In this document: positions 1-64,000 of the stretch, in pieces | Position numbering within the stretch: position 1 is the stretch's first letter | Layout: each line of letters begins with the position of its first letter | DNA from: Paeniglutamicibacter psychrophenolicus | Lineage (GTDB): Bacteria > Actinomycetota > Actinomycetes > Actinomycetales > Micrococcaceae | Assembly (NCBI RefSeq): GCF_017876575.1 | Contig: NZ_JAGIOE010000001.1 | Coordinates: 4,754,443-4,818,442, forward strand | DNA: 64,000 nucleotides | Direction of reading: 5' to 3' | Position numbers and translations under genes: made by a program | Notes under the pieces: model-generated | What the model saw: only the letters and a program-made list of their open reading frames with translations | Told to the model about the DNA's origin: nothing | Databases searched by the model: none

Positions 1-441
1 GATGAACCACTGGGCGCCTCGCGGTCGGCTCGGGGCGAACCGCAGCTTCCAGCCCAGCTGTGCCAGCGTCCGGTCTCCCTTGGCGCTGTTGCAGCCCTGG
101 CATGCCGCTACTAAATTCTCCCATGAATCCTCGCCGCCGCGGCTCCGCGGCACGATGTGGTCGATCGTGTTGGCGCTTCGTCCGCAGTATGCGCAGCGGT
201 GCCCGTCGCGGCGCAGCACCCCGCGGCGCGAGACGTTGACGACGGAGCGGTACGGCAGGCGGATGTAGCGGTTCAGCAGGATCACCGTGGGTCTGGGCAC
301 CACCTGGTTGACCCCGACGACCGGGTCCCGGTCGTCATCGGCAAGGACGGTGGCCTTCCCGGTGAGGACAAGGAGAAGTGCCCGGCGGAAGGTGATGACC
401 GCCAGCGGTTCAAATCCTGCATTCAGTACAAGGGTTCGCAT
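1..441 (-). CDS. HNH endonuclease, cut by the window edge
   Basis: The frame reads from an ATG at 441 leftward off the window, giving 147 residues without a stop. It begins MRTLVLNAGFEPLAVI, the usual opening of the small actinobacterial HNH/McrA-like nucleases. The HNH core follows: a CAYCGR knuckle, then TIDHIVPRSRGG (the catalytic His region), then ENLVAACQGCNSAKGD with the second Cys pair. These proteins bind Zn and divalent metal and cut DNA; the cellular role of this solitary type is not established. Only the last residues are missing. No partner gene is visible, so a restriction role cannot be argued. Confidence 0.85.
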   Translation of the reverse strand, partial: MRTLVLNAGFEPLAVITFRRALLLVLTGKATVLADDDRDPVVGVNQVVPRPTVILLNRYIRLPYRSVVNVSRRGVLRRDGHRCAYCGRSANTIDHIVPRSRGGEDSWENLVAACQGCNSAKGDRTLAQLGWKLRFAPSRPRGAQWFI

Positions 442-778
442 GTGCGCATCCTTTGATCCTGACCCGGCGCAACAGAGGGACCCGTCCACGACGGAAATCC
501 CTCACGGTGGCGCACGCGGCACTCGGCTTTGGCTCCTGTGCCCTAGCCTAAGACAATGGATCACTGTTTTGCTCGCATTTGCCGGCAACTGGTTCAAAAA
601 TCCACCGGAAATTTGCCCTCAGTACACCCCTGCAAGGGTGTTCCGACCGTTCCCGGGAGCACTGGCGAGGGCGTCGCGGGCCGTCCTTGCCGTCCCGGAC
701 GGGCCCTGCTGGCGGCATTAACCACAAAGGCCCCCGTCGATCCTTGCGGATCGCCCGGGGGCCTTGGAACGCTTGAGC
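442..778. other. Intergenic stretch without a gene
   Basis: This interval separates the HNH gene from the 3' end of the NlpC/P60 gene. Apart from the terminator hairpin at 727-765 and presumably the HNH promoter, I see no coding frame with actinobacterial codon use and no RNA gene. Confidence 0.6.
727..765 (-). terminator. Hairpin terminator of the NlpC/P60 gene
   Basis: A perfect 10-bp stem (727-736 with 756-765, AAGGCCCCCG/CGGGGGCCTT) encloses a second 6-bp stem (738-743 with 748-753). Read on the minus strand it lies just after the stop codon at 779 and is followed by a short CTTTGTGG stretch, a weak U-tract. Confidence 0.75.
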
Positions 779-1606
779 TTAGCCCTTGAGGGTGTAGTAC
801 CCGTAGAGCGGGTTGCGGGTCACGTCGTGAAGGATCGTGTCGACGGTCGGGTTCTGTGCACCGATCATCTTGCCGCCACCGAGGTAGATGCCGACGTGGC
901 CGCCACCGTTCTGGAACACCAGGTCGCCCGGCTTCGGGCTGGAGGTGCGAACGAACTGGCCCGAGCCACGGATGGCCGAGGTGCCGCGGGCGATGTTGAT
1001 GCCGTGCTGTGCGTAGACGTACTTGACGAAGCCGGAGCAATCCCAGCCCGACGGGGTGCTGCCGCCCCATACGTAGGGAACGCCCACGTACTTGGCAGCG
1101 GTTGCCGCGATGCCAGAGAGGTTGGCGGTGTTGACCGAGTCGCTTTTGACCTTGGGTGCCGAGGCGGTGGAGTCTGTGGTGCCGCGGTTCGAGCGGGTTA
1201 CCGGCGCAAAGGCGTCGGCATTGCTGGAACGCGTCGAGGAAGTGGTGGAGCGCGGGGTGACCTCGTTGGCCACGGCGATCACGACGGGAGCCGGAGCCGG
1301 CTTGGAGGTGAACGCTGCGCGCTCGATGTTCAGGTCCTTGGCACGTTCGGTCGAGACCGAGACGGCCTTGACGGCTACGCGCTCTGCGGAAAGGCCCTCA
1401 ACGGGGACGGCGCTTGCTTCGCGGGATACGTTGCCCTGGGCTGCGGGAACGCCCAAGGTCAAAACGAGACCTGATGCGGCTGCAATGACTGCGGCCTGGC
1501 GGCCAACCGACCCAGCGTTCGAGGCTACGGCCTTCGAGATGGATTCTAGCGGGTTGGTCCGAACCGGGGTCGCGCGGTGGCGGCCCAATGCTTGACGTGT
1601 AGTCAC
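779..1606 (-). CDS. NlpC/P60 peptidoglycan endopeptidase
   Basis: The 275-residue secreted cell-wall hydrolase is expected to cut peptide stems of peptidoglycan (gamma-D-Glu to diamino acid bond in this family). A hydrophobic signal segment lies at about residues 38-56, then a low-complexity Ser/Thr/Ala linker to about 160. The C-terminal NlpC/P60 domain carries the nucleophile Cys190 in DCSGF and His237 in GHVGIYLG. The start is GTG at 1606, with AGGAGAGG upstream. The gene is preceded by a c-di-AMP riboswitch, so expression probably falls when c-di-AMP is high. A second hydrolase gene with its own riboswitch follows upstream, as expected of a wall-remodelling set. Confidence 0.92.
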   Translation of the reverse strand: MTTRQALGRHRATPVRTNPLESISKAVASNAGSVGRQAAVIAAASGLVLTLGVPAAQGNVSREASAVPVEGLSAERVAVKAVSVSTERAKDLNIERAAFTSKPAPAPVVIAVANEVTPRSTTSSTRSSNADAFAPVTRSNRGTTDSTASAPKVKSDSVNTANLSGIAATAAKYVGVPYVWGGSTPSGWDCSGFVKYVYAQHGINIARGTSAIRGSGQFVRTSSPKPGDLVFQNGGGHVGIYLGGGKMIGAQNPTVDTILHDVTRNPLYGYYTLKG

Positions 1607-1626
1607 GTAGTAATGCCTCTCCTGAT

Positions 1627-1790
1627 GCCTGCGAGGTGAGCTGTCGGGTTCGAGTGGGAGTCACTCGGCAATCCGGCCGCCAGGCCGAACTACTTAACCC
1701 CAAGGCTTCCTGGTGTGGAAACCGAAAGTGGGTCCCCCGCCACTGCCAAACGAGTTTTTGAACGGACACCGTGGGCTGGCAGTGCTCGGC
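1627..1790 (-). promoter_or_regulatory. ydaO/yuaA (c-di-AMP) riboswitch of the NlpC/P60 gene
   Basis: Read on the minus strand, the leader holds the conserved ydaO landmarks in order: a long hairpin whose arms are at 1741-1748 and 1777-1784, a GCGGGGGACCCA segment, CTTGGGGTTAAG, then near the 3' end CGAACCCGACAGCTCACC followed by CGCAGGC. The end lies 20 bases before the GTG start. Members of this RNA class bind c-di-AMP and often precede cell-wall hydrolases in Actinobacteria. Exact edges are approximate because I could not fold the RNA. Confidence 0.88.
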
Positions 1791-1893
1791 ACTTCCCACG
1801 GCGGTGATCAGGGTTGGTCCCTGAGCACTTACTTAGAATATATGAAGCGAATCCAAAAGTCACGTTCCGGTCACGGAACGGTGACAATTGTCG

Positions 1894-2901
1894 TTATAAC
1901 CAGCCTTCGGGGTTTACCCACTTGCCGTTGACGATGACCTCGAGGTGCAGGTGGGGGCCGGTTGAGTTGCCCGTGCTGCCACTGAGCGAGACAATTTCTC
2001 CACGCTTGACCTTTTGCCCCACGGTGACCTTCAAGGACGAGTTGTGGTTGTAGCTGGTGTGCAAGCCGTTCCCGTGGTCGATCTCCACGCGGAAGCCGGA
2101 GTGGCCCGCCCAGGCTGCCTGCACGACGGTGCCGGCGGCGGCGGCCTTGATCGGCGTACCCATGGGAACTGCGTAGTCCAGTCCGTTGTGGTTCATGTAG
2201 CCGGGGCCGGTCGGGTTCTTGCGGTGGCCGAAGCGCGAAGTCAGTCGAATGCTGTCCACCGGCTGGGCAAGTACACCGCTCGTGGCGATCTTGGTGACAT
2301 CCCCGCCTGCGGCGGTCATGACCGTTGCCAGCTTGTCTTCCTTGGTGAATTCGCTGGTCAGCGAGGCACGCTCGATCTTGACCTCGTCACCGGTCGGTGC
2401 CTGGACATCAACCACGACCGACTGGGCGACGCGCTGGGCGTCGGCGACGGCGCTCTCGGGCTCCTGCCCGGGAGATGCGGCGGCGAAGGCCAGGCCGGAA
2501 ACGGCGGCAACCGCGGCGATCTTGTGCGTGAACCCCAGGCGGGTGCGCTGCGGCCGGGGAGCGAACTTGATGACATTGTCGAGCTCGTCGGCTTCGGCCG
2601 GGGCGACCATCGGGGCCACGGGTGCGGCCAGGGCCACGGGGATCTCGGTGGCTGCAATGGCTGCCGCGTCCGGGGACGCGCCGTAGCGCAGGCCCGCATC
2701 GAAGCGGCGGCCGGTGTACTGCAGGGAACCAATGGCCTCGACGGCTTCCGGAACCACGCTCAGTGCGCGGCGGCCGGGACGTCGGGAAGTGTTTTCGCCG
2801 CTCAGGGCGGTGTCTACGATCTGCTCCAATGAGCCTTCAGCAGGCAAAGCATCAACGGGTCCGGTCGCACGGCGGCGGCCGGAAGTGTGCTGCTGAGTCA
2901 A
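1894..2901 (-). CDS. M23 family metallopeptidase (LytM-type), membrane anchored
   Basis: The protein of 335 residues has an unusually long N-terminal part of about 125 residues before its only hydrophobic segment (about 127-143), then a linker and a C-terminal M23 domain from about 215. The zinc site reads NHNGLDY (His238, Asp242) and GPHLHLEV (His317, His319). M23 enzymes cut peptidoglycan cross-bridges or stem peptides outside the membrane. The start is TTG at 2901 with GAGAGG upstream; no better in-frame start is seen. It is preceded by its own c-di-AMP riboswitch. Confidence 0.9.
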   Translation of the reverse strand: MTQQHTSGRRRATGPVDALPAEGSLEQIVDTALSGENTSRRPGRRALSVVPEAVEAIGSLQYTGRRFDAGLRYGASPDAAAIAATEIPVALAAPVAPMVAPAEADELDNVIKFAPRPQRTRLGFTHKIAAVAAVSGLAFAAASPGQEPESAVADAQRVAQSVVVDVQAPTGDEVKIERASLTSEFTKEDKLATVMTAAGGDVTKIATSGVLAQPVDSIRLTSRFGHRKNPTGPGYMNHNGLDYAVPMGTPIKAAAAGTVVQAAWAGHSGFRVEIDHGNGLHTSYNHNSSLKVTVGQKVKRGEIVSLSGSTGNSTGPHLHLEVIVNGKWVNPEGWL

Positions 2902-2921
2902 ATGGTCAACCTCTCATGTAT

Positions 2922-3090
2922 CGCCTGCGAAGTTAGCTGTCGGATTCGAGTCATGAGATCAACTCGGCCGAGCCCACCTAGGCGGACTCAACTTCACCCC
3001 AAGATCCATGGCCAATGGCCGGGAACGGTTGAAATGGGTCCTCCGCCCCTACCGGGAATTCTTGCTCCTGGATCCGCCGGTAGGGTTATG
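2922..3090 (-). promoter_or_regulatory. ydaO/yuaA (c-di-AMP) riboswitch of the M23 gene
   Basis: On the minus strand the leader shows a stem with arms CTACCGG (3049-3055) and CCGGTAG (3077-3083), then GCGGAGGACCCA, CTTGGGGTGAAG, and the class signature CGAATCCGACAGCTAAC followed by TTCGCAGGCG. The same landmarks, in the same order, lie before the NlpC/P60 gene. The spacing to the TTG start is about 20 bases. Boundaries are approximate. Confidence 0.88.
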
Positions 3091-3173
3091 CGAACCGGAT
3101 CAGGACTGGATTGCCTAAGTGCAACCCAACGAGAAACCCTACCGGGGTTTATGCCAAAGTTACAATTCCGTTA

Positions 3174-3869
3174 TCAATCCATGCGGCGGACAAACACATG
3201 GGCGCTGACTTCGGTCGGAAGCTCCAGCGCACCCTCGATGCCCTCGACCCGCACCACCACGTACTCCCCGGCCCTTTCGAGGGTGACTAGGGCACCTGGG
3301 CGGATGCCTCCCTCATCGAGCTGCACCAGCAGCTCGGGTTCCACCTGGATGGTTTCGGCCAGGCGCTCGATGCGGACCGGGCCCACGTTGCCGTCCAGCA
3401 GGGCCGAATCGAGATTTTGGACACTCACGGAGATCTCGGCCAATCCTGGCCCTCCCAGCGCCTCGAGCCCCGGGATCGGGTTGCCGTACGGGGAAGCCGC
3501 CGGGTGGCCCAGCAACTTGTACAGCCGCTGCTCCACGCGCTCGCTCATCACGTGCTCCCAGCGGCAGGCCTCCTCATGGACGTACTCCCACTCCAGGCCG
3601 ATCACGTCGGCCAGCAGGCGTTCGGCCAGGCGGTGCTTGCGCATCACGCCGGTGGCGACTTCCGCACCATGCTCCGTCAGTTCGAGGTGACGGTCGGTGG
3701 TGACCACGACCAGCCCGTCGCGCTCCATGCGGGCCACCGTCTGCGAAACCGTGGGCCCCGAGTGCCCCAGGCGCTCGGCAATACGTGCGCGCAGGGCGAT
3801 GATGCCCTCCTCCTGGAGTTCCAGGATGGTACGCAGGTACATTTCGGTGGTATCGATCAGGTCTGACAC
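3174..3869 (-). CDS. ideR: Iron-dependent repressor, IdeR/DtxR family
   Basis: This 231-residue metalloregulator has the full DtxR layout: winged helix (about 1-73), dimerisation domain (74-140) and a C-terminal SH3-like domain. All ligands of both metal sites are present at the DtxR positions: Met10, Cys102, Glu105, His106 (primary) and His79, Glu83, His98 (ancillary). With Fe(II) the family represses iron uptake and siderophore genes and activates storage. It starts at GTG 3869. The siderophore genes near 60-63 kb are plausible targets, but only a weak box is seen there. Closeness to DtxR rather than MntR is judged from motifs such as HSGPTVSQTVARMERDGL. Confidence 0.93.
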   Translation of the reverse strand: MSDLIDTTEMYLRTILELQEEGIIALRARIAERLGHSGPTVSQTVARMERDGLVVVTTDRHLELTEHGAEVATGVMRKHRLAERLLADVIGLEWEYVHEEACRWEHVMSERVEQRLYKLLGHPAASPYGNPIPGLEALGGPGLAEISVSVQNLDSALLDGNVGPVRIERLAETIQVEPELLVQLDEGGIRPGALVTLERAGEYVVVRVEGIEGALELPTEVSAHVFVRRMD

Positions 3870-4065
3870 GTTTGCAGCTCCCGCATGGGTTGATTTTTAC
3901 AAGAGATCACTACGCTTCCCACTCTACCTGCGTTCACATTTCCGACTCGCTATTACGCATTGGGCGTCCGAGTGCGGGATTATTGAACCACTGGGCATCC
4001 CCGAATCGCATCAGACAGCGGATGCGAGGGTGTCAAAGCGTAAAACCCCCCTTATGAGGAGCAAC

Positions 4066-5187
4066 ATGAGCACCGGCCTGACTATTCCCCAAGAACTCTT
4101 GCCCGTGGACGGCCGATTCGGTGCCGGACCTTCCAAGGTCCGCCCCGAACAGGTCCAGGCACTGCTCGAGGCAGGCACTCAGCTCTTGGGCACCTCGCAC
4201 CGCCAGGCCCCCGTGAAGAACCTGGTCCGCGAGATCCAGGAGGGCCTCAAGGCCTTCTTCAACGCCCCGGCGGACTACGAAGTGGTCCTTGGCGTTGGCG
4301 GGTCCACCGCATTCTGGGACATCGCCGCATTCGGCCTGGTCCGCGACAAGGCCCAGCACCTGTCCTTCGGCGAGTTCGGCTCGAAGTTCGCCGCGGCGAC
4401 CAACAAGGCACCGTTCCTGGAGCCGTCTTCGATCATCACCTCCGAGCCCGGCTCCCGCCCGGTTCCCGTGGCCGAGGTTGGCGTGGACGTATACGCTTGG
4501 CCACAAAACGAGACCTCCACGGGCGTTGCCGCCCCGGTGCACCGCGTTGAAGGCGCCGACGAGGGCGCCCTGGTCGTCATCGACGCGACCTCCGCCGCCG
4601 GCGGACTGGATGTGGATGTCTCGCAGGCCGATGTGTACTACTTTGCCCCGCAGAAGAACTTCGCCTCCGACGGCGGCCTGTGGATTGCGCTCTTCTCCCC
4701 GGCGGCAATTGCCCGCGCCGAGGAAATTGCCGCCTCCGGACGCTGGATCCCGGACTTCCTGAACCTGAAGACGGCGATCGACAACTCACGCCTGAACCAG
4801 ACCTACAACACCCCGGCACTGTCCACCCTGGTATCGCTCAACGCCCAGGTGCAGTGGCTCAATGCCAACGGCGGCCTGAAGTTCGCCGCAGCACGCACGG
4901 CCGACTCTGCTTCCCGCATCTACGACTGGGCCGAGGCCTCCGAGGTCGCCACCCCGTACGTCGTCGCACCCGAGGATCGCTCCAACGTCATCGCCACGAT
5001 CGACTTCGACGATTCGATCGATGCCGCCGCGGTGGCCAAGACGCTGCGTGCCAACGGCGTGGTGGACGTGGAGCCGTACCGCAAGCTGGGCCGCAACCAG
5101 CTGCGCGTGGCAACGTTCGTGGCCATCGAGCCCGAGGATGTCTCTTCGCTGCTCAAGTGCATCGAGTACGTGCTGAAGAACAGCTAG
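4066..5187 (+). CDS. serC: Phosphoserine aminotransferase
   Basis: SerC converts 3-phosphohydroxypyruvate and glutamate to phosphoserine in serine synthesis, and can serve pyridoxine synthesis. The 373-residue protein is of the actinobacterial type. The GAGPSKVRPEQ opening binds substrate phosphate, and the PLP lysine is Lys197 in FAPQKNFASDGG. The chosen ATG at 4066 has GAGGAG 5-9 bases upstream; an in-frame ATG at 4054 would put that site inside the gene. The frame stays open upstream to 3697 but has no family similarity there. A strong terminator follows. Confidence 0.95.
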   Translation: MSTGLTIPQELLPVDGRFGAGPSKVRPEQVQALLEAGTQLLGTSHRQAPVKNLVREIQEGLKAFFNAPADYEVVLGVGGSTAFWDIAAFGLVRDKAQHLSFGEFGSKFAAATNKAPFLEPSSIITSEPGSRPVPVAEVGVDVYAWPQNETSTGVAAPVHRVEGADEGALVVIDATSAAGGLDVDVSQADVYYFAPQKNFASDGGLWIALFSPAAIARAEEIAASGRWIPDFLNLKTAIDNSRLNQTYNTPALSTLVSLNAQVQWLNANGGLKFAAARTADSASRIYDWAEASEVATPYVVAPEDRSNVIATIDFDDSIDAAAVAKTLRANGVVDVEPYRKLGRNQLRVATFVAIEPEDVSSLLKCIEYVLKNS

Positions 5188-5205
5188 GTTCTTCGCGAAG
5201 CATCC

Positions 5206-5256
5206 GGGCGGCGCCCCGGCACGGGTCAACACCACGTGCCGGGGCGCCGCCCTTTT
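5206..5256 (+). terminator. Rho-independent terminator after serC
   Basis: A perfect 17-bp GC-rich stem pairs 5206-5222 with 5236-5252 around a 13-base loop and is followed directly by TTTT. Confidence 0.9.
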
Positions 5257-5312
5257 GGCGTGGATTCCAAAGCCAACGGGCAACCCTTGCAAGGCCCGCC
5301 GCGCACGGGAAA

Positions 5313-5353
5313 GGGGGCCGGCGGTGACCAGTTCACGGTCGTCGCCAGCCCCC
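5313..5353 (-). terminator. Probable terminator of the DUF3027/cold-shock pair
   Basis: An imperfect stem with arms GGGGGCCGGCGGTGACC and GGTCGTCGCCAGCCCCC lies just past the DUF3027 stop in its reading direction, followed on the minus strand by TTTCCC. It faces the serC terminator, as expected between convergent genes. Confidence 0.6.
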
Positions 5354-5393
5354 TTCAACATTCAGGGGACCAGTCCCCTGGTTGTCTATTCGA

Positions 5394-5903
5394 CTACTTT
5401 GCGTCCGGGTCTTCGGAATCCTGCGCTTCGGCGTCGGCATCCTCGGTCGTTGCCGACTCGTCGGTCGCCTCGCCGCCCGTGGGTGCCTCGGCCTCGGCAT
5501 CGGCATCGCCGGCTTCCCCACCCGGAGCCTCGATGCCGGCTTCTGCGGCAGCGGCCTCCTCGGCGGCGCGACGCTCGGCGTCCATTTCCTCCGGGCGGAC
5601 GCGTTCGGCCCAGGGAACCCAGGCCGGGGCCAGCAGTGCGTCCTCGCCGGGAAGGATCCCGACCTCGCACACCGTGATGTCCTTGGCCTGGGCGCGCGGG
5701 ATGCGGGTCAGCGTCGCGAACCAGCTCCATCCCTCGTAGCCGATGCGCAGCGACTCAAAGCGGTGGGTCACCAGGCGTTCGCCGTCGTTGACCGCCTCAA
5801 GGTACTCGCCAATCATCGCTTCGTCGGTGATCTCCAGCAGCGCGGCGCGTGCCTGGTCAACGGCCTTGGCCAGGGTTGTGTCCAATATCGGTTTGCGTGC
5901 CAT
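5394..5903 (-). CDS. DUF3027 family protein with acidic tail
   Basis: The 169-residue protein matches the actinobacterial DUF3027 family in its first ~115 residues (EYLEAVNDGERLVTHRFES, YEGWSWFATLTRIPRA, WVPWAERVRPEE). The last ~55 residues are a low-complexity Ala/Glu/Asp/Gly tail, probably disordered. Its function is unknown; the family is typically found beside a cold-shock-domain gene, as here, where the gap to the upstream gene is only 4 bases. No membrane segment or signal peptide is seen, so it should be cytosolic. Confidence 0.8.
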   Translation of the reverse strand: MARKPILDTTLAKAVDQARAALLEITDEAMIGEYLEAVNDGERLVTHRFESLRIGYEGWSWFATLTRIPRAQAKDITVCEVGILPGEDALLAPAWVPWAERVRPEEMDAERRAAEEAAAAEAGIEAPGGEAGDADAEAEAPTGGEATDESATTEDADAEAQDSEDPDAK

Positions 5904-5907
5904 GTGA

Positions 5908-6291
5908 TCAGGCGTCCAAGTCGTCGGCTACGGCGCGCAGCACGGCTGCAATCTTGGCGCCATGGGCTTTTTCCGGGTAGCGGCCGTGGCGCAACCCGTT
6001 GGAGACAGAGTCGAGCACCTTGATGAGGTCCTCGATCAGCACTGCGGTGTCAACGGCCGGCTTGCGCTTGGCACGGGCCACCGAGGGTGCATCGTCGAGG
6101 ATGCGCACGCTGAGCGCCTGCGCGCCCTTGCGCCCCTCGGCAATGCCGAATTCCATGCGTGTGCCTGCGCGCAGCTCGGTCACGCCCGCGGGCAACGCCG
6201 AGGCGTTCAAATACACTTCCTGGCCCTCGTCGGTTACCAGGAACCCGAACCCCTTGGAGGGTTCGTACCATTTCACTTTGCCGGTTGGCAC
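5908..6291 (-). CDS. Cold-shock domain protein with C-terminal extension
   Basis: Residues 1-66 form a cold-shock domain with RNP1 as KGFGFL and RNP2 as EVYLN, preceded by GKVKWYEPSKG. Such domains bind single-stranded RNA or DNA. At 127 residues it is almost twice the length of a stand-alone Csp: a further ~60 residues (AVLIEDLIKVLDSVSNGLRHGRYPEKAHG) form predicted helices. The start is GTG at 6291. It appears to form a two-gene operon with the DUF3027 gene 4 bases downstream. Confidence 0.88.
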   Translation of the reverse strand: MPTGKVKWYEPSKGFGFLVTDEGQEVYLNASALPAGVTELRAGTRMEFGIAEGRKGAQALSVRILDDAPSVARAKRKPAVDTAVLIEDLIKVLDSVSNGLRHGRYPEKAHGAKIAAVLRAVADDLDA

Positions 6292-6540
6292 GTCTAGCTA
6301 CCTCGTCCTTGCGTCACAATGGGCCAACCGCGGGGGTCGAAAACCGTTCCGCGTTCCCATTTTCTGGCGATCTCCCGGCGCGAAACCACACAACCCGGCC
6401 CCGATGGGGGCTTGTGGGCGGGCTCTTGCGTCCGGGGAAGTCTATATCTTCTAGGGTACGACATCAGCGCCTTGCCCCCTTCCATGGCCGGGGACCGATC
6501 CCGATGTGGCTCTTTGCCCGGTGCGCGGTAGTTTTAAGGG

Positions 6541-6771
6541 GTGAACACCACCGCCCCGACCCCGGCTTCCCAGCGCATCCTGACCTTCCTATCCGGAGGC
6601 ATCGCGATCGTCTCGCTGGCAGCGCTGGCAGTGATCCTCATCCAGTACATGATGCAGGTCGCCCCGGCGCCGGCATTCTTGGCGGTTGCGCTCTACGGCT
6701 TGCCGGTGGCCTTCATCCTGCTCATGGTGGTCCTGGTGCTGAACTTCCGCGAGCGACGCCGCTCCCGCTAG
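6541..6771 (+). CDS. Small two-helix membrane protein
   Basis: A 76-residue protein has hydrophobic helices at about 15-36 and 44-66 and a basic C-terminus (RERRRSR), suggesting a cytoplasmic tail. The start is GTG at 6541 with only a weak AAGGG next to it, so the transcript may be nearly leaderless. It lies before the two-component system with 135 bases between. I recognise no named family and assign no function. Confidence 0.6.
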   Translation: MNTTAPTPASQRILTFLSGGIAIVSLAALAVILIQYMMQVAPAPAFLAVALYGLPVAFILLMVVLVLNFRERRRSR

Positions 6772-6906
6772 CGCCGCACGCCCTGCGCTTCGGGGCCCGT
6801 CTCCGGCAAGTTCCGGGTGCCTTGGCGGCGTTCGTGCTGCCAAGGACCCTTGCATGCACAACGAACACACAGGGTTCTTACAGATAGCGGTTGCAGACTG
6901 GTACCC

Positions 6907-7617
6907 ATGAATGCCAAAACCCCCGAAGCAAAGCTCCTGGTCGTCGACGACGAACCAAACATCCGCGAATTGCTTTCCACCTCCCTGCGCTTTGCAGGCT
7001 TCGAGGTGGTTGCGGCGGCGAACGGCCGCGAGGCCCTGGCTGCCGTGGAGGCAGAGACCCCTGACCTTGCGGTGCTCGATGTGATGCTCCCGGACATGGA
7101 CGGCTTCACCATCACCCGCCGCCTGCGCGCCGCGGGCAAGCACTTCCCCGTGCTGTTCCTCACCGCACGCGACGACACCGAGGACAAGGTCACCGGGCTG
7201 ACCGTCGGCGGGGACGACTACGTCACCAAGCCCTTCAGCCTCGACGAGGTCGTGGCCCGCATCCGCGCGGTGCTGCGCCGCACCCAGCCGGCCGAGGAGG
7301 ACAGCGCGGTCATCCGCGTCGATGACCTCGAGCTGGACGACGACGCGCACGAGGTCCGCCGCTCCGGCGAGGTCATCGAGCTCTCCCCCACGGAATTCAA
7401 GCTGCTGCGCTACCTGATGATGAATCCCAACCGGGTGCTGTCCAAGGCGCAGATCCTTGACCACGTCTGGGAATACGACTTCAACGGCGACGCCTCCATC
7501 GTGGAGTCATACATCTCCTACCTGCGCCGCAAGATCGACTCCAGGCCCGAGTGGCCCTCGCTGATCCAGACCAAGCGCGGTGTCGGCTACCTGATGCGAA
7601 CCGCCGACCGCCGCTAA
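6907..7617 (+). CDS. OmpR/PhoB-type response regulator
   Basis: The 236-residue protein has a receiver domain (about 8-122, phospho-acceptor Asp58 in LAVLDVMLPDMDGF, acidic pair in VVDDEPN, conserved Lys in TKPF) and a winged-helix DNA-binding domain (about 135-234, ELSPTEFKLLRYLM and SYISYLRRKID). It should be phosphorylated by the kinase encoded 22 bases downstream. In sequence it resembles the MprA/TcrA group of actinobacteria. The ATG at 6907 starts the family N-terminus. Confidence 0.93.
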   Translation: MNAKTPEAKLLVVDDEPNIRELLSTSLRFAGFEVVAAANGREALAAVEAETPDLAVLDVMLPDMDGFTITRRLRAAGKHFPVLFLTARDDTEDKVTGLTVGGDDYVTKPFSLDEVVARIRAVLRRTQPAEEDSAVIRVDDLELDDDAHEVRRSGEVIELSPTEFKLLRYLMMNPNRVLSKAQILDHVWEYDFNGDASIVESYISYLRRKIDSRPEWPSLIQTKRGVGYLMRTADRR

Positions 7618-7639
7618 GACGAAAGACCGGTTCCCCCAC

Positions 7640-9139
7640 GTGGAAAGCGCCCGCAGGTTCTGGCGACAGGTGTCGCTGCGCACCAAGCTCGTGGCCCTCA
7701 TGAGCTCGTTGATGATCCTGGGGATCGTGGTCACCGCGGTCGGCTCGGCCCAGTCCCTGCGGCTGATGCTCACCGCGCAGCTGGACACCGATTTGAAGTC
7801 CAACACCGCCACGATCACCGCCACGATGCTCAACGACTATGCGGGCATCGCCTCCATCAACCCCAAGTCCAACGGGCTTGCCCGGTTCTACGGGGACTTG
7901 CGCAACGAGTCCGGGGACATCCTCTACACCATGCCGCGCAAGGCGGCCGCGGACAACAAGCCGCTGGATGCCCCGGACGTCAATGCCCAGGCCCTTGACC
8001 GGCTGCGCGAGGAACCCGCCGCCTCGCTGACGGTGCGCGGCACCAAGCTCGGCTCGGCCGGCTGGCGGGTGCGCATCGTGGATCTGCCGCGCACCGACTA
8101 CGACCTGATCTATGCGCTGCCGATGACCTCGGTGCAGGACACCGTCACCAAGGCCACGATGCTGGTGATGTCCACCGGCATGCTCGCCACGCTGCTGATG
8201 TCGATGATCGCCTACGGGATCACCACCCGGGCCCTGCTGCCGCTGCTGCGCGTCGAACGCACGGCCGCTGCCATTGCCGCCGGGGACCTCTCCCGGCGTG
8301 TGGAGGACTATCCGCCGGAGACCGAGGTCGGGCGGCTCTCGCGCTCGCTGAACGCGATGCTGGCGCACATCGAGCACGCCTTCCGCGGCCGTGCGGCCTC
8401 CGAGCGCAAGATGCGCCGCTTCATCCAGGACGCCTCGCACGAGCTGCGCACCCCGCTGGTCACCATCCAGGGGTATTCGGAGTTCTACCGGCAGGGCGGG
8501 CTGAACGACCCGGAGATGCTGCGCACCGCAATGGGGCGGATCGAGGCCGAGTCCAAGCGCATGGCCCAGCTGGTCGAGGACCTGCTGACCCTGGCACGGC
8601 TGGACGAGCAGCGCCCGCTGGAGCGCAAGCCCATCGACCTGCTGCTGCTGGCCGGGGACGCCGCCGAGGATACCCGGGTCAACGCCGTGGACCGCAGGGT
8701 GCGGCTGATCGGCCTGGACGGCGGGGCCCCGCAACCGGCGCCCACCAGCGGGGACGAGGCCCGACTGCGCCAGATCGTGGCCAACCTGATGACCAACGCC
8801 CTGCGCTACACCCCCGAGGGCACCGACATCGAGATCGCGGTGGGCGTCAAGCCCGTCATCGACGGACGCTCGGATGCGGTGCTGGAAATCCGCGACCACG
8901 GGCCGGGCATCTCGGAGGAGGACGCGGGCCGGGTGTTCGAGCGCTTCTACCGCGCCGATTCCTCCCGCCAGCGCGAGACCGGCGGCACCGGGCTGGGCCT
9001 GGCCATCGTCGCGGCGATCGCCGCGCAGCACGACGGGTCCATCAGGCTCAGCGACACCCCCGGCGGCGGGGCGACCATGTCGATCCACCTGCCCTACGTC
9101 GCACCCGAGGACGAGCCAGAGGACGACGATCAGGACTAG
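7640..9139 (+). CDS. Sensor histidine kinase
   Basis: The 499-residue kinase has two transmembrane helices (about 17-36 and 173-195) flanking an extracytoplasmic sensor region of ~135 residues. A HAMP linker follows (about 196-250), then the phospho-acceptor His267 in FIQDASHELRTP, and an ATPase domain with the N box NLMTNALRYTPEG, the G1 box DHGPGI and the G2 box GGTGLGLAIV. It pairs with the response regulator upstream. It starts at GTG 7640. The sensed signal cannot be told from the sequence. An acidic tail (PEDEPEDDDQD) ends the protein. Confidence 0.93.
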   Translation: MESARRFWRQVSLRTKLVALMSSLMILGIVVTAVGSAQSLRLMLTAQLDTDLKSNTATITATMLNDYAGIASINPKSNGLARFYGDLRNESGDILYTMPRKAAADNKPLDAPDVNAQALDRLREEPAASLTVRGTKLGSAGWRVRIVDLPRTDYDLIYALPMTSVQDTVTKATMLVMSTGMLATLLMSMIAYGITTRALLPLLRVERTAAAIAAGDLSRRVEDYPPETEVGRLSRSLNAMLAHIEHAFRGRAASERKMRRFIQDASHELRTPLVTIQGYSEFYRQGGLNDPEMLRTAMGRIEAESKRMAQLVEDLLTLARLDEQRPLERKPIDLLLLAGDAAEDTRVNAVDRRVRLIGLDGGAPQPAPTSGDEARLRQIVANLMTNALRYTPEGTDIEIAVGVKPVIDGRSDAVLEIRDHGPGISEEDAGRVFERFYRADSSRQRETGGTGLGLAIVAAIAAQHDGSIRLSDTPGGGATMSIHLPYVAPEDEPEDDDQD

Positions 9140-9328
9140 GCCCACGCTCCCCACGCGTTATCCACACCCCGTTGCGGCCCTGCCCGCAGCGGGGTGTGCC
9201 GCTTCTAGCCTGAAGACGGAAGCACGCAGCGAATGCACCGGCGCGCTTCCCGCCGGGAACCGACAGGGCGAACCCCGTTTGCGCGGCCCCGGCGCCACGG
9301 AACCAATTGCACGGGAGTGAAAAGCAAC

Positions 9329-9619
9329 ATGAGCACGTTTGCCGCCAACACCAACGAGATGCAGGCCCGGTCCATGAACCTGCATGCCACCATCGAGCGC
9401 GTCCGGGCGGAGGTGAATTCGCTGACCTCTTCGCTGCAGGACCTGCAGGGCACCTGGCAGGGTGCGGCCTCGGCCAATTTCCAGTCAGTGGTCGCCGACT
9501 GGCGCAACACCCAGGCACGCGTGGAGGAATCGCTGTCCTCCATCGGCACCGCGCTGAACCGTGCCTCGGTGCAATACGACGAGGCCGAGGCCGCCAACGC
9601 CTCGCTGTTCACCTACTGA
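9329..9619 (+). CDS. WXG100 (ESAT-6-like) protein, orphan
   Basis: This 96-residue all-helical protein has the WXG turn as TWQG (Trp43, Gly45) midway between two helices. Near the end YDEAEAANASL resembles the C-terminal export signal of type VII substrates (YxxxD/E). Such proteins form helical-hairpin dimers exported by EccC-type ATPases. No esx partner, EccC, EccB or EccD gene lies nearby, so any secretion machinery must be elsewhere. GGGAG 15 bases upstream is a poor ribosome site. The family call rests on the motif, length and helix pattern. Confidence 0.85.
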   Translation: MSTFAANTNEMQARSMNLHATIERVRAEVNSLTSSLQDLQGTWQGAASANFQSVVADWRNTQARVEESLSSIGTALNRASVQYDEAEAANASLFTY

Positions 9620-9673
9620 GGCCCTCGGGTGCCGGAGCCGGTGCGTGGTCCGGGCGCGTATTAGTCTGGGGAC

Positions 9674-10570
9674 GTGTCCATCCTCATTGATCCCCCGTCG
9701 TGGCCGGCCCACGGAACGTTCTTTTCGCATCTTGTCTCCGATGTGTCCCTCGGCGAGCTCCATGGCTTTGCCCGGGCCCAGGGCCTGCCGGAGCGCGCCT
9801 TCGACCGCGACCACTACGACGTGCCGCAAAGCCGCCACGCCGACCTGGTCGCGGCCGGGGCACTCCCGCTCCCGGCCACCGAGCTGGTGCGACGGCTGAT
9901 TGCCTCCGGGCTGCGGGTGCGCGCCAAGGAGCGCCCCGAACGCCTCGACGCGGTGCTGCTGGCCCGCTGGGAGTCGCTGGGGCTCGGCGCACCGGGACTG
10001 GGGCGGGAGCTGCTCGCCCGCTGGTCCGAGGACCAGCGGATCTACCACGACCGGGCCCACCTGCTGGCGGTGCTCACGGCCCTGGACGCCCTGGCCGGTC
10101 CGCACCGGCAGGACGCCGGCCACCTGCCGGTTTACCTGGCCGCGTGGTTCCACGACGCCGTGTACCGGGGCACGGCAACCGACGAGGAGGATTCCGCCGC
10201 GCTGGCCGCCCAACTGCTGCCGGGCGCTGGTGTTGCCTCACCGGTGGTGGACGAGGTGGTTCGGCTCGTCCTGTTGACCACGACCCACAAGCCCGCACCC
10301 GGGGACCACGTCGGGGCGCTGCTCTGCGACGCGGACCTCGAGGTGCTGTCCCGCAGCGTCGCGGCCTACCGCCGTTACGCCGCGGCGGTGCGCCGCGAAT
10401 ATGCCCACGTCCCGGACGCCGACTTCGCCCGCGGACGTGCCGCGATCCTGCGTGGGTTGCTGGCGGGCGGGTCGCTGTACTCCAGCGACCGCGGCCGGGA
10501 ATTGTGGGAGGAACGGGCCCGGGCGAATCTGGAGGCCGAGCTTACCGAGCTGGAGCCCATGGGTCCATAG
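9674..10570 (+). CDS. DUF4031-HD domain fusion protein
   Basis: Residues 1 to about 85 match DUF4031 (SILIDPPSWPAHGTFFSHLVS, RAFDRDHYDVP). Residues from about 105 form an HD-type phosphohydrolase-like domain with His125 (YHDRAHL), the His160-Asp161 pair in AAWFHDAVY and Asp in LLCDADLEVL. Both families are usually found as separate neighbouring proteins in actinobacteria. The fusion suggests that they work on one pathway, but the substrate is unknown. It starts at GTG 9674. No signal peptide is seen, so it should be cytosolic. Confidence 0.82.
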   Translation: MSILIDPPSWPAHGTFFSHLVSDVSLGELHGFARAQGLPERAFDRDHYDVPQSRHADLVAAGALPLPATELVRRLIASGLRVRAKERPERLDAVLLARWESLGLGAPGLGRELLARWSEDQRIYHDRAHLLAVLTALDALAGPHRQDAGHLPVYLAAWFHDAVYRGTATDEEDSAALAAQLLPGAGVASPVVDEVVRLVLLTTTHKPAPGDHVGALLCDADLEVLSRSVAAYRRYAAAVRREYAHVPDADFARGRAAILRGLLAGGSLYSSDRGRELWEERARANLEAELTELEPMGP

Positions 10571-10596
10571 GTTCGGGCCGAAACAGCGGAACCGGG

Positions 10597-11355
10597 CTAC
10601 GCACGCAGCGCCTGGACCCAAAGGGATTCATGGTCCTTCACGAACCGCGTGGCCCGCGCCCAATGTTCCCCATGCCCGTCCACGAACATCCGTCCCCAGG
10701 GCTGGACATCGCCGCGATGGGATTCGCGCAGGAAGTCATGCATGGCCTGTGTACGCGCTCCCATGGCCCGCGGCAATGCGGCACGCAACCCTGCAGCGGC
10801 GCCGTAGCCCTCGATGACCAATACGCGCAACCGGGCTGCCGCCGCGCCGGGGTCCTGGCCGTCATTGAGGAAGGCAAAGGACTGGGCAGCGTAGGCGAGG
10901 TCCCACAACCGAGTGCTTGGTCCTGCCCCGTCCCAGTCGATGAAGGCCAGGCGCTCCCCGGCAATCAGGTTCCACGGGGCGAGGTCGTTGTGGCAGACCA
11001 GTTCCGGTCTCTCGGCCGGGATCAATGTGTTCCAGATGTCGTCCGGCGACCGCTCGAAGCTTTCGGCGGCGTCATGGATCCGTCGTATCCGGCGCCCGAC
11101 CTCTTCCAGGACCTCCAACGGCAGGGGCCGGTCATGAGGTGCCGGGGTCCCAGGCACGAATTCAACCACTTGCCGGCCCTGTGCGTCGGTGCCCAAAGGC
11201 TGCGGGACGTCGGTGAGGCCCTGCTCGCGGAGGTGGGCCATGAACCTCTGTACCGAGGGAGTGCTTTCAAGCCAGGGCTTGCGCACCGTCATGCCGATGC
11301 GCAGCACCTCCCCTGAAGCGTTCCCGCCGGCCAGCGGCTCTTGGATTTTCGGCAT
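10597..11355 (-). CDS. Aminoglycoside/choline phosphotransferase-family kinase
   Basis: The protein (252 residues from ATG 11355) has the protein-kinase-like fold of the APH family: the catalytic loop CHNDLAPWNLI (His122, Asp124) and the metal Asp140 in FIDWDGAGP. Family members phosphorylate hydroxyls of antibiotics, choline, sugars or homoserine; the substrate here is unknown, and the motif alone does not make it a resistance gene. The frame is open to a TTG at 11442, but the added 29 residues are low-complexity and the ATG fits the family start. A start within the upstream stretch cannot be excluded. Confidence 0.8.
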   Translation of the reverse strand: MPKIQEPLAGGNASGEVLRIGMTVRKPWLESTPSVQRFMAHLREQGLTDVPQPLGTDAQGRQVVEFVPGTPAPHDRPLPLEVLEEVGRRIRRIHDAAESFERSPDDIWNTLIPAERPELVCHNDLAPWNLIAGERLAFIDWDGAGPSTRLWDLAYAAQSFAFLNDGQDPGAAAARLRVLVIEGYGAAAGLRAALPRAMGARTQAMHDFLRESHRGDVQPWGRMFVDGHGEHWARATRFVKDHESLWVQALRA

Positions 11356-11525
11356 GGCCCCATCGTAATCCGGCACCGGCGCGCACCGCCCCCTCGTTAA
11401 CGCCGAGGGCCGCCCTCCCGTGCGGCGAACCTCCTTCCGCAAGGGAAGTGGTGCACCGCCGGGAAAGCGGCCCGTGGTTTTGGCTGGTGAAGCCTACGCG
11501 CTAGGCGCGGGGTGTGGCAGGGGGA

Positions 11526-13169
<1,644 letters not shown>

Positions 13170-13340
13170 TTATGTCCTTTCGGGACGTTCATGCGTATCT
13201 ACGACCTGAGGCAACGCCCGCGACGGACGAAGAATCCACGATGTCATGGGACGATCGCAAAAGCTTCTCGCTGCCTTGGTCAAGGACTCACTCAAACAAC
13301 ACCCCGAAACCGCACGGATCCGGTCGAAACTTCGATCGAA

Positions 13341-13367
13341 TTAGCAGTCGGGACGTGTGAGTGCTAA
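13341..13367 (-). promoter_or_regulatory. CIRCE operator (HrcA site) of groEL
   Basis: The inverted repeat TTAGCAGTC (13341-13349), 9-base spacer, GAGTGCTAA (13359-13367) matches the CIRCE consensus TTAGCACTC-N9-GAGTGCTAA with one mismatch in one arm. It sits upstream of groEL, leaving an unusually long leader of about 175 bases. Confidence 0.92.
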
Positions 13368-13443
13368 TACAAATCTTGGCACTCAACCACCCGGAGTGCA
13401 AGCTGTGGGTCTTTGCCGACAGCGTAGTTCGCCGCGCTTCGGC

Positions 13444-14112
13444 CTAGCGGTAGTTGCTTCCCAGCACGATGGCGATATTGCCCGGGATGTTTGTGCTCTG
13501 CATGATCGAGCCGATGCCCAGTTCCCCGGCAGCTGCCTCCGCGGTGGCCCGCTGGGTCTCGGATCGGTAGTAGACCGTGGAGTAGGTGACCTTCTTGGTC
13601 CAGTTCGATGCCGAGACATTGCTGAACCCGGCATTCAAGAGCTCGGTGCGGGCCTGTCCGGCAAGGCCGCCGACCTTCGCCCCGTTGTAGACGCCCATGA
13701 CCATGGTCGTGTCGACGTCCGCCGGCAGCCCGCTTGCGCTGGCGTCGGTGGACCCGGAAGCCGCGCTCGACTCGGCGGGGTCCGTGGAGCCGCTTTCGGA
13801 GGGCATTTCGCTGGGATCCTCGGTGGCGGTCGGCGACTCGGAGGCATCCGAGGAAGCCGGGGCCGAAGTAGTGCTCGAGGAGCTCGCGGCCACCGGTGCG
13901 GGGTCGTTCGAGGTGCCCATGAGCTTGGGCAGGACCATGAAGGAGAAGAGTCCCACCACCAGGGCAAGCACCCCGAAGACCATCAGCCAGCGCAACCCGG
14001 ATCGGGCTCCGCCCACGGATGCGGCGGCAGCCCAGCCGTTTTCGCGGTGCGAGCCGCTACGGTTGCTGAACTCAGGGACGCGATCAAATTCATCGCGCGG
14101 ATAGTTGGTCAT
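13444..14112 (-). CDS. LytR C-terminal-domain protein
   Basis: The protein of 222 residues has a short cytoplasmic N-terminus, one transmembrane helix (about 42-62), a Ser/Thr/Ala/Pro-rich spacer (about 70-130) and a C-terminal LytR_C domain (VMGVYNGAKVGGLAGQARTE onward). Stand-alone LytR_C proteins are exported or membrane-anchored. The domain often accompanies LCP ligases that attach polymers to peptidoglycan, but its own function is unclear. The ATG at 14112 has GAGGAC upstream; the frame extends to 14295 but overlaps the preceding gene. It is likely co-transcribed with the DUF3263 gene 94 bases upstream. Confidence 0.85.
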   Translation of the reverse strand: MTNYPRDEFDRVPEFSNRSGSHRENGWAAAASVGGARSGLRWLMVFGVLALVVGLFSFMVLPKLMGTSNDPAPVAASSSSTTSAPASSDASESPTATEDPSEMPSESGSTDPAESSAASGSTDASASGLPADVDTTMVMGVYNGAKVGGLAGQARTELLNAGFSNVSASNWTKKVTYSTVYYRSETQRATAEAAAGELGIGSIMQSTNIPGNIAIVLGSNYR

Positions 14113-14206
14113 GCCCGTCCTCGGTGATGTGTCGTGCAATGTGGGCATGCGCGGGTGCAGGAACACAAGCGCTTCCGGGCCCCGAAACGCCCGACGTGCG
14201 TTGCAA

Positions 14207-14503
14207 TCATGCCTCGGATTCGAGCCGTTTCGCCGACCGAGCGCGATGCCTCGTCGTTCGTAGTCTACGCAATCGCTTGACCAGCATGGGGTCATGGGCC
14301 AGCGCAGCGTCCGTGTCGATCAGCGTATTCAACAACTGGTAGTAGTTGGTTGGCGAGATGGAAAACATCTCCGAGATGGCTTGCTCCTTGGCGCCGGCAT
14401 ACTTCCACCATTGGCGTTCCAGTGCGAGAATCCGCTGGGAACGCTCGTCCAGCTCGCTGGATTCATCGAGCTCAAACTCGAGCCCAAGTGCCTCGGATGA
14501 CAT
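14207..14503 (-). CDS. DUF3263 protein
   Basis: The 98-residue protein matches DUF3263: [19 protein letters not shown], then [14 protein letters not shown], then [12 protein letters not shown]. The pattern suggests a small helix-turn-helix-like DNA-binding fold, but no target is known. It precedes the LytR_C gene on the same strand, a pairing often seen in actinobacteria. The ATG at 14503 was chosen because the family begins shortly before the ILALERQ segment. Confidence 0.85.
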
Positions 14504-14638
14504 TGCACTTCCCTCAACAATCCAGTTCCCGGTCCACGGCGAACTACCGGGCAATCTGCCTCAACTGTAATTATTCTAACGCGTCCCCCCGACACTTCGG
14601 CTGTCCAACCGGGCCGGCATCTGCCCACAATGGTTCCC

Positions 14639-15412
14639 ATGGACACGCACGAAACACCCCTGTTCGAGCTCCCGGCCCCGGCCATCGCCACCGAGCCCTT
14701 CCCCTTTGCGAACGGGCTTGGCCCCGCCGCGGCCGGAGGATTCGTGGCCGAGGATTGGGCGCAGGCGCTGGCCCCGGTGGAGGGCACGCTGGTGCAGATC
14801 GCACGGACACTGGAGGCCAGGCGCGCCACCGGCGAGCGCATCTTGCCCGCGCCGGGGAACATCCTGCGGGCCTTCAAGCGCCCGCTGGCCGAAGCCCGGG
14901 TGCTGGTCATGGGCCAGGACCCCTATCCCACGCCGGGGCACTCCATGGGGCTGAGCTTTGCCGCGCTGCCGCAGGTCCACCCGTTGCCGCGCAGCCTGAA
15001 GAACATCTACACCGAGCTGCACGAGGACACCGGCGTGCCGGTCCCGGCGCACGGGGATCTTTCCGCGTGGGCCAACCAGGGCGTGGTGTTGCTGAACCGG
15101 GTGCTGACGGTCGCCGCAGGGGATGCCGGGTCGCACCGGAAGCTGGGTTGGGAGTCGGTGACCGATGCGGCGATGGCGGCGCTGGCCGCGCGCGGCGGTC
15201 CGCTGGTGGCGATCCTGTGGGGCAAGGACGCCCAGGCCCTGGCGCCGGCGCTGGCACCGATCCCGATCATCGCCTCGGCGCACCCCTCGCCGTTGTCTGC
15301 GCGGCGCGGTTTCTTCGGGTCCAAGCCCTTCACCCGGGCCAACGCACTGCTGGTGGAAGCCGGCGGGACGCCCATCGACTGGGCCCTGCCGATGGCGGCG
15401 CCCCGGTCCTAG
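14639..15412 (+). CDS. ung: Uracil-DNA glycosylase, family 1
   Basis: Ung removes uracil from DNA as the first step of base-excision repair. The 257-residue protein carries the water-activating motif as [16 protein letters not shown] and the DNA-intercalation loop as [12 protein letters not shown]. In the first motif the usual His after Tyr is Pro, a variation common in actinobacterial Ung. ATG 14639 (MDTHETP) or 14630 (MVPMDTH) can serve as start. The stop overlaps by four bases the stop of the convergent exporter gene. Confidence 0.93.
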
Positions 15413-17208
15413 CGGCGGCGGATGTTGCGGCGCTCGGCGAGCGCCTCGGCGCCGATCAGCGGGCGGGCGAGCGTGTCGCCGAAGACCACCCCGCCGGCAA
15501 TGGCCATCATGATGGTGAAGGCGGTGAACATCTCCACCATGGCCGAGGACATGTCCGCGACGTCAAAGACGATCCCGTACATGGAACGGAAGATCATCAG
15601 GCCAGGCAGCAGGAACACGATCGCGGGGGCCGCGAGCACCAGCTGCGGGGCGCGCATCTTGTAGGCCACCCAGCGCCCGGCCATGCCGACGAAGGTCGCC
15701 GCGACGGCCGGTGAGGCCCGGTCCCCCACGCCCAGGGCCTGGATGCCCAGCAGGATCAGGTAGCCCAGCAGGGCAATGGCACCGGTGGGCAGCAGGAGCT
15801 TGGGCTCGGACTGTTCGGTGATCGCACCGGCGATGACGGCCACCACCACCAGGACGGCCAACAGCCAGCCGGGGTAGGAGATCGGGTCGATGGCGCTGAC
15901 ATCCAGCAGCGGGGCTCCCAGCAGCTGCCCGGAGACCAGCGCGGCCATGATCCCGGTCAGGATTGCGGCATAGGTCAGCCCCGCGGAGAAGAAGCGCCCG
16001 GCGGCGGTGACGGGGAACCCGTTGATCGCGTCCTGCAGGGCCGAGACGAACCTGGAGGAGGGCAGCAGCAGCAGGATGCCGCCGGCGACCACCAGCGCCG
16101 GGTCGATGGGTGCATTCAGGGCATGGAAGAGCACGGCGATGGCCGTGATCACGAACGTGGCGGTGGCGACCGAGAAGAACTCGGGCACCCGCCAGCGGGC
16201 GGCGTACTTGAGGATCTGCCCGACGGCCACCGAGGAGACGAAGGCCAGTGCGGCGCCCATCAGCGAGCCGCCGATGAAGACCACGAAGAAAGCGGCAAAG
16301 GCGCCGGCCGCCGAGGCGATCATCCAGCGCGGGAACGGCTTGGGCTTGCGCGAGACCTCCCGCAACCGGTCCACCGACTGCTGCCTGGTCACACCTCCGG
16401 CAACGATGTCAGAGACCAGCCGGTGCACCTGCGCCAGGCCGGCAAAGTTGCTGGTCCAGGAGCGCACCACGCGCAGCATCGAGTACGACTCGCCCTCGGG
16501 CGGGGAGAAGTTCAGGTGGATGGACTGGTTGGTGATGTCCACGTCGGTGTGGCTCAGTCCGAGGGCCGCGGTCACAGCGATGACACTGGTTTCCACCTCC
16601 AGGGCCCCCGCCCCGTAGCGGAACATGGTTTCGGCCAGGTCCAGGGCGAATTCGAGGGTCTTGCGCGCCGAGGCGTCCTTGGCCGCGTTCACCTTCGGGT
16701 TGGCGTAGGGGGTGCCCTTGAGCCGCTCCACGATGTTGAACGCCTGGGTGGGCGGGGTGTCGGAGGCCAGCAGGCGGGAGATCATGCGCCGGGCCGCCGG
16801 GTTGGCGCGTGGAGGCAACGCCGGGGCGCCGGTGGAGGTGACGCCCACCTGTCCGGTCTTGGCGTTGATGGCGTCCTGGGCCAGGGTGGTGGGCCGCGGC
16901 CTGCGGGCGGGCCGAGCCGGCTTCGCGGGCCGGGCCGACCGGGGGCTTCCCGGGCGCTTGGCAGCCGGCTTCCCCCCGGCTCCGTCAACTGGCACCGCGG
17001 AGGGCTGCGCGGGCACGGCCGGGTCCTTCGGCACTGCTGCGTGCGGGATTCCGGGGGCGCTTTGCGCGTGCGCGGCAGCATCCTTCAAGGCCTGGGCAAT
17101 GTGGACCATTTCCCGTGTCTGGACACGTCGAATGCTCGAGACCTGCGGGTTGGGATCCTCGCCCGGGGACGCCGGCGTGGTGGTGTCCGGTCCCTTACCT
17201 GAAGACAC
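15409..17208 (-). CDS. ThrE-family threonine/serine exporter
   Basis: The protein has 599 residues from a GTG at 17208, chosen because AGGAGA lies 6 bases before it; the open frame extends to 17400 without such a site. A Pro/Ala/Arg-rich N-terminal region of ~130 residues is followed by a hydrophilic ThrE N-domain ([23 protein letters not shown]). About ten membrane helices follow, covering both ThrE halves (the Thr/Ser exporter domain and the ThrE_2 repeat). The fused layout is that of Corynebacterium ThrE, which exports L-threonine and L-serine by proton motive force. The actual substrate is not shown. Confidence 0.85.
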
Positions 17209-17408
17209 GCTTTCTCCTGTCAATTGCGCTTGTTCCCACCCACCATACAGCCGCCTTGTTGCCCGGAAATCCACCCGCCGCGCGCCCGGCAATTGAGGCT
17301 GCGCTTGATGCCGACGATACAGCCGCGGGAATATCCGCAGGACCTCCTGCGTTGAGCCACTTTGAATGCAAACGCATATAAATTCTGTCGGAAGAAACAC
17401 GGGAGATC

Positions 17409-18467
17409 ATGAGTAATTCCACTGGCAACGTTCAGCCTCTTGAGATCGGGATCGAGACCTTCGGCGACATCACCGTCGATGCCAACGGCGTGCCGCTGCA
17501 CGCGGCACAGGTGTTGCGCAACGTGGTCGCCGAGGCCCGGGCCGCCGAAGCCGCAGGGCTCGACTTCTTCGGGGTGGGCGAACACCACCGCGACGACTAC
17601 TCGATCTCGGCACCCGAGGTGGTGCTGGGAGCCATCGCCTCGGTGACCGAAACGATCCGCCTCGGCACCGCGGTGACGGTGTTGAGCTCGGATGACCCGG
17701 TGCGCGTCTACGAACGATTCGCCACCCTCGACGGCCTGTCCAACGGCCGGGCCGAAGTCATCCTGGGACGCGGCTCCTTCATCGAATCCTTCCCGCTCTT
17801 CGGCTACGAGCTCACCGACTACGAGCTGCTCTTCGAGGAGAAGCTCGCCCTGTTCGCAAAGCTGCGCAAGGGCGAACCGGTCAGCTGGTCCGGCCAGACC
17901 CGCTCGGCGCTGCGCAACCAGTCGGTCTACCCGCCCATCGAGCGCGGCACGCTGGATGCCTGGGTGGGTGTGGGCGGAAGCCCCGAATCGGTGGTGCGCG
18001 CGGCCAAGCACGGGCTGCCGCTGTTCCTGGCCATCATCGGCGGACAGCCCATGGCCTTCGAACCGCTGACCCGGCTCTACAAGCGCTCGCTGGAGGAGTT
18101 CGGCCACCAGAGGCAGAAGATCGGCGCGCACTTCCACGGCCTGGTCGCCGACACCGACGAGGAAGCCATGGATCTGTTGTGGCCGCACTACAAGACCACC
18201 ATGGACCGACTGGGTGCCGAGCGCGGCTGGCCGCCGGCAAGCCGCATGCGCTTCGAGGCCTCCACCGGACCCGATGGATCGATGCTTGCCGGCAGCCCCG
18301 AGACGGTGGCCAGGAAGATGGCCCGCTTTGCGCAGGGCCTCGGGCTCTCCCGGATCGACATCAAGTACTCGGCCGGAACCCTGCCGCACGAGACCATGAT
18401 GCGCAGCATCGAGCTGCTCGGCACCAAGGTCAAGCCGCTGGTCCTGGATATGCTCAGCGACAAGTAG
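17409..18467 (+). CDS. LLM-class flavin-dependent oxidoreductase
   Basis: The 352-residue protein has the bacterial luciferase-like TIM-barrel pattern: EIGIETFGD near the start, FFGVGEHHRDDY at the flavin/substrate pocket, VTETIRLGTAVTVL and GRAEVILGRGSF. It probably uses FMNH2 or F420 to oxidise an organic substrate, as family members do; the substrate is unknown. The ATG at 17409 follows GGGAGATC. It is a single-gene unit with a strong terminator. Confidence 0.88.
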   Translation: MSNSTGNVQPLEIGIETFGDITVDANGVPLHAAQVLRNVVAEARAAEAAGLDFFGVGEHHRDDYSISAPEVVLGAIASVTETIRLGTAVTVLSSDDPVRVYERFATLDGLSNGRAEVILGRGSFIESFPLFGYELTDYELLFEEKLALFAKLRKGEPVSWSGQTRSALRNQSVYPPIERGTLDAWVGVGGSPESVVRAAKHGLPLFLAIIGGQPMAFEPLTRLYKRSLEEFGHQRQKIGAHFHGLVADTDEEAMDLLWPHYKTTMDRLGAERGWPPASRMRFEASTGPDGSMLAGSPETVARKMARFAQGLGLSRIDIKYSAGTLPHETMMRSIELLGTKVKPLVLDMLSDK

Positions 18468-18515
18468 ACGCGGCCCCATGGCAGTAAGTACGGCGGTAAG
18501 CAAGCCCGATTAACG

Positions 18516-18545
18516 AAAAGAGCCCCGGATATCCGGGGCTCTTTT
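18516..18545. terminator. Bidirectional terminator, perfect 30-bp palindrome
   Basis: The two 15-base arms AAAAGAGCCCCGGAT and ATCCGGGGCTCTTTT abut. The T-runs on both strands suit termination of the rightward LLM gene and of the leftward tRNA-Val. Confidence 0.92.
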
Positions 18546-18552
18546 CCTTGGG

Positions 18553-18626
18553 TGGTTCTTAGCAGACTCGAACTGCTGACCTCTCGCGTGTGAAGCGAGC
18601 GCTCTAACCAACTGAGCTAAAGAACC
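18553..18626 (-). tRNA. tRNA-Val (anticodon CAC)
   Basis: The minus strand folds as a full cloverleaf: acceptor GGTTCTT/AAGAACC, D arm GCTC/GAGC, anticodon stem CTCGC/GCGAG with loop TTCACAC (anticodon CAC, reads GUG), T arm AGCAG/CTGCT with TTCGAGT. The discriminator is A. No CCA is encoded. Confidence 0.97.
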
Positions 18627-19098
18627 GTCACGCAACTCCCGAAGGAGTACCTAGCAAGATTAGCCGAGCACTGCGGCACACACCAAATCGAATGAACAGA
18701 TCCCTTTGCCGGGCTTCGTACTGGCCCCGGAGCCGGAGCCTGCCGCACCCTTTTGCGGCCACGCCCGGGCGCGCAAACCGAAGGTGAATTCTTGGCGAGC
18801 CCGCACCCTTCCGACGTCGCCATGGCCCGCGGGATTCCGGGCCTTCTTGGCCCCCGACCCGGTTCCGTGCGACGCACATTTCCAGGGGTTCGGCGAGTCG
18901 TTATGCAGCCGTGTTTACAACGGGGCTTCCGGCGGGTAATAATTTCACTGTCGAAATCTTCGACGCCCAAACTGGGCCCTACAAGGAAGCTGCCGGGATC
19001 CGCCGGCAGCGGTCCCCTACCGGCCAAAGAACCGGCCCGGCGTAATTCCGGGAACCACTTCTTTTGTTCGCTCTATTTCGCCTAGAGGACCGCTCCCA
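18627..19098. other. Intergenic stretch without a gene
   Basis: This covers about 470 bases between tRNA-Val and the acetyltransferase. Frames here are Arg/Pro-rich and lack ribosome sites or family features. Promoters for the tRNA (leftward) and the acetyltransferase (rightward) must lie here, but I cannot place them with confidence. Confidence 0.5.
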
Positions 19099-19683
19099 GT
19101 GCTTCCCATCATTGAGTATTCCCTGTCCTATTCCGCGCCCACCGGCGCCGAACGTGATGCCCTGTCCGCACTCACCCTGACCCCCGATGCCCGCTGGCAC
19201 GAACGCATGGACCATGCACGGTTCGTGGTCACCGCGCTGCACGAGGGCACCCGGGTGGGAGTGGGAATCGTGCACACCTCCGTGACCGCACCGACCATGG
19301 TGCCAAGCCCCATGGAACTCGGCGGCATGTTCGTGCACCCCGCCTACCGCCGGCTGGGCATCCGCCAGCACATGGCCGAGGCCAGGCTGACCTATGCCTT
19401 GTCCATGGGCGGCACCCCGATCACCGTCATCGACAACCGCAACCAGGCCTCGTGGGGCTACTACGAGCGCTCCGCCCGGTGGACGCCGGAACGTGAGTAC
19501 ACCGGCTACGTCACCGGGCTGCCCATGACCATCTGGGTGTCGACAGAGTCGTCCTGGTACCGCACGGCCATGGGCCTGAACCCGCTGGTCCCGGCCCAGC
19601 CCAACACCGTCCTGCCGCACGATGCCTCCCCGCAGCGGCCGCTGGCACTCGGGCCGGACCAGGACAACGCCGTTCCCGCGTAG
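19099..19683 (+). CDS. GNAT-family acetyltransferase
   Basis: The 194-residue protein has the acetyl-CoA fold signature around ELGGMFVHPAYRRLGIRQHM (the R/Q-x-x-G-x-G/A loop is RRLGIRQ), followed by helix and the TPITVIDNRNQASWGYYERSA segment. The substrate is unknown. It starts at GTG 19099. The C-terminal ~35 residues are Pro/Asp-rich and probably lie outside the fold. Confidence 0.75.
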   Translation: MLPIIEYSLSYSAPTGAERDALSALTLTPDARWHERMDHARFVVTALHEGTRVGVGIVHTSVTAPTMVPSPMELGGMFVHPAYRRLGIRQHMAEARLTYALSMGGTPITVIDNRNQASWGYYERSARWTPEREYTGYVTGLPMTIWVSTESSWYRTAMGLNPLVPAQPNTVLPHDASPQRPLALGPDQDNAVPA

Positions 19684-19714
19684 GAAAAAGCGGGCGGATG
19701 GCGATGGAAGGGGA

Positions 19715-21241
19715 CTATGCCCTTGCGGCCCCGGGGCGCATGTCGCCGGTGTCGATGTAGCGCTGGTGCCAGGACAGCGACTCCCCCAAGAGGTGCGGGG
19801 TGTGCTTGCCGTAGCTGGAAACCTTGGCGCGGTCGAAGTAGTCCTGCAGCATCGGGCGGTACTCCGGGGCGGAGCATTTGTCGATGACGAGCTGGGCGCG
19901 CTGCTTGGGCGAGAGGCCGCGCAGGTCGGCAAGCCCCTGCTCGGTAATCAGGATCATGGTGTCGTGCTCGGTGTGGTCCACGTGGCTGGCCATCGGCACG
20001 ATGCCGGAAATCTTCCCGCCCTTGGCGGTGGACGGGGACATGAACACCGACAGGTAGCCGTTGCGGGCGAAGTCGCCCGAGCCGCCGATGCCGTTCATGA
20101 CGTGCGAGCCGACCACGTTGGTTGAGTTCACGTTGCCGTAGATGTCGGCCTCGATCATCCCGTTCAGGGCGATGCAGCCCAGCCGGCGGACCAGTTCGGG
20201 GTGGTTGGAGATCTCCTGCGGGCGCAGCAGGATGCGTTCGCGGTAGAAGTCGACGTGCGCATTGAACTCGTCGATGCCGTCGGAGGACAGGGAGAAGGAG
20301 GTCGCCGAGGCGAAACCGATCGTCCCGTCCTTGAGCAGGGACAGCATGCCGTCCTGGATGACCTCGGTGTAGGCCTGCAGGCCCTTGTAGCCGCCTCGGG
20401 CCAGGCCGGCGAGCACGGCGTTGGCGATGTTGCCCACGCCCGACTGCAGCGGCAGCAGCTTGTCGGTGAGCCTGCCGGCGCGGATTTCGTGGTCCAGGAA
20501 GTCCAGCAGGTGGTCGGCGATCTGCTTGGAGGTCTCGTCGACCGGGGCGAAGGGGCTCAGCCGGTCCGGGGCGCTGGTTTCCACCACGGCGACGATCTTG
20601 GCCGGGTCCACGCGCAGGTAGGGCTCGCCGATGCGCTGGTCCGCGGTGGTCATCTCGATCGGCTTGCGGTGCGGTGGCAGCGCGGTGCCGTAGTAGATGT
20701 CGTGCATCCCTTCCATGGCGGCGGACTGCTGGGTGTTGACCTCGATAATGACCTTGTCGGCCATGTCCAGCCAGGTCTTGTTGTTGCCCACGGAGGAGGA
20801 CGGGATCAGCTTTCCGTCCTCGGTCACGCCGACGACCTCGATGATGGCCAGGTCGATCTTGCCGTAGAAGCCGAACCAGGCGTGCTGGGCCACATGGGAC
20901 AGGTGGATGTCCATGTATTCCATTTCGCCGGCGTTGATGCGGCGGCGCAGTTCCGGGTCGGACATGTAGGGCAGGCGCAGTTCCATGCCGCCGGCGCGGG
21001 CCAGCACGCCGTCGAGTTCCGGGGCGGTGGAGGCGCCGGTCAGCACGTTGATCTTGAAGGGGTTCCCCGCGGCCTGTTCCTTTTCCATGAGCGTGGCGAG
21101 CGCGCCCGGGACTGCCTTCGGGTACCCGGCACCGGTGAACCCGCTCATGGCCACCGTCATGCCCGGCTTCACCAGGTCGGCGGCCTGCTCTGCCGACATG
21201 CGGAGGTCAAGGAACTTGGAGTAGTGGATCCGATCGTGCAC
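19715..21241 (-). CDS. Acetyl-CoA hydrolase/CoA-transferase (succinate:acetate type)
   Basis: The protein (508 residues from GTG 21241) belongs to the class I CoA-transferases of the Cat1/AarC/Ach1 group, which move CoA between acetate, succinate or propionate. Features are SGFTGAGYPKAVP near the N-terminus, the LQSGVGNIANAVLAGL motif near the catalytic Glu region, and NGIGGSGDFARNGYLS and TEQGLADLRGLSP toward the C-terminus. GTG 21241 has AAAGGG about 5 bases upstream; a GTG at 21271 in the same frame is possible. It may link acetate use or overflow to the TCA cycle. Confidence 0.92.
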   Translation of the reverse strand: MHDRIHYSKFLDLRMSAEQAADLVKPGMTVAMSGFTGAGYPKAVPGALATLMEKEQAAGNPFKINVLTGASTAPELDGVLARAGGMELRLPYMSDPELRRRINAGEMEYMDIHLSHVAQHAWFGFYGKIDLAIIEVVGVTEDGKLIPSSSVGNNKTWLDMADKVIIEVNTQQSAAMEGMHDIYYGTALPPHRKPIEMTTADQRIGEPYLRVDPAKIVAVVETSAPDRLSPFAPVDETSKQIADHLLDFLDHEIRAGRLTDKLLPLQSGVGNIANAVLAGLARGGYKGLQAYTEVIQDGMLSLLKDGTIGFASATSFSLSSDGIDEFNAHVDFYRERILLRPQEISNHPELVRRLGCIALNGMIEADIYGNVNSTNVVGSHVMNGIGGSGDFARNGYLSVFMSPSTAKGGKISGIVPMASHVDHTEHDTMILITEQGLADLRGLSPKQRAQLVIDKCSAPEYRPMLQDYFDRAKVSSYGKHTPHLLGESLSWHQRYIDTGDMRPGAARA

Positions 21242-21425
21242 GGTTGCCCTTTCCGAGGAGTTGCGACACACCAGCTTCGTGTCATCTGCGCCACTTTAGC
21301 CCCTGGTTGCATCACATTTGGTCCGTTTTGCGCTCGCCTGACGCCAACGGTTCCAACGCTCGGTGAGCCGACCCGATTTTGCGGTGACCGGCAGGTGAAA
21401 GCCGGTCGCCGGATAGCATTGCGGG

Positions 21426-21536
21426 ATGACCGAGAAGCAGAAAATGATCTGGACCATGTCCGCCATCGGAATCCTGGTGGTTGCCGGTTGGGTGTTTATC
21501 GGCTCCGGGGGCCTGGCGCTGCTGCTCGATTCCTGA
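21426..21536 (+). CDS. Possible 36-residue single-helix membrane peptide
   Basis: The frame from ATG 21426 reads MTEKQKMIWTMSAIGILVVA and continues through a single hydrophobic helix to LLLDS and TGA. A charged N-terminus followed by one helix is typical of small membrane proteins. The upstream GCGGG is a weak ribosome site. It lies just before the broken transglutaminase-like gene. No family is recognised. Confidence 0.4.
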   Translation: MTEKQKMIWTMSAIGILVVAGWVFIGSGGLALLLDS

Positions 21537-21561
21537 CCTTTGTCGTGGCAGACTCGGTCCC

Positions 21562-22295
21562 ATGACCTGCGCCCTGACCACGACCGCCCGGTTGCGCCGT
21601 GCCGACGCCTTCTGCGGCAATCCGGCGGTCGGCACGACCGACTTCACCCCCATTCTTGACGGCGGCGACCCGGTGTTGCTGGAGCTCGGCGCCCGGCTGC
21701 GGGCAGGCACCGGCAGCGACCTGGAGTTCCTGCGCGAGGCCCACCGGTGGATCCAGCAGCGGATCCGCCCCGTGTATTCGCTCAACGAAACCCAGCCGGC
21801 GTCGGCCACGCTGGCCAAGGGACGGGGCTCGTGCTCGCAGCGCATCGCCCTCCTGGAGGCCTTGGCCCGAGGGGCCGGAATCGCCACCGCTCGGAGGCCC
21901 TGCTGATCCACGGTTCGTTTTGGCATCCGCGGTTCAGGTACTTGCGCCGCGCGGTTCCCCAGCGAATCCTGATCGCCTGGCCGGATTTCTTGGTCGATTC
22001 GGCCTGGATGAATCTCTCGGATCTCTTCGTGGCGGATGCCAAGGACCCGGCCCCGGCTTTCGCCAACCAGGGCGCCGAGACCCTCTTCGATGCCATCGCC
22101 ACCGGCTCCGCCAATTGGGTGGCAAGCGGCTGCGCCGAGGGTTCCTGCATGCCCGCCGACCTGGCCCAGGTCGATCTGTCGCTGGGCAGGTTCGCTGACC
22201 GGGATGCGGTCTTTGCCCGTTACGGCCAGAACCTGCCGAGCGTCCTGCGCGTGGTCCTCGAACCCGTTTTCGGCCGCTGGGCGGCCAAGGGCTAG
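21562..22295 (+). pseudogene. Transglutaminase-like gene with a single-base frameshift
   Basis: The first frame (21562-21906) reads through SLNETQPASATLAKGRGSCS, the active-site Cys region of bacterial transglutaminase-like proteins, to GIATARRPC and a stop. The protein clearly continues in another frame from about 21888 (SEALLIHGSFWHPRFRYLRR) to 22295, covering the His/Asp-bearing half. Restoring one C in ACC-GCTCGG gives GIATRSEALLIHG, the expected continuity. So either the gene is inactivated or the assembly lost one base in a C-run. Codon use is normal across both halves, which points to a recent change. Confidence 0.8.
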
Positions 22296-22298
22296 ATT

Positions 22299-22325
22299 CC
22301 GGCCATCCCCACGGCCATTGGCCGG
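22299..22325. terminator. Hairpin between convergent genes
   Basis: Arms CCGGCCA (22299-22305) and TGGCCGG (22319-22325) form a 7-bp stem between the convergent transglutaminase-like and GNAT genes. There is no T-tract. Confidence 0.4.
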
Positions 22326-22333
22326 GACAAGAA

Positions 22334-22891
22334 TCAGGCAGGTCCGAGCTGCCGCACGTATTGCCGGCACACATAAACCCGCTTGAAGGCCCGGCGCATG
22401 CTTTCCTCCTCCTTGATGTCCGCATGCATGAAGGCCAGCACGGGCCGGGACAACCCGTCCGGGCTTTGGAACCCGGCATTCGGATCCTTGTATCCCTTGT
22501 ACACGTGCAGGTATCGGTAGGCCTCTTCAAAGCCGTTGCGCCGGTACCAGCCATTTGCCGCAACATCTTCCCGGGTCCAGGCATCCAGGGTTTGAGTGCC
22601 GGCGGGCAGGCGGGACAGGGCCTCGGCCAGCAGTGCCGATGCCATCCTCTGCTGCCGGGCATTTGGATGCACAGCGATGGAATCGATGGTTGCCGCATCG
22701 CCGTCCACCTCGATGTCGAGCAGGCCCACGATCGTGCCGTTGTCCTCTGCCACCAGGCTCAGGTTCGGGGCCTTGATGTCGCTGCGGTCGGTGCGGACGT
22801 CGTCGTAGTAGTTGCTGTCCAGGAAGCTGGGCAACCTGCACTCGAGCCAGCCGCGTTCGTCTGCCGGTTGGTATTCACGGATATTGAACAT
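22334..22891 (-). CDS. GNAT-family acetyltransferase
   Basis: The 185-residue protein begins MFNIREYQPADERGWLECRL, the typical GNAT first strand and helix. Motif A follows as DSIAVHPNARQQRMASALLA (acetyl-CoA pyrophosphate loop), then GWYRRNGFEEAYRYLHVYKG, the usual Y/N-rich C-terminal motif. The substrate is unknown. ATG 22891 is the only start compatible with the family N-terminus. It has no close same-strand neighbour. Confidence 0.85.
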   Translation of the reverse strand: MFNIREYQPADERGWLECRLPSFLDSNYYDDVRTDRSDIKAPNLSLVAEDNGTIVGLLDIEVDGDAATIDSIAVHPNARQQRMASALLAEALSRLPAGTQTLDAWTREDVAANGWYRRNGFEEAYRYLHVYKGYKDPNAGFQSPDGLSRPVLAFMHADIKEEESMRRAFKRVYVCRQYVRQLGPA

Positions 22892-23050
22892 TGCGGGTGT
22901 GACCTGTCAGTGGACGGTGTGGGCCATGAATTGATCGTGCTGGGCGCTGGCGGTATTCCTGCAACCTCACGTCACACCACCAAGCTACCACCGTTCGATT
23001 ATGCATTTCACGGGCACCCTGGCAAGGGTTCTTGCGCGACCCAACACAAG

Positions 23051-23088
23051 ACGGGTGTGTCCGCCACTCCAGTGGCGGACACACCCGT
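23051..23088. terminator. Perfect 18-bp hairpin
   Basis: Arms ACGGGTGTGTCCGCCACT (23051-23068) and AGTGGCGGACACACCCGT (23071-23088) pair perfectly around two bases. It lies between the small membrane protein gene and the GNAT promoter and probably ends transcription from the former; it has no clear U-tract on that side. Confidence 0.6.
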
Positions 23089-23100
23089 TTGTACCGTGCA

Positions 23101-23129
23101 TTGGCCCGGGCCGTTCATTCCCGGGCCAA
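23101..23129 (-). terminator. Second hairpin after the small membrane protein gene
   Basis: A perfect 10-bp stem TTGGCCCGGG/CCCGGGCCAA has a 9-base loop and lies 9 bases beyond the stop codon in reading direction. Confidence 0.55.
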
Positions 23130-23137
23130 CCACAAAC

Positions 23138-23278
23138 CTATGCGACCTGCTCGGCGCCCGGTTCCTCATGCTCGTTGTGTGCCTTGCGGTAACGAGCGAC
23201 CATCGAAAAGGTCAGTACGCTCAGTAGTCCGATCATCGTGAAGGCCGTAATGATGAGTGCTTCATGACCTGGTGTCAT
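23138..23278 (-). CDS. Small single-helix membrane protein, 46 residues
   Basis: ATG 23278 is preceded by AAAGGACG at a workable distance. The frame encodes MTPGHEALIITAFTMIGLLS, a further hydrophobic stretch, then the basic RYRKAHNEHEE and an acidic end. One transmembrane helix (about 8-28) with a cytoplasmic charged tail is predicted. Two hairpins follow the stop, consistent with a real monocistronic unit. I recognise no family. The size resembles small subunits of transporters, but no transporter is adjacent. Confidence 0.65.
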   Translation of the reverse strand: MTPGHEALIITAFTMIGLLSVLTFSMVARYRKAHNEHEEPGAEQVA

Positions 23279-23867
23279 TATGATTCGTCCTTTCATGACA
23301 GTGCGGCGATTTGACGGGCTCTTGCCCCTTCTCTTATCAACCGCCGGAAGTGCCGGGCTCGTCGCCGGGAGGCGTCAAGCCCTGGGCCCGTTCCGTTTCT
23401 TGCTTTGTTTCTGTTGCATGCCCCGACACCATTGGAGGGGCGTTCCTGCGTTTCGGACAGTCCTCGTCATGTGGCCAATCCTGCAACCTGCCTGGCCGCT
23501 ACGCGCCCTCGATGACCCGCATCGATGCGCGAGCGAAACGTGCCGGCAATGAATTCCGGCAGGCTTGCCTCATCGAATCGCACGGCACACCCTCGGGGCT
23601 ACCCGATCCAAGCGGCCGTTTGCGGAGCTCGGGACAACTTGGCATCGCCATCAGCGCTGCATCCGGCCTTGACCAATGCATCCCGGGACCACCGTCCGAA
23701 CCCCCTCTGGGTCCGCATGGGATTTTGAGCGGCTGTGCGAATCAATTCGACGGCTCACGCTCTTCTAGCAACCCTTGAGGAGGTCTTTAATTATCACATA
23801 TTTGTACTAAATAGACAAATCGATGGTCAGCTGAACGCGACATAATCATCCGGCCGGCCAAAGGCAT
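23279..23867. other. Long intergenic stretch without a convincing gene
   Basis: About 590 bases lie between the small membrane protein promoter and the 3' end of the glycosyltransferase. Open frames here are Arg/Ser/Pro-rich and lack ribosome sites. A distinctly AT-rich spot (about 23785-23825) ends it; with no rightward gene beyond, it may be non-coding or a promoter for an unseen RNA. Confidence 0.5.
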
Positions 23868-25148
23868 TCACCATTCCAATTCCTCGAGCAGCAGCGACTC
23901 GTCGGCCGCATCGCGGGCGATGGCCACGCCGAGCCGCCGGGCACAGAGGCGGTAGTCGTCGTTTCCCGAGACCGTGGTGATGGCCCTGGCGATGGTGCCG
24001 GCCGAGGCGCGGCGGGACACCGCGACGCCGGCACCCCTCGAGGTGACCCGGATGGCGTTTCCGGACTGGTCGCGGCCGTGATGCAGGATGACCAGCGGCA
24101 CCCCCGCCGCCAGTGCCTTGACCACGGTGCCGTGCCCTCCATGGGTGATGACCAGGCTCGCCCGAGCCATGGCCTGGTGGTGGGGCGCGGCGGCCACCAC
24201 CGCCACATTGGCCGGCGCGCGGATCTGTCCGGGATCGACCGCGGGGCCGGTGGTCACCAGACCGCGCACCGGCAGGCTCCCGAGCGCATCCACGATGCGT
24301 TGCATGCACTGCACGTGGTTCTGGAACGTCGAGGACATGGCCACCAGGACCAGCGGTTCCTCGCCTGCGGGCGGGGCCCACGGGGCGTTGGAGGTCCAGG
24401 CCGGGTCATCGAGGATCGGCCCCACGTAGCGGGCGTTGTCCGGAAGCTCGGCGGGGAAGTCGAAGGCCGAGGAGGTGAGGATCAGCTGGCGCCTGGCGCG
24501 ATGCACCTGGGCCCATGTGTTGGCCACCGGGGCCAGCCCGTGATCGGCACGCAGCTCGTTCAACGGGGCAAGCGCGAACCTGTCGGCCAGCTTGGTGCCG
24601 CCGAATGCCGTCATGCGGTCGCGCAGTGCACCCAGCGGCCCCTTCGCCGGGGTGAAGCCGGTGCCGACCTGCGGCATGCCCTTGGCCGGCAGCGGGTAGG
24701 TGTTGGGGATCAGGACGTCGAAGGGAACCCCGCGGGCCTCGGCCCCGACCATGGCCCCGAAGGCGAAGAACGAGGTCAGCACCAGGTCCGGCCGCACCTC
24801 GTCAATGGCCTCCGCGGTGTCGCGGGCCTGCTGCGGGGCCAGGTTCCCGATCATGTTTTCGAACATGTCCCGGGCCAGGGCCATCGGGCTGTGCAGCGCC
24901 CAGTCGCGGACCTCTCCGGTGCGGCCATCGGTCCAGGAGCGGAACGAGGCCCCGGCGGCGGCTGCCTGGTCTTCCATGGAATCGTCGGCGAGCATCACGA
25001 CCTCATGCCCGCGGCGGGCCAGCCGCCGGGCGACGCCGATCTCCGGCGGAACGGTGCCGCCGGCGTCCTTGAGTGCGAAAAGATAGGTGCGGCGGGCCGC
25101 TTCCGGCGCGGTTCCTGCACCCCGGGGGCTGGCTGGTGTCTGGCTCAT
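23868..25148 (-). CDS. UDP-glycosyltransferase-like (MGT family) glycosyltransferase
   Basis: The 426-residue protein has two Rossmann halves (GT-B fold): an N-terminal acceptor domain (YLFALKDAGGTVPPEIGVAR) and a C-terminal donor domain. The nucleotide-sugar motif is ITHGGHGTVVKALAAGVPLV near residues 335-355, then HHGRDQSGNA, as in macrolide- and sterol-type glycosyltransferases. It should transfer a sugar to a small hydrophobic acceptor; neither sugar nor acceptor can be told. No natural-product cluster surrounds it, so detoxification or glycolipid synthesis are alternatives. Confidence 0.85.
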   Translation of the reverse strand: MSQTPASPRGAGTAPEAARRTYLFALKDAGGTVPPEIGVARRLARRGHEVVMLADDSMEDQAAAAGASFRSWTDGRTGEVRDWALHSPMALARDMFENMIGNLAPQQARDTAEAIDEVRPDLVLTSFFAFGAMVGAEARGVPFDVLIPNTYPLPAKGMPQVGTGFTPAKGPLGALRDRMTAFGGTKLADRFALAPLNELRADHGLAPVANTWAQVHRARRQLILTSSAFDFPAELPDNARYVGPILDDPAWTSNAPWAPPAGEEPLVLVAMSSTFQNHVQCMQRIVDALGSLPVRGLVTTGPAVDPGQIRAPANVAVVAAAPHHQAMARASLVITHGGHGTVVKALAAGVPLVILHHGRDQSGNAIRVTSRGAGVAVSRRASAGTIARAITTVSGNDDYRLCARRLGVAIARDAADESLLLEELEW

Positions 25149-25295
25149 GGCAGCTACGGTACGCCGCGGGTTCGGCGTGAACCATCCGTGCCTGTACCCG
25201 TTTTTCCCGGTTCCGGGCGCGGCTCACGCTCCCGTGGACTTCGGAAGGCTGCCGCGCGATATCCCCAAGTGCCTGAGCCGAGTAGGCTTCGGGGC

Positions 25296-25913
25296 ATGAG
25301 GACCGCCATCGTATTCAGCGCAGTGCTTGCCCTGTTGGTCCTCTTCCAACTGGCCCTGGCGTTTGGTGCCCCGTGGGGCCGGTTTGCGTGGGGCGGGCGG
25401 CATCCGGATTCGCTGCCGCTTCCCCTCCGGATCGCTTCGGCGTTCTCCGTGTTGGTCTACGGGTTCATCGCGTTGCTCGCCCTGGACCGGGCAGGTGCCA
25501 TCGAGTTGTTTCCCGCCGGGTTCTCCCGGGTCGGCATCTGGGTCGTGTTCGCCTACCTGGCCCTTGGGGTGGCGATGAATGCGATCTCCAGGTCCAGGCC
25601 GGAGCGCTACTCGATGACTCCGGTGGCGGTGGTGCTTGCGGTCCTCGCGCTGCTCATCGCGCTTTCACCCGCGCCCGAGCGTGCGTTCGCCGGCATGGTG
25701 CTGGATAACGGAAGCGGTCCGGTGTACTGCACGACCGTCATGGAGTCCTATCCACCGCAATGCGGCCACGACTCCCCTGCGGTGCTCGGCTGGGACTGGA
25801 ATGCCGTGGACCATCAGCAGTCGCAGTCGGTACGCTGGGGCGAATACAGCTTCCAGGGCGGGCGCGGGCGCGGCACGATCACCCTGAAAGGCGCGGCGGA
25901 GCAGCTGCGCTGA
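25296..25913 (+). CDS. Membrane protein with extracytoplasmic C-terminal domain, unknown
   Basis: A protein of 205 residues has four hydrophobic helices within the first ~130 residues (about 4-24, 48-66, 80-98, 107-128), then a ~75-residue polar tail containing Cys pairs (YCTT, PPQCGHD). The tail is probably outside the membrane. The start ATG 25296 opens directly with a helix. It lies 26 bases before a lipoprotein gene and is likely co-expressed with it. No family is recognised. Confidence 0.65.
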   Translation: MRTAIVFSAVLALLVLFQLALAFGAPWGRFAWGGRHPDSLPLPLRIASAFSVLVYGFIALLALDRAGAIELFPAGFSRVGIWVVFAYLALGVAMNAISRSRPERYSMTPVAVVLAVLALLIALSPAPERAFAGMVLDNGSGPVYCTTVMESYPPQCGHDSPAVLGWDWNAVDHQQSQSVRWGEYSFQGGRGRGTITLKGAAEQLR

Positions 25914-25939
25914 ACAGGCTAGCGGAAGGGCGGCATTCC

Positions 25940-26371
25940 ATGAAGAAGGCACTGCGCGGCGCAGGGATGGCTTCCGTCCTCCTGGCAGCCCTGCTGCTGG
26001 CGAGCTGCGCGGAGCCGGTGAGCGTGGCGGAGCGCACCGCCCCCGAGCTTCCCGGTTCACTGACGCAGGCCCAGCGCGGGAACCTGGAACCCGGCGAACC
26101 GGCCACCTTCTGGCTCCAGGCCGGGTCCCGCTTCGCGCTGGTCACCTGGGGCAGTTCGTCCTGCCCGGCGGTGGTGACGCGGATGGATGCGATGGGTGCC
26201 GACGCAATCGAGCTGCGCGTGGAATCCTCCGGCGGATCCGGTCCGTGCAGCGCCGACCTGGCGCCGACCACCCACGAGCTGGAACTTCCGGAATCTGTCA
26301 CCCGGCGCCCGGTCACCCTGACCCTGCACTACGCGGACGGCCCTGACGCCAGGACGCTGGTCCTGGACTGA
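25940..26371 (+). CDS. Secreted lipoprotein, unknown function
   Basis: The 143-residue protein has a type II signal peptide: MKKALRGAG, a hydrophobic core, and the lipobox LLASC with Cys23 as the lipidated residue. The mature part has a short Cys pair (SSCPAVV, SGPCSAD) and looks beta-rich. It follows the unknown membrane protein closely, so the two may work together at the cell surface. No catalytic motif is visible. Confidence 0.75.
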   Translation: MKKALRGAGMASVLLAALLLASCAEPVSVAERTAPELPGSLTQAQRGNLEPGEPATFWLQAGSRFALVTWGSSSCPAVVTRMDAMGADAIELRVESSGGSGPCSADLAPTTHELELPESVTRRPVTLTLHYADGPDARTLVLD

Positions 26372-26394
26372 GCCCCTGCCGCAACGCACAAGCG

Positions 26395-26420
26395 CCCTCC
26401 CGGGGAACGGCCCGGGAGGG
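26395..26420. terminator. Terminator between convergent lipoprotein and ribokinase genes
   Basis: Perfect 10-bp stem: CCCTCCCGGG (26395-26404) with CCCGGGAGGG (26411-26420), a six-base loop, no T-run. Confidence 0.6.
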
Positions 26421-26477
26421 AACTGGCGACAGGGTTCTCGGCCCATCCCGGGGGATCGGGAACGGGCCGGGTACCGG

Positions 26478-27449
26478 CTAGGCCTTGAGCCTGGCGAACA
26501 CCGCGGAGGCATCCGGGTAGGCGGCCTGCGTGCCCTTTTTGGTGGTCGCCAGTGCGGCGCCCACCGAGGCGAAGGCGGCGGCCTCGGCCAACGGGTCGCC
26601 GGCGGCCAGGCGTGCGGCAAGTCCGCCGGTGAAGGCGTCGCCGGCACCGGTGGTGTCCACCGCATCCACGCGGGTCGGGGCGATGCGCACGATGCGCTTG
26701 CCCGCCTCGGCCCGCGAGTCCAGCACCACCGAGCCGTCCGCACCGAGGGTCACCACGGCGCTGGGCAGCCCGCGGGCCACCAGGTGCCGGAGCACCGGTT
26801 CCCAGGCCGGGGCCTCGGCGTCGGGGCCCGGGATCTGCTCCCCGTCCAGGAACTGCGAGGCCTCGTGCGCGTTGACCAGCAAGACGTCGGACAGCGCCGC
26901 AAGGCTTGGGCGGATGGGTGCGTACGGGGAGAGGTTCAGCAGCACCGTGGCCCCGGCCTCCGCTCCGGCCTTCGCCGCGGCCTCGACGGTGTCCAGGTCC
27001 ACTTCCAGGCACAGGCACAGCACCGCGGCGCCCTCGAAGGCGGCTCCGGCTTCCGCGACGTCGCCCGGGGACAGTGTTCCGTTGGCGCCGGCGGAAATCA
27101 CGATGGTGTTCTCCGCGGAGGCATCCACGGTCACCACGGCGACGCCGGTTTCCACGCCGGGGACCTGGTGCACGTGGGACACGTCCACATTGGCGGCGGC
27201 GCAGGATTCGAGCAGCATGGTGCCGTTGGCGTCCCGGCCCACGGCACCCACCAGCGACACGTCGGCCCCGAGCTTGCCGGCCGCAACGGCCTGGTTGGCG
27301 CTCTTGCCGCCGGGGTTCACGGTGAAGCCCTCACCGTGCAGGGTCTCCCCCGGTTCGGGCAGGCGTTCGGTGTAGATGGTCAGGTCGGCGTTCAGCGAGC
27401 CGACCACCACGATCTTGCCGGGCTGGTTGCCCGGGGCTTGGATATCCAA
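26478..27449 (-). CDS. rbsK: Ribokinase (PfkB family)
   Basis: The 323-residue sugar kinase carries the PfkB signatures: the N-terminal substrate region GSLNADLTIYTERLPEPGET, GGKSANQAVAAGKLGA and the anion-hole/catalytic motif DTTGAGDAFTGG with Asp271. It should phosphorylate ribose to ribose-5-phosphate. It starts with TTG at 27449 immediately after the stop of the MFS gene, with GAGGTG inside the end of that gene as ribosome site. It is the last gene of a nucleoside-use operon, where it would handle ribose released by the hydrolase. Confidence 0.92.
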   Translation of the reverse strand: MDIQAPGNQPGKIVVVGSLNADLTIYTERLPEPGETLHGEGFTVNPGGKSANQAVAAGKLGADVSLVGAVGRDANGTMLLESCAAANVDVSHVHQVPGVETGVAVVTVDASAENTIVISAGANGTLSPGDVAEAGAAFEGAAVLCLCLEVDLDTVEAAAKAGAEAGATVLLNLSPYAPIRPSLAALSDVLLVNAHEASQFLDGEQIPGPDAEAPAWEPVLRHLVARGLPSAVVTLGADGSVVLDSRAEAGKRIVRIAPTRVDAVDTTGAGDAFTGGLAARLAAGDPLAEAAAFASVGAALATTKKGTQAAYPDASAVFARLKA

Positions 27450-28874
27450 CTACTTCACCTCTGCGTCGACGGGCTTGGGGATCAGCAACGAGGCGGCGAA
27501 GGCAGCCACGGTGATGAGCAGGCCGACCACCACCACGGTGACGTAGGAAGCGCGGTCGCCCAGGGACGAGGTTCCCACAAGCACCGCCGGAAGCACAAGG
27601 AAGCTCAGTCCGGCGCCCAGGTTGAAGGCCCCGGCGTTCATGCCCGGCAGGAAGCCGGGGTTGCCCGCCGGCGAGAGCACCACGCCCAGGCCGTTGAGCA
27701 TGATGTTGGCGGTTCCGGCGTACATGATGCCCAGCAGCGAGGTGCCGGCGACCATCATGGGCAGCGAATCCATGCCGAAGAACACGATGACCAGCAGTGC
27801 CGCCACCGAGCCGAGCATGCCGATCCGCAGCACCTTGTTATAGCCCCAGACCGGTGCCAGGCGTCCGCTGATGGGTCCGAAGATCCAGCCCAGCAGCGCG
27901 TACGGGGTCAGGATCAGCAGCGCGGTCTGCGTGGGACCGACCCCGAAGCCGGGACCGGCGGCCTGCACGTAGGCCGGGACGATGCCGTTGATGACCGCGA
28001 AGATGCCGGTCATGGTCAGCACCGTGGTCAGCAGCGGTGCCCAGGTGGCGCGCTGGCGCAGGTGCTCGAGCTGCACCATGGGTTCGGCCACGCGCTTCTC
28101 GGTGGACCAGAAGCCGTAGAACGCCGCGGCGGACACTGCCAGCAGGACCAGCGACAGGATGACGGTGGCCGGGTCGATGCCCGAGACCAGCTTTGCGGCC
28201 TCGTTCAGGGCCGTGAGCAGCGCGCCGACGGCCACCACGATGAAGAACACCCCGCGCCAGTCCATCTTGGTGCCGGCCTGCGGCTTGGACTCGCGGGTCA
28301 GCAGCGCCACCGCTGCGGCGGCAAGCACCGCCAGGACGACCATGAACCAGAAGATCGAGCGGAAGCCGTGGTTCTCGGCCAGGTAGCCGCCGAGGAAGGA
28401 ATCGACGCCGGCGACCCCGCCGTTGACGGCGAGGATCAGGCCCATCAGGACGCCGTAGCGGCGCGGGTTGGGCACGGCACTGCGCAGCATCAGCAGGGCC
28501 AGCGGGACGGTGGGCCCGGAGATGCCCTGGATGATGCGTCCGGCGAAGAGCCAGCCGATGTTCGGGGCCAGGGCCGCGACGACGGAGCCGACGGCGGTCA
28601 GCAGCATCATGATGACCAGGATGCGCTTGCGGCCCACGACGTCCGAAAGACGGGGCAGGAACAGCGAGAACAGGGCGGCGGTGGTGAAGAACCAGGTCTG
28701 CGACAGGCCGATCGCGGCCTGGTCGGTGCCCAGCTCCTCGCCCATGGTGACCAGCGCGGGGCTGAGCATCGAGGCGTTGAGCTGGAACGCCACGCAGGCG
28801 GTAAGCAGGGCTGCGGTCAGCGCCGCGGCGCCGCCGCGGGAAACGGCGGGGGCCTTCTCGGTCAGGGTGCTCAT
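27450..28874 (-). CDS. MFS transporter (DHA2-like) in the nucleoside operon
   Basis: A 474-residue permease has 12-14 predicted helices and the MFS motif A as SDVVGRKRILVI after helix 2 and IIQGISGPTVPLALL near helix 4. By sequence it is closer to drug-efflux DHA2 permeases than to NupG-type nucleoside carriers. Its ATG overlaps the stop of the nucleoside hydrolase gene (ATGA) and its stop abuts the ribokinase start, so it is translationally coupled to both. That context suggests transport of a nucleoside or ribose; export of a product is an alternative. Confidence 0.87.
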   Translation of the reverse strand: MSTLTEKAPAVSRGGAAALTAALLTACVAFQLNASMLSPALVTMGEELGTDQAAIGLSQTWFFTTAALFSLFLPRLSDVVGRKRILVIMMLLTAVGSVVAALAPNIGWLFAGRIIQGISGPTVPLALLMLRSAVPNPRRYGVLMGLILAVNGGVAGVDSFLGGYLAENHGFRSIFWFMVVLAVLAAAAVALLTRESKPQAGTKMDWRGVFFIVVAVGALLTALNEAAKLVSGIDPATVILSLVLLAVSAAAFYGFWSTEKRVAEPMVQLEHLRQRATWAPLLTTVLTMTGIFAVINGIVPAYVQAAGPGFGVGPTQTALLILTPYALLGWIFGPISGRLAPVWGYNKVLRIGMLGSVAALLVIVFFGMDSLPMMVAGTSLLGIMYAGTANIMLNGLGVVLSPAGNPGFLPGMNAGAFNLGAGLSFLVLPAVLVGTSSLGDRASYVTVVVVGLLITVAAFAASLLIPKPVDAEVK

Positions 28875-29851
28875 GCGATTGCGACCTCTACCTCGCCGAT
28901 GCGCACCAGGGCGTCGGTCACAAGGTTCCAGAAGCGCTCGTGGTCAAGGTCCACGGCCACCGAGGTGTGGCAGCCGGCCGGGGCCGGGGCGCGGAAGTCT
29001 GCAACCGTCATGCCCAGGGTCAAGGTGCCGGCCAGCTCGATGTTCACCGGCACCTTGCGGGTGGTGACAATGGTTGGGTCAATCACGTAGGCCACGGCGC
29101 AGGGGTCGTGGACCGGCGGGAAGTCGAAGCCCTGGGCGTCCTTGTAGGTGGCCTTGAAGAAATCCATGAGTTCGCGCACGAACTTGGCCGGACCGGTGCC
29201 CACTGCCTCGATCTGCGCGACGACCTCGTCGGTGGCCAGCGCCTGGTGGGTCAAATCGAGCCCGACCATGACCACCGGCCACTTCTCGTTGAAGACGATG
29301 TGTGCGGCCTCGGGGTCGATGATGATGTTGAACTCGGCCACGGCGCTCCAGTTGCCCACGTGGTAGCCGCCGCCCATCAGGACAACTTCCTTCACGCGCT
29401 CGACGATGCGCGGTTCCTTGCGCGCGGCCATGGCGATGTTGGTCAGCCCGCCGGTGGGGACCAGGGTCACGGTGCCCGGCTCGTGGGCCATGATGGTGTC
29501 GATGATCAGGTCCACCGCGTGGCGGGGATCCAGTTCGATGGTGGATTCTGGCTGCTTGGGTCCATCCATGCCGGATTCGCCGTGGATGTCGGGTGCGTTT
29601 TCGATGGTGCGCACCAGCGGGCGGTCGCAGCCCGCGGCGAAGGGAACACCGGTAATGCCGGCGATGGTTCCGGTTGCCAGGGCATTCTTGGTGACCTTGG
29701 CCAGGGTCTGGTTGCCGACCACGGTGGTGACGGCAAGCAGCTCGATGGCGGGGCTGCCGTGCGCCAGCAGGATGGCAACGGCGTCGTCATGTCCCGGATC
29801 GCAGTCCAAGATGATCTTCCGCGGCTCGGTTGTAGCGATGGGTGCACCCAT
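28871..29851 (-). CDS. Nucleoside hydrolase (IUNH family)
   Basis: The enzyme splits ribonucleosides to base and ribose. The 326-residue protein has the calcium-binding N-terminal motif ILDCDPGHDDAVA (Asp16, Asp18, Asp22, Asp23) and, later, VHDPCAVAYV, which carries the other conserved Asp. ATG 29851 has GGAG upstream and starts directly before the first strand; the frame extends to 29956 without support. It is the first gene of the operon with the MFS transporter and ribokinase. The promoter faces that of a LacI regulator with two operators between. Confidence 0.93.
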   Translation of the reverse strand: MGAPIATTEPRKIILDCDPGHDDAVAILLAHGSPAIELLAVTTVVGNQTLAKVTKNALATGTIAGITGVPFAAGCDRPLVRTIENAPDIHGESGMDGPKQPESTIELDPRHAVDLIIDTIMAHEPGTVTLVPTGGLTNIAMAARKEPRIVERVKEVVLMGGGYHVGNWSAVAEFNIIIDPEAAHIVFNEKWPVVMVGLDLTHQALATDEVVAQIEAVGTGPAKFVRELMDFFKATYKDAQGFDFPPVHDPCAVAYVIDPTIVTTRKVPVNIELAGTLTLGMTVADFRAPAPAGCHTSVAVDLDHERFWNLVTDALVRIGEVEVAIA

Positions 29852-29951
29852 TGTCGTTCTCCACATCTTCGGGGATACCCCTGCCCGCGGTTTTCGGCCG
29901 TGGACAGGAAATGCTGTTTCACCGGAATTCTGGCACCTTTGGCGCCCGTAC

Positions 29952-29965
29952 GTCAAACGCTTAAC
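29952..29965. promoter_or_regulatory. LacI-type operator, nucleoside operon, site 1
   Basis: GTCAAACGCTTAAC is a near-palindrome around the central CG step, typical for LacI-family sites. Its start lies 35 bases from that of a nearly identical second site. Confidence 0.75.
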
Positions 29966-29986
29966 TAATCGCCCGGAAATACCCTA

Positions 29987-30000
29987 GTCAAACGCTTGAC
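29987..30000. promoter_or_regulatory. LacI-type operator, nucleoside operon, site 2
   Basis: GTCAAACGCTTGAC has perfect GTCAA/TTGAC arms around ACGC. It lies in the divergent promoter between the nucleoside hydrolase and lacI-type genes, and differs from site 1 at one position. Confidence 0.82.
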
Positions 30001-30044
30001 GCCAATCGGGTTGCGGAGCCCGGTCCTCGACTAAGATAAAAGCC

Positions 30045-31088
30045 ATGCATTCGACCCAAAAGCCACGGCCCACCCCCCCGAGCCGGCGACGGGTCACGGC
30101 CGCCATGGTGGCCGAACGTGCGGGGGTTTCCACCGCTACGGTGTCCCTGGTTGCCAACGGCAAGGCCAGCGGCCGGGTCTCGGCCACCAACGAGGCCAAG
30201 GTCCGCGAAGCCATCCGCGCGCTGGGCTACGTGGTGGACGGAATCGGAAGCTCACTGGCCAGGGGCGTGAGCAACACCGTGATCATGGTGGCACCGGACA
30301 TCTCCAACCCGTTCTTTGCCACGGTCATTGCCGGGGTGCGCTCCGCGCTGGGCTCCAAGTACCAGTTGCTGCTCTCGGTCACCGATGCCGGCCAGTTGCC
30401 CAGCGCCGATGACACCCGCCGGCTGCTGGGCTTGCGCCCGGCCGGCCTGCTGGTGGACGCTCCCGAGCTTTCGTTCCTCGAGGAGCTTTCAGCCCCCGGC
30501 CCGCTGGTGCTGCTCGATGCCCCCGGTTTCGGCCCGGAGGTCCCGGCGGTGAACCTCGACGTCGCCCACGGCGCACGACTGGTGGCCGGGCATCTGGCCG
30601 CGGCCGGCCACAAGAAGGTCGCGTACCTCGACGGCACCACGGGAACCACCACCTTCGAGCTGCGCCGCACCGCGTTCCTGGACGCGGCGGCCGAACTTGG
30701 CATGGAGATCCCGGATGGTGCCATGGCCTCCACCACGATCAACGTGGGGGTGGCCGCCGACGCCTTCGCCGAGGCCTGGCCGGGCTGGAAGGCCGCCGGG
30801 GTGACCGCGGTGGTCTGCGCCACCGACACCCACGCCTACGGCATCCTGCAGGAAGCGCGCGCCGCGGGGATCTCGATCCCCGGCGAACTCGCCGTGACCG
30901 GCTTCGACGACCTGCCCTACTCGAGAACCAGTTCCCCGTCCCTGACCAGCGTGAACCTGCCCGGCGAGCTGCTGGGCCGGCGGGCGGCCGAGCAGCTGCT
31001 GCGGCTGATCGACGGCGAGGAACTGGAAACGCAGCAGGTCACCCTCGAGAGCACGCTGATGGTTCGCGGCTCCACCTTCGAGGCCTGA
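30045..31088 (+). CDS. LacI-family regulator of the nucleoside operon
   Basis: The 347-residue repressor has an N-terminal helix-turn-helix (VTAAMVAERAGVSTATVSLV, about residues 17-36) and hinge (EAIRALGYVVDGIGSSLARG), then a periplasmic-binding-protein-like effector domain (DISNPFFATVIAGV, VVCATDTHAYGILQ, VTGFDDLPYS). It is divergent from the nucleoside hydrolase operon and should bind the two sites in between. The likely inducer is ribose or a nucleoside, inferred only from context. The ATG at 30045 gives a 16-residue basic leader before the HTH, which is normal. Confidence 0.92.
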   Translation: MHSTQKPRPTPPSRRRVTAAMVAERAGVSTATVSLVANGKASGRVSATNEAKVREAIRALGYVVDGIGSSLARGVSNTVIMVAPDISNPFFATVIAGVRSALGSKYQLLLSVTDAGQLPSADDTRRLLGLRPAGLLVDAPELSFLEELSAPGPLVLLDAPGFGPEVPAVNLDVAHGARLVAGHLAAAGHKKVAYLDGTTGTTTFELRRTAFLDAAAELGMEIPDGAMASTTINVGVAADAFAEAWPGWKAAGVTAVVCATDTHAYGILQEARAAGISIPGELAVTGFDDLPYSRTSSPSLTSVNLPGELLGRRAAEQLLRLIDGEELETQQVTLESTLMVRGSTFEA

Positions 31089-31097
31089 ACCCGGCCT

Positions 31098-31643
31098 TCA
31101 GGAGGCCCGCACCGCGCGCAAGCGGACCCTGGTGCCCGCGGCCAGGTCGTGCGGACCGCGCCCGGTGGCAATCACCATCGCGATGTAGGCGACGGCAGCT
31201 GCCGTCGCCGCATGCATCCCCACAAAGATCCACGCCCGAGGAGCGGCATCCTTGCCCTCGCGATGGATGACACCCATCAACTGCCAGATGAAGAAGTGGG
31301 CAGTCTCCCACGGCAAGAGCTTCACGACGGTACGCAGCAGGATCTTCGTCCGCTTCGGAACCGAGCCGTCAACGCCGATGACCTCCAGGCCCATCCGGCG
31401 CTTGCCCCAGGTGCTGCGGTGCGGGCCGGACTCCGTCTTGTAGAGGTAGATGCCGACCACGAAGGTCAGCAGCAGGAAATACAGCAACTCGCTGCCGATC
31501 GGACCGAACATGCCCAGGGTGTCAGGCAGCTCGCCCCGGGTCAGGAAAATGATGGCGGTGACCAGGCCAAGGACGATCATCCAGGCCAGGATGACCAAGT
31601 AGTCCAGTCCCAGGGCGGCCAAGCGCCGCGTCCGCTCGCTCAT
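31098..31643 (-). CDS. RDD-family membrane protein
   Basis: The 181-residue protein has the RDD pattern: Arg and Asp in RRLAALGLDYLVI in the first helix, a second helix, TWGKRRMGLEVIGVDG between helices, and a further helix pair near 140-165. RDD proteins are small membrane proteins of varied or unknown role, some linked to ion exchange. The gene is alone, convergent with the LacI gene 9 bases away, and divergent from the DHDPS-family gene. Confidence 0.82.
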   Translation of the reverse strand: MSERTRRLAALGLDYLVILAWMIVLGLVTAIIFLTRGELPDTLGMFGPIGSELLYFLLLTFVVGIYLYKTESGPHRSTWGKRRMGLEVIGVDGSVPKRTKILLRTVVKLLPWETAHFFIWQLMGVIHREGKDAAPRAWIFVGMHAATAAAVAYIAMVIATGRGPHDLAAGTRVRLRAVRAS

Positions 31644-31708
31644 CCGCCCAGCCTAACGGGCGCGGACCCCCACGCCAACGGTAATCCGAAAAAACTGATA
31701 TATCCTCA

Positions 31709-32623
31709 GTGACCATGAAGCCATCGACGATGTTCACCGGCCTCAGCGCCTTTCCGCTGACCCCGCTCACCGATGCCGGCATCGACGAGCCCGCCTTCGA
31801 GCGCCTCGTTGCACGGGTCGCGGCCGCCGGCGTTGATTCCATCTGTGTCCTCGGCTCGACCGGCAGCTATGCCTACCTTGACCGGGCCGAACGCGCCCGC
31901 GCCGTCGAACTGGCCATGGCCGGCGCCGGAAACGTCCCGGTGCTCGCCGGTGTGGGTGCCCTGCGCACGCGGGATGTCCTGCGCCATGTCGAGGATGCCC
32001 AGGAATGCGGCGCCTCCGGCGTCCTGCTGGCCCCGATGAGCTACCAACCCCTGGGCGACGACGAGGTCTTCGGCTTGTACGAGGATGTCACGGCGAACCT
32101 CTCGGTTCCGCTGGTCGTTTATGACAACCCGACGACCACGCGCGTGGTTTTCAGCGACGAGTTGCACGCGCGGATTGCGCAGCTGCCCGGCGTTTTGTCG
32201 ATCAAGATTCCTCCGGTGCCTGCCGATCCCGAGCAAGCGAAGGTCCGGGTATCCAGTCTCCGCGCCGGGCTGCCCGGGCACGTGACCATAGGCGTCAGCG
32301 GCGATGGTGCGGCGGCCGCCGGCCTCCTTGCCGGTTGCGATGCCTGGTACAGCGTCATTGCCGGCATCCTGCCCGAGCCGTGCTTGGCGATCACCCGTGC
32401 GGCAACGGCCGGCAACGCGGATTTGGCGCGTTCCCTGTCCATGGATTTGGAACCCTTGTGGCAGCTCATGGCCCGGTTCGGAAGCTACCGGGTGGCCTCT
32501 GCAGTGGCCGAAGACCTCGGCCTGGTCTCCGCAGGAAACCTTCCCGCCCCCGTCCAGGGATTGGATGGCAACGGGCGGGCTGCAGTGGCAAGGGCCTTGG
32601 AAGAAATGAAGATCCCCGGGTAG
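31709..32623 (+). CDS. Dihydrodipicolinate synthase/N-acetylneuraminate lyase family protein
   Basis: The 304-residue aldolase has the family's Schiff-base Lys166 (LSIKIPP), the catalytic Tyr138 in VVYDNPTTT and the GSTGSYAYL loop in place of the usual GTTGE. Such enzymes condense or cleave pyruvate with aldehydes. It stands alone, away from lysine genes, and the changed loop suggests it is not DapA. The GTG at 31709 sits a few bases after TGATATAT, a likely -10 box, so the mRNA may be leaderless; ATG 31715 is the alternative start. Confidence 0.88.
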   Translation: MTMKPSTMFTGLSAFPLTPLTDAGIDEPAFERLVARVAAAGVDSICVLGSTGSYAYLDRAERARAVELAMAGAGNVPVLAGVGALRTRDVLRHVEDAQECGASGVLLAPMSYQPLGDDEVFGLYEDVTANLSVPLVVYDNPTTTRVVFSDELHARIAQLPGVLSIKIPPVPADPEQAKVRVSSLRAGLPGHVTIGVSGDGAAAAGLLAGCDAWYSVIAGILPEPCLAITRAATAGNADLARSLSMDLEPLWQLMARFGSYRVASAVAEDLGLVSAGNLPAPVQGLDGNGRAAVARALEEMKIPG

Positions 32624-32737
32624 GCCACCGGGGAAACCGGGTCCGCCTCCGGCTTGGCTCCTCCTTCCTGCCACAATGACAGATACAACCAAGGTGATCC
32701 GGCAACCGTTCCGAGATGCGCAGGGCAAGAGCGGAAT

Positions 32738-33250
32738 ATGATGACCGGGGAATCCGGAACAACACCAAACTACGGCGTGCTGGCCGACAAGTTGGTGTTC
32801 CGGCTTCTGGTGGCAGCACCGGCGTGGACCCTCGCCGCGGTCACCGCCCTCTACCTGTTTCTGTTGGGCTCGATGCCGCAGTACATTGCCAGGCATGCGG
32901 GACCCGACGGCATCGGGTACAGTTCGACCACGCTCGTCCTGGCGATCATCGCCGCAGTTTCCGCCAGTGCGTTCGCGATCGGCGGCGCCACGGCCCACGG
33001 TTTCTTGAAGGCCGGCCACTGGTACCAGACCGAAAAAATGATTGCCGTCGGCATCGTGTCCCTTGGATACGGGGTCGCCGGCATCGGACTGGCAACGATG
33101 CTGGCGACCGTTCGCCTCGCCGCCGGGGAAATCGAGGGAGATGCCATCGGCGTTTCCATGGTGGCATTCGTCCTTGCCTTCATCGCCGCGGCTTGGACGT
33201 ATACGCTCGCGCTTCCTCCGGGCGAGCTGGAGCAACTCGGCACCGACTGA
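32738..33250 (+). CDS. Four-helix membrane protein, unknown
   Basis: The 170-residue protein starts at ATG 32738 (or the adjacent ATG 32741). Helices are predicted at about 25-44, 66-86, 101-121 and 137-155, with short loops. No motif points to a function. It follows the aldolase gene by 114 bases. Codon use is normal for the window, unlike the stretch to its right. Confidence 0.65.
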   Translation: MMTGESGTTPNYGVLADKLVFRLLVAAPAWTLAAVTALYLFLLGSMPQYIARHAGPDGIGYSSTTLVLAIIAAVSASAFAIGGATAHGFLKAGHWYQTEKMIAVGIVSLGYGVAGIGLATMLATVRLAAGEIEGDAIGVSMVAFVLAFIAAAWTYTLALPPGELEQLGTD

Positions 33251-33606
33251 GCTGCGGACAACAAGACGCGCAGTGTCGAGTCGTTGATGCAATCGTTCGA
33301 GGCGTTTCAGGCACGCTGCACCGGAGATTTTATCTGAAGACCGTGCTGCCATACCTCGGTGCCCCTGGCAAGACAACGGCGGCAGAGAGGGTCGAGGGAT
33401 TCAAATTGACAGTTCTTGCTGCTGGACCGCAAGCCGTAAACCGGGTGCTTGCACGGCAGAAAATCGCTCTTCCGCTTCAGGACGACCCATCTGGTGTTGG
33501 ATGCACAAACCCGGTGTTCATCAGGCCTAACAGGCATCAACCAACATTGTCCACAGCCTGCCTCATCCATCCCCCGGTGTGCAACCGACCATGAAATAAT
33601 CGCGTC
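33251..33606. other. Gene-free stretch at the left edge of the lower-GC region
   Basis: No frame with family features or a ribosome site is seen. GC content starts to fall here and stays low to the tRNA-Thr. I looked for a copy of the tRNA-Thr 3' end as an attachment-site remnant and saw none. Confidence 0.5.
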
Positions 33607-33909
33607 ATGGCTACCGAACTCTCTTCCGGTATATACCGCATCACCACGGCGACGGGAAGCATCTATGACCTGGTCATCGGGCCCGCGGGCTCGACCCTTA
33701 CACGCAGGCCCGGGGAGCTGCCGGTGCATCCGTCCATGGATGGAGCCGAGACCAATCCCCTGCGCCGAGACGCCGAGGCAATCACCGTACTTGCTATCCA
33801 CCAATTGTCGGTGGGCGAGCCAGCTGTCTTTGTCCTGGATCTTCGCCGCGACGGCATCCCAACACTTCGAACCACGTCCACCGTACTTACATTCAAGCAC
33901 TTGAGTTGA
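33607..33909 (+). CDS. Small hypothetical protein, 100 residues
   Basis: The frame from ATG 33607 encodes a soluble-looking protein rich in beta-type residues (SGIYRITTATGSIYDLVIG, AVFVLDLRRDGIPTLRTTS). No membrane segment, signal or known motif is present. TGAAATAAT about 10 bases upstream could be a -10 box of a near-leaderless mRNA. It is convergent with the restriction endonuclease gene, 58 bases away, in the same lower-GC stretch. It might be a protective or regulatory partner of the restriction system, but nothing shows this. Confidence 0.55.
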   Translation: MATELSSGIYRITTATGSIYDLVIGPAGSTLTRRPGELPVHPSMDGAETNPLRRDAEAITVLAIHQLSVGEPAVFVLDLRRDGIPTLRTTSTVLTFKHLS

Positions 33910-33967
33910 CCCTGCTTTGGCCCGGGTCTTCTGGACCGCGATTCACCGACCCCCAATGGGTAGCCGG

Positions 33968-34813
33968 CTACGCTTCAATCAGTCCAAGTCGCTTGCCGGC
34001 CTTGACCAGCTCGCCGCGGAAATCATCTAAGGTGCTACTAAAATAGACGCCGTCGATCTTTTGATCCACCCAAAGCGCATGGATCTCCCGCAATGAGCTT
34101 TGGCGAAGCTTCCAGCCAATTCCGTCCACCGCGGCATACACATATTGTGTCGGCAATCGGGTGTGTGCCATGTCCTCCACCTCTCGCACAGCGTCGCCGA
34201 GCTTTGAGCCGGTCGAGTCGAACCCTTTCGCGGCTACGACGATGACGGGCCGGTCGTGTTCATCGAGAATCGCGAGATCGTACGGGGCCGTCCGCCCGCC
34301 GATCCCGCTGAATCGGCCACGCGTGCTGTACTTCAAGCCAAGGTCACTTGCGATTGCTTCCAGCTGATCTTCCAGGGACCGACCTGCCGCGCCAGCCCTG
34401 GCAGCCGTTCCGCGGGTGCCAGCACGAGCAACCAGGACATCACCGTAGGCATATTGCCGGCCACGCTGTGCGGTGAGCACCTGGACAAGGTTGTGCTCGG
34501 CGTCCAAGAGGGCCACCACCTCGGCAGGGTGTTCCTTTGCCAAGCGGTTGAGTGCTGGCGTGTCGAAGTGGTGCTTGCCCCAAGTCCGGAGCCGCTCCTG
34601 TCCCAAGCCCACCGCCAGACCTAGCACTCTGACTGCATCCCCACGGCCACTGATCCAGGCGGCGAGCGATTCCAAGTCCACGGAGTCCAACTCCACCAGC
34701 TCCGAGCCAATCAAGTGCACAGAGGTCAGTGCCGGAGTTTCAGCCAACAAGTTGGCCGGAGGAACAATCGGCCGAAGGGCAGCGATACATTCGGCAAATG
34801 TAGGGATGGGCAA
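33968..34813 (-). CDS. Type II restriction endonuclease (PD-(D/E)XK-like)
   Basis: The 281-residue protein has a nuclease-like core at about residues 170-215: GRFSGIGGRTAPYDLAILDE followed by RPVIVVAAKGFDSTGSK. The first Asp and the Lys fit PD-(D/E)XK, but the acidic residue before Lys is Ala, so an acidic residue elsewhere (perhaps in REVEDM) may replace it. Its start is 2 bases after the stop of an adenine methyltransferase gene, the normal layout of a type II restriction-modification pair. The recognition site is unknown. The assignment rests on context plus this weak motif. Confidence 0.7.
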   Translation of the reverse strand: MPIPTFAECIAALRPIVPPANLLAETPALTSVHLIGSELVELDSVDLESLAAWISGRGDAVRVLGLAVGLGQERLRTWGKHHFDTPALNRLAKEHPAEVVALLDAEHNLVQVLTAQRGRQYAYGDVLVARAGTRGTAARAGAAGRSLEDQLEAIASDLGLKYSTRGRFSGIGGRTAPYDLAILDEHDRPVIVVAAKGFDSTGSKLGDAVREVEDMAHTRLPTQYVYAAVDGIGWKLRQSSLREIHALWVDQKIDGVYFSSTLDDFRGELVKAGKRLGLIEA

Positions 34814-34815
34814 AA

Positions 34816-35883
34816 CTAGTCCTTTGCGATGAAAATGTACTCGGTTGCTTGGCGGCGGATCGCCGTGCCGTGCGTGCCGAAGCTGTAAGTGTGCGGAACC
34901 TCGCGAACCTCAACCGAGCTCTTGACCTTGCCAAGCTCCGTGGTCATCCACTCCAAGCCAGGCACCGAGTTGGAAGAGTAGGAGACAACCAAGGCGCGGG
35001 CGCCGGCAAACTTCTGGAAGGTTGCCCGTAGCGCATCAGAAGCAGTGAGCTTATTAGCAAAGGCCGAATGCCTCTTGGGGATCTTCTTGGTCTTGGTGTT
35101 CTGCATGATTTCCCCGGCAGCCCAGTAATCGGACAAGCCTTCAAGGAAGTGGTAGCGCTTGGTGTAGTCGGCGTCATCGGTCGGAGGGGCGTACGGGGGA
35201 TCCATGTAGACGATGTCGTATTCGGTTTCCTCAAGTGACAAAGTGTCACCCTTGATGGCGCGGTGCTCCAGCCCGCCACCGAACGCGGTGTCGTTGTACT
35301 TGGCGGCGTGCTCAACGAAGTGTTCGCGTAGAGGGGTCCGGAGGTCGCGTCGCCCGTCGTCATAGTGGGAGAGATCGCCAGATATCGTGAACACACCGCG
35401 CGGCTGCTTGCGGGCCGCCGAAAGAATCAGCGCAGCCAAGGCCATATCCTTCGTCTGACCTTCGAGCTGGGCAATGTGCGACCAAGCCGAGTCCAGGAAC
35501 ACGCGATCGTCGGCGGTGAAGAACACTCCGTCAAAGGTGCGTTGGATGAAGTCGCGGTCATCGGCGGCCGGGCCCGTGATGCGCTCGATGATTTCCCGCG
35601 TCAGTAGTGGATCATTGCTGCAGATGGCAGCCGATGCGATGACGCGGCCATAGTTCATGTAGTCATTCGACGTCACTTGGAAGCCCATGGCCTTGGCAAG
35701 GTACCCGACGAACCCCGAGCCCGAAAACGCATCCAGAAATGTATCCCCGCCAAGCTCATCGAATACCGAGGCCAGCTGCGGGGCGAGCTTGTACTTGCTC
35801 CCCATGTAGCGAAGGCGCGGGTAATGGGCCGCGTGGGCAAGCGCGGCATTGATGCTGACGGTGGATGGTGCAGGGGCTGTCAT
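34816..35883 (-). CDS. DNA adenine methyltransferase (D12 class) of a type II R-M system
   Basis: The 355-residue enzyme methylates adenine N6 using S-adenosylmethionine. It has the D12 N-terminal segment RYMGSKYKLAPQL, SAM motif I FLDAFSGSGFVGYL and catalytic motif IV DIVYMDPPYAPP. It should protect host DNA against the nuclease encoded 2 bases downstream. ATG 35883 starts 24 residues before RYMGSK, the normal distance; the frame is open further to an ATG at 36000 (MTFNPEQLELPLL), which cannot be excluded. Its GC content is visibly lower than that of housekeeping neighbours. Confidence 0.88.
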   Translation of the reverse strand: MTAPAPSTVSINAALAHAAHYPRLRYMGSKYKLAPQLASVFDELGGDTFLDAFSGSGFVGYLAKAMGFQVTSNDYMNYGRVIASAAICSNDPLLTREIIERITGPAADDRDFIQRTFDGVFFTADDRVFLDSAWSHIAQLEGQTKDMALAALILSAARKQPRGVFTISGDLSHYDDGRRDLRTPLREHFVEHAAKYNDTAFGGGLEHRAIKGDTLSLEETEYDIVYMDPPYAPPTDDADYTKRYHFLEGLSDYWAAGEIMQNTKTKKIPKRHSAFANKLTASDALRATFQKFAGARALVVSYSSNSVPGLEWMTTELGKVKSSVEVREVPHTYSFGTHGTAIRRQATEYIFIAKD

Positions 35884-36141
35884 CGGTTCTCTCAGATACT
35901 TCCCGGGGCTTGGGCGCCTCGATGCCCACGAGTCTACCGGCCTGGGTCCGACAAGAAGCCCAAGCAGGGGCAGTTCCAACTGTTCTGGGTTGAATGTCAT
36001 GCAGCCAGTGTGGAGCGGCGCCGTCAGGCCGCGCGACGGCTGTAGCAGGAGTGTGGAAACGCCCCGTTCAAGGCCTCGCCCGGGGTCAGAAATAGACCTC
36101 ACTCAAAATCCAATACCTCACATGGGCCCAGACAAACAAAA

Positions 36142-36174
36142 ACTAGGCGTCTCGCTTATCGCAAAACGCCTAGT
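36142..36174 (-). terminator. Rho-independent terminator of tRNA-Thr
   Basis: On the minus strand ACTAGGCGT (from 36174) pairs with ACGCCTAGT (to 36142) and is followed by TTTTTGTTTG. The remaining ~260 bases up to the methyltransferase start show no gene. Confidence 0.88.
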
Positions 36175-36191
36175 CAAACATTCTTTCTCCG

Positions 36192-36265
36192 AGCCCCCTG
36201 CCGGATTCGAACCGGCGACCCTCGCTTTACAAGAGCGATGCTCTGGCCAACTGAGCTAAGGAGGC
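36192..36265 (-). tRNA. tRNA-Thr (anticodon TGT)
   Basis: The cloverleaf reads acceptor GCCTCCT/AGGGGGC (one T-G pair), D arm GCTC/GAGC, anticodon stem TCGCT/AGCGA with loop CTTGTAA (anticodon TGT, reads ACA), and T arm GCCGG/CCGGC with TTCGAAT. No CCA is encoded. Its 3' side faces the lower-GC restriction-modification stretch, a common insertion position. Confidence 0.97.
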
Positions 36266-36375
36266 ATGCTGCCCGGGTCTGCCTGAACATGACCCAAGTG
36301 CAGGAACTAGCGTAACCGACATTCCTCGGCAGGATGAAACCGGCAGCGTGAAAGCCGCTGGCTCCAGTTCCATCG

Positions 36376-36412
36376 GTTGGGTGGTTCACCGGCACACGGC
36401 GAACCACCCAAC
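36376..36412 (-). terminator. Hairpin after the DsbA-like gene
   Basis: A perfect 12-bp stem GTTGGGTGGTTC/GAACCACCCAAC with a 13-base loop lies 20 bases past the stop codon in the gene's direction. There is no U-tract. Confidence 0.6.
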
Positions 36413-36432
36413 TGGATGCTGGAACTACGTTG

Positions 36433-37296
36433 TTACTTGTTCGCCTTGATTGCTGCGTCTACGACGGCACCGAAGTCGGGCTCGGCGTTCGGGTCCCACA
36501 GCTTGTCCTGGACGAACACGCTCGGGGTGCCGCCAATGGCATCGACGCGGGCTGCCGCGTCGGTGAACTTCGCGAACGGACGGAAGGTTCCGTCATTGAT
36601 GCAGCTGGCAACATCGGCGCCGTTGTCCTTGGCCAGCTGGATCAGCTGCTTGTTCTTCATTTCGCCCTCAGGGTAGTGCGCGAACACTGCCTTGGAGAAC
36701 GGAAGGTACGAGGCCGGAGCCGCATCCGCCACGCAGGCCAGTGCGTTGGCACCGCGCGAGGAGTAGTTCGTCGGCGATGCCCCGTCAAGGAACGCCACGG
36801 TGCGGTACTCGACCGTCACGTCGCCGGCGGCAAGCCAGGTGCTGATCTGGCCGGCGTACTCGGTCTCGAAGTCGGCGCAGTGCACGCAGTTGACATCGAC
36901 GTAAAGCAGCAGGTTGATCGGCTCGCCCTTGGGCGCTGCCTTGTAATCCCGCGGAGTCGGCGTCGCGCCTTCGGCCGGCGCCGCGCCCACCTTGTTGATG
37001 TCGACGGTGAGCCCGGAGGTGTCGGCAAGGGTCTTGTCTGAGGTCAGCGTAATACCGCCGGCAGCATTGCCGCCCTTCGGCACTGCGCCGGTGTCGGCAA
37101 CCGTGCCCGAGTTCTTCTGCAGGACAAGGGCAACGACCAACGCAACCACGGCGAGCACCGCCACCAAGACGCCCAACTTGATAAACAGAGACTTGCGCTT
37201 GTCAGCGGCTTCTTGGGCCGCGTGCATTTTCTTTGCCTGCTCGCGCGCGCTGGCGGTCCGCTCGGCCTTGCTCGGCCGCTGGCTATTCGATGCCAT
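36433..37296 (-). CDS. Membrane-anchored DsbA-like thioredoxin-fold protein
   Basis: The 287-residue protein has a basic cytoplasmic N-terminus, one helix (about 39-60) and an extracytoplasmic thioredoxin/DsbA domain with redox motif CVHC (Cys137, Cys140) and the cis-Pro loop GGTPSVFV. A second Cys pair (LACVAD, ASCIND) may form a structural disulfide. It should act in oxidative folding of exported proteins. A VKOR partner is not in the window. The start is ATG 37296. Confidence 0.9.
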   Translation of the reverse strand: MASNSQRPSKAERTASAREQAKKMHAAQEAADKRKSLFIKLGVLVAVLAVVALVVALVLQKNSGTVADTGAVPKGGNAAGGITLTSDKTLADTSGLTVDINKVGAAPAEGATPTPRDYKAAPKGEPINLLLYVDVNCVHCADFETEYAGQISTWLAAGDVTVEYRTVAFLDGASPTNYSSRGANALACVADAAPASYLPFSKAVFAHYPEGEMKNKQLIQLAKDNGADVASCINDGTFRPFAKFTDAAARVDAIGGTPSVFVQDKLWDPNAEPDFGAVVDAAIKANK

Positions 37297-37411
37297 AGGT
37301 CAAAACGTCCTTTAAGATTGGATTGATACTCCCCCGACCAGACCAGTTTAGGGTACGGGGGTAGCGTAGCTTAGCGCCGCCGTGTCGCTTACATCACGTA
37401 GTTACCCTAAG

Positions 37412-37429
37412 CTCAAGATCAATCTTGAG
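37412..37429. promoter_or_regulatory. Palindrome upstream of otsA, possible operator
   Basis: CTCAAGATCAATCTTGAG has perfect 8-bp arms around two bases, 22 bases before the otsA start. The stem is short and no T-run follows, so an operator is more likely than a terminator. The binding protein is unknown. Confidence 0.5.
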
Positions 37430-37450
37430 TAATAGGAACGGTGGGTCAAC

Positions 37451-38926
37451 ATGCAAACGGATCAGAAAGTCGACTACATATCCGGTAGCGAGAAACAAAG
37501 CTACGACTTCATCGTGGTGGCCAATCGACTTCCAGTGGACCGGGTAGAGGGCGAAGACGGCGAGCTGTCGTGGCGCCGCTCCCCCGGAGGCCTGGTAACA
37601 GCCATTGCCCCGGTCATGCAGGAATCAGACGGCGCCTGGGTCGGCTGGCACGGAGCCACCGGCGAGGAACTCGAGCCATTCGAAAACGACCGGATCCACC
37701 TCATTCCCGTTCCGCTGGACGACGAGGACCTGGAACTGTACTACGAAGGTTTCTCAAACTCGACCCTCTGGCCGCTCTATCACGACGTGATTGTGCCCCC
37801 TGAGTTCCACCGGACCTGGTGGGACAACTACAAGAAGGTCAACAAGCGCTTCGCCGACGCCACGGCCAAGGTTGCCGCCCCAGGCGCAACGGTATGGGTG
37901 CAGGACTACCAGCTCCAGCTTGTGCCCAAGCTCCTGCGCGAGGCGCGCCCGGACTTGCGCATCGGCTTCTTCAACCACATTCCCTTCCCGTCCCCCGGCA
38001 TCTTCTCCCAGCTTCCCTGGCGCAAGCAGATCCTCGAGGGCCTGGCCGGCGCCGATGTCGTGGGCTTCCAGCGCACCGCCGATGCCAGCAACTTCCTGCG
38101 CTGCATGCGCCGCTACACGGACCGCACGGTCAAGGGCTCGCTGGCGATCCCGCCGGCATCGCCCGAGGCCAGCGGCTCCAGCTCCAATATCTGCCGCGCC
38201 GAGGCGCACCCGATCTCCATCGACACCCAGCATGTCGCGGAGCTCGCGCACGATCCGGAGATCATCGCCCGCGCCAAGCAGATCCGCCAGGAACTGGGCA
38301 ACCCGAAGACCATCCTTCTGGGCGTGGACCGGCTCGATTACACCAAGGGAATCCGCCACCGTCTCAAGGCCTACGGCGAGTTGTTGGCCGATGGGGACAT
38401 CACGGTCGGCGAGGCTTGCCTCGTGCAGGTTGCCAGCCCCAGCCGCGAGAATGTCGAGCGCTACCAGCAACTCAAGGACCAGGTCGAGCTCATGGTCGGC
38501 AACCTCAACGGCGAGCACGACACCATGGAGCACACGGCCATCCGCTACCTGCACCATTCGTACCCGATGCGCGAAATGATTGCCCTCTACCTGGCCGCGG
38601 ACATCATGCTCGTGACCTCGCTGCGTGACGGCATGAACCTGGTGGCCAAGGAGTTCGTGGCGGCCCACACCGATGACACCGGCATGCTGGTGCTCTCCGA
38701 ATTCACTGGGGCCGCGGACCAGCTGACCCAGTCGGTGTTGGTGAACCCGCACGACATCGACGGCATGAAGTCCGGGATCATGCGTGCCCTGCTCATGGAC
38801 CCACAGGACGCTGCGCGGCGGATGCGCCGGATGCGCCGGCACCTGCGCGACCATGACGTGGCCCGCTGGTCCCAGACGTTCCTCTCCTCGCTGGACTCCC
38901 CGTTGCCGGTGGACACGCTGGTCTAG
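37451..38926 (+). CDS. otsA: Trehalose-6-phosphate synthase
   Basis: OtsA (GT20) joins UDP- or GDP-glucose to glucose-6-phosphate. The 491-residue protein has the family elements VVANRLPV, RSPGGLVTAI, WVQDYQLQLVP, FFNHIPFPSPGIF, GVDRLDYTKGIRHRL and TSLRDGMNLVAKEFV, which includes sugar-nucleotide contacts. A poorly conserved insertion (PPASPEASGSSS) interrupts about residue 240. The next gene is otsB, so the pair makes trehalose as a compatible solute and possibly for cell-envelope glycolipids. The GGAACGG stretch 13 bases before ATG 37451 is a weak ribosome site. Confidence 0.96.
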   Translation: MQTDQKVDYISGSEKQSYDFIVVANRLPVDRVEGEDGELSWRRSPGGLVTAIAPVMQESDGAWVGWHGATGEELEPFENDRIHLIPVPLDDEDLELYYEGFSNSTLWPLYHDVIVPPEFHRTWWDNYKKVNKRFADATAKVAAPGATVWVQDYQLQLVPKLLREARPDLRIGFFNHIPFPSPGIFSQLPWRKQILEGLAGADVVGFQRTADASNFLRCMRRYTDRTVKGSLAIPPASPEASGSSSNICRAEAHPISIDTQHVAELAHDPEIIARAKQIRQELGNPKTILLGVDRLDYTKGIRHRLKAYGELLADGDITVGEACLVQVASPSRENVERYQQLKDQVELMVGNLNGEHDTMEHTAIRYLHHSYPMREMIALYLAADIMLVTSLRDGMNLVAKEFVAAHTDDTGMLVLSEFTGAADQLTQSVLVNPHDIDGMKSGIMRALLMDPQDAARRMRRMRRHLRDHDVARWSQTFLSSLDSPLPVDTLV

Positions 38927-39088
38927 GCTTGAAGATGTATTGGCGCGGGTGCACGGCGGGAGTTCTTCCCGGTGCACCCGCGCATTGCATTTGCACCCAT
39001 TGCCATGGGCCAAGCCGGGAAACCTGCCCCGGCCCGGGTGTTCGTTCCATGCCCGCTTCAACTGCCTGAAAGGATCAGCTGGTTACTT

Positions 39089-39871
39089 ATGGGTCCAATA
39101 ACTCCCGACCTCGCCGATGCCATCGAATCCCTGGTCGACACCCCGATCCTGCTCATAGCCCTGGACTTCGACGGAACCTTGGCACCCTTGGTCAACCGTC
39201 CCGAGGACGCGCGTCCGTTGCCTGCCGCTTCCGAGGCCCTGGCGAAGCTGGCCGCCCTGGAGAACACCGTCACCGCGTTGATCTCCGGCCGCGACCTGGC
39301 CTCGCTGCGTGCCGTGGGCAAGCCGCCCGAGCGAACATTGTTGGTTGGCAGCCACGGCACAGAACGCTGGGCACCGGAAATCTTCGGCGCCGAGGACGAA
39401 CACATCGATCTCAGCGGCTCGCAGACCGTTGCCCTGGCCAAGGCCACCGGGATCCTGGAAGCCATCAGCGCGGCCAACCCGGGCACCACCCTTGAATACA
39501 AGCCCGCCTCGATCGTCCTGCACGTGCGGCAGGCCGCACCCGAGGTTGCCACGGCAGCCCTGCGCGCCGCCCACGAGCAGCTGGACGGAATTGAGAACCT
39601 TCAGGCCCTGGACGGCAAGGCCGTGCTGGAGGCCAGTGTGCTGGTGGGCACCAAGGGCGACGGCCTGAACTGGCTGCGCGAGGTCGCCGACGCCTCCACG
39701 GTGTTCTTTGCCGGAGACGACGTCACGGATGAGGACGCCTTTGCCGCGCTGCGCCCCGGAGACATCGGGGTAAAAATCGGGTCGGGGAAATCCAGGGCAC
39801 AATTCCGTCTTAATGGGCCCGGGGAATTGCCTGCGCTTTTGGAATCCATCCTTGATATGAGAAGCTTGTGA
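39089..39871 (+). CDS. otsB: Trehalose-6-phosphate phosphatase
   Basis: OtsB dephosphorylates trehalose-6-phosphate. The 260-residue HAD-type enzyme has nucleophile motif I ALDFDGTLAPL (Asp26, Asp28), motif II TALISGRD, motif III Lys in GKAVLEAS and motif IV AGDDVTDEDAF. The ATG at 39089 fits the family N-terminus; AAAGGAT is 14 bases upstream, which is far. The gap to otsA is 162 bases, so it may have its own promoter. Confidence 0.94.
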   Translation: MGPITPDLADAIESLVDTPILLIALDFDGTLAPLVNRPEDARPLPAASEALAKLAALENTVTALISGRDLASLRAVGKPPERTLLVGSHGTERWAPEIFGAEDEHIDLSGSQTVALAKATGILEAISAANPGTTLEYKPASIVLHVRQAAPEVATAALRAAHEQLDGIENLQALDGKAVLEASVLVGTKGDGLNWLREVADASTVFFAGDDVTDEDAFAALRPGDIGVKIGSGKSRAQFRLNGPGELPALLESILDMRSL

Positions 39872-39928
39872 TTCCATTCACTACGGACCGTCGGGCACGT
39901 ACCTGCCCGTGAAAGGATTGTTGCCCCT

Positions 39929-41053
<1,125 letters not shown>

Positions 41054-41095
41054 ACCTCCTGCTAGTTGTCGCGGGTTCCCGCGGCAATGGCCAAT

Positions 41096-41135
41096 GGCGG
41101 CCGTATTCAGCCCAGCGCTGGGTACGGCCGCCTTT
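41096..41135 (+). terminator. Terminator after the ABC ATPase gene
   Basis: A 10-bp perfect stem GGCGGCCGTA/TACGGCCGCC (41096-41105 with 41123-41132) encloses a second small stem and is followed by TTT. Confidence 0.8.
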
Positions 41136-41188
41136 GCATATCCATCCCTTTCCCCCTCCCCACCGCAGCAAGAAACGGCATCCACGCC

Positions 41189-42520
41189 ATGATCCGCCAC
41201 ACCGCCAATTGGCACGACGAACCCACCAATCATGCCCAGTCGGGCAAGCTGCCGCGCGAGACTTCCGCGGCCGCGACCCCTGCGGTGTCCGGCTCGCTGT
41301 CGATCACCGCGGCCACCGCCGACCCCGGCCTGCTGGATTTGCCCTGGCAGCTCCCGCTGGAGGACTGGCCGGCCGACACCCTGGCCCCGCTGCCGCGCGG
41401 CATTTCCCGGCACGTGGTGCGCTTCGCCATGATGGGCGGAGCAGTCATCGCCATCAAGGAAACCGGCGAACACGTGGCCCGGCACGAATACCACATGCTG
41501 CGCAAGCTGCGTAGGCTGGCCGCCCCCTGCGTGGAACCGGTCGCGGTGATCACCGGGCGCAAGGACTCCGAGGGCAACGACCTGGACCCGGTGCTGGTCA
41601 CCCGGCACCTGAAGTACTCCCTGCCCTACCGCGCCTTGTTCTCGCAGAAGCTGCGCCGCGACACACTGACCCGCCTCATCGACGCCCAGGCGCTGCTGCT
41701 GGTCCGACTGCACCTGATCGGCTTCTATTGGGGAGACGTCTCCCTGTCCAACACGCTGTTCCGGCGCGATGCAGGCTCCTTCGCCGCATACCTGGTGGAT
41801 GCCGAAACCGGCGAGCTGTACCCGGAGCTGTCCTCGGGGCAGCGCGAATACGACCTGGAAATCGCCCGGGTCAACATTGCCGGTGAACTCATGGACCTCA
41901 TGGAGGCCGGGCTGATCGAAGACACCGTGGACCCGGTGGCCACCAGCGAGGACATCCTGCACTCCTACCGCGGGCTCTGGGCCGAGCTGAACGACAAGGA
42001 ATCCTTCGACCTGTCCGAGCGCTGGAGGGTCGACGAGCGCATTCGCCGGCTCAACGAACTGGGCTTCGACGTGGAGGAAATCAGCCTCAAGACATCCCCC
42101 GACGGCGGCCAGCTGGTCATCCAGCCCAAGGTCGTTGACGCCGGGCACCACACCCGAAGGCTCTTGCGGCTCACCGGGTTGGACGTGGAGGAGGGCCAGG
42201 CCCGCAGGCTGCTCAACGACATGGATGCCTACCGGGCCAAGAAGCACCCGGACCTGGACGAGGAACTCGCCGCGGCCCATTGGGTCACCGATGTCTTTGA
42301 CCGGATCACCGGGGCGATCCCCCGCGAATTCCACGGCAAGCTGGAACCTGCCCAGATCGTTCACGAGGTCCTCGAGCACCGTTGGTACATCTCCGAGGCC
42401 CGTGGCTCCAACGTGCCCATGGAGGCGGCAGTCGCTTCCTATGTGGAGGCGGTGCTGCGCCACCGCAGGGACGAGGCCCGGCTGGTATTGGGCCCGGACG
42501 AGCAGCCAACTGGCGAATAG
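41189..42520 (+). CDS. DUF4032 protein with kinase-like fold
   Basis: The 443-residue protein matches the DUF4032 family: a kinase-like part (GAVIAIKETGEHVARHEYHML as the ATP-site Lys/Glu region, then LIGFYWGDVSLSNTLFRRDA as a catalytic loop, then AYLVDAETGEL) followed by a helical DUF4032 region (VDERIRRLNELGFDVEEI, EHRWYISEARG). This resembles the LPS-kinase/RIO-like group. Its substrate is unknown. ATG 41189 lies beyond the ATPase terminator; the frame extends to 41066 but through that hairpin. Confidence 0.82.
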   Translation: MIRHTANWHDEPTNHAQSGKLPRETSAAATPAVSGSLSITAATADPGLLDLPWQLPLEDWPADTLAPLPRGISRHVVRFAMMGGAVIAIKETGEHVARHEYHMLRKLRRLAAPCVEPVAVITGRKDSEGNDLDPVLVTRHLKYSLPYRALFSQKLRRDTLTRLIDAQALLLVRLHLIGFYWGDVSLSNTLFRRDAGSFAAYLVDAETGELYPELSSGQREYDLEIARVNIAGELMDLMEAGLIEDTVDPVATSEDILHSYRGLWAELNDKESFDLSERWRVDERIRRLNELGFDVEEISLKTSPDGGQLVIQPKVVDAGHHTRRLLRLTGLDVEEGQARRLLNDMDAYRAKKHPDLDEELAAAHWVTDVFDRITGAIPREFHGKLEPAQIVHEVLEHRWYISEARGSNVPMEAAVASYVEAVLRHRRDEARLVLGPDEQPTGE

Positions 42521-42573
42521 CCGGCCTGAATCGTTGGACTGGCTCCCGGCGAGCGGCTGATCAAAATATAGGA

Positions 42574-42777
42574 GATAATTCCACCAGGCGCTTTGTCGGC
42601 GTCCTCTGGCTTGCGGTGGCGGTGGCTGTCTTTGCGCTGCTGCGTCCCAGACTTCCGGACGATGACGGATTCGGCGGATTCCTGCCGATCTTCATCGCGC
42701 TCCTGGTGCTCGCCGCGGGAACCCCTATGACCGATCGCGGCATGGTCCGCATCCGGGATTCGGCTGCCGCCCGTTAG
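42574..42777 (+). CDS. Small membrane protein with no normal start codon
   Basis: The frame ending at 42777 encodes two hydrophobic helices (FVGVLWLAVAVAVFALL and FLPIFIALLVLAAGTP) with a charged loop between. A good ribosome site (AGGAGAT, 42570-42576) precedes the codons AAT TCC ACC AGG, where one would expect ATG. The first standard in-frame start is GTG 42616, inside the first helix. The start seems lost, perhaps through one missing base. The stop overlaps the stop of the convergent GH13 gene. Treat as a possibly broken small gene. Confidence 0.4.
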   Translation, partial: DNSTRRFVGVLWLAVAVAVFALLRPRLPDDDGFGGFLPIFIALLVLAAGTPMTDRGMVRIRDSAAAR

Positions 42778-44681
42778 CTCCACGCACCCGTTGCCTTGGC
42801 CAGGTGGAATGAAGCCCCGGGACCACTGGCACCGACCGTGACCTCCCCGGTTTCGTCCACCGCCACGTCCACGGCGTTCCCGAGCGCCAGCAGCGCGCTT
42901 CCCGGATCACCGGCCAGCTGCGCCGCGGCACCCAGGTTCGTTTCCGCGACAGGGCCGCGGGCCACCACGCAGAGCACCGAGCCGGTGGAATGTTCACGAA
43001 CCCAGACCAGCAGATTCCCTTCCGCGGCAATCCAGCGCAGCGAACCGTCAATCAGCGCGCGGTGGCCGGCGCGCAATGCCGCCAGATCGGCGTAGAGCGG
43101 GCGCAGGTCCTTGCCCCACTTTTCGGGCGCGCCCCAGGGCATGGGGGTGCGTGAATCCTCGCCGTTGAACCCGTGCAGCCCGAACTCGTCCCCGGCAAAA
43201 ACCAGCGGGATCCCCGGGAAAGCGAATTGCACGCACGCGGCGAGCTCCTGTCCTCCGTCGATCATGTGGCTGGCGGCCCGGGCCGTGTCATGGGTGTCCA
43301 GGGCGTTGGCGTTGGCAAGCCGCACCTCCCAACTGAAGCCGGCAGACATTTCCCGATGCGTCGCCACGAAGTCGGCCGCGTCGAGGCGCGCCGGCCCCGG
43401 CTGCGGCAGCCCGAAGAACCATCCGTTCTGTTCCGGCGGTTCCTCCCTGGCCAGCCATTGCCACAACGGGCGGGTGAAGTTGCTGTAGCTCACCACCCCC
43501 TGCCAGCCGTCGCCGGGCACGTCGGGAGCCGCGTCGGAGGTCGATTCGGCCAGCAGCATGGCCCCGGGCTTCACTTCCTCGATGCGTTGGCGCAGCATCC
43601 GTGCGACCTCGTGGTTCAGGTCCTCGCTCCCGCGCCGCCCGGTCATGTTGCCCACGTCGATGCGCCAGCCATCAAGGTTGAACGGCGCCTTCAGCCAGCG
43701 CACCGCCACCGAGTCATCGGCCAGGATGAAACGCTCGCGCAGGGCCGCGGAATTCCAGTTCAGCTTCGGCAGCGAGGGTACGCCCAGCCAGGCCTCGTAC
43801 TCGGTGTGCTCCTCGTTGAAGTAGTAGTACTGCCCCGTGGACGCCCCGGGATTCCGGTACGCATCAACGAACCAGTGGTGCCCGGCACCGGTGTGGTTGG
43901 TGGTCAGGTCACCCACCACACGCAGGCCGCGGGCATGGGCGGCCTCGACCAGGGAGACCAGTGCAGCATCCCCACCGAGCATCGGGTCGACCTCGTCGAA
44001 CGAGGAGGCGTCGTAGCGGTGGTTGGAGGCTGCCGGGAAGATGGGCGTCAGGTAGAGGACGGTGGCGCCCAGGTCCGCCAGGTGCCCGAGGTGTCCCTGG
44101 ATGCCGGGAAGGTCCCCGCCGTAGAACTGGCGGCTGGTCTCCGGCCCGGTGCCCCGGACAGCGGTGTCCCAATCACACGCCACCATCCATCCGGCCCGGG
44201 GCTTGTCGGCGCCCGAGTTGGCGAACCTGTCGGGGAACACCTGGTACATGACCGATTCCTTGATCCAGTCCGGGGTTGGATGCCCGGCGTGGATCCGGAA
44301 GTCGAAGGCATCGGGGACATCGCGGCGGTGCAGCCCGGCGGCGTTGAACCACCGGTAGCCCACCTCCCCCGCGGCGTCCGGGTATTGGAGGTACCAGCGG
44401 TAGCGTTGCACCGGGTTCACCATGGGCAGCGGGGCCTCGAAGAAGTCGTGGGAGCCATCGCCGCCCGCCTTGCCTGCGGGCTCCAGGTGCGGTTCGCCGT
44501 CACGCAGGCTGCGCAGCCACACGGCCGCAGGTGCCCCTGCGCCCGCGGGAACCCGGAGCCGCACCCGCAGCACCCCGCCCAGCTGCGGGGCCGCGGGGCC
44601 CAACACGTAGGCCGGTGATCCGTCGTGGTGCGGCTGCAGGGCCGGGCCCGAATCGATCCCCTGCATCCTGTCGCCGGGCAT
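42774..44681 (-). CDS. GH13 enzyme, cyclomaltodextrinase/neopullulanase-like
   Basis: The 635-residue protein has an N-terminal beta domain (about 30-130), a GH13 barrel with nucleophile Asp342 (DGWRIDVGN), acid/base Glu379 (LLAESTS) and Asp465 (LDTHDTAR), and a C-terminal beta domain. There is no signal peptide, so it should act on maltodextrins or cyclodextrins after import. It starts 6 bases after malG and is the last gene of the malE-malF-malG operon. An alternative start is ATG 44666. Confidence 0.88.
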   Translation of the reverse strand: MPGDRMQGIDSGPALQPHHDGSPAYVLGPAAPQLGGVLRVRLRVPAGAGAPAAVWLRSLRDGEPHLEPAGKAGGDGSHDFFEAPLPMVNPVQRYRWYLQYPDAAGEVGYRWFNAAGLHRRDVPDAFDFRIHAGHPTPDWIKESVMYQVFPDRFANSGADKPRAGWMVACDWDTAVRGTGPETSRQFYGGDLPGIQGHLGHLADLGATVLYLTPIFPAASNHRYDASSFDEVDPMLGGDAALVSLVEAAHARGLRVVGDLTTNHTGAGHHWFVDAYRNPGASTGQYYYFNEEHTEYEAWLGVPSLPKLNWNSAALRERFILADDSVAVRWLKAPFNLDGWRIDVGNMTGRRGSEDLNHEVARMLRQRIEEVKPGAMLLAESTSDAAPDVPGDGWQGVVSYSNFTRPLWQWLAREEPPEQNGWFFGLPQPGPARLDAADFVATHREMSAGFSWEVRLANANALDTHDTARAASHMIDGGQELAACVQFAFPGIPLVFAGDEFGLHGFNGEDSRTPMPWGAPEKWGKDLRPLYADLAALRAGHRALIDGSLRWIAAEGNLLVWVREHSTGSVLCVVARGPVAETNLGAAAQLAGDPGSALLALGNAVDVAVDETGEVTVGASGPGASFHLAKATGAWS

Positions 44682-44687
44682 GGTGCG

Positions 44688-45596
44688 CTATCCCTTCACG
44701 CCGCCGGCGGTCAGGCCGGAGGTGATGTAGCGCTGCAGGAACAAGAAGAGAGTCATCACCGGGATCGCTGCCAGCACCGCGCCCGCGGCGAACACGCCCC
44801 AGTTCTCGCTGCGCTGCTGGGCGACGTAGGAGTACAGCCCCACGGCCAGCGTCTGGGAGTCTGGGTCGGTGAGCACCACGGAGGCGATCACGAACTCGGA
44901 GGAGATCCCGATGAAGGCCAGCAGGCCCACGACGGCGAGGATCGGGGTGACCAGCGGCATGATGATCTTGAAAAACACCTGCACGTGGCTGGCCCCGTCG
45001 ATGCGCGCGGATTCGTCCAGCGAGGTCGGGACCGTGTTGAAGAACCCGTACATCAGGTAGGTGTTCACGCCCAGCGCGCCGCCGAGGTACACCATGATCA
45101 GCCCGAGCTGCGAGCCCAGGCCCAGGGCCGGGATGATGTCGCCGATGAAGTTCAGCAGCAGGAAGATCGCCACGACGGTGAGCAGCTGCGGGAACATCTG
45201 CAGCAGCAACAGGGTCAGCAGCCCGACGCGGCGGCCGGTGAAGCGCATGCGGGAGAACGCGTAGGCGGCCATCGCGCCAAGGAACACCGTGGCTGCGGAG
45301 GTGACGGTCCCGATGACCAGGGTGTTGACGAACCAGCGGCCAAAGGGCCGTTCCTGGTTGGCGAAGAGCTCCTCGAAGTTCCCGGTGCCGAACTCGGTGA
45401 ACAGGCTGCTGGCCCCGGCCATGGTGCCGGTGGGGTTCAGCGCCGCCGAGAGCACGTAGAGCAGCGGGAAGACGGAGAAGGCCGTGGCGGCAATGGCGAC
45501 CAGGTGGCGCCAGCCCTTGGCCTTGAACCATTGGCCGAAGGAGGATTTGTTTTCCGGCAGCGCTGTTGCGGTTGCCTTGGTTGTCAGGGTGCTCAT
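44688..45596 (-). CDS. malG: Maltose/maltodextrin ABC permease MalG
   Basis: The 302-residue permease has six predicted helices and the ATPase-coupling EAA loop SLDESARIDGASHVQVFFKI. Its ATG overlaps the malF stop by one base, so the two are translationally coupled and form the transmembrane heterodimer. The C-terminus ends ITSGLTAGGVKG, as in MalG proteins. Confidence 0.92.
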   Translation of the reverse strand: MSTLTTKATATALPENKSSFGQWFKAKGWRHLVAIAATAFSVFPLLYVLSAALNPTGTMAGASSLFTEFGTGNFEELFANQERPFGRWFVNTLVIGTVTSAATVFLGAMAAYAFSRMRFTGRRVGLLTLLLLQMFPQLLTVVAIFLLLNFIGDIIPALGLGSQLGLIMVYLGGALGVNTYLMYGFFNTVPTSLDESARIDGASHVQVFFKIIMPLVTPILAVVGLLAFIGISSEFVIASVVLTDPDSQTLAVGLYSYVAQQRSENWGVFAAGAVLAAIPVMTLFLFLQRYITSGLTAGGVKG

Positions 45597-47209
45597 TAGT
45601 TCAAGTCCTCCAGGGCCTTGGTCTTCTTGAAGCTCAGTGCCGACACCGCGGCGACGATGATGAAGATCAGGATCGCCAGGGCGCTGGCCAGTCCGTAGTC
45701 GCGGCCGGTTCCGGTGCCGAAGGCGATCTTGTAGACCATGGTGATCAGGATGTCGGTGGAACCGATGTCGAAGGTCGTGCCGTCAAAGCGCGGGCCGCCG
45801 CCGGTGAGCATGAAAATGACGTTGAAGTTGTTGAAGTTGAAGGCAAAGGAGGCAATCAACAGCGGAGCCAGGGACACCAGCAGCAACGGCAGCTTGATGG
45901 CGGTGAAGATCTTCCACGCCCCGGCACCGTCCATGCGGGCCGCCTCGTCGACGTCCTCGGGCAGTGACTGCAGGGCCCCGGTGCACACCAGGAACATGTA
46001 CGGGTAGCCCAGCCACAGGTTCACCATGAGCACCGAGACCTTGGAGAGCACCGGATCGGTGAGCCAGGGTATCTGGGCCCCTCCCAGCAGTGCGTTGTTG
46101 ATGAACCCGAATTCGGGGTTCAGCAGGCCGGACCACACCAGCCCGGAGAGGAAAGCGGGGAAGGCATAGGGCAGGATCATCAGGATCCGGTAGAACTTCT
46201 TGCCCTTCAAATCCGCCTTGTTGAAGGTGATGGCCAGGAAGAGCCCGAGGGCGAAGGTGGTGGCCACCGAGAGGATCGCGAACCCGAAGGTCCAGGCAAT
46301 GACCTTCAGCAGCGGGCCCTGCAGGTTGGGGTCGGTGAACGCGCGCTCGAAGTTCTCCAGTCCCACGTTGACCTTCCACCCGGTGTTCAGGTGGGTGCCG
46401 TCGGCTGCCACAAAGGAGCCGCGCCCGTCATCGGAGTAGACGGTGCCGGTGGCCGTGTCGGTGAAGGTATCGGCGTTCGCGTCGTACTTGAGCTTGGGCG
46501 TGTAGACGTAGGAGGTCGAGCCGTCCGCGGTCTTCAGCGAACCGTCCTCGGGGTTGGCGCTGATCGGCACGCTTAGCGAGGTGATCTCCGCCTGGTGCTG
46601 CAGCAGCGTGGCGAAGTCCAGGGTGCCATAGCCTTCCACGCCGGTGGCAGCCCCGGTGGGGCCCGTGGTGGAGGGTGTGACGGCGTGCAGCGGATCCTCG
46701 GCGCCGCCGAGTTTCGCCTCGCCTTCAGGGGTGGTGACCAGCAGGAAGTAGCTTCCGTCCTTTTCCAGCACCGAGGTGGGGAATTGCGGGGAGTCCGGGA
46801 CGCGCTCGGAGGCCGAGAGCTGGATCGAGGCGATCGCGTCCGCTTTGGTGGAGTTGTGCCCGTCGCCGTAGTTGGTGAACGCGATGTAGGTGGAGAAGAT
46901 CATCACGAAGACCTGGAAGACCATCAGGAAGATGACACCGGGGGCCAGGTACTTGGCCGGAAGGCCGCCGCGACGCAGGTAGATCCAGTTGATGGCCACG
47001 GTGGTGAGCAGGGAGATGCCGAAGATGAGCCATTCGGCCGAAAGCGCCAGCTGGAAGAGCACGAAGGCCGCCACGGCATCGGTGATGCCCAGCAGGATGA
47101 TCTTGGCGAGGATGCCGCCGAGGGAATCGGGGCCGCGGCCGTTCTTCGACGGTTTCCGCCCGCCCGGCAGCGCCGTGGACACCTCGGGCTTTACTTCGAT
47201 TTCTACCAT
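45596..47209 (-). CDS. malF: Maltose/maltodextrin ABC permease MalF
   Basis: The 537-residue permease resembles E. coli MalF in having a large extracytoplasmic insertion (about residues 115-285) after the third helix, which in MalF contacts the binding protein. The EAA loop is SLPEDVDEAARMDGAGAWKI. ATG 47209 is chosen because GAGGAAAG lies upstream and the family N-terminus follows. It pairs with MalG. The ATPase is not in the operon. Confidence 0.92.
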   Translation of the reverse strand: MVEIEVKPEVSTALPGGRKPSKNGRGPDSLGGILAKIILLGITDAVAAFVLFQLALSAEWLIFGISLLTTVAINWIYLRRGGLPAKYLAPGVIFLMVFQVFVMIFSTYIAFTNYGDGHNSTKADAIASIQLSASERVPDSPQFPTSVLEKDGSYFLLVTTPEGEAKLGGAEDPLHAVTPSTTGPTGAATGVEGYGTLDFATLLQHQAEITSLSVPISANPEDGSLKTADGSTSYVYTPKLKYDANADTFTDTATGTVYSDDGRGSFVAADGTHLNTGWKVNVGLENFERAFTDPNLQGPLLKVIAWTFGFAILSVATTFALGLFLAITFNKADLKGKKFYRILMILPYAFPAFLSGLVWSGLLNPEFGFINNALLGGAQIPWLTDPVLSKVSVLMVNLWLGYPYMFLVCTGALQSLPEDVDEAARMDGAGAWKIFTAIKLPLLLVSLAPLLIASFAFNFNNFNVIFMLTGGGPRFDGTTFDIGSTDILITMVYKIAFGTGTGRDYGLASALAILIFIIVAAVSALSFKKTKALEDLN

Positions 47210-47333
47210 GGTCCGGCTAACTTTCCTCGTGCGCTCAACCGCTCGGGCGGCGATGTTGTGGGGGTCCCCCGGGGGGCTCGGTGCGCGGCTGCTGCGCACC
47301 GGGCCCCCGCGGGACCAGTGGTGGTGCGTGCGG

Positions 47334-48650
47334 CTACTTGCTGCCGGCGATCTTCTTTTCGATGTTGGCTGCCATCTTCGTCCAGGCTGCCGCAGGGTCG
47401 GATTCCTTGCCCTTGATGAGGTTCAGCTCGGTGCCGCCCCAGTCGGCCCAGACGGCGTCCATGGCCGGAACCGCCGGCATCGGCACGCCGTTGGCGCCGA
47501 TCTCGCCGAAGGCCTTGACGACCGGGTCACTGGCTGCCTTCTCGAAGGAGGCGGTCAGCGCCGGCGGGCGTCCGCCAACCTTGAACAGTTCGTCCTGGGC
47601 CTCGGGCTGGCTGAGGTAGTTGACCACGAACTCGTTGGCGGCCAGGGCGTTGGTGGACTTGGCGGAGATGAAGAATCCGTTCACGCCGATGAAGGGCTGG
47701 GCGGGCTTGTCCCCGGCGGTGGGCAGCGGGTCGACGGCGAACTTGATGCCCTTGGCAGCGATGTCCGGGACGTTCCACGGGCCGGTGAGGAAGTACGGGG
47801 ATTCCCCGGCCAGGAACTTCTCCTTGGCGATGTCGCCGGTGATGTTGGAGTTCAGGACCTTGGAGCCCTTGTCGCCCAGGTCGGTGAGCAGCTGCGCAAA
47901 CTTCTTGCCACCCTCGTTGCCCAGGGTCAGTTGGCTGGCGTCGTAGCTGCCGTCGGCGTTCTGCGCGAAGACCGGCGCCCCCATGGAGGTCTGCAGCGGG
48001 TAGAGGTGGTACGGGTCGGCCTGCTTGGGATCGAGCCCGACCAGGAACGGGAACTTGGCGTCCCCGGCGGCAACGGCCTTCTTGCCCTCGGCGAGGACCT
48101 CGTCCAGCGTGGTCTTGGCCTCGGGCGCGAGCTTGGTGTTGCGGATCAGTGCAACGTTCTCGATGGAGTACGGAACCGCGTAGGTCTGGCCGTCGTAGGT
48201 CACTGCCTTGATGGAGCTCTCGGCGAAGTCCTTGGCCTTGTCGCCGAGCTGCACCGGGGCCACGACGCCGTTCTGCACGAGCTTGCCCAGCCAGTCATGC
48301 GGGCCGACCAACACGTCGGGCCCCTTGCCGGTGGGGGCCTGGGTGATGAAGTCGTCGCGCACCGCGGCGAAGTCCTTGACGACCAGCTTGACGTCGATGC
48401 CCTTCTCGGCCTTGAACTTGGCAACGATGTTCTTCAGTGCCGGAGAGCGCTCGGCATCGACCCACATGGTCAGGCTGGTGCCTGTGGCCGGGGCGCTGGT
48501 CGCGGCGGCGGTGGCCGCCGGGCTCGAGCTGGCTGCCGGGGTGCCGGAGCCTCCGCAGGCGGTGAGCGCCAGGGCGGAAAGTGCCCCGACGGCGCCCAGG
48601 GTGAAGGTGCGGCGCGTCAGGCGTGCACCGGGGGTCGTGTTTCCCGTCAT
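47334..48650 (-). CDS. malE: Maltose/maltodextrin-binding lipoprotein MalE
   Basis: The 438-residue extracellular solute-binding protein has a signal with both a twin-Arg pair (RLTRRTFTLGA) and a lipobox ending ALTAC (Cys32), suggesting Tat export followed by lipidation. The mature part follows the MalE fold (LTMWVDAERSPALKNIVAKF, YAVPYSIENVALIRNTKL, FLAGESPYFLTGPWNVPDI). AGGAACC precedes ATG 48650. It is the first gene of the operon, with a LacI-type operator upstream at 48716. Confidence 0.93.
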   Translation of the reverse strand: MTGNTTPGARLTRRTFTLGAVGALSALALTACGGSGTPAASSSPAATAAATSAPATGTSLTMWVDAERSPALKNIVAKFKAEKGIDVKLVVKDFAAVRDDFITQAPTGKGPDVLVGPHDWLGKLVQNGVVAPVQLGDKAKDFAESSIKAVTYDGQTYAVPYSIENVALIRNTKLAPEAKTTLDEVLAEGKKAVAAGDAKFPFLVGLDPKQADPYHLYPLQTSMGAPVFAQNADGSYDASQLTLGNEGGKKFAQLLTDLGDKGSKVLNSNITGDIAKEKFLAGESPYFLTGPWNVPDIAAKGIKFAVDPLPTAGDKPAQPFIGVNGFFISAKSTNALAANEFVVNYLSQPEAQDELFKVGGRPPALTASFEKAASDPVVKAFGEIGANGVPMPAVPAMDAVWADWGGTELNLIKGKESDPAAAWTKMAANIEKKIAGSK

Positions 48651-48715
48651 GATGGTTCCTCTTTCGAGTGTTGGGCGCCCGGTGGATCGTTCGGCGCTGA
48701 TGGCGTGAGATTTAG

Positions 48716-48729
48716 TGTAAACGCTTCCA
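48716..48729. promoter_or_regulatory. LacI-type operator of the malEFG operon
   Basis: TGTAAACGCTTCCA sits 66 bases before the malE start. It shares the AAACGCTTCCA core with the perfect site at 48884-48897. Confidence 0.8.
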
Positions 48730-48883
48730 CTCATGTCGTCTAGGTCACAAGACGGGCCGGCCTCCCGTCCGGCCGCCGCGGGTGCCGGGAATTCCGCTCA
48801 TTCGCTGGCAATATCGACGCTATGGACGCAATTGGTAACTTTTTGGCAACGACCGGACCCGTTCCTACTTTTCCAAGATCTAA

Positions 48884-48897
48884 TGGAAACGCTTCCA
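48884..48897. promoter_or_regulatory. LacI-type operator of the alpha-glucosidase promoter
   Basis: TGGAAACGCTTCCA has perfect TGGAA/TTCCA arms around ACGC. It overlaps the likely -35 region of the rightward promoter. Confidence 0.86.
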
Positions 48898-48930
48898 CTT
48901 TTGGTGTTTTGACCGTTATGATGGAGCGCA
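48893..48930 (+). promoter_or_regulatory. Likely promoter giving a leaderless mRNA
   Basis: TATGAT at 48917-48922 is a good -10 box, with TTCCAC (48893-48898) as a poor -35 at 18 bases. The expected transcription start coincides with ATG 48930. Confidence 0.6.
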
Positions 48931-50684
48931 TGTCACAGACCGAAGAGCTCCCCGCGATCCCCCAGCCCGCCGCCCCGGCCCGGTTCGAGGAGGCCACCCA
49001 CGCATCTTCGGGCGGCACGCAGTGGTGGCGCCGCTCGGTCATCTACCAGATCTACCCGCGCTCCTTCCGAGACACCACGGGCAACGGGATCGGCGACCTG
49101 CGCGGCATCACCACCGAGCTGCACCAGATCGCGTCCCTGGGCGTGGACGCCATCTGGCTCTCCCCGTTCTTTGCCTCCCCGCAAAAGGACGCCGGCTACG
49201 ACGTCTCCGACTACCGCGCCGTCGACCCGCTCTTCGGGACGCTGGGGGACTTCGACGAGCTCATCGCCGAGGCCAACCGGCTCGAGGTCAAGATCCTGGT
49301 CGACATCGTGCCCAACCACTGCTCGGACCAACATGCCCTGTTCCGCGAGGCGCTGGCGTCCCCCGCCGGCTCCGCGGCCCGGGAAATGTTCATCTTCCGC
49401 GACGGACTCGGGGACGGGGGCCAGTTGCCTCCCAACAACTGGCAGTCCCACTTCGGCGGCTCCGCCTGGACCCGCATCCACGAACCCGACGGCACCGAAG
49501 GCCAGTACTACCTGCACCTCTTTGACTCCTCCCAGCCCGATTTCAACTGGGACAACCCGGCGGTGGGCGACGAATTCGCCTCGGTCCTGCGCTTCTGGCT
49601 GGACCGCGGAGCCGGCGGGTTCCGCGTGGACGTCGCCCACGCCCTGGTCAAGGCCTCCGGGCTGCCCGACTGGCACGGTCGGGCCGACGGCGCCGACACC
49701 CCCGGCTACCCGTTCGCCGACGCCCCGATGTTCGGCCAGCCCGCCGTGCACGAGGTCTTCCGCCGCTGGCGGGCGATCTGCGAGGAGTACCCCGGCGAGC
49801 GCGTGCTGTGCGCCGAGGCCAACGTCCATCCGATCGAGGCCATGGCCGACTGGGTGCGCCCGGACGAGATGCACCAATCCTTCAATTTCCCCTTCCTGCA
49901 CACCGACTGGGACGCCGCGGCACTCAAGGCCATCATCACCCGGTCGTTGAAGGCCTTCGACGCGGTCGGGGCGCCGAGCACCTGGGTGCTGTCCAACCAC
50001 GACGTGCCCCGCCACGCGACCCGGCTCGGCGCACCTTCCCCGGCATTGCGCCCGGGCGACGGCCTGGGCCCCGGGGACGCGCAGCCCGATCCGGTGCTCG
50101 GACTGGCGCGGGCGCGTGCCGCAACGCTGTTCATGCTGGGACTGCCCGGAGGCGCCTACCTCTACCAGGGCGAGGAACTCGGACTGGGCGACCACACCGA
50201 GCTCCCCCACGAATACCGCCAGGACCCCACCTACGCGCGCACCGACGGCGAGCGCCTGGGCCGCGACGGCTGCCGGGTCCCGCTGCCCTGGAACGATTCG
50301 ACCCGATCGCTTGGTTTCAGCGATGCCGACACCGGGTGGCTCCCCCAGCCCGAGGGCTGGGAATCGCTGACCCGGCAGGCCCAGGAATCCGATCCGGATT
50401 CCACGCTGAACCTCTACCGCAAGGCCCTGGAGCTGCGCGGATCCCACCACCTGGGGCTGGGCAACCTAAACTGGCTTGAAGACACCATCGGCGGGCAGCT
50501 GCTGGGATTCGGGAACTCCGGGGTGCTGGTGCTGCTGAACCTGGGTTCGACTCCGGTGGACGTGCCCGCCGGAGAGGTGCTGCTGGCCAGCTCCGCCACC
50601 GCGCTCGGTGCGGCTCCGGCAGGCACCGGTTCCCTGGTGCTGAACCCGGATGCGGCACTCTGGCTGCGCCCGCCCACCGCCTAG
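48930..50684 (+). CDS. Alpha-glucosidase, GH13
   Basis: The 584-residue enzyme hydrolyses small maltodextrins or maltose inside the cell. Motifs are QWWRRSVIYQIYPRSF, DIVPNH (125-130), nucleophile Asp234 in GFRVDVAHA, acid/base Glu296 in LCAEAN and Asp358 in LSNHD. There is no signal peptide. ATG 48930 is chosen from the promoter spacing; ATG 48918 in the same frame is possible. Divergent from malE across two LacI operators and followed 44 bases later by the lacI-type gene. It is a clear paralogue of the gene at 51809. Confidence 0.93.
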   Translation: MSQTEELPAIPQPAAPARFEEATHASSGGTQWWRRSVIYQIYPRSFRDTTGNGIGDLRGITTELHQIASLGVDAIWLSPFFASPQKDAGYDVSDYRAVDPLFGTLGDFDELIAEANRLEVKILVDIVPNHCSDQHALFREALASPAGSAAREMFIFRDGLGDGGQLPPNNWQSHFGGSAWTRIHEPDGTEGQYYLHLFDSSQPDFNWDNPAVGDEFASVLRFWLDRGAGGFRVDVAHALVKASGLPDWHGRADGADTPGYPFADAPMFGQPAVHEVFRRWRAICEEYPGERVLCAEANVHPIEAMADWVRPDEMHQSFNFPFLHTDWDAAALKAIITRSLKAFDAVGAPSTWVLSNHDVPRHATRLGAPSPALRPGDGLGPGDAQPDPVLGLARARAATLFMLGLPGGAYLYQGEELGLGDHTELPHEYRQDPTYARTDGERLGRDGCRVPLPWNDSTRSLGFSDADTGWLPQPEGWESLTRQAQESDPDSTLNLYRKALELRGSHHLGLGNLNWLEDTIGGQLLGFGNSGVLVLLNLGSTPVDVPAGEVLLASSATALGAAPAGTGSLVLNPDAALWLRPPTA

Positions 50685-50728
50685 CACCCCCGCTCCCCCG
50701 CTACCCAGGACAAGGAAGCCTTCGCAAC

Positions 50729-51757
50729 ATGGCAAGCATCAAGGACGTCGCACTTCGTGCCGGGGTCTCGGTCGCCACGGTCTCCCGTGCACTGTCCGGG
50801 AAGGGGAAGGTCTCCGCGGCCTCCCGCGAGGCCGTCGCCCGGGCGGCCAAGGAACTGGGCTATGTGCTGTCCTACAACGCCTCCTCGCTGGCCTCGGGGC
50901 GCAGCCGCAACATCGGCATCGTGGTGCCCACCATCTCGCGCTGGTACTTCGCCAACGTGCTCCAGGGAGCCACCCAGGAACTCAACGAACGCGGCTACGA
51001 CCTGACCCTGTACAACACCAGCGGGGAACAACGGCACCGCGATGCCGTCTTCCAGGACCTGCTCATGCGCCAGCGCCTGGACGCGGTCATCACCGTCACG
51101 CTCAAGCTCACCGCGCCCGAGCTGCACCAGCTGCGCGCGATCGGCAAGCCGTTGGTGGCCCTGGGCGGGCTGCTGCCGGAGGTGTCGACCATCCGCGTCG
51201 ATGACTTCAACATCGCCTCGCTGGCCACCGAGCACCTGGTCTCCCTGGGACACACGAAGATCGCGTTCCTGGGTGGCGCCGACGTGTTCAACGTTGACTT
51301 CAACCTGCCCGCGGCCCGGCTCGACGGCTTCGAGTACGCCCTGGACCAGGCCGAGATCACGGTGAACCCGCAATGGCTGCTGGACGCGGACTTCACCACC
51401 GCCGGGGCCTACCAAAAGGTCCGCAGCCTGCTGTCCAACCCGCGCGGCCGGCCCACGGCGCTGCTCTGCGCCTCGGACGAGATGGCCTTCGGCGCCATCA
51501 TGGCCGCCCGCGACCTGGGATTGTCGCTGCCCGGGGACTTCTCGGTGATCGGCATCGACGGGCACGAGCTCGGCGAGCTGTACGGGCTGACCACCATCGC
51601 CCAGCACCCCGGGGCCCAGGGCGAGGCAGCGGTGGCCCGCATCATGGAGCTGCTCGGCGAGGACGGCTACCGGGATCCCCCGATCCCCGCACCCGACCAG
51701 TTCTTCCCCACCGAGTTCGTGCTGCGCACCTCCACCGCGCCCCCGGCCGCCGGGTAA
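50729..51757 (+). CDS. LacI-family regulator of the maltodextrin genes
   Basis: The 342-residue repressor has the HTH SIKDVALRAGVSVATVSRAL at residues 3-22, hinge helix and effector domain (NIGIVVPTISRWYFANVLQG, TALLCASDEMAFGAIMAARD, FSVIGIDGHELGELYGLTTI). It lies between two alpha-glucosidase genes and close to the two AAACGCTTCCA sites, so it probably represses both and malEFG until a maltodextrin is present. The effector is inferred from context only. Confidence 0.92.
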   Translation: MASIKDVALRAGVSVATVSRALSGKGKVSAASREAVARAAKELGYVLSYNASSLASGRSRNIGIVVPTISRWYFANVLQGATQELNERGYDLTLYNTSGEQRHRDAVFQDLLMRQRLDAVITVTLKLTAPELHQLRAIGKPLVALGGLLPEVSTIRVDDFNIASLATEHLVSLGHTKIAFLGGADVFNVDFNLPAARLDGFEYALDQAEITVNPQWLLDADFTTAGAYQKVRSLLSNPRGRPTALLCASDEMAFGAIMAARDLGLSLPGDFSVIGIDGHELGELYGLTTIAQHPGAQGEAAVARIMELLGEDGYRDPPIPAPDQFFPTEFVLRTSTAPPAAG

Positions 51758-51808
51758 CCCACTGCCACTGCGCCACCGATTGCACCGCCCAGTAGATAGG
51801 CTGGAACC

Positions 51809-53560
51809 ATGTCGCTACCCCTTCACGCACCCGATGCGTCGGATGCCCCGGCCCAAGATCCCTCGCCCTATGCCTTGGCGCCGGCGGCCCACGAGCCCTC
51901 GGCGGGTGACCAGTGGTGGCGCCGCGCGGTGATCTACCAGATCTACCCGCGCTCCTTCAAGGATTCGACCGGCTCCGGCATGGGGGACCTGGCCGGCATC
52001 ACCGCCGAGCTGCCGAAGATCGCGACCCTTGGCGTGGACGCCATCTGGCTCTCCCCCTTCTTCCCCTCCCCGCAAAAGGACGCCGGCTACGACGTGTCCG
52101 ACTACCGGGGCGTTGACCCGCTCTTCGGGACCATGGAGGATGCCAAGACGCTGATCAGTGACGCGGCGTCCTTCGGCATCCGCATCATCATCGACATCGT
52201 CCCCAACCACTGCTCCAACGAGCACGCCCTGTTCACCGCGGCCCTTGCCGCCGCACCCGGCTCGGCCGAACGCGCCATGTTCCACTTCGCCGACGGGCTG
52301 GGCGAGGGCGGGAACACCCCGCCGAACAACTGGCAATCGCTCTTCGGCGGCTCGGGCTGGACCCGCGTTCCAAACCCCGACGGCACACCCGGCCAGTACT
52401 ACTTCCACCTCTTCGACGCCACCCAGCCGGACTTCAACTGGCGCAACCCCGCGGTGCAGGAAGAATTCGAAAAGACCCTGCGCTTCTGGCTTGACGCAGG
52501 GGCCGGCGGCTTTCGGATCGACGTCGCCCACGCGATGTTCAAGAAGGAAGGGATGCCCGACTGGGGCGGGGCACCGGATGGCACCCCGCGGCCCGGCTAC
52601 CCCTTTGCCGACGCACCCATGTTCGGCCAGCCCGAACTGCACCAGGTCTTTGCCCGCTGGCGGGAAATCTGCGAGGAGTACCCCGGGGAGCCAGTGCTCT
52701 GCTCGGAGGCCAACGTGCGCCCGCTTTCCCGGCTGGCCGACTGGGTTGCCCCGGGGCAGATGCACCAGTCCTTCAACTTCGATTTCCTGCGCACCCTGTG
52801 GGACCGCGATGCCCTGGCCGAGGTCATTGGCGACTCGCTTGCGGCCTTCGACGCCGTGGATGCGCCCACCACCTGGGTGCTGTCCAACCACGACGTCTCC
52901 CGCCACGCCACCCGCTTCGGGTACGACGGCCGCGCCATGGATCTGGGCGACGGGATCGGCCCGCGCGATGCGCAGCCGGACACCGTGCTGGGCCGCACCC
53001 GGGCGCGTGCGGCCACGGTGTTCATGCTCGGGCTGCCCGGGGGTGCCTACCTGTACCAGGGCGAGGAGCTGGGACTGGGCGACAACACCACGCTGGAAGA
53101 CGCATACCGCCAGGATCCCACCTTCCTGCGCAGCAACGGCGAGCGCATCGGGCGCGACGGTTGCCGCGTGCCGATCCCCTGGGTGCACGACGCCCCTGCC
53201 TGCGGGTTCTCCCCCACCGGGGAAACCTGGCTGCCGCAACCGGAAAACTGGGCCGGGTTCTCCCGCGACCTGCAGGAACAGGACCCGGATTCCACGCTGA
53301 ACCTGTACCGCAAGGCCCTTGCGCTGCGCAGCGAGCTGGGCCTGGGGCTGGGATCGCTGGCCTTCTACGCGAACCCCCAGCTGCCCGAGGTGTTGGCCAT
53401 CCGCAACGGGGACACCGTCAACGTGCTGAACCTCTCCGGGGCCCCGGTGCCGCTTCCCGAGGGCGAGCCGCTGCTCTTCTCCGCCGCCGACGGACCCGCA
53501 CTGGCCGCCGACGGCCTGCTGGGCGCCAACTCGGCGGCCTGGCTGCGCGCGACCGCCTAG
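51809..53560 (+). CDS. Alpha-glucosidase, GH13 (second copy)
   Basis: The 583-residue paralogue of the upstream enzyme shares long identical stretches (DAIWLSPFF, PQKDAGYDVSDYR, LPGGAYLYQGEELGLGD). Catalytic residues are Asp238 (GFRIDVAHA), Glu300 (LCSEAN) and Asp362 (LSNHD). Differences cluster in loops (for example HAMFKKEGMPDWGGAPDGTP against HALVKASGLPDWHGRADGAD), so the substrates may differ in linkage or length. It follows the lacI-type gene by 51 bases and may belong to that transcript. Confidence 0.93.
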   Translation: MSLPLHAPDASDAPAQDPSPYALAPAAHEPSAGDQWWRRAVIYQIYPRSFKDSTGSGMGDLAGITAELPKIATLGVDAIWLSPFFPSPQKDAGYDVSDYRGVDPLFGTMEDAKTLISDAASFGIRIIIDIVPNHCSNEHALFTAALAAAPGSAERAMFHFADGLGEGGNTPPNNWQSLFGGSGWTRVPNPDGTPGQYYFHLFDATQPDFNWRNPAVQEEFEKTLRFWLDAGAGGFRIDVAHAMFKKEGMPDWGGAPDGTPRPGYPFADAPMFGQPELHQVFARWREICEEYPGEPVLCSEANVRPLSRLADWVAPGQMHQSFNFDFLRTLWDRDALAEVIGDSLAAFDAVDAPTTWVLSNHDVSRHATRFGYDGRAMDLGDGIGPRDAQPDTVLGRTRARAATVFMLGLPGGAYLYQGEELGLGDNTTLEDAYRQDPTFLRSNGERIGRDGCRVPIPWVHDAPACGFSPTGETWLPQPENWAGFSRDLQEQDPDSTLNLYRKALALRSELGLGLGSLAFYANPQLPEVLAIRNGDTVNVLNLSGAPVPLPEGEPLLFSAADGPALAADGLLGANSAAWLRATA

Positions 53561-53693
53561 TTTACTGACAGTCATCCCTGGAAGAGGCGGCTTTGGTGCT
53601 CATCCAGGTGTGTCCGGAGGATTTTGTATCGGTGGGCGGTGGATTCGGCACGGGATACGAACCTGAAAAACAAAGCTGCAACTTCGCAATCCC

Positions 53694-54464
53694 TCACGAG
53701 TCTTCCGAGTCTTTTGGTCTGGAAAAGGTCCCCACGAACTGAACCACGGAGTCCCATTCATCCCACGAGGGGTCGATTACGTTGAAGTGATCTGTCGACT
53801 CGGGGGTGAGGAACTGGATGGGCACGCCGCTAAGGCCCACTGCCTGAGCGTACGCGATGCTGTGTTCGACGGGGATGCGTTGGTCGGCTGACCCGTGGAC
53901 CAGTAACACGGGACAGCGCGGAGGCAGATGGTTGAGCGGGGACCCGGAACGATACGATGCAGGCAGGACGTCGGGACCGCTCCCGAAATACTCTTGCGCT
54001 GCATCTTCACCGAGCCCTTCGAGCCAGGTGCGACCAAGGTCGGTCACCGGCGCCAGGGCAACCACGTAATCCACGGATGACGTTGACAGAAGAGCGAGCT
54101 GCCCACCCACGGAATGCCCGATCGAGACCAACGGCCCGGTCCATCCTTCTCGACCCTTGTACGTGGCTACGGAGCGAAGGGCTGCGCTGACATCCTTCGC
54201 GGGTGCCGGCCATGGCCCATTGGCTCCGCGTCGATATTCAATGTTTGCCACGGTCCAGCCTCTCGAAGCCAGATCGGCGGCAAGGGGATCCATGAGCTCG
54301 GCGGTGAGTGACTCCCTCCAGAACCCTCCATGGATCAGGGCAATGGTTCCGAGGTGTTGCCGTTCCCCGTTCGGCGGCCAGAACTCGAACCACTGGTCTC
54401 TATCAGGACCGTATTGAATTGTTGCTGTCTCGTTCCGCTGGGACGCGGGGTCCACCTTTGTCAT
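53694..54464 (-). CDS. Alpha/beta hydrolase, kynurenine-formamidase-like
   Basis: The 256-residue hydrolase has the HGGFW oxyanion motif (LIHGGFWRES), nucleophile in GHSVGGQ, and the late acid and base in GSADQRIPV and STDHFNV. This HGGxW type is seen in kynurenine formamidases and related carboxylesterases that open amide or ester bonds of small ring compounds. It starts at ATG 54464 and is divergent from the MHS transporter with a palindromic operator between. The substrate is unknown, but context makes it part of the catabolic cluster. Confidence 0.8.
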   Translation of the reverse strand: MTKVDPASQRNETATIQYGPDRDQWFEFWPPNGERQHLGTIALIHGGFWRESLTAELMDPLAADLASRGWTVANIEYRRGANGPWPAPAKDVSAALRSVATYKGREGWTGPLVSIGHSVGGQLALLSTSSVDYVVALAPVTDLGRTWLEGLGEDAAQEYFGSGPDVLPASYRSGSPLNHLPPRCPVLLVHGSADQRIPVEHSIAYAQAVGLSGVPIQFLTPESTDHFNVIDPSWDEWDSVVQFVGTFSRPKDSEDS

Positions 54465-54573
54465 AAAGCTTCCTCCCTAGCATGGGCAATGAGTTTGGTC
54501 GATGTTGATTTTCAGGTGATCCTACGCCAGAGCTGGGCCTCCAGTCGGGGCGTTAGGCGGTTCCGGAAAAGAA

Positions 54574-54592
54574 TATCTTGATTATCAAGATA
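54574..54592. promoter_or_regulatory. MarR-type operator palindrome
   Basis: TATCTTGATTATCAAGATA has perfect 8-bp arms around TTA. This ATCTTGA-type pattern is typical of MarR-family sites. It lies in the divergent promoter between the hydrolase and MHS genes, whose cluster encodes a MarR regulator. Confidence 0.82.
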
Positions 54593-54688
54593 CTATCGTC
54601 TAGTGTGAATCAAGTCACGAAGAGACGTGACCGGCCTCTCCCCTTTCCGGCACGTGATGAATGTGCCAACTACTTGAAAGTCGATTCC

Positions 54689-56044
54689 ATGACCACTAGT
54701 TCTCTACTGTCCAGAGGCAAGCCCAATGGCACGCCGGACGCGAAAAGGGTTGCCATCGGCGCCGGTGCCGGTGCTGCCATTGAGGTATATGACTTTATTG
54801 GTTTCGGTACGGCAGCCGCTCTGTATCTCGGCCCAGCATTCTTTCCGCACAGCAGCCCGCTGATCGGTACGCTCCAAGCATTCCTGACCCTCGGCGTCGG
54901 GTTTGTCGCCCGGCCTTTTGGCGGGATCATTGCCGGGTACTTTGGCGATCGGATCGGGCGCAAGCCAATGCTTGTCGCCTCCTTACTGGTCATGGGTTTC
55001 ATGACCGTGATCATGGGGTTGCTACCCACTTACGAACAAGTTGGAGCCCTGGCTCCAATTCTCTTGGTCTTCGTGCGCGTGATTCAGGGCATCGCGTTTG
55101 GTGCCGAGTGGGGAGGCGCGGTGCTAATGACCTACGAGCATGCGCCGCTCGATAAGAAAGGAAAATACACCGGAATCATGCATGCAGGATTCGCTGTGGG
55201 GTTGCTTCTGGCTAATCTGGCGTTCCTCGCCACCGCTCCTCTTGGCAACAACTGGTCGTGGCGAATTCCATTCCTGTTTAGTGCTGTTCTGATCATCCTC
55301 GGCCTTATTATCAGATCCAAACTGACCGAATCGCCAGCTTTCGAAGCGGCGGTTGAAGCCGGAAAAACGGCACATAACCCGCTCAAGGATGCGCTGTCCA
55401 ATGACTGGCGAGCCATCTTGCTGGGCGTGGCAATCCGTGTTGCAGAACCGGCAGGTTATGCGGTGGCGGTGACATTCATGTTGAGCTATCTAAAACTCAA
55501 TGGACTCGCTTCAAATTCCACCGTTCTTACGGCTGTGTGCGTGGCTGCCGCAGTAGGCATCTTTGCCACACCAATGTGGGGCAAACTGACGGATCGAGTT
55601 GGTCGTAAGCCGCTTTTCATCGGAGCCGTCATATTGGGTGCCATCATGGCAATCCCGTTGTTCCTCATGGCCAATACCGGCAGACCCCTGCTGATCGGCT
55701 TAGTGCTGATCCTCGCCTATCCAGTGTTCCAGAACGCACTGGTTGCCGTCCAAGGCACACTCTTGCCGGAGATGTACCGTCCCGAAATTCGGTTCTCGGG
55801 TGCCTCTCTTGCCTACCAGCTGTCTGCGGTTATTGCAGGATTCACGCCGTTTATCGCTTCCGCCTTGTACCTCTGGGTTGGATGGGTGGGCCCCGCGGTG
55901 CTCTTCATGGTCTTTTGTGCGATCAGTGGAACCGCAGTGCTGTTTGTGCGTGAATCCTGGGGCCACAATTTGAAGGCCGAAGCCAAAATCCTGATGGATC
56001 AGGAATCCCGCAACCACGAATACGCAGAGGAACCTACAAATTGA
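54689..56044 (+). CDS. MHS-family (MFS) organic-acid:proton symporter
   Basis: The 451-residue importer has 12 predicted helices and the metabolite:H+ symporter features: IEVYDFIGFGTAAALYLGPA in helix 1, FVARPFGGIIAGYFGDRIGR with motif A, and GRKPLFIGAVILGAIMAIPL in the second half. MHS members import dicarboxylates, shikimate, betaine or other acids. Start ATG 54689 precedes the family N-terminus; the frame is open to 54578 over the operator. Its stop overlaps the TTG start of the next gene, so translation is coupled. Confidence 0.9.
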   Translation: MTTSSLLSRGKPNGTPDAKRVAIGAGAGAAIEVYDFIGFGTAAALYLGPAFFPHSSPLIGTLQAFLTLGVGFVARPFGGIIAGYFGDRIGRKPMLVASLLVMGFMTVIMGLLPTYEQVGALAPILLVFVRVIQGIAFGAEWGGAVLMTYEHAPLDKKGKYTGIMHAGFAVGLLLANLAFLATAPLGNNWSWRIPFLFSAVLIILGLIIRSKLTESPAFEAAVEAGKTAHNPLKDALSNDWRAILLGVAIRVAEPAGYAVAVTFMLSYLKLNGLASNSTVLTAVCVAAAVGIFATPMWGKLTDRVGRKPLFIGAVILGAIMAIPLFLMANTGRPLLIGLVLILAYPVFQNALVAVQGTLLPEMYRPEIRFSGASLAYQLSAVIAGFTPFIASALYLWVGWVGPAVLFMVFCAISGTAVLFVRESWGHNLKAEAKILMDQESRNHEYAEEPTN

Positions 56045-56871
56045 GTGCACTCAAATTGCCAGCTCTGGAATTGGGCGGTAAGACCATCATGATCACCGGG
56101 GCGGCGCAGGGACTTGGTGCGCAAATTGCCGAGTTGTGCAGCGAAGGCGGAGCGAACGTCGTGCTAACGGACATCGGTTCCACGGATGAGGTTGTCCAAC
56201 GAATCACTGCAGGTGGTGGTCGAGCCCTGGGTCTCAAGCTTGACGTGACGAAACCCGGCGACTGGGACCGGGCCGTCGAGCGTTGCCTAGCGGATTTTGG
56301 AGGCATCGACGGGCTGGTGAACAATGCGGGGGTAACCCACAGAGTGGATATTCAAGACACCACCACCGCCGATTGGGAGTCGGTGATGAACATCAATCTT
56401 AATGGTCCCTTCTATGGCATCCGTGCCGTCGGAGCGACAATGCGGCGAACACCTGGCGGTTCGATCGTCAATATATCCTCCGCCCTCGGCCTAGTCGGGC
56501 ACCCCGCGGCTGCCTACTCCACCAGCAAGTGGGCCATTCGCGGCCTAACTCGAGCCGCCTGTGGCACCTTTGCCGCGGACAATATTCGGGTGAATTCTGT
56601 GCATCCGGGAGTCATGAAGACCCCGATGGCCGTGGGCGGAACAAATGCTTACTTGGATGCCAACATTGATCTGACGCCGCTTGGCAGACTCGCGGACAGT
56701 ATCGAGGTTGCCCGGGTCGTAACCTTTCTCTTGTCGGAGTACGCATCGTACGTTTCCGGTGCGGAGATCGCCGTGGACGGCGGCTACTCGGCGTTTGGCG
56801 GTCAGAACGAGGCCTATCGCATTATGAAAGAACAAGAAGAGTCTCGCTTCGCCAAGACAAGCGAAGCCTAG
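56041..56871 (+). CDS. SDR-family dehydrogenase
   Basis: The 276-residue classical short-chain dehydrogenase has NAD(P)-binding TGAAQGLG (19-26), NNAG (94-97), Ser146/147 and the catalytic Tyr159-Lys163 pair in YSTSK. The LTDI segment after strand 2 has an Asp, which favours NAD. The start is TTG 56041 overlapping the transporter stop, with GAGGAA upstream. The C-terminal extension after VDGGYSAFGG is longer than usual. In the cluster it probably oxidises an imported hydroxy acid or its ring-opened product. Confidence 0.9.
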   Translation: MSALKLPALELGGKTIMITGAAQGLGAQIAELCSEGGANVVLTDIGSTDEVVQRITAGGGRALGLKLDVTKPGDWDRAVERCLADFGGIDGLVNNAGVTHRVDIQDTTTADWESVMNINLNGPFYGIRAVGATMRRTPGGSIVNISSALGLVGHPAAAYSTSKWAIRGLTRAACGTFAADNIRVNSVHPGVMKTPMAVGGTNAYLDANIDLTPLGRLADSIEVARVVTFLLSEYASYVSGAEIAVDGGYSAFGGQNEAYRIMKEQEESRFAKTSEA

Positions 56872-56895
56872 ACAAACAATTACAGGGAGCACGAG

Positions 56896-57426
56896 ATGGA
56901 CACCAATGTAGAAACGGCGACCCTTCAACAGGACGCTGTCGACGGCATCGTAAAGGATTGGATGCGGATTCTGCCTGGAACCGATGTCAGCAGTCTTCAA
57001 ATCATGAGCCGCATGTTGCGAGTGATTCGTTCCTTTGAGCGTCGGAGAGAAGACCTGCTTATTCAGTATGGCCTTGAGCCATGGTCGTTTGACATGTTGG
57101 CCGCGTTGCGCAGGAACCCCGGTGGTGTTTCCAGTCCGGGTGAGCTCATTGCCGCCACCCTGGTGACATCCGGGACAATGACGACTCGATTGAAGTCCCT
57201 CGAACGTCGGGGGTTGATTGTTCGGCGCAAGGGCGAAACCGACGGACGCAACGTCGTGGTGACGCTTACTGCGGCCGGACGCGAAAGCGTTGACGATGCG
57301 TTCGAGGACGTGCTTCAAGTCCAACGCGACGTCGTTGCTTCCCTCAATGACCACGAGCAAGCCGCTCTCGAAGGCGTTTTGCGCACGATCCTGTCGGCAC
57401 AGGAACCCCCAACTATCACCAACTAA
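56896..57426 (+). CDS. MarR-family transcriptional regulator
   Basis: The 176-residue regulator has the winged-helix core: GLEPWSFDMLAALRRNPGG, TSGTMTTRLKSLERRGLI (recognition helix) and the wing RRKGETDGRNVVVTLT, between N- and C-terminal dimer helices. It is encoded inside the catabolic cluster and is the natural candidate to bind the palindrome at 54574-54592 and release it when a pathway compound is present. GGGAGC precedes ATG 56896. Confidence 0.92.
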   Translation: MDTNVETATLQQDAVDGIVKDWMRILPGTDVSSLQIMSRMLRVIRSFERRREDLLIQYGLEPWSFDMLAALRRNPGGVSSPGELIAATLVTSGTMTTRLKSLERRGLIVRRKGETDGRNVVVTLTAAGRESVDDAFEDVLQVQRDVVASLNDHEQAALEGVLRTILSAQEPPTITN

Positions 57427-57465
57427 ATCGGGCTGAGCTGCCCGCAGATTACATCAGGAGATTTC

Positions 57466-58380
57466 ATGACACTTCAAACCGCCGACTGGGCACTTGCCAC
57501 TATCGAAAGCGAGGGACAGACCCTTGCCTGCATTGAAACGGCCGACGGATTCTTCCTTCTTGAACCTTCGCTGGCCCGAGTAGGCCTTGCCGATCAAACG
57601 ACCGTCATATCCCTATTCGAAGACTGGGCCGCGTCTGCAACGGCGCTGAAGGCAGCGGTTGCCCAACTCGAACCGGCCGATCGCATCGAACCCGATCGAC
57701 GCCTAGCTCCACTCCAGCACCCTGGAAAGATCGTGTGTGCCGGTGCCAACTACTTTGACCATCTGGAGGAAATGGGCATCAGCGGAGCAACCAAGGAGAA
57801 CCAGCGATTGTTCTTCTTCATGAAGCCCCCACGTAATTCGATTGTGGGAGAAGGAGATACGGTCCGGATGCCCATCGAAACCAAGGAGTTCGACTGGGAA
57901 GTCGAGCTTGCCGCCGTGATCGGGCACACAGCTCGGAACGTCAGCCCGGAGGAAGCGCTGCAGCACGTGGCCGGATATACGGTGGCAATTGATTTCAGCG
58001 CCCGTGATCACAACCGTGCGCCGGACACGTTCTACAAACTAGATTGGACTGCGGGGAAAGGTCACGATACTTGTTGCCCTATCGGCCCACGCATTGTGCC
58101 GAGTTCGCAGATGCCCGATCCGCAGGACGTTGGATTGCGATTGAGCGTAAATGGCGAACTCAAGCAAGACGGGCGTTCTTCCTCTATGGTGTTCACGCTA
58201 GCGGAACAAATTTCTGCCCTTTCTCGAATCATGACCCTGGATCCGGGAGATCTCATCCTAACGGGCACACCAGCCGGTGTTGGCGCTCCCAGGCAAACCT
58301 GGCTTTCGGTGGGCGACCGGGTTGCCGTGGAGATCGACCATATTGGTGGCTTCGAGGTGGCTATCCAGAGCCCTGCCTAA
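57466..58380 (+). CDS. Fumarylacetoacetate-hydrolase-family enzyme
   Basis: The 304-residue protein has an N-terminal domain (1-80) and the FAH barrel: KIVCAGANYFDHLEEMG, FFFMKPPRNSIVGEGD, metal ligands Glu145 and Glu147 (DWEVELA) and Asp176 (AIDFSARD), and LDPGDLILTGTPAGVG. Members cleave C-C bonds of diketo acids, decarboxylate, or hydrolyse 2,4-diketo-3-deoxy sugar acids. AGGAG precedes ATG 57466. It is the last gene of the cluster; IS debris begins right after its stop. Confidence 0.92.
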   Translation: MTLQTADWALATIESEGQTLACIETADGFFLLEPSLARVGLADQTTVISLFEDWAASATALKAAVAQLEPADRIEPDRRLAPLQHPGKIVCAGANYFDHLEEMGISGATKENQRLFFFMKPPRNSIVGEGDTVRMPIETKEFDWEVELAAVIGHTARNVSPEEALQHVAGYTVAIDFSARDHNRAPDTFYKLDWTAGKGHDTCCPIGPRIVPSSQMPDPQDVGLRLSVNGELKQDGRSSSMVFTLAEQISALSRIMTLDPGDLILTGTPAGVGAPRQTWLSVGDRVAVEIDHIGGFEVAIQSPA

Positions 58381-58385
58381 CTGTA

Positions 58386-58680
58386 TTAACCACGAAGGCC
58401 AGGCCTACGGTCGGCCGGTGTCAGCCCCTTCAGCGTGGTGCATCCTCGACGATGGGTGTCATAGCCTGGCCTGTCGGGAAAGACGGCAACGCGTTCGGCC
58501 TCCGAGCGGCATGGCCAGGCGTACCCCCCCATTCCGGGCATGGTGCGGTTGGCTCGCTCGACCTTACCGTTGAGCTGGGGTCGATACGGACGGGTGAACT
58601 TGTGTTTGATCACCGGCTCCAAGGCGTCGGCGAAGGCGTGGAAACGGTATCAGGACCCGTTGTCCGAGTTAAGCCGAATC
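58386..58680 (-). mobile_element. Remnant of an IS481-like transposase (integrase core, C-terminal part)
   Basis: The minus strand reads SDNGS, then an in-frame TGA at 58650-58652, then YRFHAFADALEPVIKHKFTR and PYRPQLNGKVERANRT, the conserved DDE-core segment containing the third catalytic Glu (KVER). Several substitutions (GMGGYAWPC, TTLKGLTPADRR) and the stop show that it is decayed. The N-terminal part is missing, and no terminal inverted repeats are recognisable. Confidence 0.8.
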
Positions 58681-58696
58681 GGTTTAAGAGGGCCAA

Positions 58697-59005
58697 GGGC
58701 TTAGCCGGCAGGGACTTCGAACGGTTCATCACCGAGGACCTCGGCGCCAATTTGGTGCGGCCGGACCGCAAGGACGAAAGCCCCGGTTCGGGAAGTTCGG
58801 CGCCATCCGCCAGTGGATCGAGTCCGTCTTCGACAGCCACAAGGGCCAACTTGGCCTCGAGCACCCCGGTGCCCGGACCCTCGACGGGCTCTACACCCGC
58901 GTCGCCTCGAAGCTCCTGGCCCTCTCGGCCGGGATCTGGCACAGCTGGAAGACCCACGGACCCTGGAAACGCTCCCTGACCGCCTGCGACCTTCGATTTC
59001 ATTAG
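58697..59005 (+). mobile_element. Remnant of an IS982-like transposase C-terminus
   Basis: The plus strand reads GLAGRDFERFITEDLGANLV and PDRKDE, then shifts frame near 58780 to FGKFGAIRQWIESVFDSHKG, QLGLEHPGARTL, LALSAGIWHSWKTHGPWKRS and a stop at 59005. This is the C-terminal part of a DDE transposase with the IRQWIESVFD/QLGLE signature. It is 5'-truncated and frameshifted, abutting a fragment of an unrelated IS on the other strand. Confidence 0.72.
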
Positions 59006-59102
59006 GACTTAATCTAGGCCCGCTCGTGGCGGTTCCCTGCCGTGGTGGCGTTCCCGATTATTCCATCGAAGGGCCCGGGGAGTCCCGTGCGATACTGGCG
59101 CC

Positions 59103-59977
59103 ATGAGCGCTCCGCTGTCCCTGCCGAGGACCATCGCAACCGCTGCCGGTCCGGTCGAGATCGCACTCCTGAAGGCCGGGGAGCACACAGTGCTCTTCTT
59201 CCCGGGCGGACACTGCTCGGCGGACAGCGACTGCGGATGGGAGCTCTATACGAGCATCGGATACTCGGTCCTCTCGTTTTCGCGGCCCGGGTACGGCCGA
59301 ACCCGGTGGGCCGGATGGATGCCGCAGCGTTCGCCGACCTCGTGCACGAGACCTGCCGGGTTCTGGGGCTCACATCGATCGCGGCCTCGGCCGGTGTCTC
59401 GTACGGCGGGATGCAGGCGGTGCATGTCGCGTCGCGCCCTGGGATCCGCGCCGGATGCCTGGTGCTGCACAGCTGTGCGCCCTCAGCACTCCCCTACCCC
59501 GACACCCGCGCGGAGTCCTTGGCCGGCCCAGTGGTCTTCGCCCCGGACGTTGAAGCGGCAACCTGGTGGCTGGTGCGTCGCATGGTGGGCACGGAGTCAG
59601 GCCTGCGGTTCATGCTCGGCCAGCTGTCCACGCTTCCGGCCAGCCAGTGGTGAGACAGGTTCCCGCCACCCGAGCAGGCCAAAGCACACCGGTTCCTGCA
59701 GGGAATGCGCTCCCCACACGGATTAGTTGCCGGCCTGCGCCAAGGCACCGCGGCGGGTGCCGCGGCCCGGCGCGCGGCGCTGTCCCGGGTGGCGTGCCCG
59801 GCGTTGGTCACGGCCTCGTCCTTCGACGGGGGTGTCTCGTTCCGCCACGCCCTGGACTACCGGGACAACTTGCTCGATGTCCGCCTGGTCGTGCTCACCT
59901 CGCCCACGCACCTGCTCTGGCTCGGGCCCGGCCGTATGGCATTGGCCGATGCCATGCGCGACTTCATGGACGCATGA
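59103..59977 (+). pseudogene. Alpha/beta hydrolase gene with a frameshift and a nonsense codon
   Basis: The first frame from ATG 59103 gives LFFPGGHCSADSDCGWELY and FSRPGYGRT, then loses sense. Adding one G near 59305 restores RVGRMDAAAFADLVHETC, GVSYGGMQAVHVASRPG (nucleophile Ser in GVSYGG) and on to ASQW at 59650. A TGA at 59651-59653 stands where TGG would continue to DRFPPPEQAKAHRFLQGM, and the same frame then runs to 59977 (TSPTHLLWLGPGRMALADAM). Two independent lesions make this a pseudogene. It lies next to IS debris. Confidence 0.82.
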
Positions 59978-60018
59978 GCTTCGCCGTGTCCCTGCCCCGC
60001 CCATGGGGTCGGCTCTCC

Positions 60019-61071
60019 CTATCCTCGCTGTGCCGCCTTGCCCTCGCGGGCCAGCAGCCAGATCAGGTAGACGCCGCCGATGCTCACGGTCACCACGCCC
60101 ACCGGCAGCTGCACCGGGGCGAAGAGCCGCTGGGCCACCAGGTCGCTGGCCACCAGCAGCAACGCGCCCATGCAGGCCGCCGGGGCCAGGCGCATGCCCG
60201 CGGCCCGGTTCAGCCGCTTGGCCAGCTGCGGGGCCACCAGTGCCACAAAGGCGATGGGCCCGGCGACCGCGGTGGTGGCGGCGGTCAGCAACACGGCCAG
60301 CACCACCATGGCCAGTCGTGCCGGTTCCACGCGTATGCCCAGGGCGGTGGCCGTGTCATCCCCCATTTCCAGCATGTTCAGCGTCGTCCCGCCGGCCAGG
60401 ACGAGTCCCAGGATCGGGACGATGGCGATCAGCGCCGGGATGAGCACCGGCCAGCCGACCCCGTTGAGGGTTCCTGCTCCCCACACCGCCGCGGCCATCG
60501 CCACCTCGATCTCCGCGCGCAGCACCAGCCACTGGTTCAGGGCCGCGAGCATCGCGGAAATGCCGATGCCCACCAGGATCAGCCGGAAGCCGTGGGAGCC
60601 ACGCCGCCAGGCCAGGAAGTACACCGCCAGGGCGGTGAGCAGGCCTCCGGCGAGCGCCCCGAGCGAGGTGGCCAGGAAGCTGCCGCCCACCAGGGTCAGG
60701 GCCAGCAGCGCCCCGGTGTAGGCACCGGTGGAAAAGCCGATGATGTCGGGGGAGCCCAGCGGGTTGCGGGTCAGCGACTGGAACACCGCACCGGCCACAC
60801 CCAGCGCGGCACCGAAGGCCAGCGCGGCCACGGCGCGCGGGGCACGCCACTGGAGCACGATGGTGCTCTCCAGCCCTTCCCCTCCGCCGAGGATGACGTC
60901 GATGACCTTGCCCGGGCCCATGGGATAGTCGCCGCTGCCGACCACCAGCAGAGCGAAGAGCACGGCCAGCCCCGAGAGCAACAGGCACAGGGCACTCTCG
61001 CGGCCCAGGCGCCGGGCCCGGCCAGGTATGCGGACCCGGGAAGCTGCCCGGGCTTCCGGCCCGGCGCTCAT
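60019..61071 (-). CDS. FecCD-type siderophore ABC permease (second)
   Basis: The 350-residue permease of the FecD/FepG type has about nine to ten helices, LQWRAPRAVAALAFGAALGV, GAVFQSLTRNPLGSPDIIGF and TTAVAGPIAFVALVAPQLAK, the last carrying the ATPase-coupling helices. Its ATG at 61071 overlaps the stop of the upstream permease (ATGA). The two form the membrane heterodimer for a ferric siderophore. No ATPase gene follows; the adjacent gene is a pseudogene on the other strand. Confidence 0.92.
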   Translation of the reverse strand: MSAGPEARAASRVRIPGRARRLGRESALCLLLSGLAVLFALLVVGSGDYPMGPGKVIDVILGGGEGLESTIVLQWRAPRAVAALAFGAALGVAGAVFQSLTRNPLGSPDIIGFSTGAYTGALLALTLVGGSFLATSLGALAGGLLTALAVYFLAWRRGSHGFRLILVGIGISAMLAALNQWLVLRAEIEVAMAAAVWGAGTLNGVGWPVLIPALIAIVPILGLVLAGGTTLNMLEMGDDTATALGIRVEPARLAMVVLAVLLTAATTAVAGPIAFVALVAPQLAKRLNRAAGMRLAPAACMGALLLVASDLVAQRLFAPVQLPVGVVTVSIGGVYLIWLLAREGKAAQRG

Positions 61072-62192
61072 ACGGCCACCGGCTTCTTGCGGCGGGCCAG
61101 CATGATCAGCACCGGGGCGCCGACGAAGGCGCAGACCACCCCGGCCTCGAGTTCCCCGGGGATGACGACCCTGCCCAGCACGTCGGCCAGCAGCAGGATG
61201 ATCGGGGCGAGCACCGCGGTGTAGGCCAGCATCCAGCGGGCATCGGGCCCGGAAAAGCGTCGGGCCAGGTGCGGGGCCATCAGCCCCAGGAAGCTGATCG
61301 CGCCCACCGCGGCGGTGGCCGCCCCGGCCAGCACCGTGACGGCCAGCAGGATCAGCACCCGCGCCCGGCCCACCTTGTAGCCCAGGGCCAGGGCGGTGTC
61401 GTCCCCCAGGGCCAGGGCGTTGAGCGAGCGGCCCGTGAAGCCGGCCAGCACGAAACCCACCAGCACCGCGATTCCCAGCGGGGCCAGCACGTCCGCGGAG
61501 CGGCCCTCCAGGGAGCCGATGGTCCAGGCCCGCAACTGGTCGAAGGCCGAGGGGTGGACCAGGGCCAGGGCCGTGCCGATCCCGGAGAGCACCGCGCCGA
61601 GGGCAACTCCGGCCAGCACCAGCCTGACCGGGTCGCTGGAACGTGCCCCGGCCATGCCCACCAGGTACACGGCCCCGGTGGCCAGCACCGCCCCGCCGAA
61701 GGCGAACCAGACGTAGCCGTTGAATCCGTTGATCCCGAAGGTGCCCACGGCAATGACGATGGCCAGCGAGGCGCCTGCGTTCACGCCCAGGATCCCGGGT
61801 TCGGCCAGGGCATTGCGGGTCATGGATTGGACCAGCGCCCCGGCGATGCCCAGCGCGCTTCCGGCCAGGATGCCCAGGACGGCGCGCGGGAAGCGGGAGT
61901 CGCGGATGATGGCGTGGTCGGCGGAGTCGTTGGGGTCCAGCAGGGCCTGCCACAGAACGGCCAACTCGATGTGTTTGGAACCCACGGCCAGGGACAACAG
62001 TGCCAACAGCAGAAGCACGGCCGCAAAAAAGACCAGCAGTGACGTGCGTCGCATGTTCGCCCGGGCGTTGCCGGCCGAACCGCTCGCCCCTGTTCCCGCC
62101 ATGACGCCGGCCTGACCGCCGCCGGGGCCCGGACTCCCGGGGACGGCTTGGGCTTTTTTGGGGTTCGCCGCAGCGGGGGTGGGGCTGGCCAC
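61068..62192 (-). CDS. FecCD-type siderophore ABC permease (first)
   Basis: The 374-residue protein has a Pro/Gly/Ala-rich cytoplasmic N-terminus (1-45), then the FecC pattern: DSRFPRAVLGILAGSALGIA, GALVQSMTRNALAEPGILGV, VGAISFLGLMAPHLARRFSG and RVVIPGELEAGVVCAFVGAP. GTG 62192 has a strong AAGGAG 7 bases upstream. It is divergent from the binding-protein gene and coupled to the second permease. Confidence 0.92.
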   Translation of the reverse strand: MASPTPAAANPKKAQAVPGSPGPGGGQAGVMAGTGASGSAGNARANMRRTSLLVFFAAVLLLLALLSLAVGSKHIELAVLWQALLDPNDSADHAIIRDSRFPRAVLGILAGSALGIAGALVQSMTRNALAEPGILGVNAGASLAIVIAVGTFGINGFNGYVWFAFGGAVLATGAVYLVGMAGARSSDPVRLVLAGVALGAVLSGIGTALALVHPSAFDQLRAWTIGSLEGRSADVLAPLGIAVLVGFVLAGFTGRSLNALALGDDTALALGYKVGRARVLILLAVTVLAGAATAAVGAISFLGLMAPHLARRFSGPDARWMLAYTAVLAPIILLLADVLGRVVIPGELEAGVVCAFVGAPVLIMLARRKKPVAV

Positions 62193-62269
62193 GATTCATC
62201 TCCTTAGCTTCGAACCGTTCAACACTACCGCGTGGGAATGCGGCCGGGACAGCTCGCTGCGGTGTCGAC

Positions 62270-62288
62270 TTAGGCACAGGCAACATGA
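62270..62288. promoter_or_regulatory. Weak candidate iron box
   Basis: TTAGGCACAGGCAACATGA shares the TTAGG start and parts of the second half with the IdeR/DtxR consensus (TTAGGTTAGSCTAACCTAA), about 11 of 19 positions. Its position just before the -10 of the siderophore-binding gene is right for iron repression, but the match is low. Confidence 0.3.
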
Positions 62289-62289
62289 A

Positions 62290-62304
62290 TACGATACATT
62301 GGCG
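62290..62304 (+). promoter_or_regulatory. Likely -10 box of the siderophore-binding gene
   Basis: TACGAT (62290-62295) lies 8 bases before GTG 62304, so the mRNA would start at or just before the start codon. Confidence 0.5.
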
Positions 62305-63341
62305 TGGTGAAATTGATTTCTTCGAGCCTTCGGCCCCGTTTCGGCGCCGCCAAGGCAGCAGCCGCACTGTTCCTGATCGCCCTGACCGCAGGCTGTGCAG
62401 CCGGCGGCTCCACCGACACCGCGCCGGGCAACTCCGACGTCGCCGTCGGCGGGGAGCGTTTCTCCACCGCGGACGAGGCCACCGCCAAGTTCGGTGCCAA
62501 CACGGCCCCGGGCGTGTTCCCGCGCGCGTTGACCCATGCCAACGGCACCACCGAGATCACCAAGAAGCCCGAGCGCGTCGTGGTGCTGGACACCGGCGAA
62601 CTCGATGCAGTGCTGTCACTGGGCATCACCCCGGTCGGCATCCCCTCCACCGAGGGCGCCAATTCGATCCCCAGCTACCTGGCCGACGCCGTCAAGGACG
62701 CCAAGACCGTGGGCACCATCCAGGAACTGAACCTGGAGGCCGTCGCGGCGTTGAAGCCGGATTTGATCATTGGTTCCCAGCTGCGCGCCGACAAGCTCTA
62801 CCCGCAGCTTGCACAGATCGCCCCGACCGTCTTCTCGATCCGCCCGGGCTTCCCATGGAAGGAAAACTTCCGGCTGGCCGCCGCCGCGCTCGGTGAGGAG
62901 ACCAAGGCCGTCGAGGTGCTCAATGCCTACCAGGACAAGGCCACTGCGCTGAACAAGGACGTTGAGGGCGATCCGAAGATCTCCCTGCTGCGTTTCATGC
63001 CCGAGAAGATCCGGCTGTACGGCAATGCCTCGCTGATCGGCGTCATCCTGGAAGACGCAGGGTTCTCCCGCCCGGCCAACCAGGACATCGAGGACCTGGC
63101 CAAGGAGATTTCCGCCGAGAACCTGGCCGAGGCCGATTCGGATTGGATCTTCTACACCTCCTACGGCACCCCGGAGGCCACCGGCGAGAAGGCCGCGCTC
63201 GAGGGCCCGATCTGGGACAAGCTCGAGGCCGTCAAGGCCGGGAACGTGCAGCGCGTGAACGACGACGTCTGGTTCCTGGGCCTGGGCCCGACAGGCGCCT
63301 CGATCGTGCTCGACGACCTGCGCGGCTACCTGGTGAAGTAG
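62304..63341 (+). CDS. Iron-siderophore-binding lipoprotein
   Basis: The 345-residue extracellular protein has a signal with lipobox LTAGC (Cys31) and the FepB/FecB-type fold: KKPERVVVLDTGELDAVLSL, ALKPDLIIGSQ, IAPTVFSIRPGFPWKENF, and a late VNDDVWFLGLGPTGASIVLD. It should capture a ferric siderophore for the divergently encoded permeases. It starts at GTG 62304 (or GTG 62307). The siderophore type is unknown, and no biosynthesis gene is in the window. Confidence 0.93.
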   Translation: MVKLISSSLRPRFGAAKAAAALFLIALTAGCAAGGSTDTAPGNSDVAVGGERFSTADEATAKFGANTAPGVFPRALTHANGTTEITKKPERVVVLDTGELDAVLSLGITPVGIPSTEGANSIPSYLADAVKDAKTVGTIQELNLEAVAALKPDLIIGSQLRADKLYPQLAQIAPTVFSIRPGFPWKENFRLAAAALGEETKAVEVLNAYQDKATALNKDVEGDPKISLLRFMPEKIRLYGNASLIGVILEDAGFSRPANQDIEDLAKEISAENLAEADSDWIFYTSYGTPEATGEKAALEGPIWDKLEAVKAGNVQRVNDDVWFLGLGPTGASIVLDDLRGYLVK

Positions 63342-63370
63342 CTTCGCACTTCCTGATTGATTCCTGCTTC

Positions 63371-63402
63371 GTGTGGGGCCCGGCCAACGCCGGGCCCCAC
63401 AC
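63371..63402. terminator. Terminator between convergent genes
   Basis: A perfect 14-bp stem GTGTGGGGCCCGGC/GCCGGGCCCCACAC with a 4-base loop lies between the siderophore-binding gene and the convergent DUF2848 gene. Confidence 0.75.
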
Positions 63403-63422
63403 GTGCTTAACCGGCCAGGGCC

Positions 63423-64000
63423 TCAGCCAATGGGCTCGGCCATCTGCCGCACGGCGTAGGCAACCTCTATGCTCTGGCCGGTGACCGGGTCGGACATCTC
63501 CACCCTCCAGCTTTGCGCAAACTGGTCCACGCCGGCGATCATGGCGACGGTTCCCGAGATCAGCACGGTTCCCGGCTTGTTGAGCCCGCGCTCCCCCAGG
63601 ACATCCAACCAGTAGTCGGGAGTCAGCAATGCGCCCAGGCTGCTGTCCTGGATCAGGGTGTCGGCCTCCCCTTCGGCTCCGACCCAGGCCCTGAGCGTGA
63701 TCCGGTCCAGGTGCTCCCGTACGTCATCCAGGCGCCAGGCCTTGCGTCCAAGCACATCGGGGCCGGCGTTCTTGCTCCAGGCAACACCGTGCACCTCGAG
63801 GTCGCGGTCGGTGTGGTCGCAGGCCGCCGTGAGCAGCACTCCCTCGTCCGTGACGACGAGAGCCCACTCCGCTTCGCCGGAGGTCCTCCCGTGCTGGACC
63901 ACGACCTCGCCGGCCTGCTGGGCGAGATAGCTGGAGACGGGGTACATGGCCGGCGTGGCACTGGGCCCGGGAACCCCCAGCTCGGCCAGCTCGGCGATGT
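63423..64000 (-). CDS. DUF2848 family protein, 5' end beyond the window
   Basis: The frame enters from the right edge and runs to the stop at 63423, giving about 192 residues. It shows the DUF2848 features IAELAELGVPGPSATPAMYP, TSGEAEWALVVT and LLTAACDHTDRDLEVHGVAW, which includes the conserved DHTDR. The family is distantly related to FAH-type enzymes and is of unknown function. An internal ATG at 63947 exists, but the conserved sequence upstream shows the true start lies beyond 64000. Confidence 0.82.
   Translation of the reverse strand, partial: IAELAELGVPGPSATPAMYPVSSYLAQQAGEVVVQHGRTSGEAEWALVVTDEGVLLTAACDHTDRDLEVHGVAWSKNAGPDVLGRKAWRLDDVREHLDRITLRAWVGAEGEADTLIQDSSLGALLTPDYWLDVLGERGLNKPGTVLISGTVAMIAGVDQFAQSWRVEMSDPVTGQSIEVAYAVRQMAEPIG

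Follow-up and report, generated by a model that had tools for sequence, protein, structure and literature searches.

INTRODUCTION

Riboswitches of the ydaO type, which belong to the c-di-AMP class, are mostly found on cell-wall genes in actinobacteria (PMC9960051). The described system closest to the locus considered here is nlpC (cg2402) of C. glutamicum, whose riboswitch was tested as an OFF switch that likely acts on translation, and for which a CTCC-GGAG pseudoknot with the ribosome-binding site was suggested as a possibility (PMC9960051). The gene is also among the targets of MtrA in C. glutamicum (PMC3353115, PMC5650626, PMC13189361), and in the literature searched it is the one gene for which the combination of MtrA with a c-di-AMP riboswitch is treated (PMC9960051). 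In Streptomyces, the same aptamer class sits on several wall hydrolases per genome, seven in S. coelicolor and six in S. venezuelae (PMC10117811), and a pseudoknot is mentioned for the crystallised ydaO aptamer (RNA-Puzzles 12, PDB 4QLM; PMC5393176).

Already in print are the class of riboswitch and its link to wall hydrolases in actinobacteria, nlpC as a target, the translational mode and the suggested pseudoknot with the ribosome-binding site, and the pseudoknot itself is not new. No paper on Arthrobacter together with c-di-AMP and riboswitch was met in the literature searched. Family-wide covariation of loop and tail and a promoter box shared by the leaders were likewise not met in the literature searched, a scope that excludes key subscription papers.

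RESULTS AND DISCUSSION

The locus and its two aptamers

The window, a stretch of 64 kb from the Paeniglutamicibacter-like genome (Micrococcaceae) of a soil bacterium, carries both leaders and their genes on its (-) strand. Along that strand, a dtxR-like gene (3869-3174; NCBIfam DtxR equivalog, 301.4 against a cut-off of 290) is followed by two RF00379 leaders, the first before an M23 peptidase gene and the second before an NlpC/P60 peptidase gene, the M23 gene being transcribed before the NlpC gene. The M23 open reading frame (1894..2901; Pfam PF01551 Peptidase_M23, 108.7 bits) has a TTG start 8 nt past its Shine-Dalgarno (SD) sequence, and the NlpC frame (779..1606; Pfam PF00877 NLPC_P60, 82.7 bits) has a GTG start 9 nt past its own. 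The NlpC protein shares 97-98% identity with proteins of Arthrobacter sp. C2, Arthrobacter sp. AQ5-05 and P. psychrophenolicus.

An earlier note on this DNA had proposed, from the ydaO landmarks, two tandem c-di-AMP riboswitches in front of NlpC/P60 and M23 hydrolases, and had suggested a covariance search with RF00379. The proposal is borne out by the Pfam matches and by Rfam cmscan of the 64-kb window, in which the M23 leader matches RF00379 at 3089-2906 (63.6 bits, E 2.1e-12) and the NlpC leader at 1766-1612 (50.2 bits, E 1.1e-8), each exceeding the gathering score (38) of this c-di-AMP (ydaO/yuaA) model. The landmarks are all present in the two leaders, as GGGGTGAAG / GGGGTTAAG, CCGACAGCTAAC / CCGACAGCTCAC and CGCAGGC / CGCAGGC, and both leaders contain the conserved core (GGGGUNAAG, CGAANCCGACAGCUNAC, CGCAGGC) with helices P2, P4 and P6. 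Both are RF00379 aptamers, a known kind of riboswitch, and as such would be expected to bind c-di-AMP and to control the genes that they precede.

The host genome holds one gene with a diadenylate cyclase (DAC) domain. It also holds a third RF00379 match, 0.83 Mb away, in a similar leader 5' of a second M23 gene, which was classed by sequence comparison with the M23 domain of the window. At this second M23 locus (L002; G000:C1:3924481-3927652) no NlpC partner was seen within the 3.2 kb examined; the upstream box described below is present there too.

The edges given by Rfam misplace P1, which is partly unpaired as aligned by cmscan in both leaders. The closing helix is found in both leaders only once the 5' edge is moved upstream of the Rfam matches, since a long P1b stem separates P1 from P2. 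With this corrected P1, which is kept among relatives and is new here, and with the pseudoknot described below, the aptamer of the M23 leader extends over 2912..3093 and that of the NlpC leader over 1619..1792. In the M23 leader, the 5' strand of P1 (UCGC, 3090..3093) pairs with GCGA (2924-2921) and shows one-sided changes only, and the P1b stem-loop (3047..3085), in which CCCUACCGG (3085-3077) pairs with CCGGUAGGG (3055-3047), has both-sided changes in 5 of its 9 pairs in an alignment of 13 sequences. In the NlpC leader, the 5' strand of P1 (GUGCC, 1788..1792) lies outside the Rfam match and pairs with GGCAU (1629-1625), with one of the five pairs changing from G-C to A-U in 2 of 12 sequences; its P1b (1741..1784), formed by CACUGCCA (1784-1777) and UGGCAGUG (1748-1741), has 97.9% of cells paired and 6 of 8 pairs invariant in the same 12 sequences. 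The printed ydaO sequence of PDB 4QLM differs from the leaders studied here in having no long P1b stem (PMC5393176).

The helices were counted over the 12 NlpC and 13 M23 related leaders against shuffles that ignore the relatedness of the sequences. Standard pairs occupy 93.8% of cells in both sets, against 89.7% (NlpC) and 89.5% (M23) in the shuffles, and both-sided changes are seen in 10 pairs of the NlpC set and 12 of the M23 set, against 4.2 and 3.4 (0/500 shuffles in each case). Further pair types number 25 against 20.5 in the NlpC set (7/500); in the M23 set they number 23 against 23.0 (313/500), so that one of the five measures gives no support. Sliding the partner strand by one to three columns brings pairing down to 33-50%. 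The P1 helices vary little, with one double change in the NlpC leader and none in the M23 leader, and none of the 13 M23 sequences forms the inner P3a pair proposed for that leader. A search over all leader classes gave a P1 covariation of 3.83 for own against 3.45 for swapped strands (87 distinct cases); this difference is small, the P2 motif on which the search relied is missing at 43 of 209 sites, and the search overlooked the P1 of the window's M23 leader, which starts one base later. The assignment of P1 therefore rests on the leader alignments.

A pseudoknot over the Shine-Dalgarno sequence

In the M23 leader, the P6 loop UCUCAUG (2952..2958), identified by the covariation test below and by the alignment, is complementary to CAUGAGA (2918-2912), which overlaps the SD sequence GAGAGG (2915-2910); loop and tail could thus form a pseudoknot of 7 bp, whose tail and SD together occupy 2910..2918. 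In the NlpC leader, the P6 loop CUCC (1657..1660), invariant in 12 sequences, is complementary over 4 bp to GGAG (1622-1619), itself part of the SD sequence GGAGAGG (1616..1622). A ydaO-type leader before an NlpC/P60 gene, with a suggested CTCC-GGAG pairing at the ribosome-binding site, is also what is described for C. glutamicum nlpC, a difference being the M23 partner found here, with its longer and different pseudoknot (PMC9960051). The printed sequence of PDB 4QLM also shares the core motifs and, by our own reading, has a complement between loop and tail, CUCCUUCG with CGAAGGAG (PMC5393176).

That the 3' strand of the pseudoknot overlaps the SD, and that loop and tail covary across the family, are what the present analysis adds. 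With the longest Watson-Crick helix between a fixed loop segment and the tail as the measure (209 unique sites, 176 distinct combinations), the own helix averages 5.27 bp against 4.46 bp for swapped partners (sd 0.06; 0/300 shuffles), and the covariation is seen also within the M23, NlpC and other classes (0/300 shuffles each), the shuffles again taking no account of relatedness. At 197 of the 209 sites, the tail strand of this helix shares bases with an SD-like tetramer. Our first test, run on hairpin loops as a parser delimited them, pointed the same way for all sites together and for the M23 and other classes, and the opposite way for the NlpC class (4.21 own against 4.35 swapped, with 500 of 500 shuffles at or above the own value); it was set aside because the parser assigned loop bases to the stem, and the covariation within the NlpC class accordingly depends on the choice of the fixed segment. 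In the close-relative alignments (12/13 sequences), the pseudoknot hardly varies, and no double changes occur in it. The commonest loop/tail helix is CUCCCA/UGGGAG, of 6 bp, at 47 sites. Nine aligned NlpC leaders of the Paeniglutamicibacter group, among them that of the window, carry AGGAG instead of GGGAG, which is why their pseudoknot counts only 4 bp.

The earlier note had also supposed that the two copies may differ in ligand affinity, as their hairpin loops differ. As argued, this is not supported: the P3 and P5 stem-loops are variable among the relatives aligned for both leaders, and the difference between the P6 loops is matched by the SD region of each gene, so that it provides no evidence for different affinities. 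It points instead to a different strength of SD hiding, the isolated helices having energies of about -7.6 (M23) and -3.7 (NlpC) kcal/mol, against -8.6 kcal/mol for the 6-bp form.

Our preferred reading, to which we give a probability of about 75%, is that the leaders are two independent c-di-AMP OFF switches acting on translation, one per gene. Each gene would be transcribed from a promoter of its own, and binding of c-di-AMP would close the ydaO aptamer (P1, P2, P4, P6) together with the pseudoknot that joins the P6 loop to the 3' tail. Since the tail overlaps the SD, the ligand-bound form would hide the SD, 8-9 nt before the TTG or GTG start, and translation would drop; with falling c-di-AMP, the pseudoknot would open and both hydrolases would be made. 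With 4 bp against the 7 bp of the M23 leader, the NlpC switch would be expected to leak more or to require more ligand. In the nested minimum-energy fold of the M23 leader without its pseudoknot, part of the SD is already paired, and folding alone hence does not explain a ligand-free ON state of this leader.

It is unlikely, in our view, that the switches act on transcription instead, with c-di-AMP causing premature termination in the leader, whether intrinsic or aided by Rho. A transcriptional action is reported for class relatives, namely premature termination at Streptomyces rpfA (PMC10117811), in a mode unlike the translational one proposed here, and for B. subtilis ydaO (PMC9960051), and a terminator-like hairpin does lie within the NlpC aptamer (1744-1727). 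Yet the gene starts, 8-9 nt past the SD that ends each aptamer, leave little room for a separate expression platform, no terminator-like site was scored in the scan between the M23 aptamer and its start codon on the (-) strand, and the SD overlap is built into the aptamer, with covariation of loop and tail. The locus offers a clean natural pair, with the same ligand, the same cell, neighbouring genes and pseudoknots of 7 and 4 bp, for studying the mechanism of c-di-AMP riboswitches that lack a separate expression platform.

Predicted promoters with an MtrA-like box

Upstream of the M23 leader lies an 11-bp direct repeat, ATAAC-N6-GTAAC (3159..3174), whose upstream end shares one base with the stop codon of the dtxR-like gene, and 17 nt past it a predicted -10 element, TAGGGT (3136..3141). 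The NlpC leader is preceded by three half-sites at the same 11-bp spacing, GTCAC-N6-GTGAC-N6-GTGAC (1859..1885), and, 16 nt further on, by a predicted -10 element, TATATT (1837..1842). Separately, the 3' strand of P1b, CCGGTAGGG, recurs as CCCCGGTAGGG in the predicted -10 region of the M23 promoter (window 3126-3185, (-)), a repeat that is absent from the second M23 copy.

An (A/G)TNAC repeat at 11-bp spacing precedes 148 of 209 leaders, against 0 to 9 leaders at the other spacings from 7 to 16, with the exception of 23 at 12; the controls gave 0 of 209 in-gene stretches and a mean of 2.45 over 20 base shuffles. On both strands of the 64-kb window, the 11-bp pattern occurs five times, always within the M23 and NlpC boxes. 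The two -10 assignments draw on a family-wide enrichment of TANNNT: downstream of 141 distinct boxes, offsets of 16-19 nt account for 139 occurrences and the 32 other offsets tested for 25. This would put the downstream half-site at about -35 of the predicted promoter. A scan of the leader promoters with the sigma-70 consensus found none, which weighs against this reading of the -10. New here is that each leader appears to have its own promoter, in which an MtrA-like 11-bp repeat at -35 is combined with a -10.

The box repeat fits the MtrA consensus of C. glutamicum, (A/G)TAACAATttn(A/G)TAACAAT (PMC3353115), as well as that of Streptomyces, GtnAcC-n5-GTnAcn (PMC13189361; also PMC5650626): the MtrA sites of both consist, like the boxes here, of two (A/G)TNAC half-sites with an 11-bp period. 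In contrast with these published sites, the boxes here are known from sequence alone, at -35 of a predicted promoter. MtrA is encoded in the host genome (388.1 bits against a cut-off of 300), the model having 29 matches there, many of them partial and one above the cut-off. MtrA itself may use these boxes, or they could serve a different regulator of the OmpR type, for instance that encoded at 6904-7617 of the window; the boxes hint at a second regulator on both hydrolase genes. C. glutamicum nlpC is under MtrA and has no canonical terminator, and its switch heads a seven-gene operon, a difference from the two adjacent genes here, each with a switch and a box (PMC9960051); here, MtrA is suggested by the box.

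These predicted promoters bear on a second alternative, by which both leaders form one tandem system on a single M23-NlpC transcript, with a steeper joint response. The leaders do lie on the same strand, 1.3 kb apart, in a conserved gene order, but a coding sequence separates the aptamers, a promoter-like box and a -10 stand at each leader, and a terminator-like hairpin (1880-1863) lies between the M23 gene and the NlpC leader. Moreover, the published c-di-AMP doublets consist of two aptamer domains, mostly with an intrinsic terminator between them, and not of two genes (PMC9481103). We regard a joint system as improbable and retain two separately transcribed switches. The hairpin at 1880-1863 falls within the NlpC box; we rejected it as a simple terminator of the M23 gene, as it coincides with half-sites that recur before many leaders, and it may serve as both box and terminator.

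Distribution and possible coordination in the family

RF00379 has at least one match above the cut-off in 119 of 149 genomes of the family. Among the matches listed, we read 30 and then 100 further stretches from 85 genomes, leaving out ten listed places, and located leaders by a strict core motif, which occurs at 183 distinct places. Among these listed matches, 61 same-strand neighbours are seen at a spacing of 1051-1735 bp, in 58 of the 85 genomes read, and 58 of 59 runs start with an M23-type gene, one having the other order. The 59 runs comprise 31 of M23 then NlpC, 25 of M23 then a gene not classed (some of these second genes being NlpC-like, some cut by the end of the locus) and two triples.

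Again among the matches listed, the gene behind the leader was classed as M23 at 72 of the 183 places, as NlpC at 53 and as other at 43, and at the remaining 15 the locus ends too early for a class. From the 43 in the other class, ten proteins were searched in Pfam, with five at or above the NLPC_P60 cut-off, one at 22.1 against 23 and four without a match; two more were searched in NCBIfam, where L172 has an aggregation-promoting-factor C-terminal domain above the cut-off and L166 has sub-cut-off matches only. We therefore do not extend the hydrolase label to all genes behind a leader.

An Rfam scan of 25 related named loci gave two matches in 20, one in 2 and none in 3. The 20 loci include Paeniglutamicibacter, Glutamicibacter and Zafaria, and all 9 loci of the Paeniglutamicibacter group (L034, L036-L043) have two matches. 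In both P. terrestris and P. sulfureus, the NlpC locus is present twice, and each copy carries two leaders. Two leaders also lie side by side in Isoptericola variabilis, where the gene behind the second is related to the window's NlpC and the one behind the first resembles NlpC by eye. The riboswitch-hydrolase arrangement is an ordinary and widely conserved one.

We consider it very improbable that the aptamer of the NlpC leader is decaying or does not bind, as its lower score (50.2 against 63.6 bits) and the broken half of its Rfam P1 pairs, with two non-standard pairs and an adjoining three-base deletion in the cmscan alignment, led us to ask before rejecting it: a better P1 (GUGCC/GGCAU, one pair covarying) and P1b lie directly upstream of the Rfam match, the leader is above the gathering score in all nine Paeniglutamicibacter-group loci (45.6-52.8 bits), and much of its core is invariant in the 12-sequence alignment.

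With one DAC gene in the host, the pair present in 58 of the 85 genomes read among the matches listed, and a class known on wall hydrolases, a coordinated control of both hydrolases by an osmotic signal, as the earlier note suggested, is plausible, although the two genes look like separate transcription units. Tentatively, and at slightly less than even odds, we extend this to a two-layer regulon of the wall hydrolases in this bacterial family, in which an MtrA-type control of transcription, through an 11-bp repeat replacing the -35, would be combined with a c-di-AMP control of translation tuned gene by gene through the length of the pseudoknot. Two routes of osmotic signalling, MtrAB and c-di-AMP, may converge on one set of hydrolase genes, each at its own level; such a convergence is described for C. 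glutamicum nlpC (PMC9960051) and is suggested here across the family.

Several minor observations were made along the way. Leaders precede the four proteins without a Pfam match (L114 2687-3376, L130 3163-4299, L148 3499-4329, L024 633-1880), as well as the gene ending in the aggregation-promoting-factor C-terminal domain (L172 3318-4016). An msiK RNA (RF01747, 55 bits) lies at 39866-39924 of the window, on the (+) strand. Among the loci read, and by our own start rule, the start codon past the leader is TTG in 56 of 72 M23 genes and GTG in 36 of 52 NlpC genes. Finally, three adjacent leaders with the c-di-AMP core occur at L136 and L122 (family genomes G007 and G035), and at L136 the second and third genes have NLPC_P60 matches.
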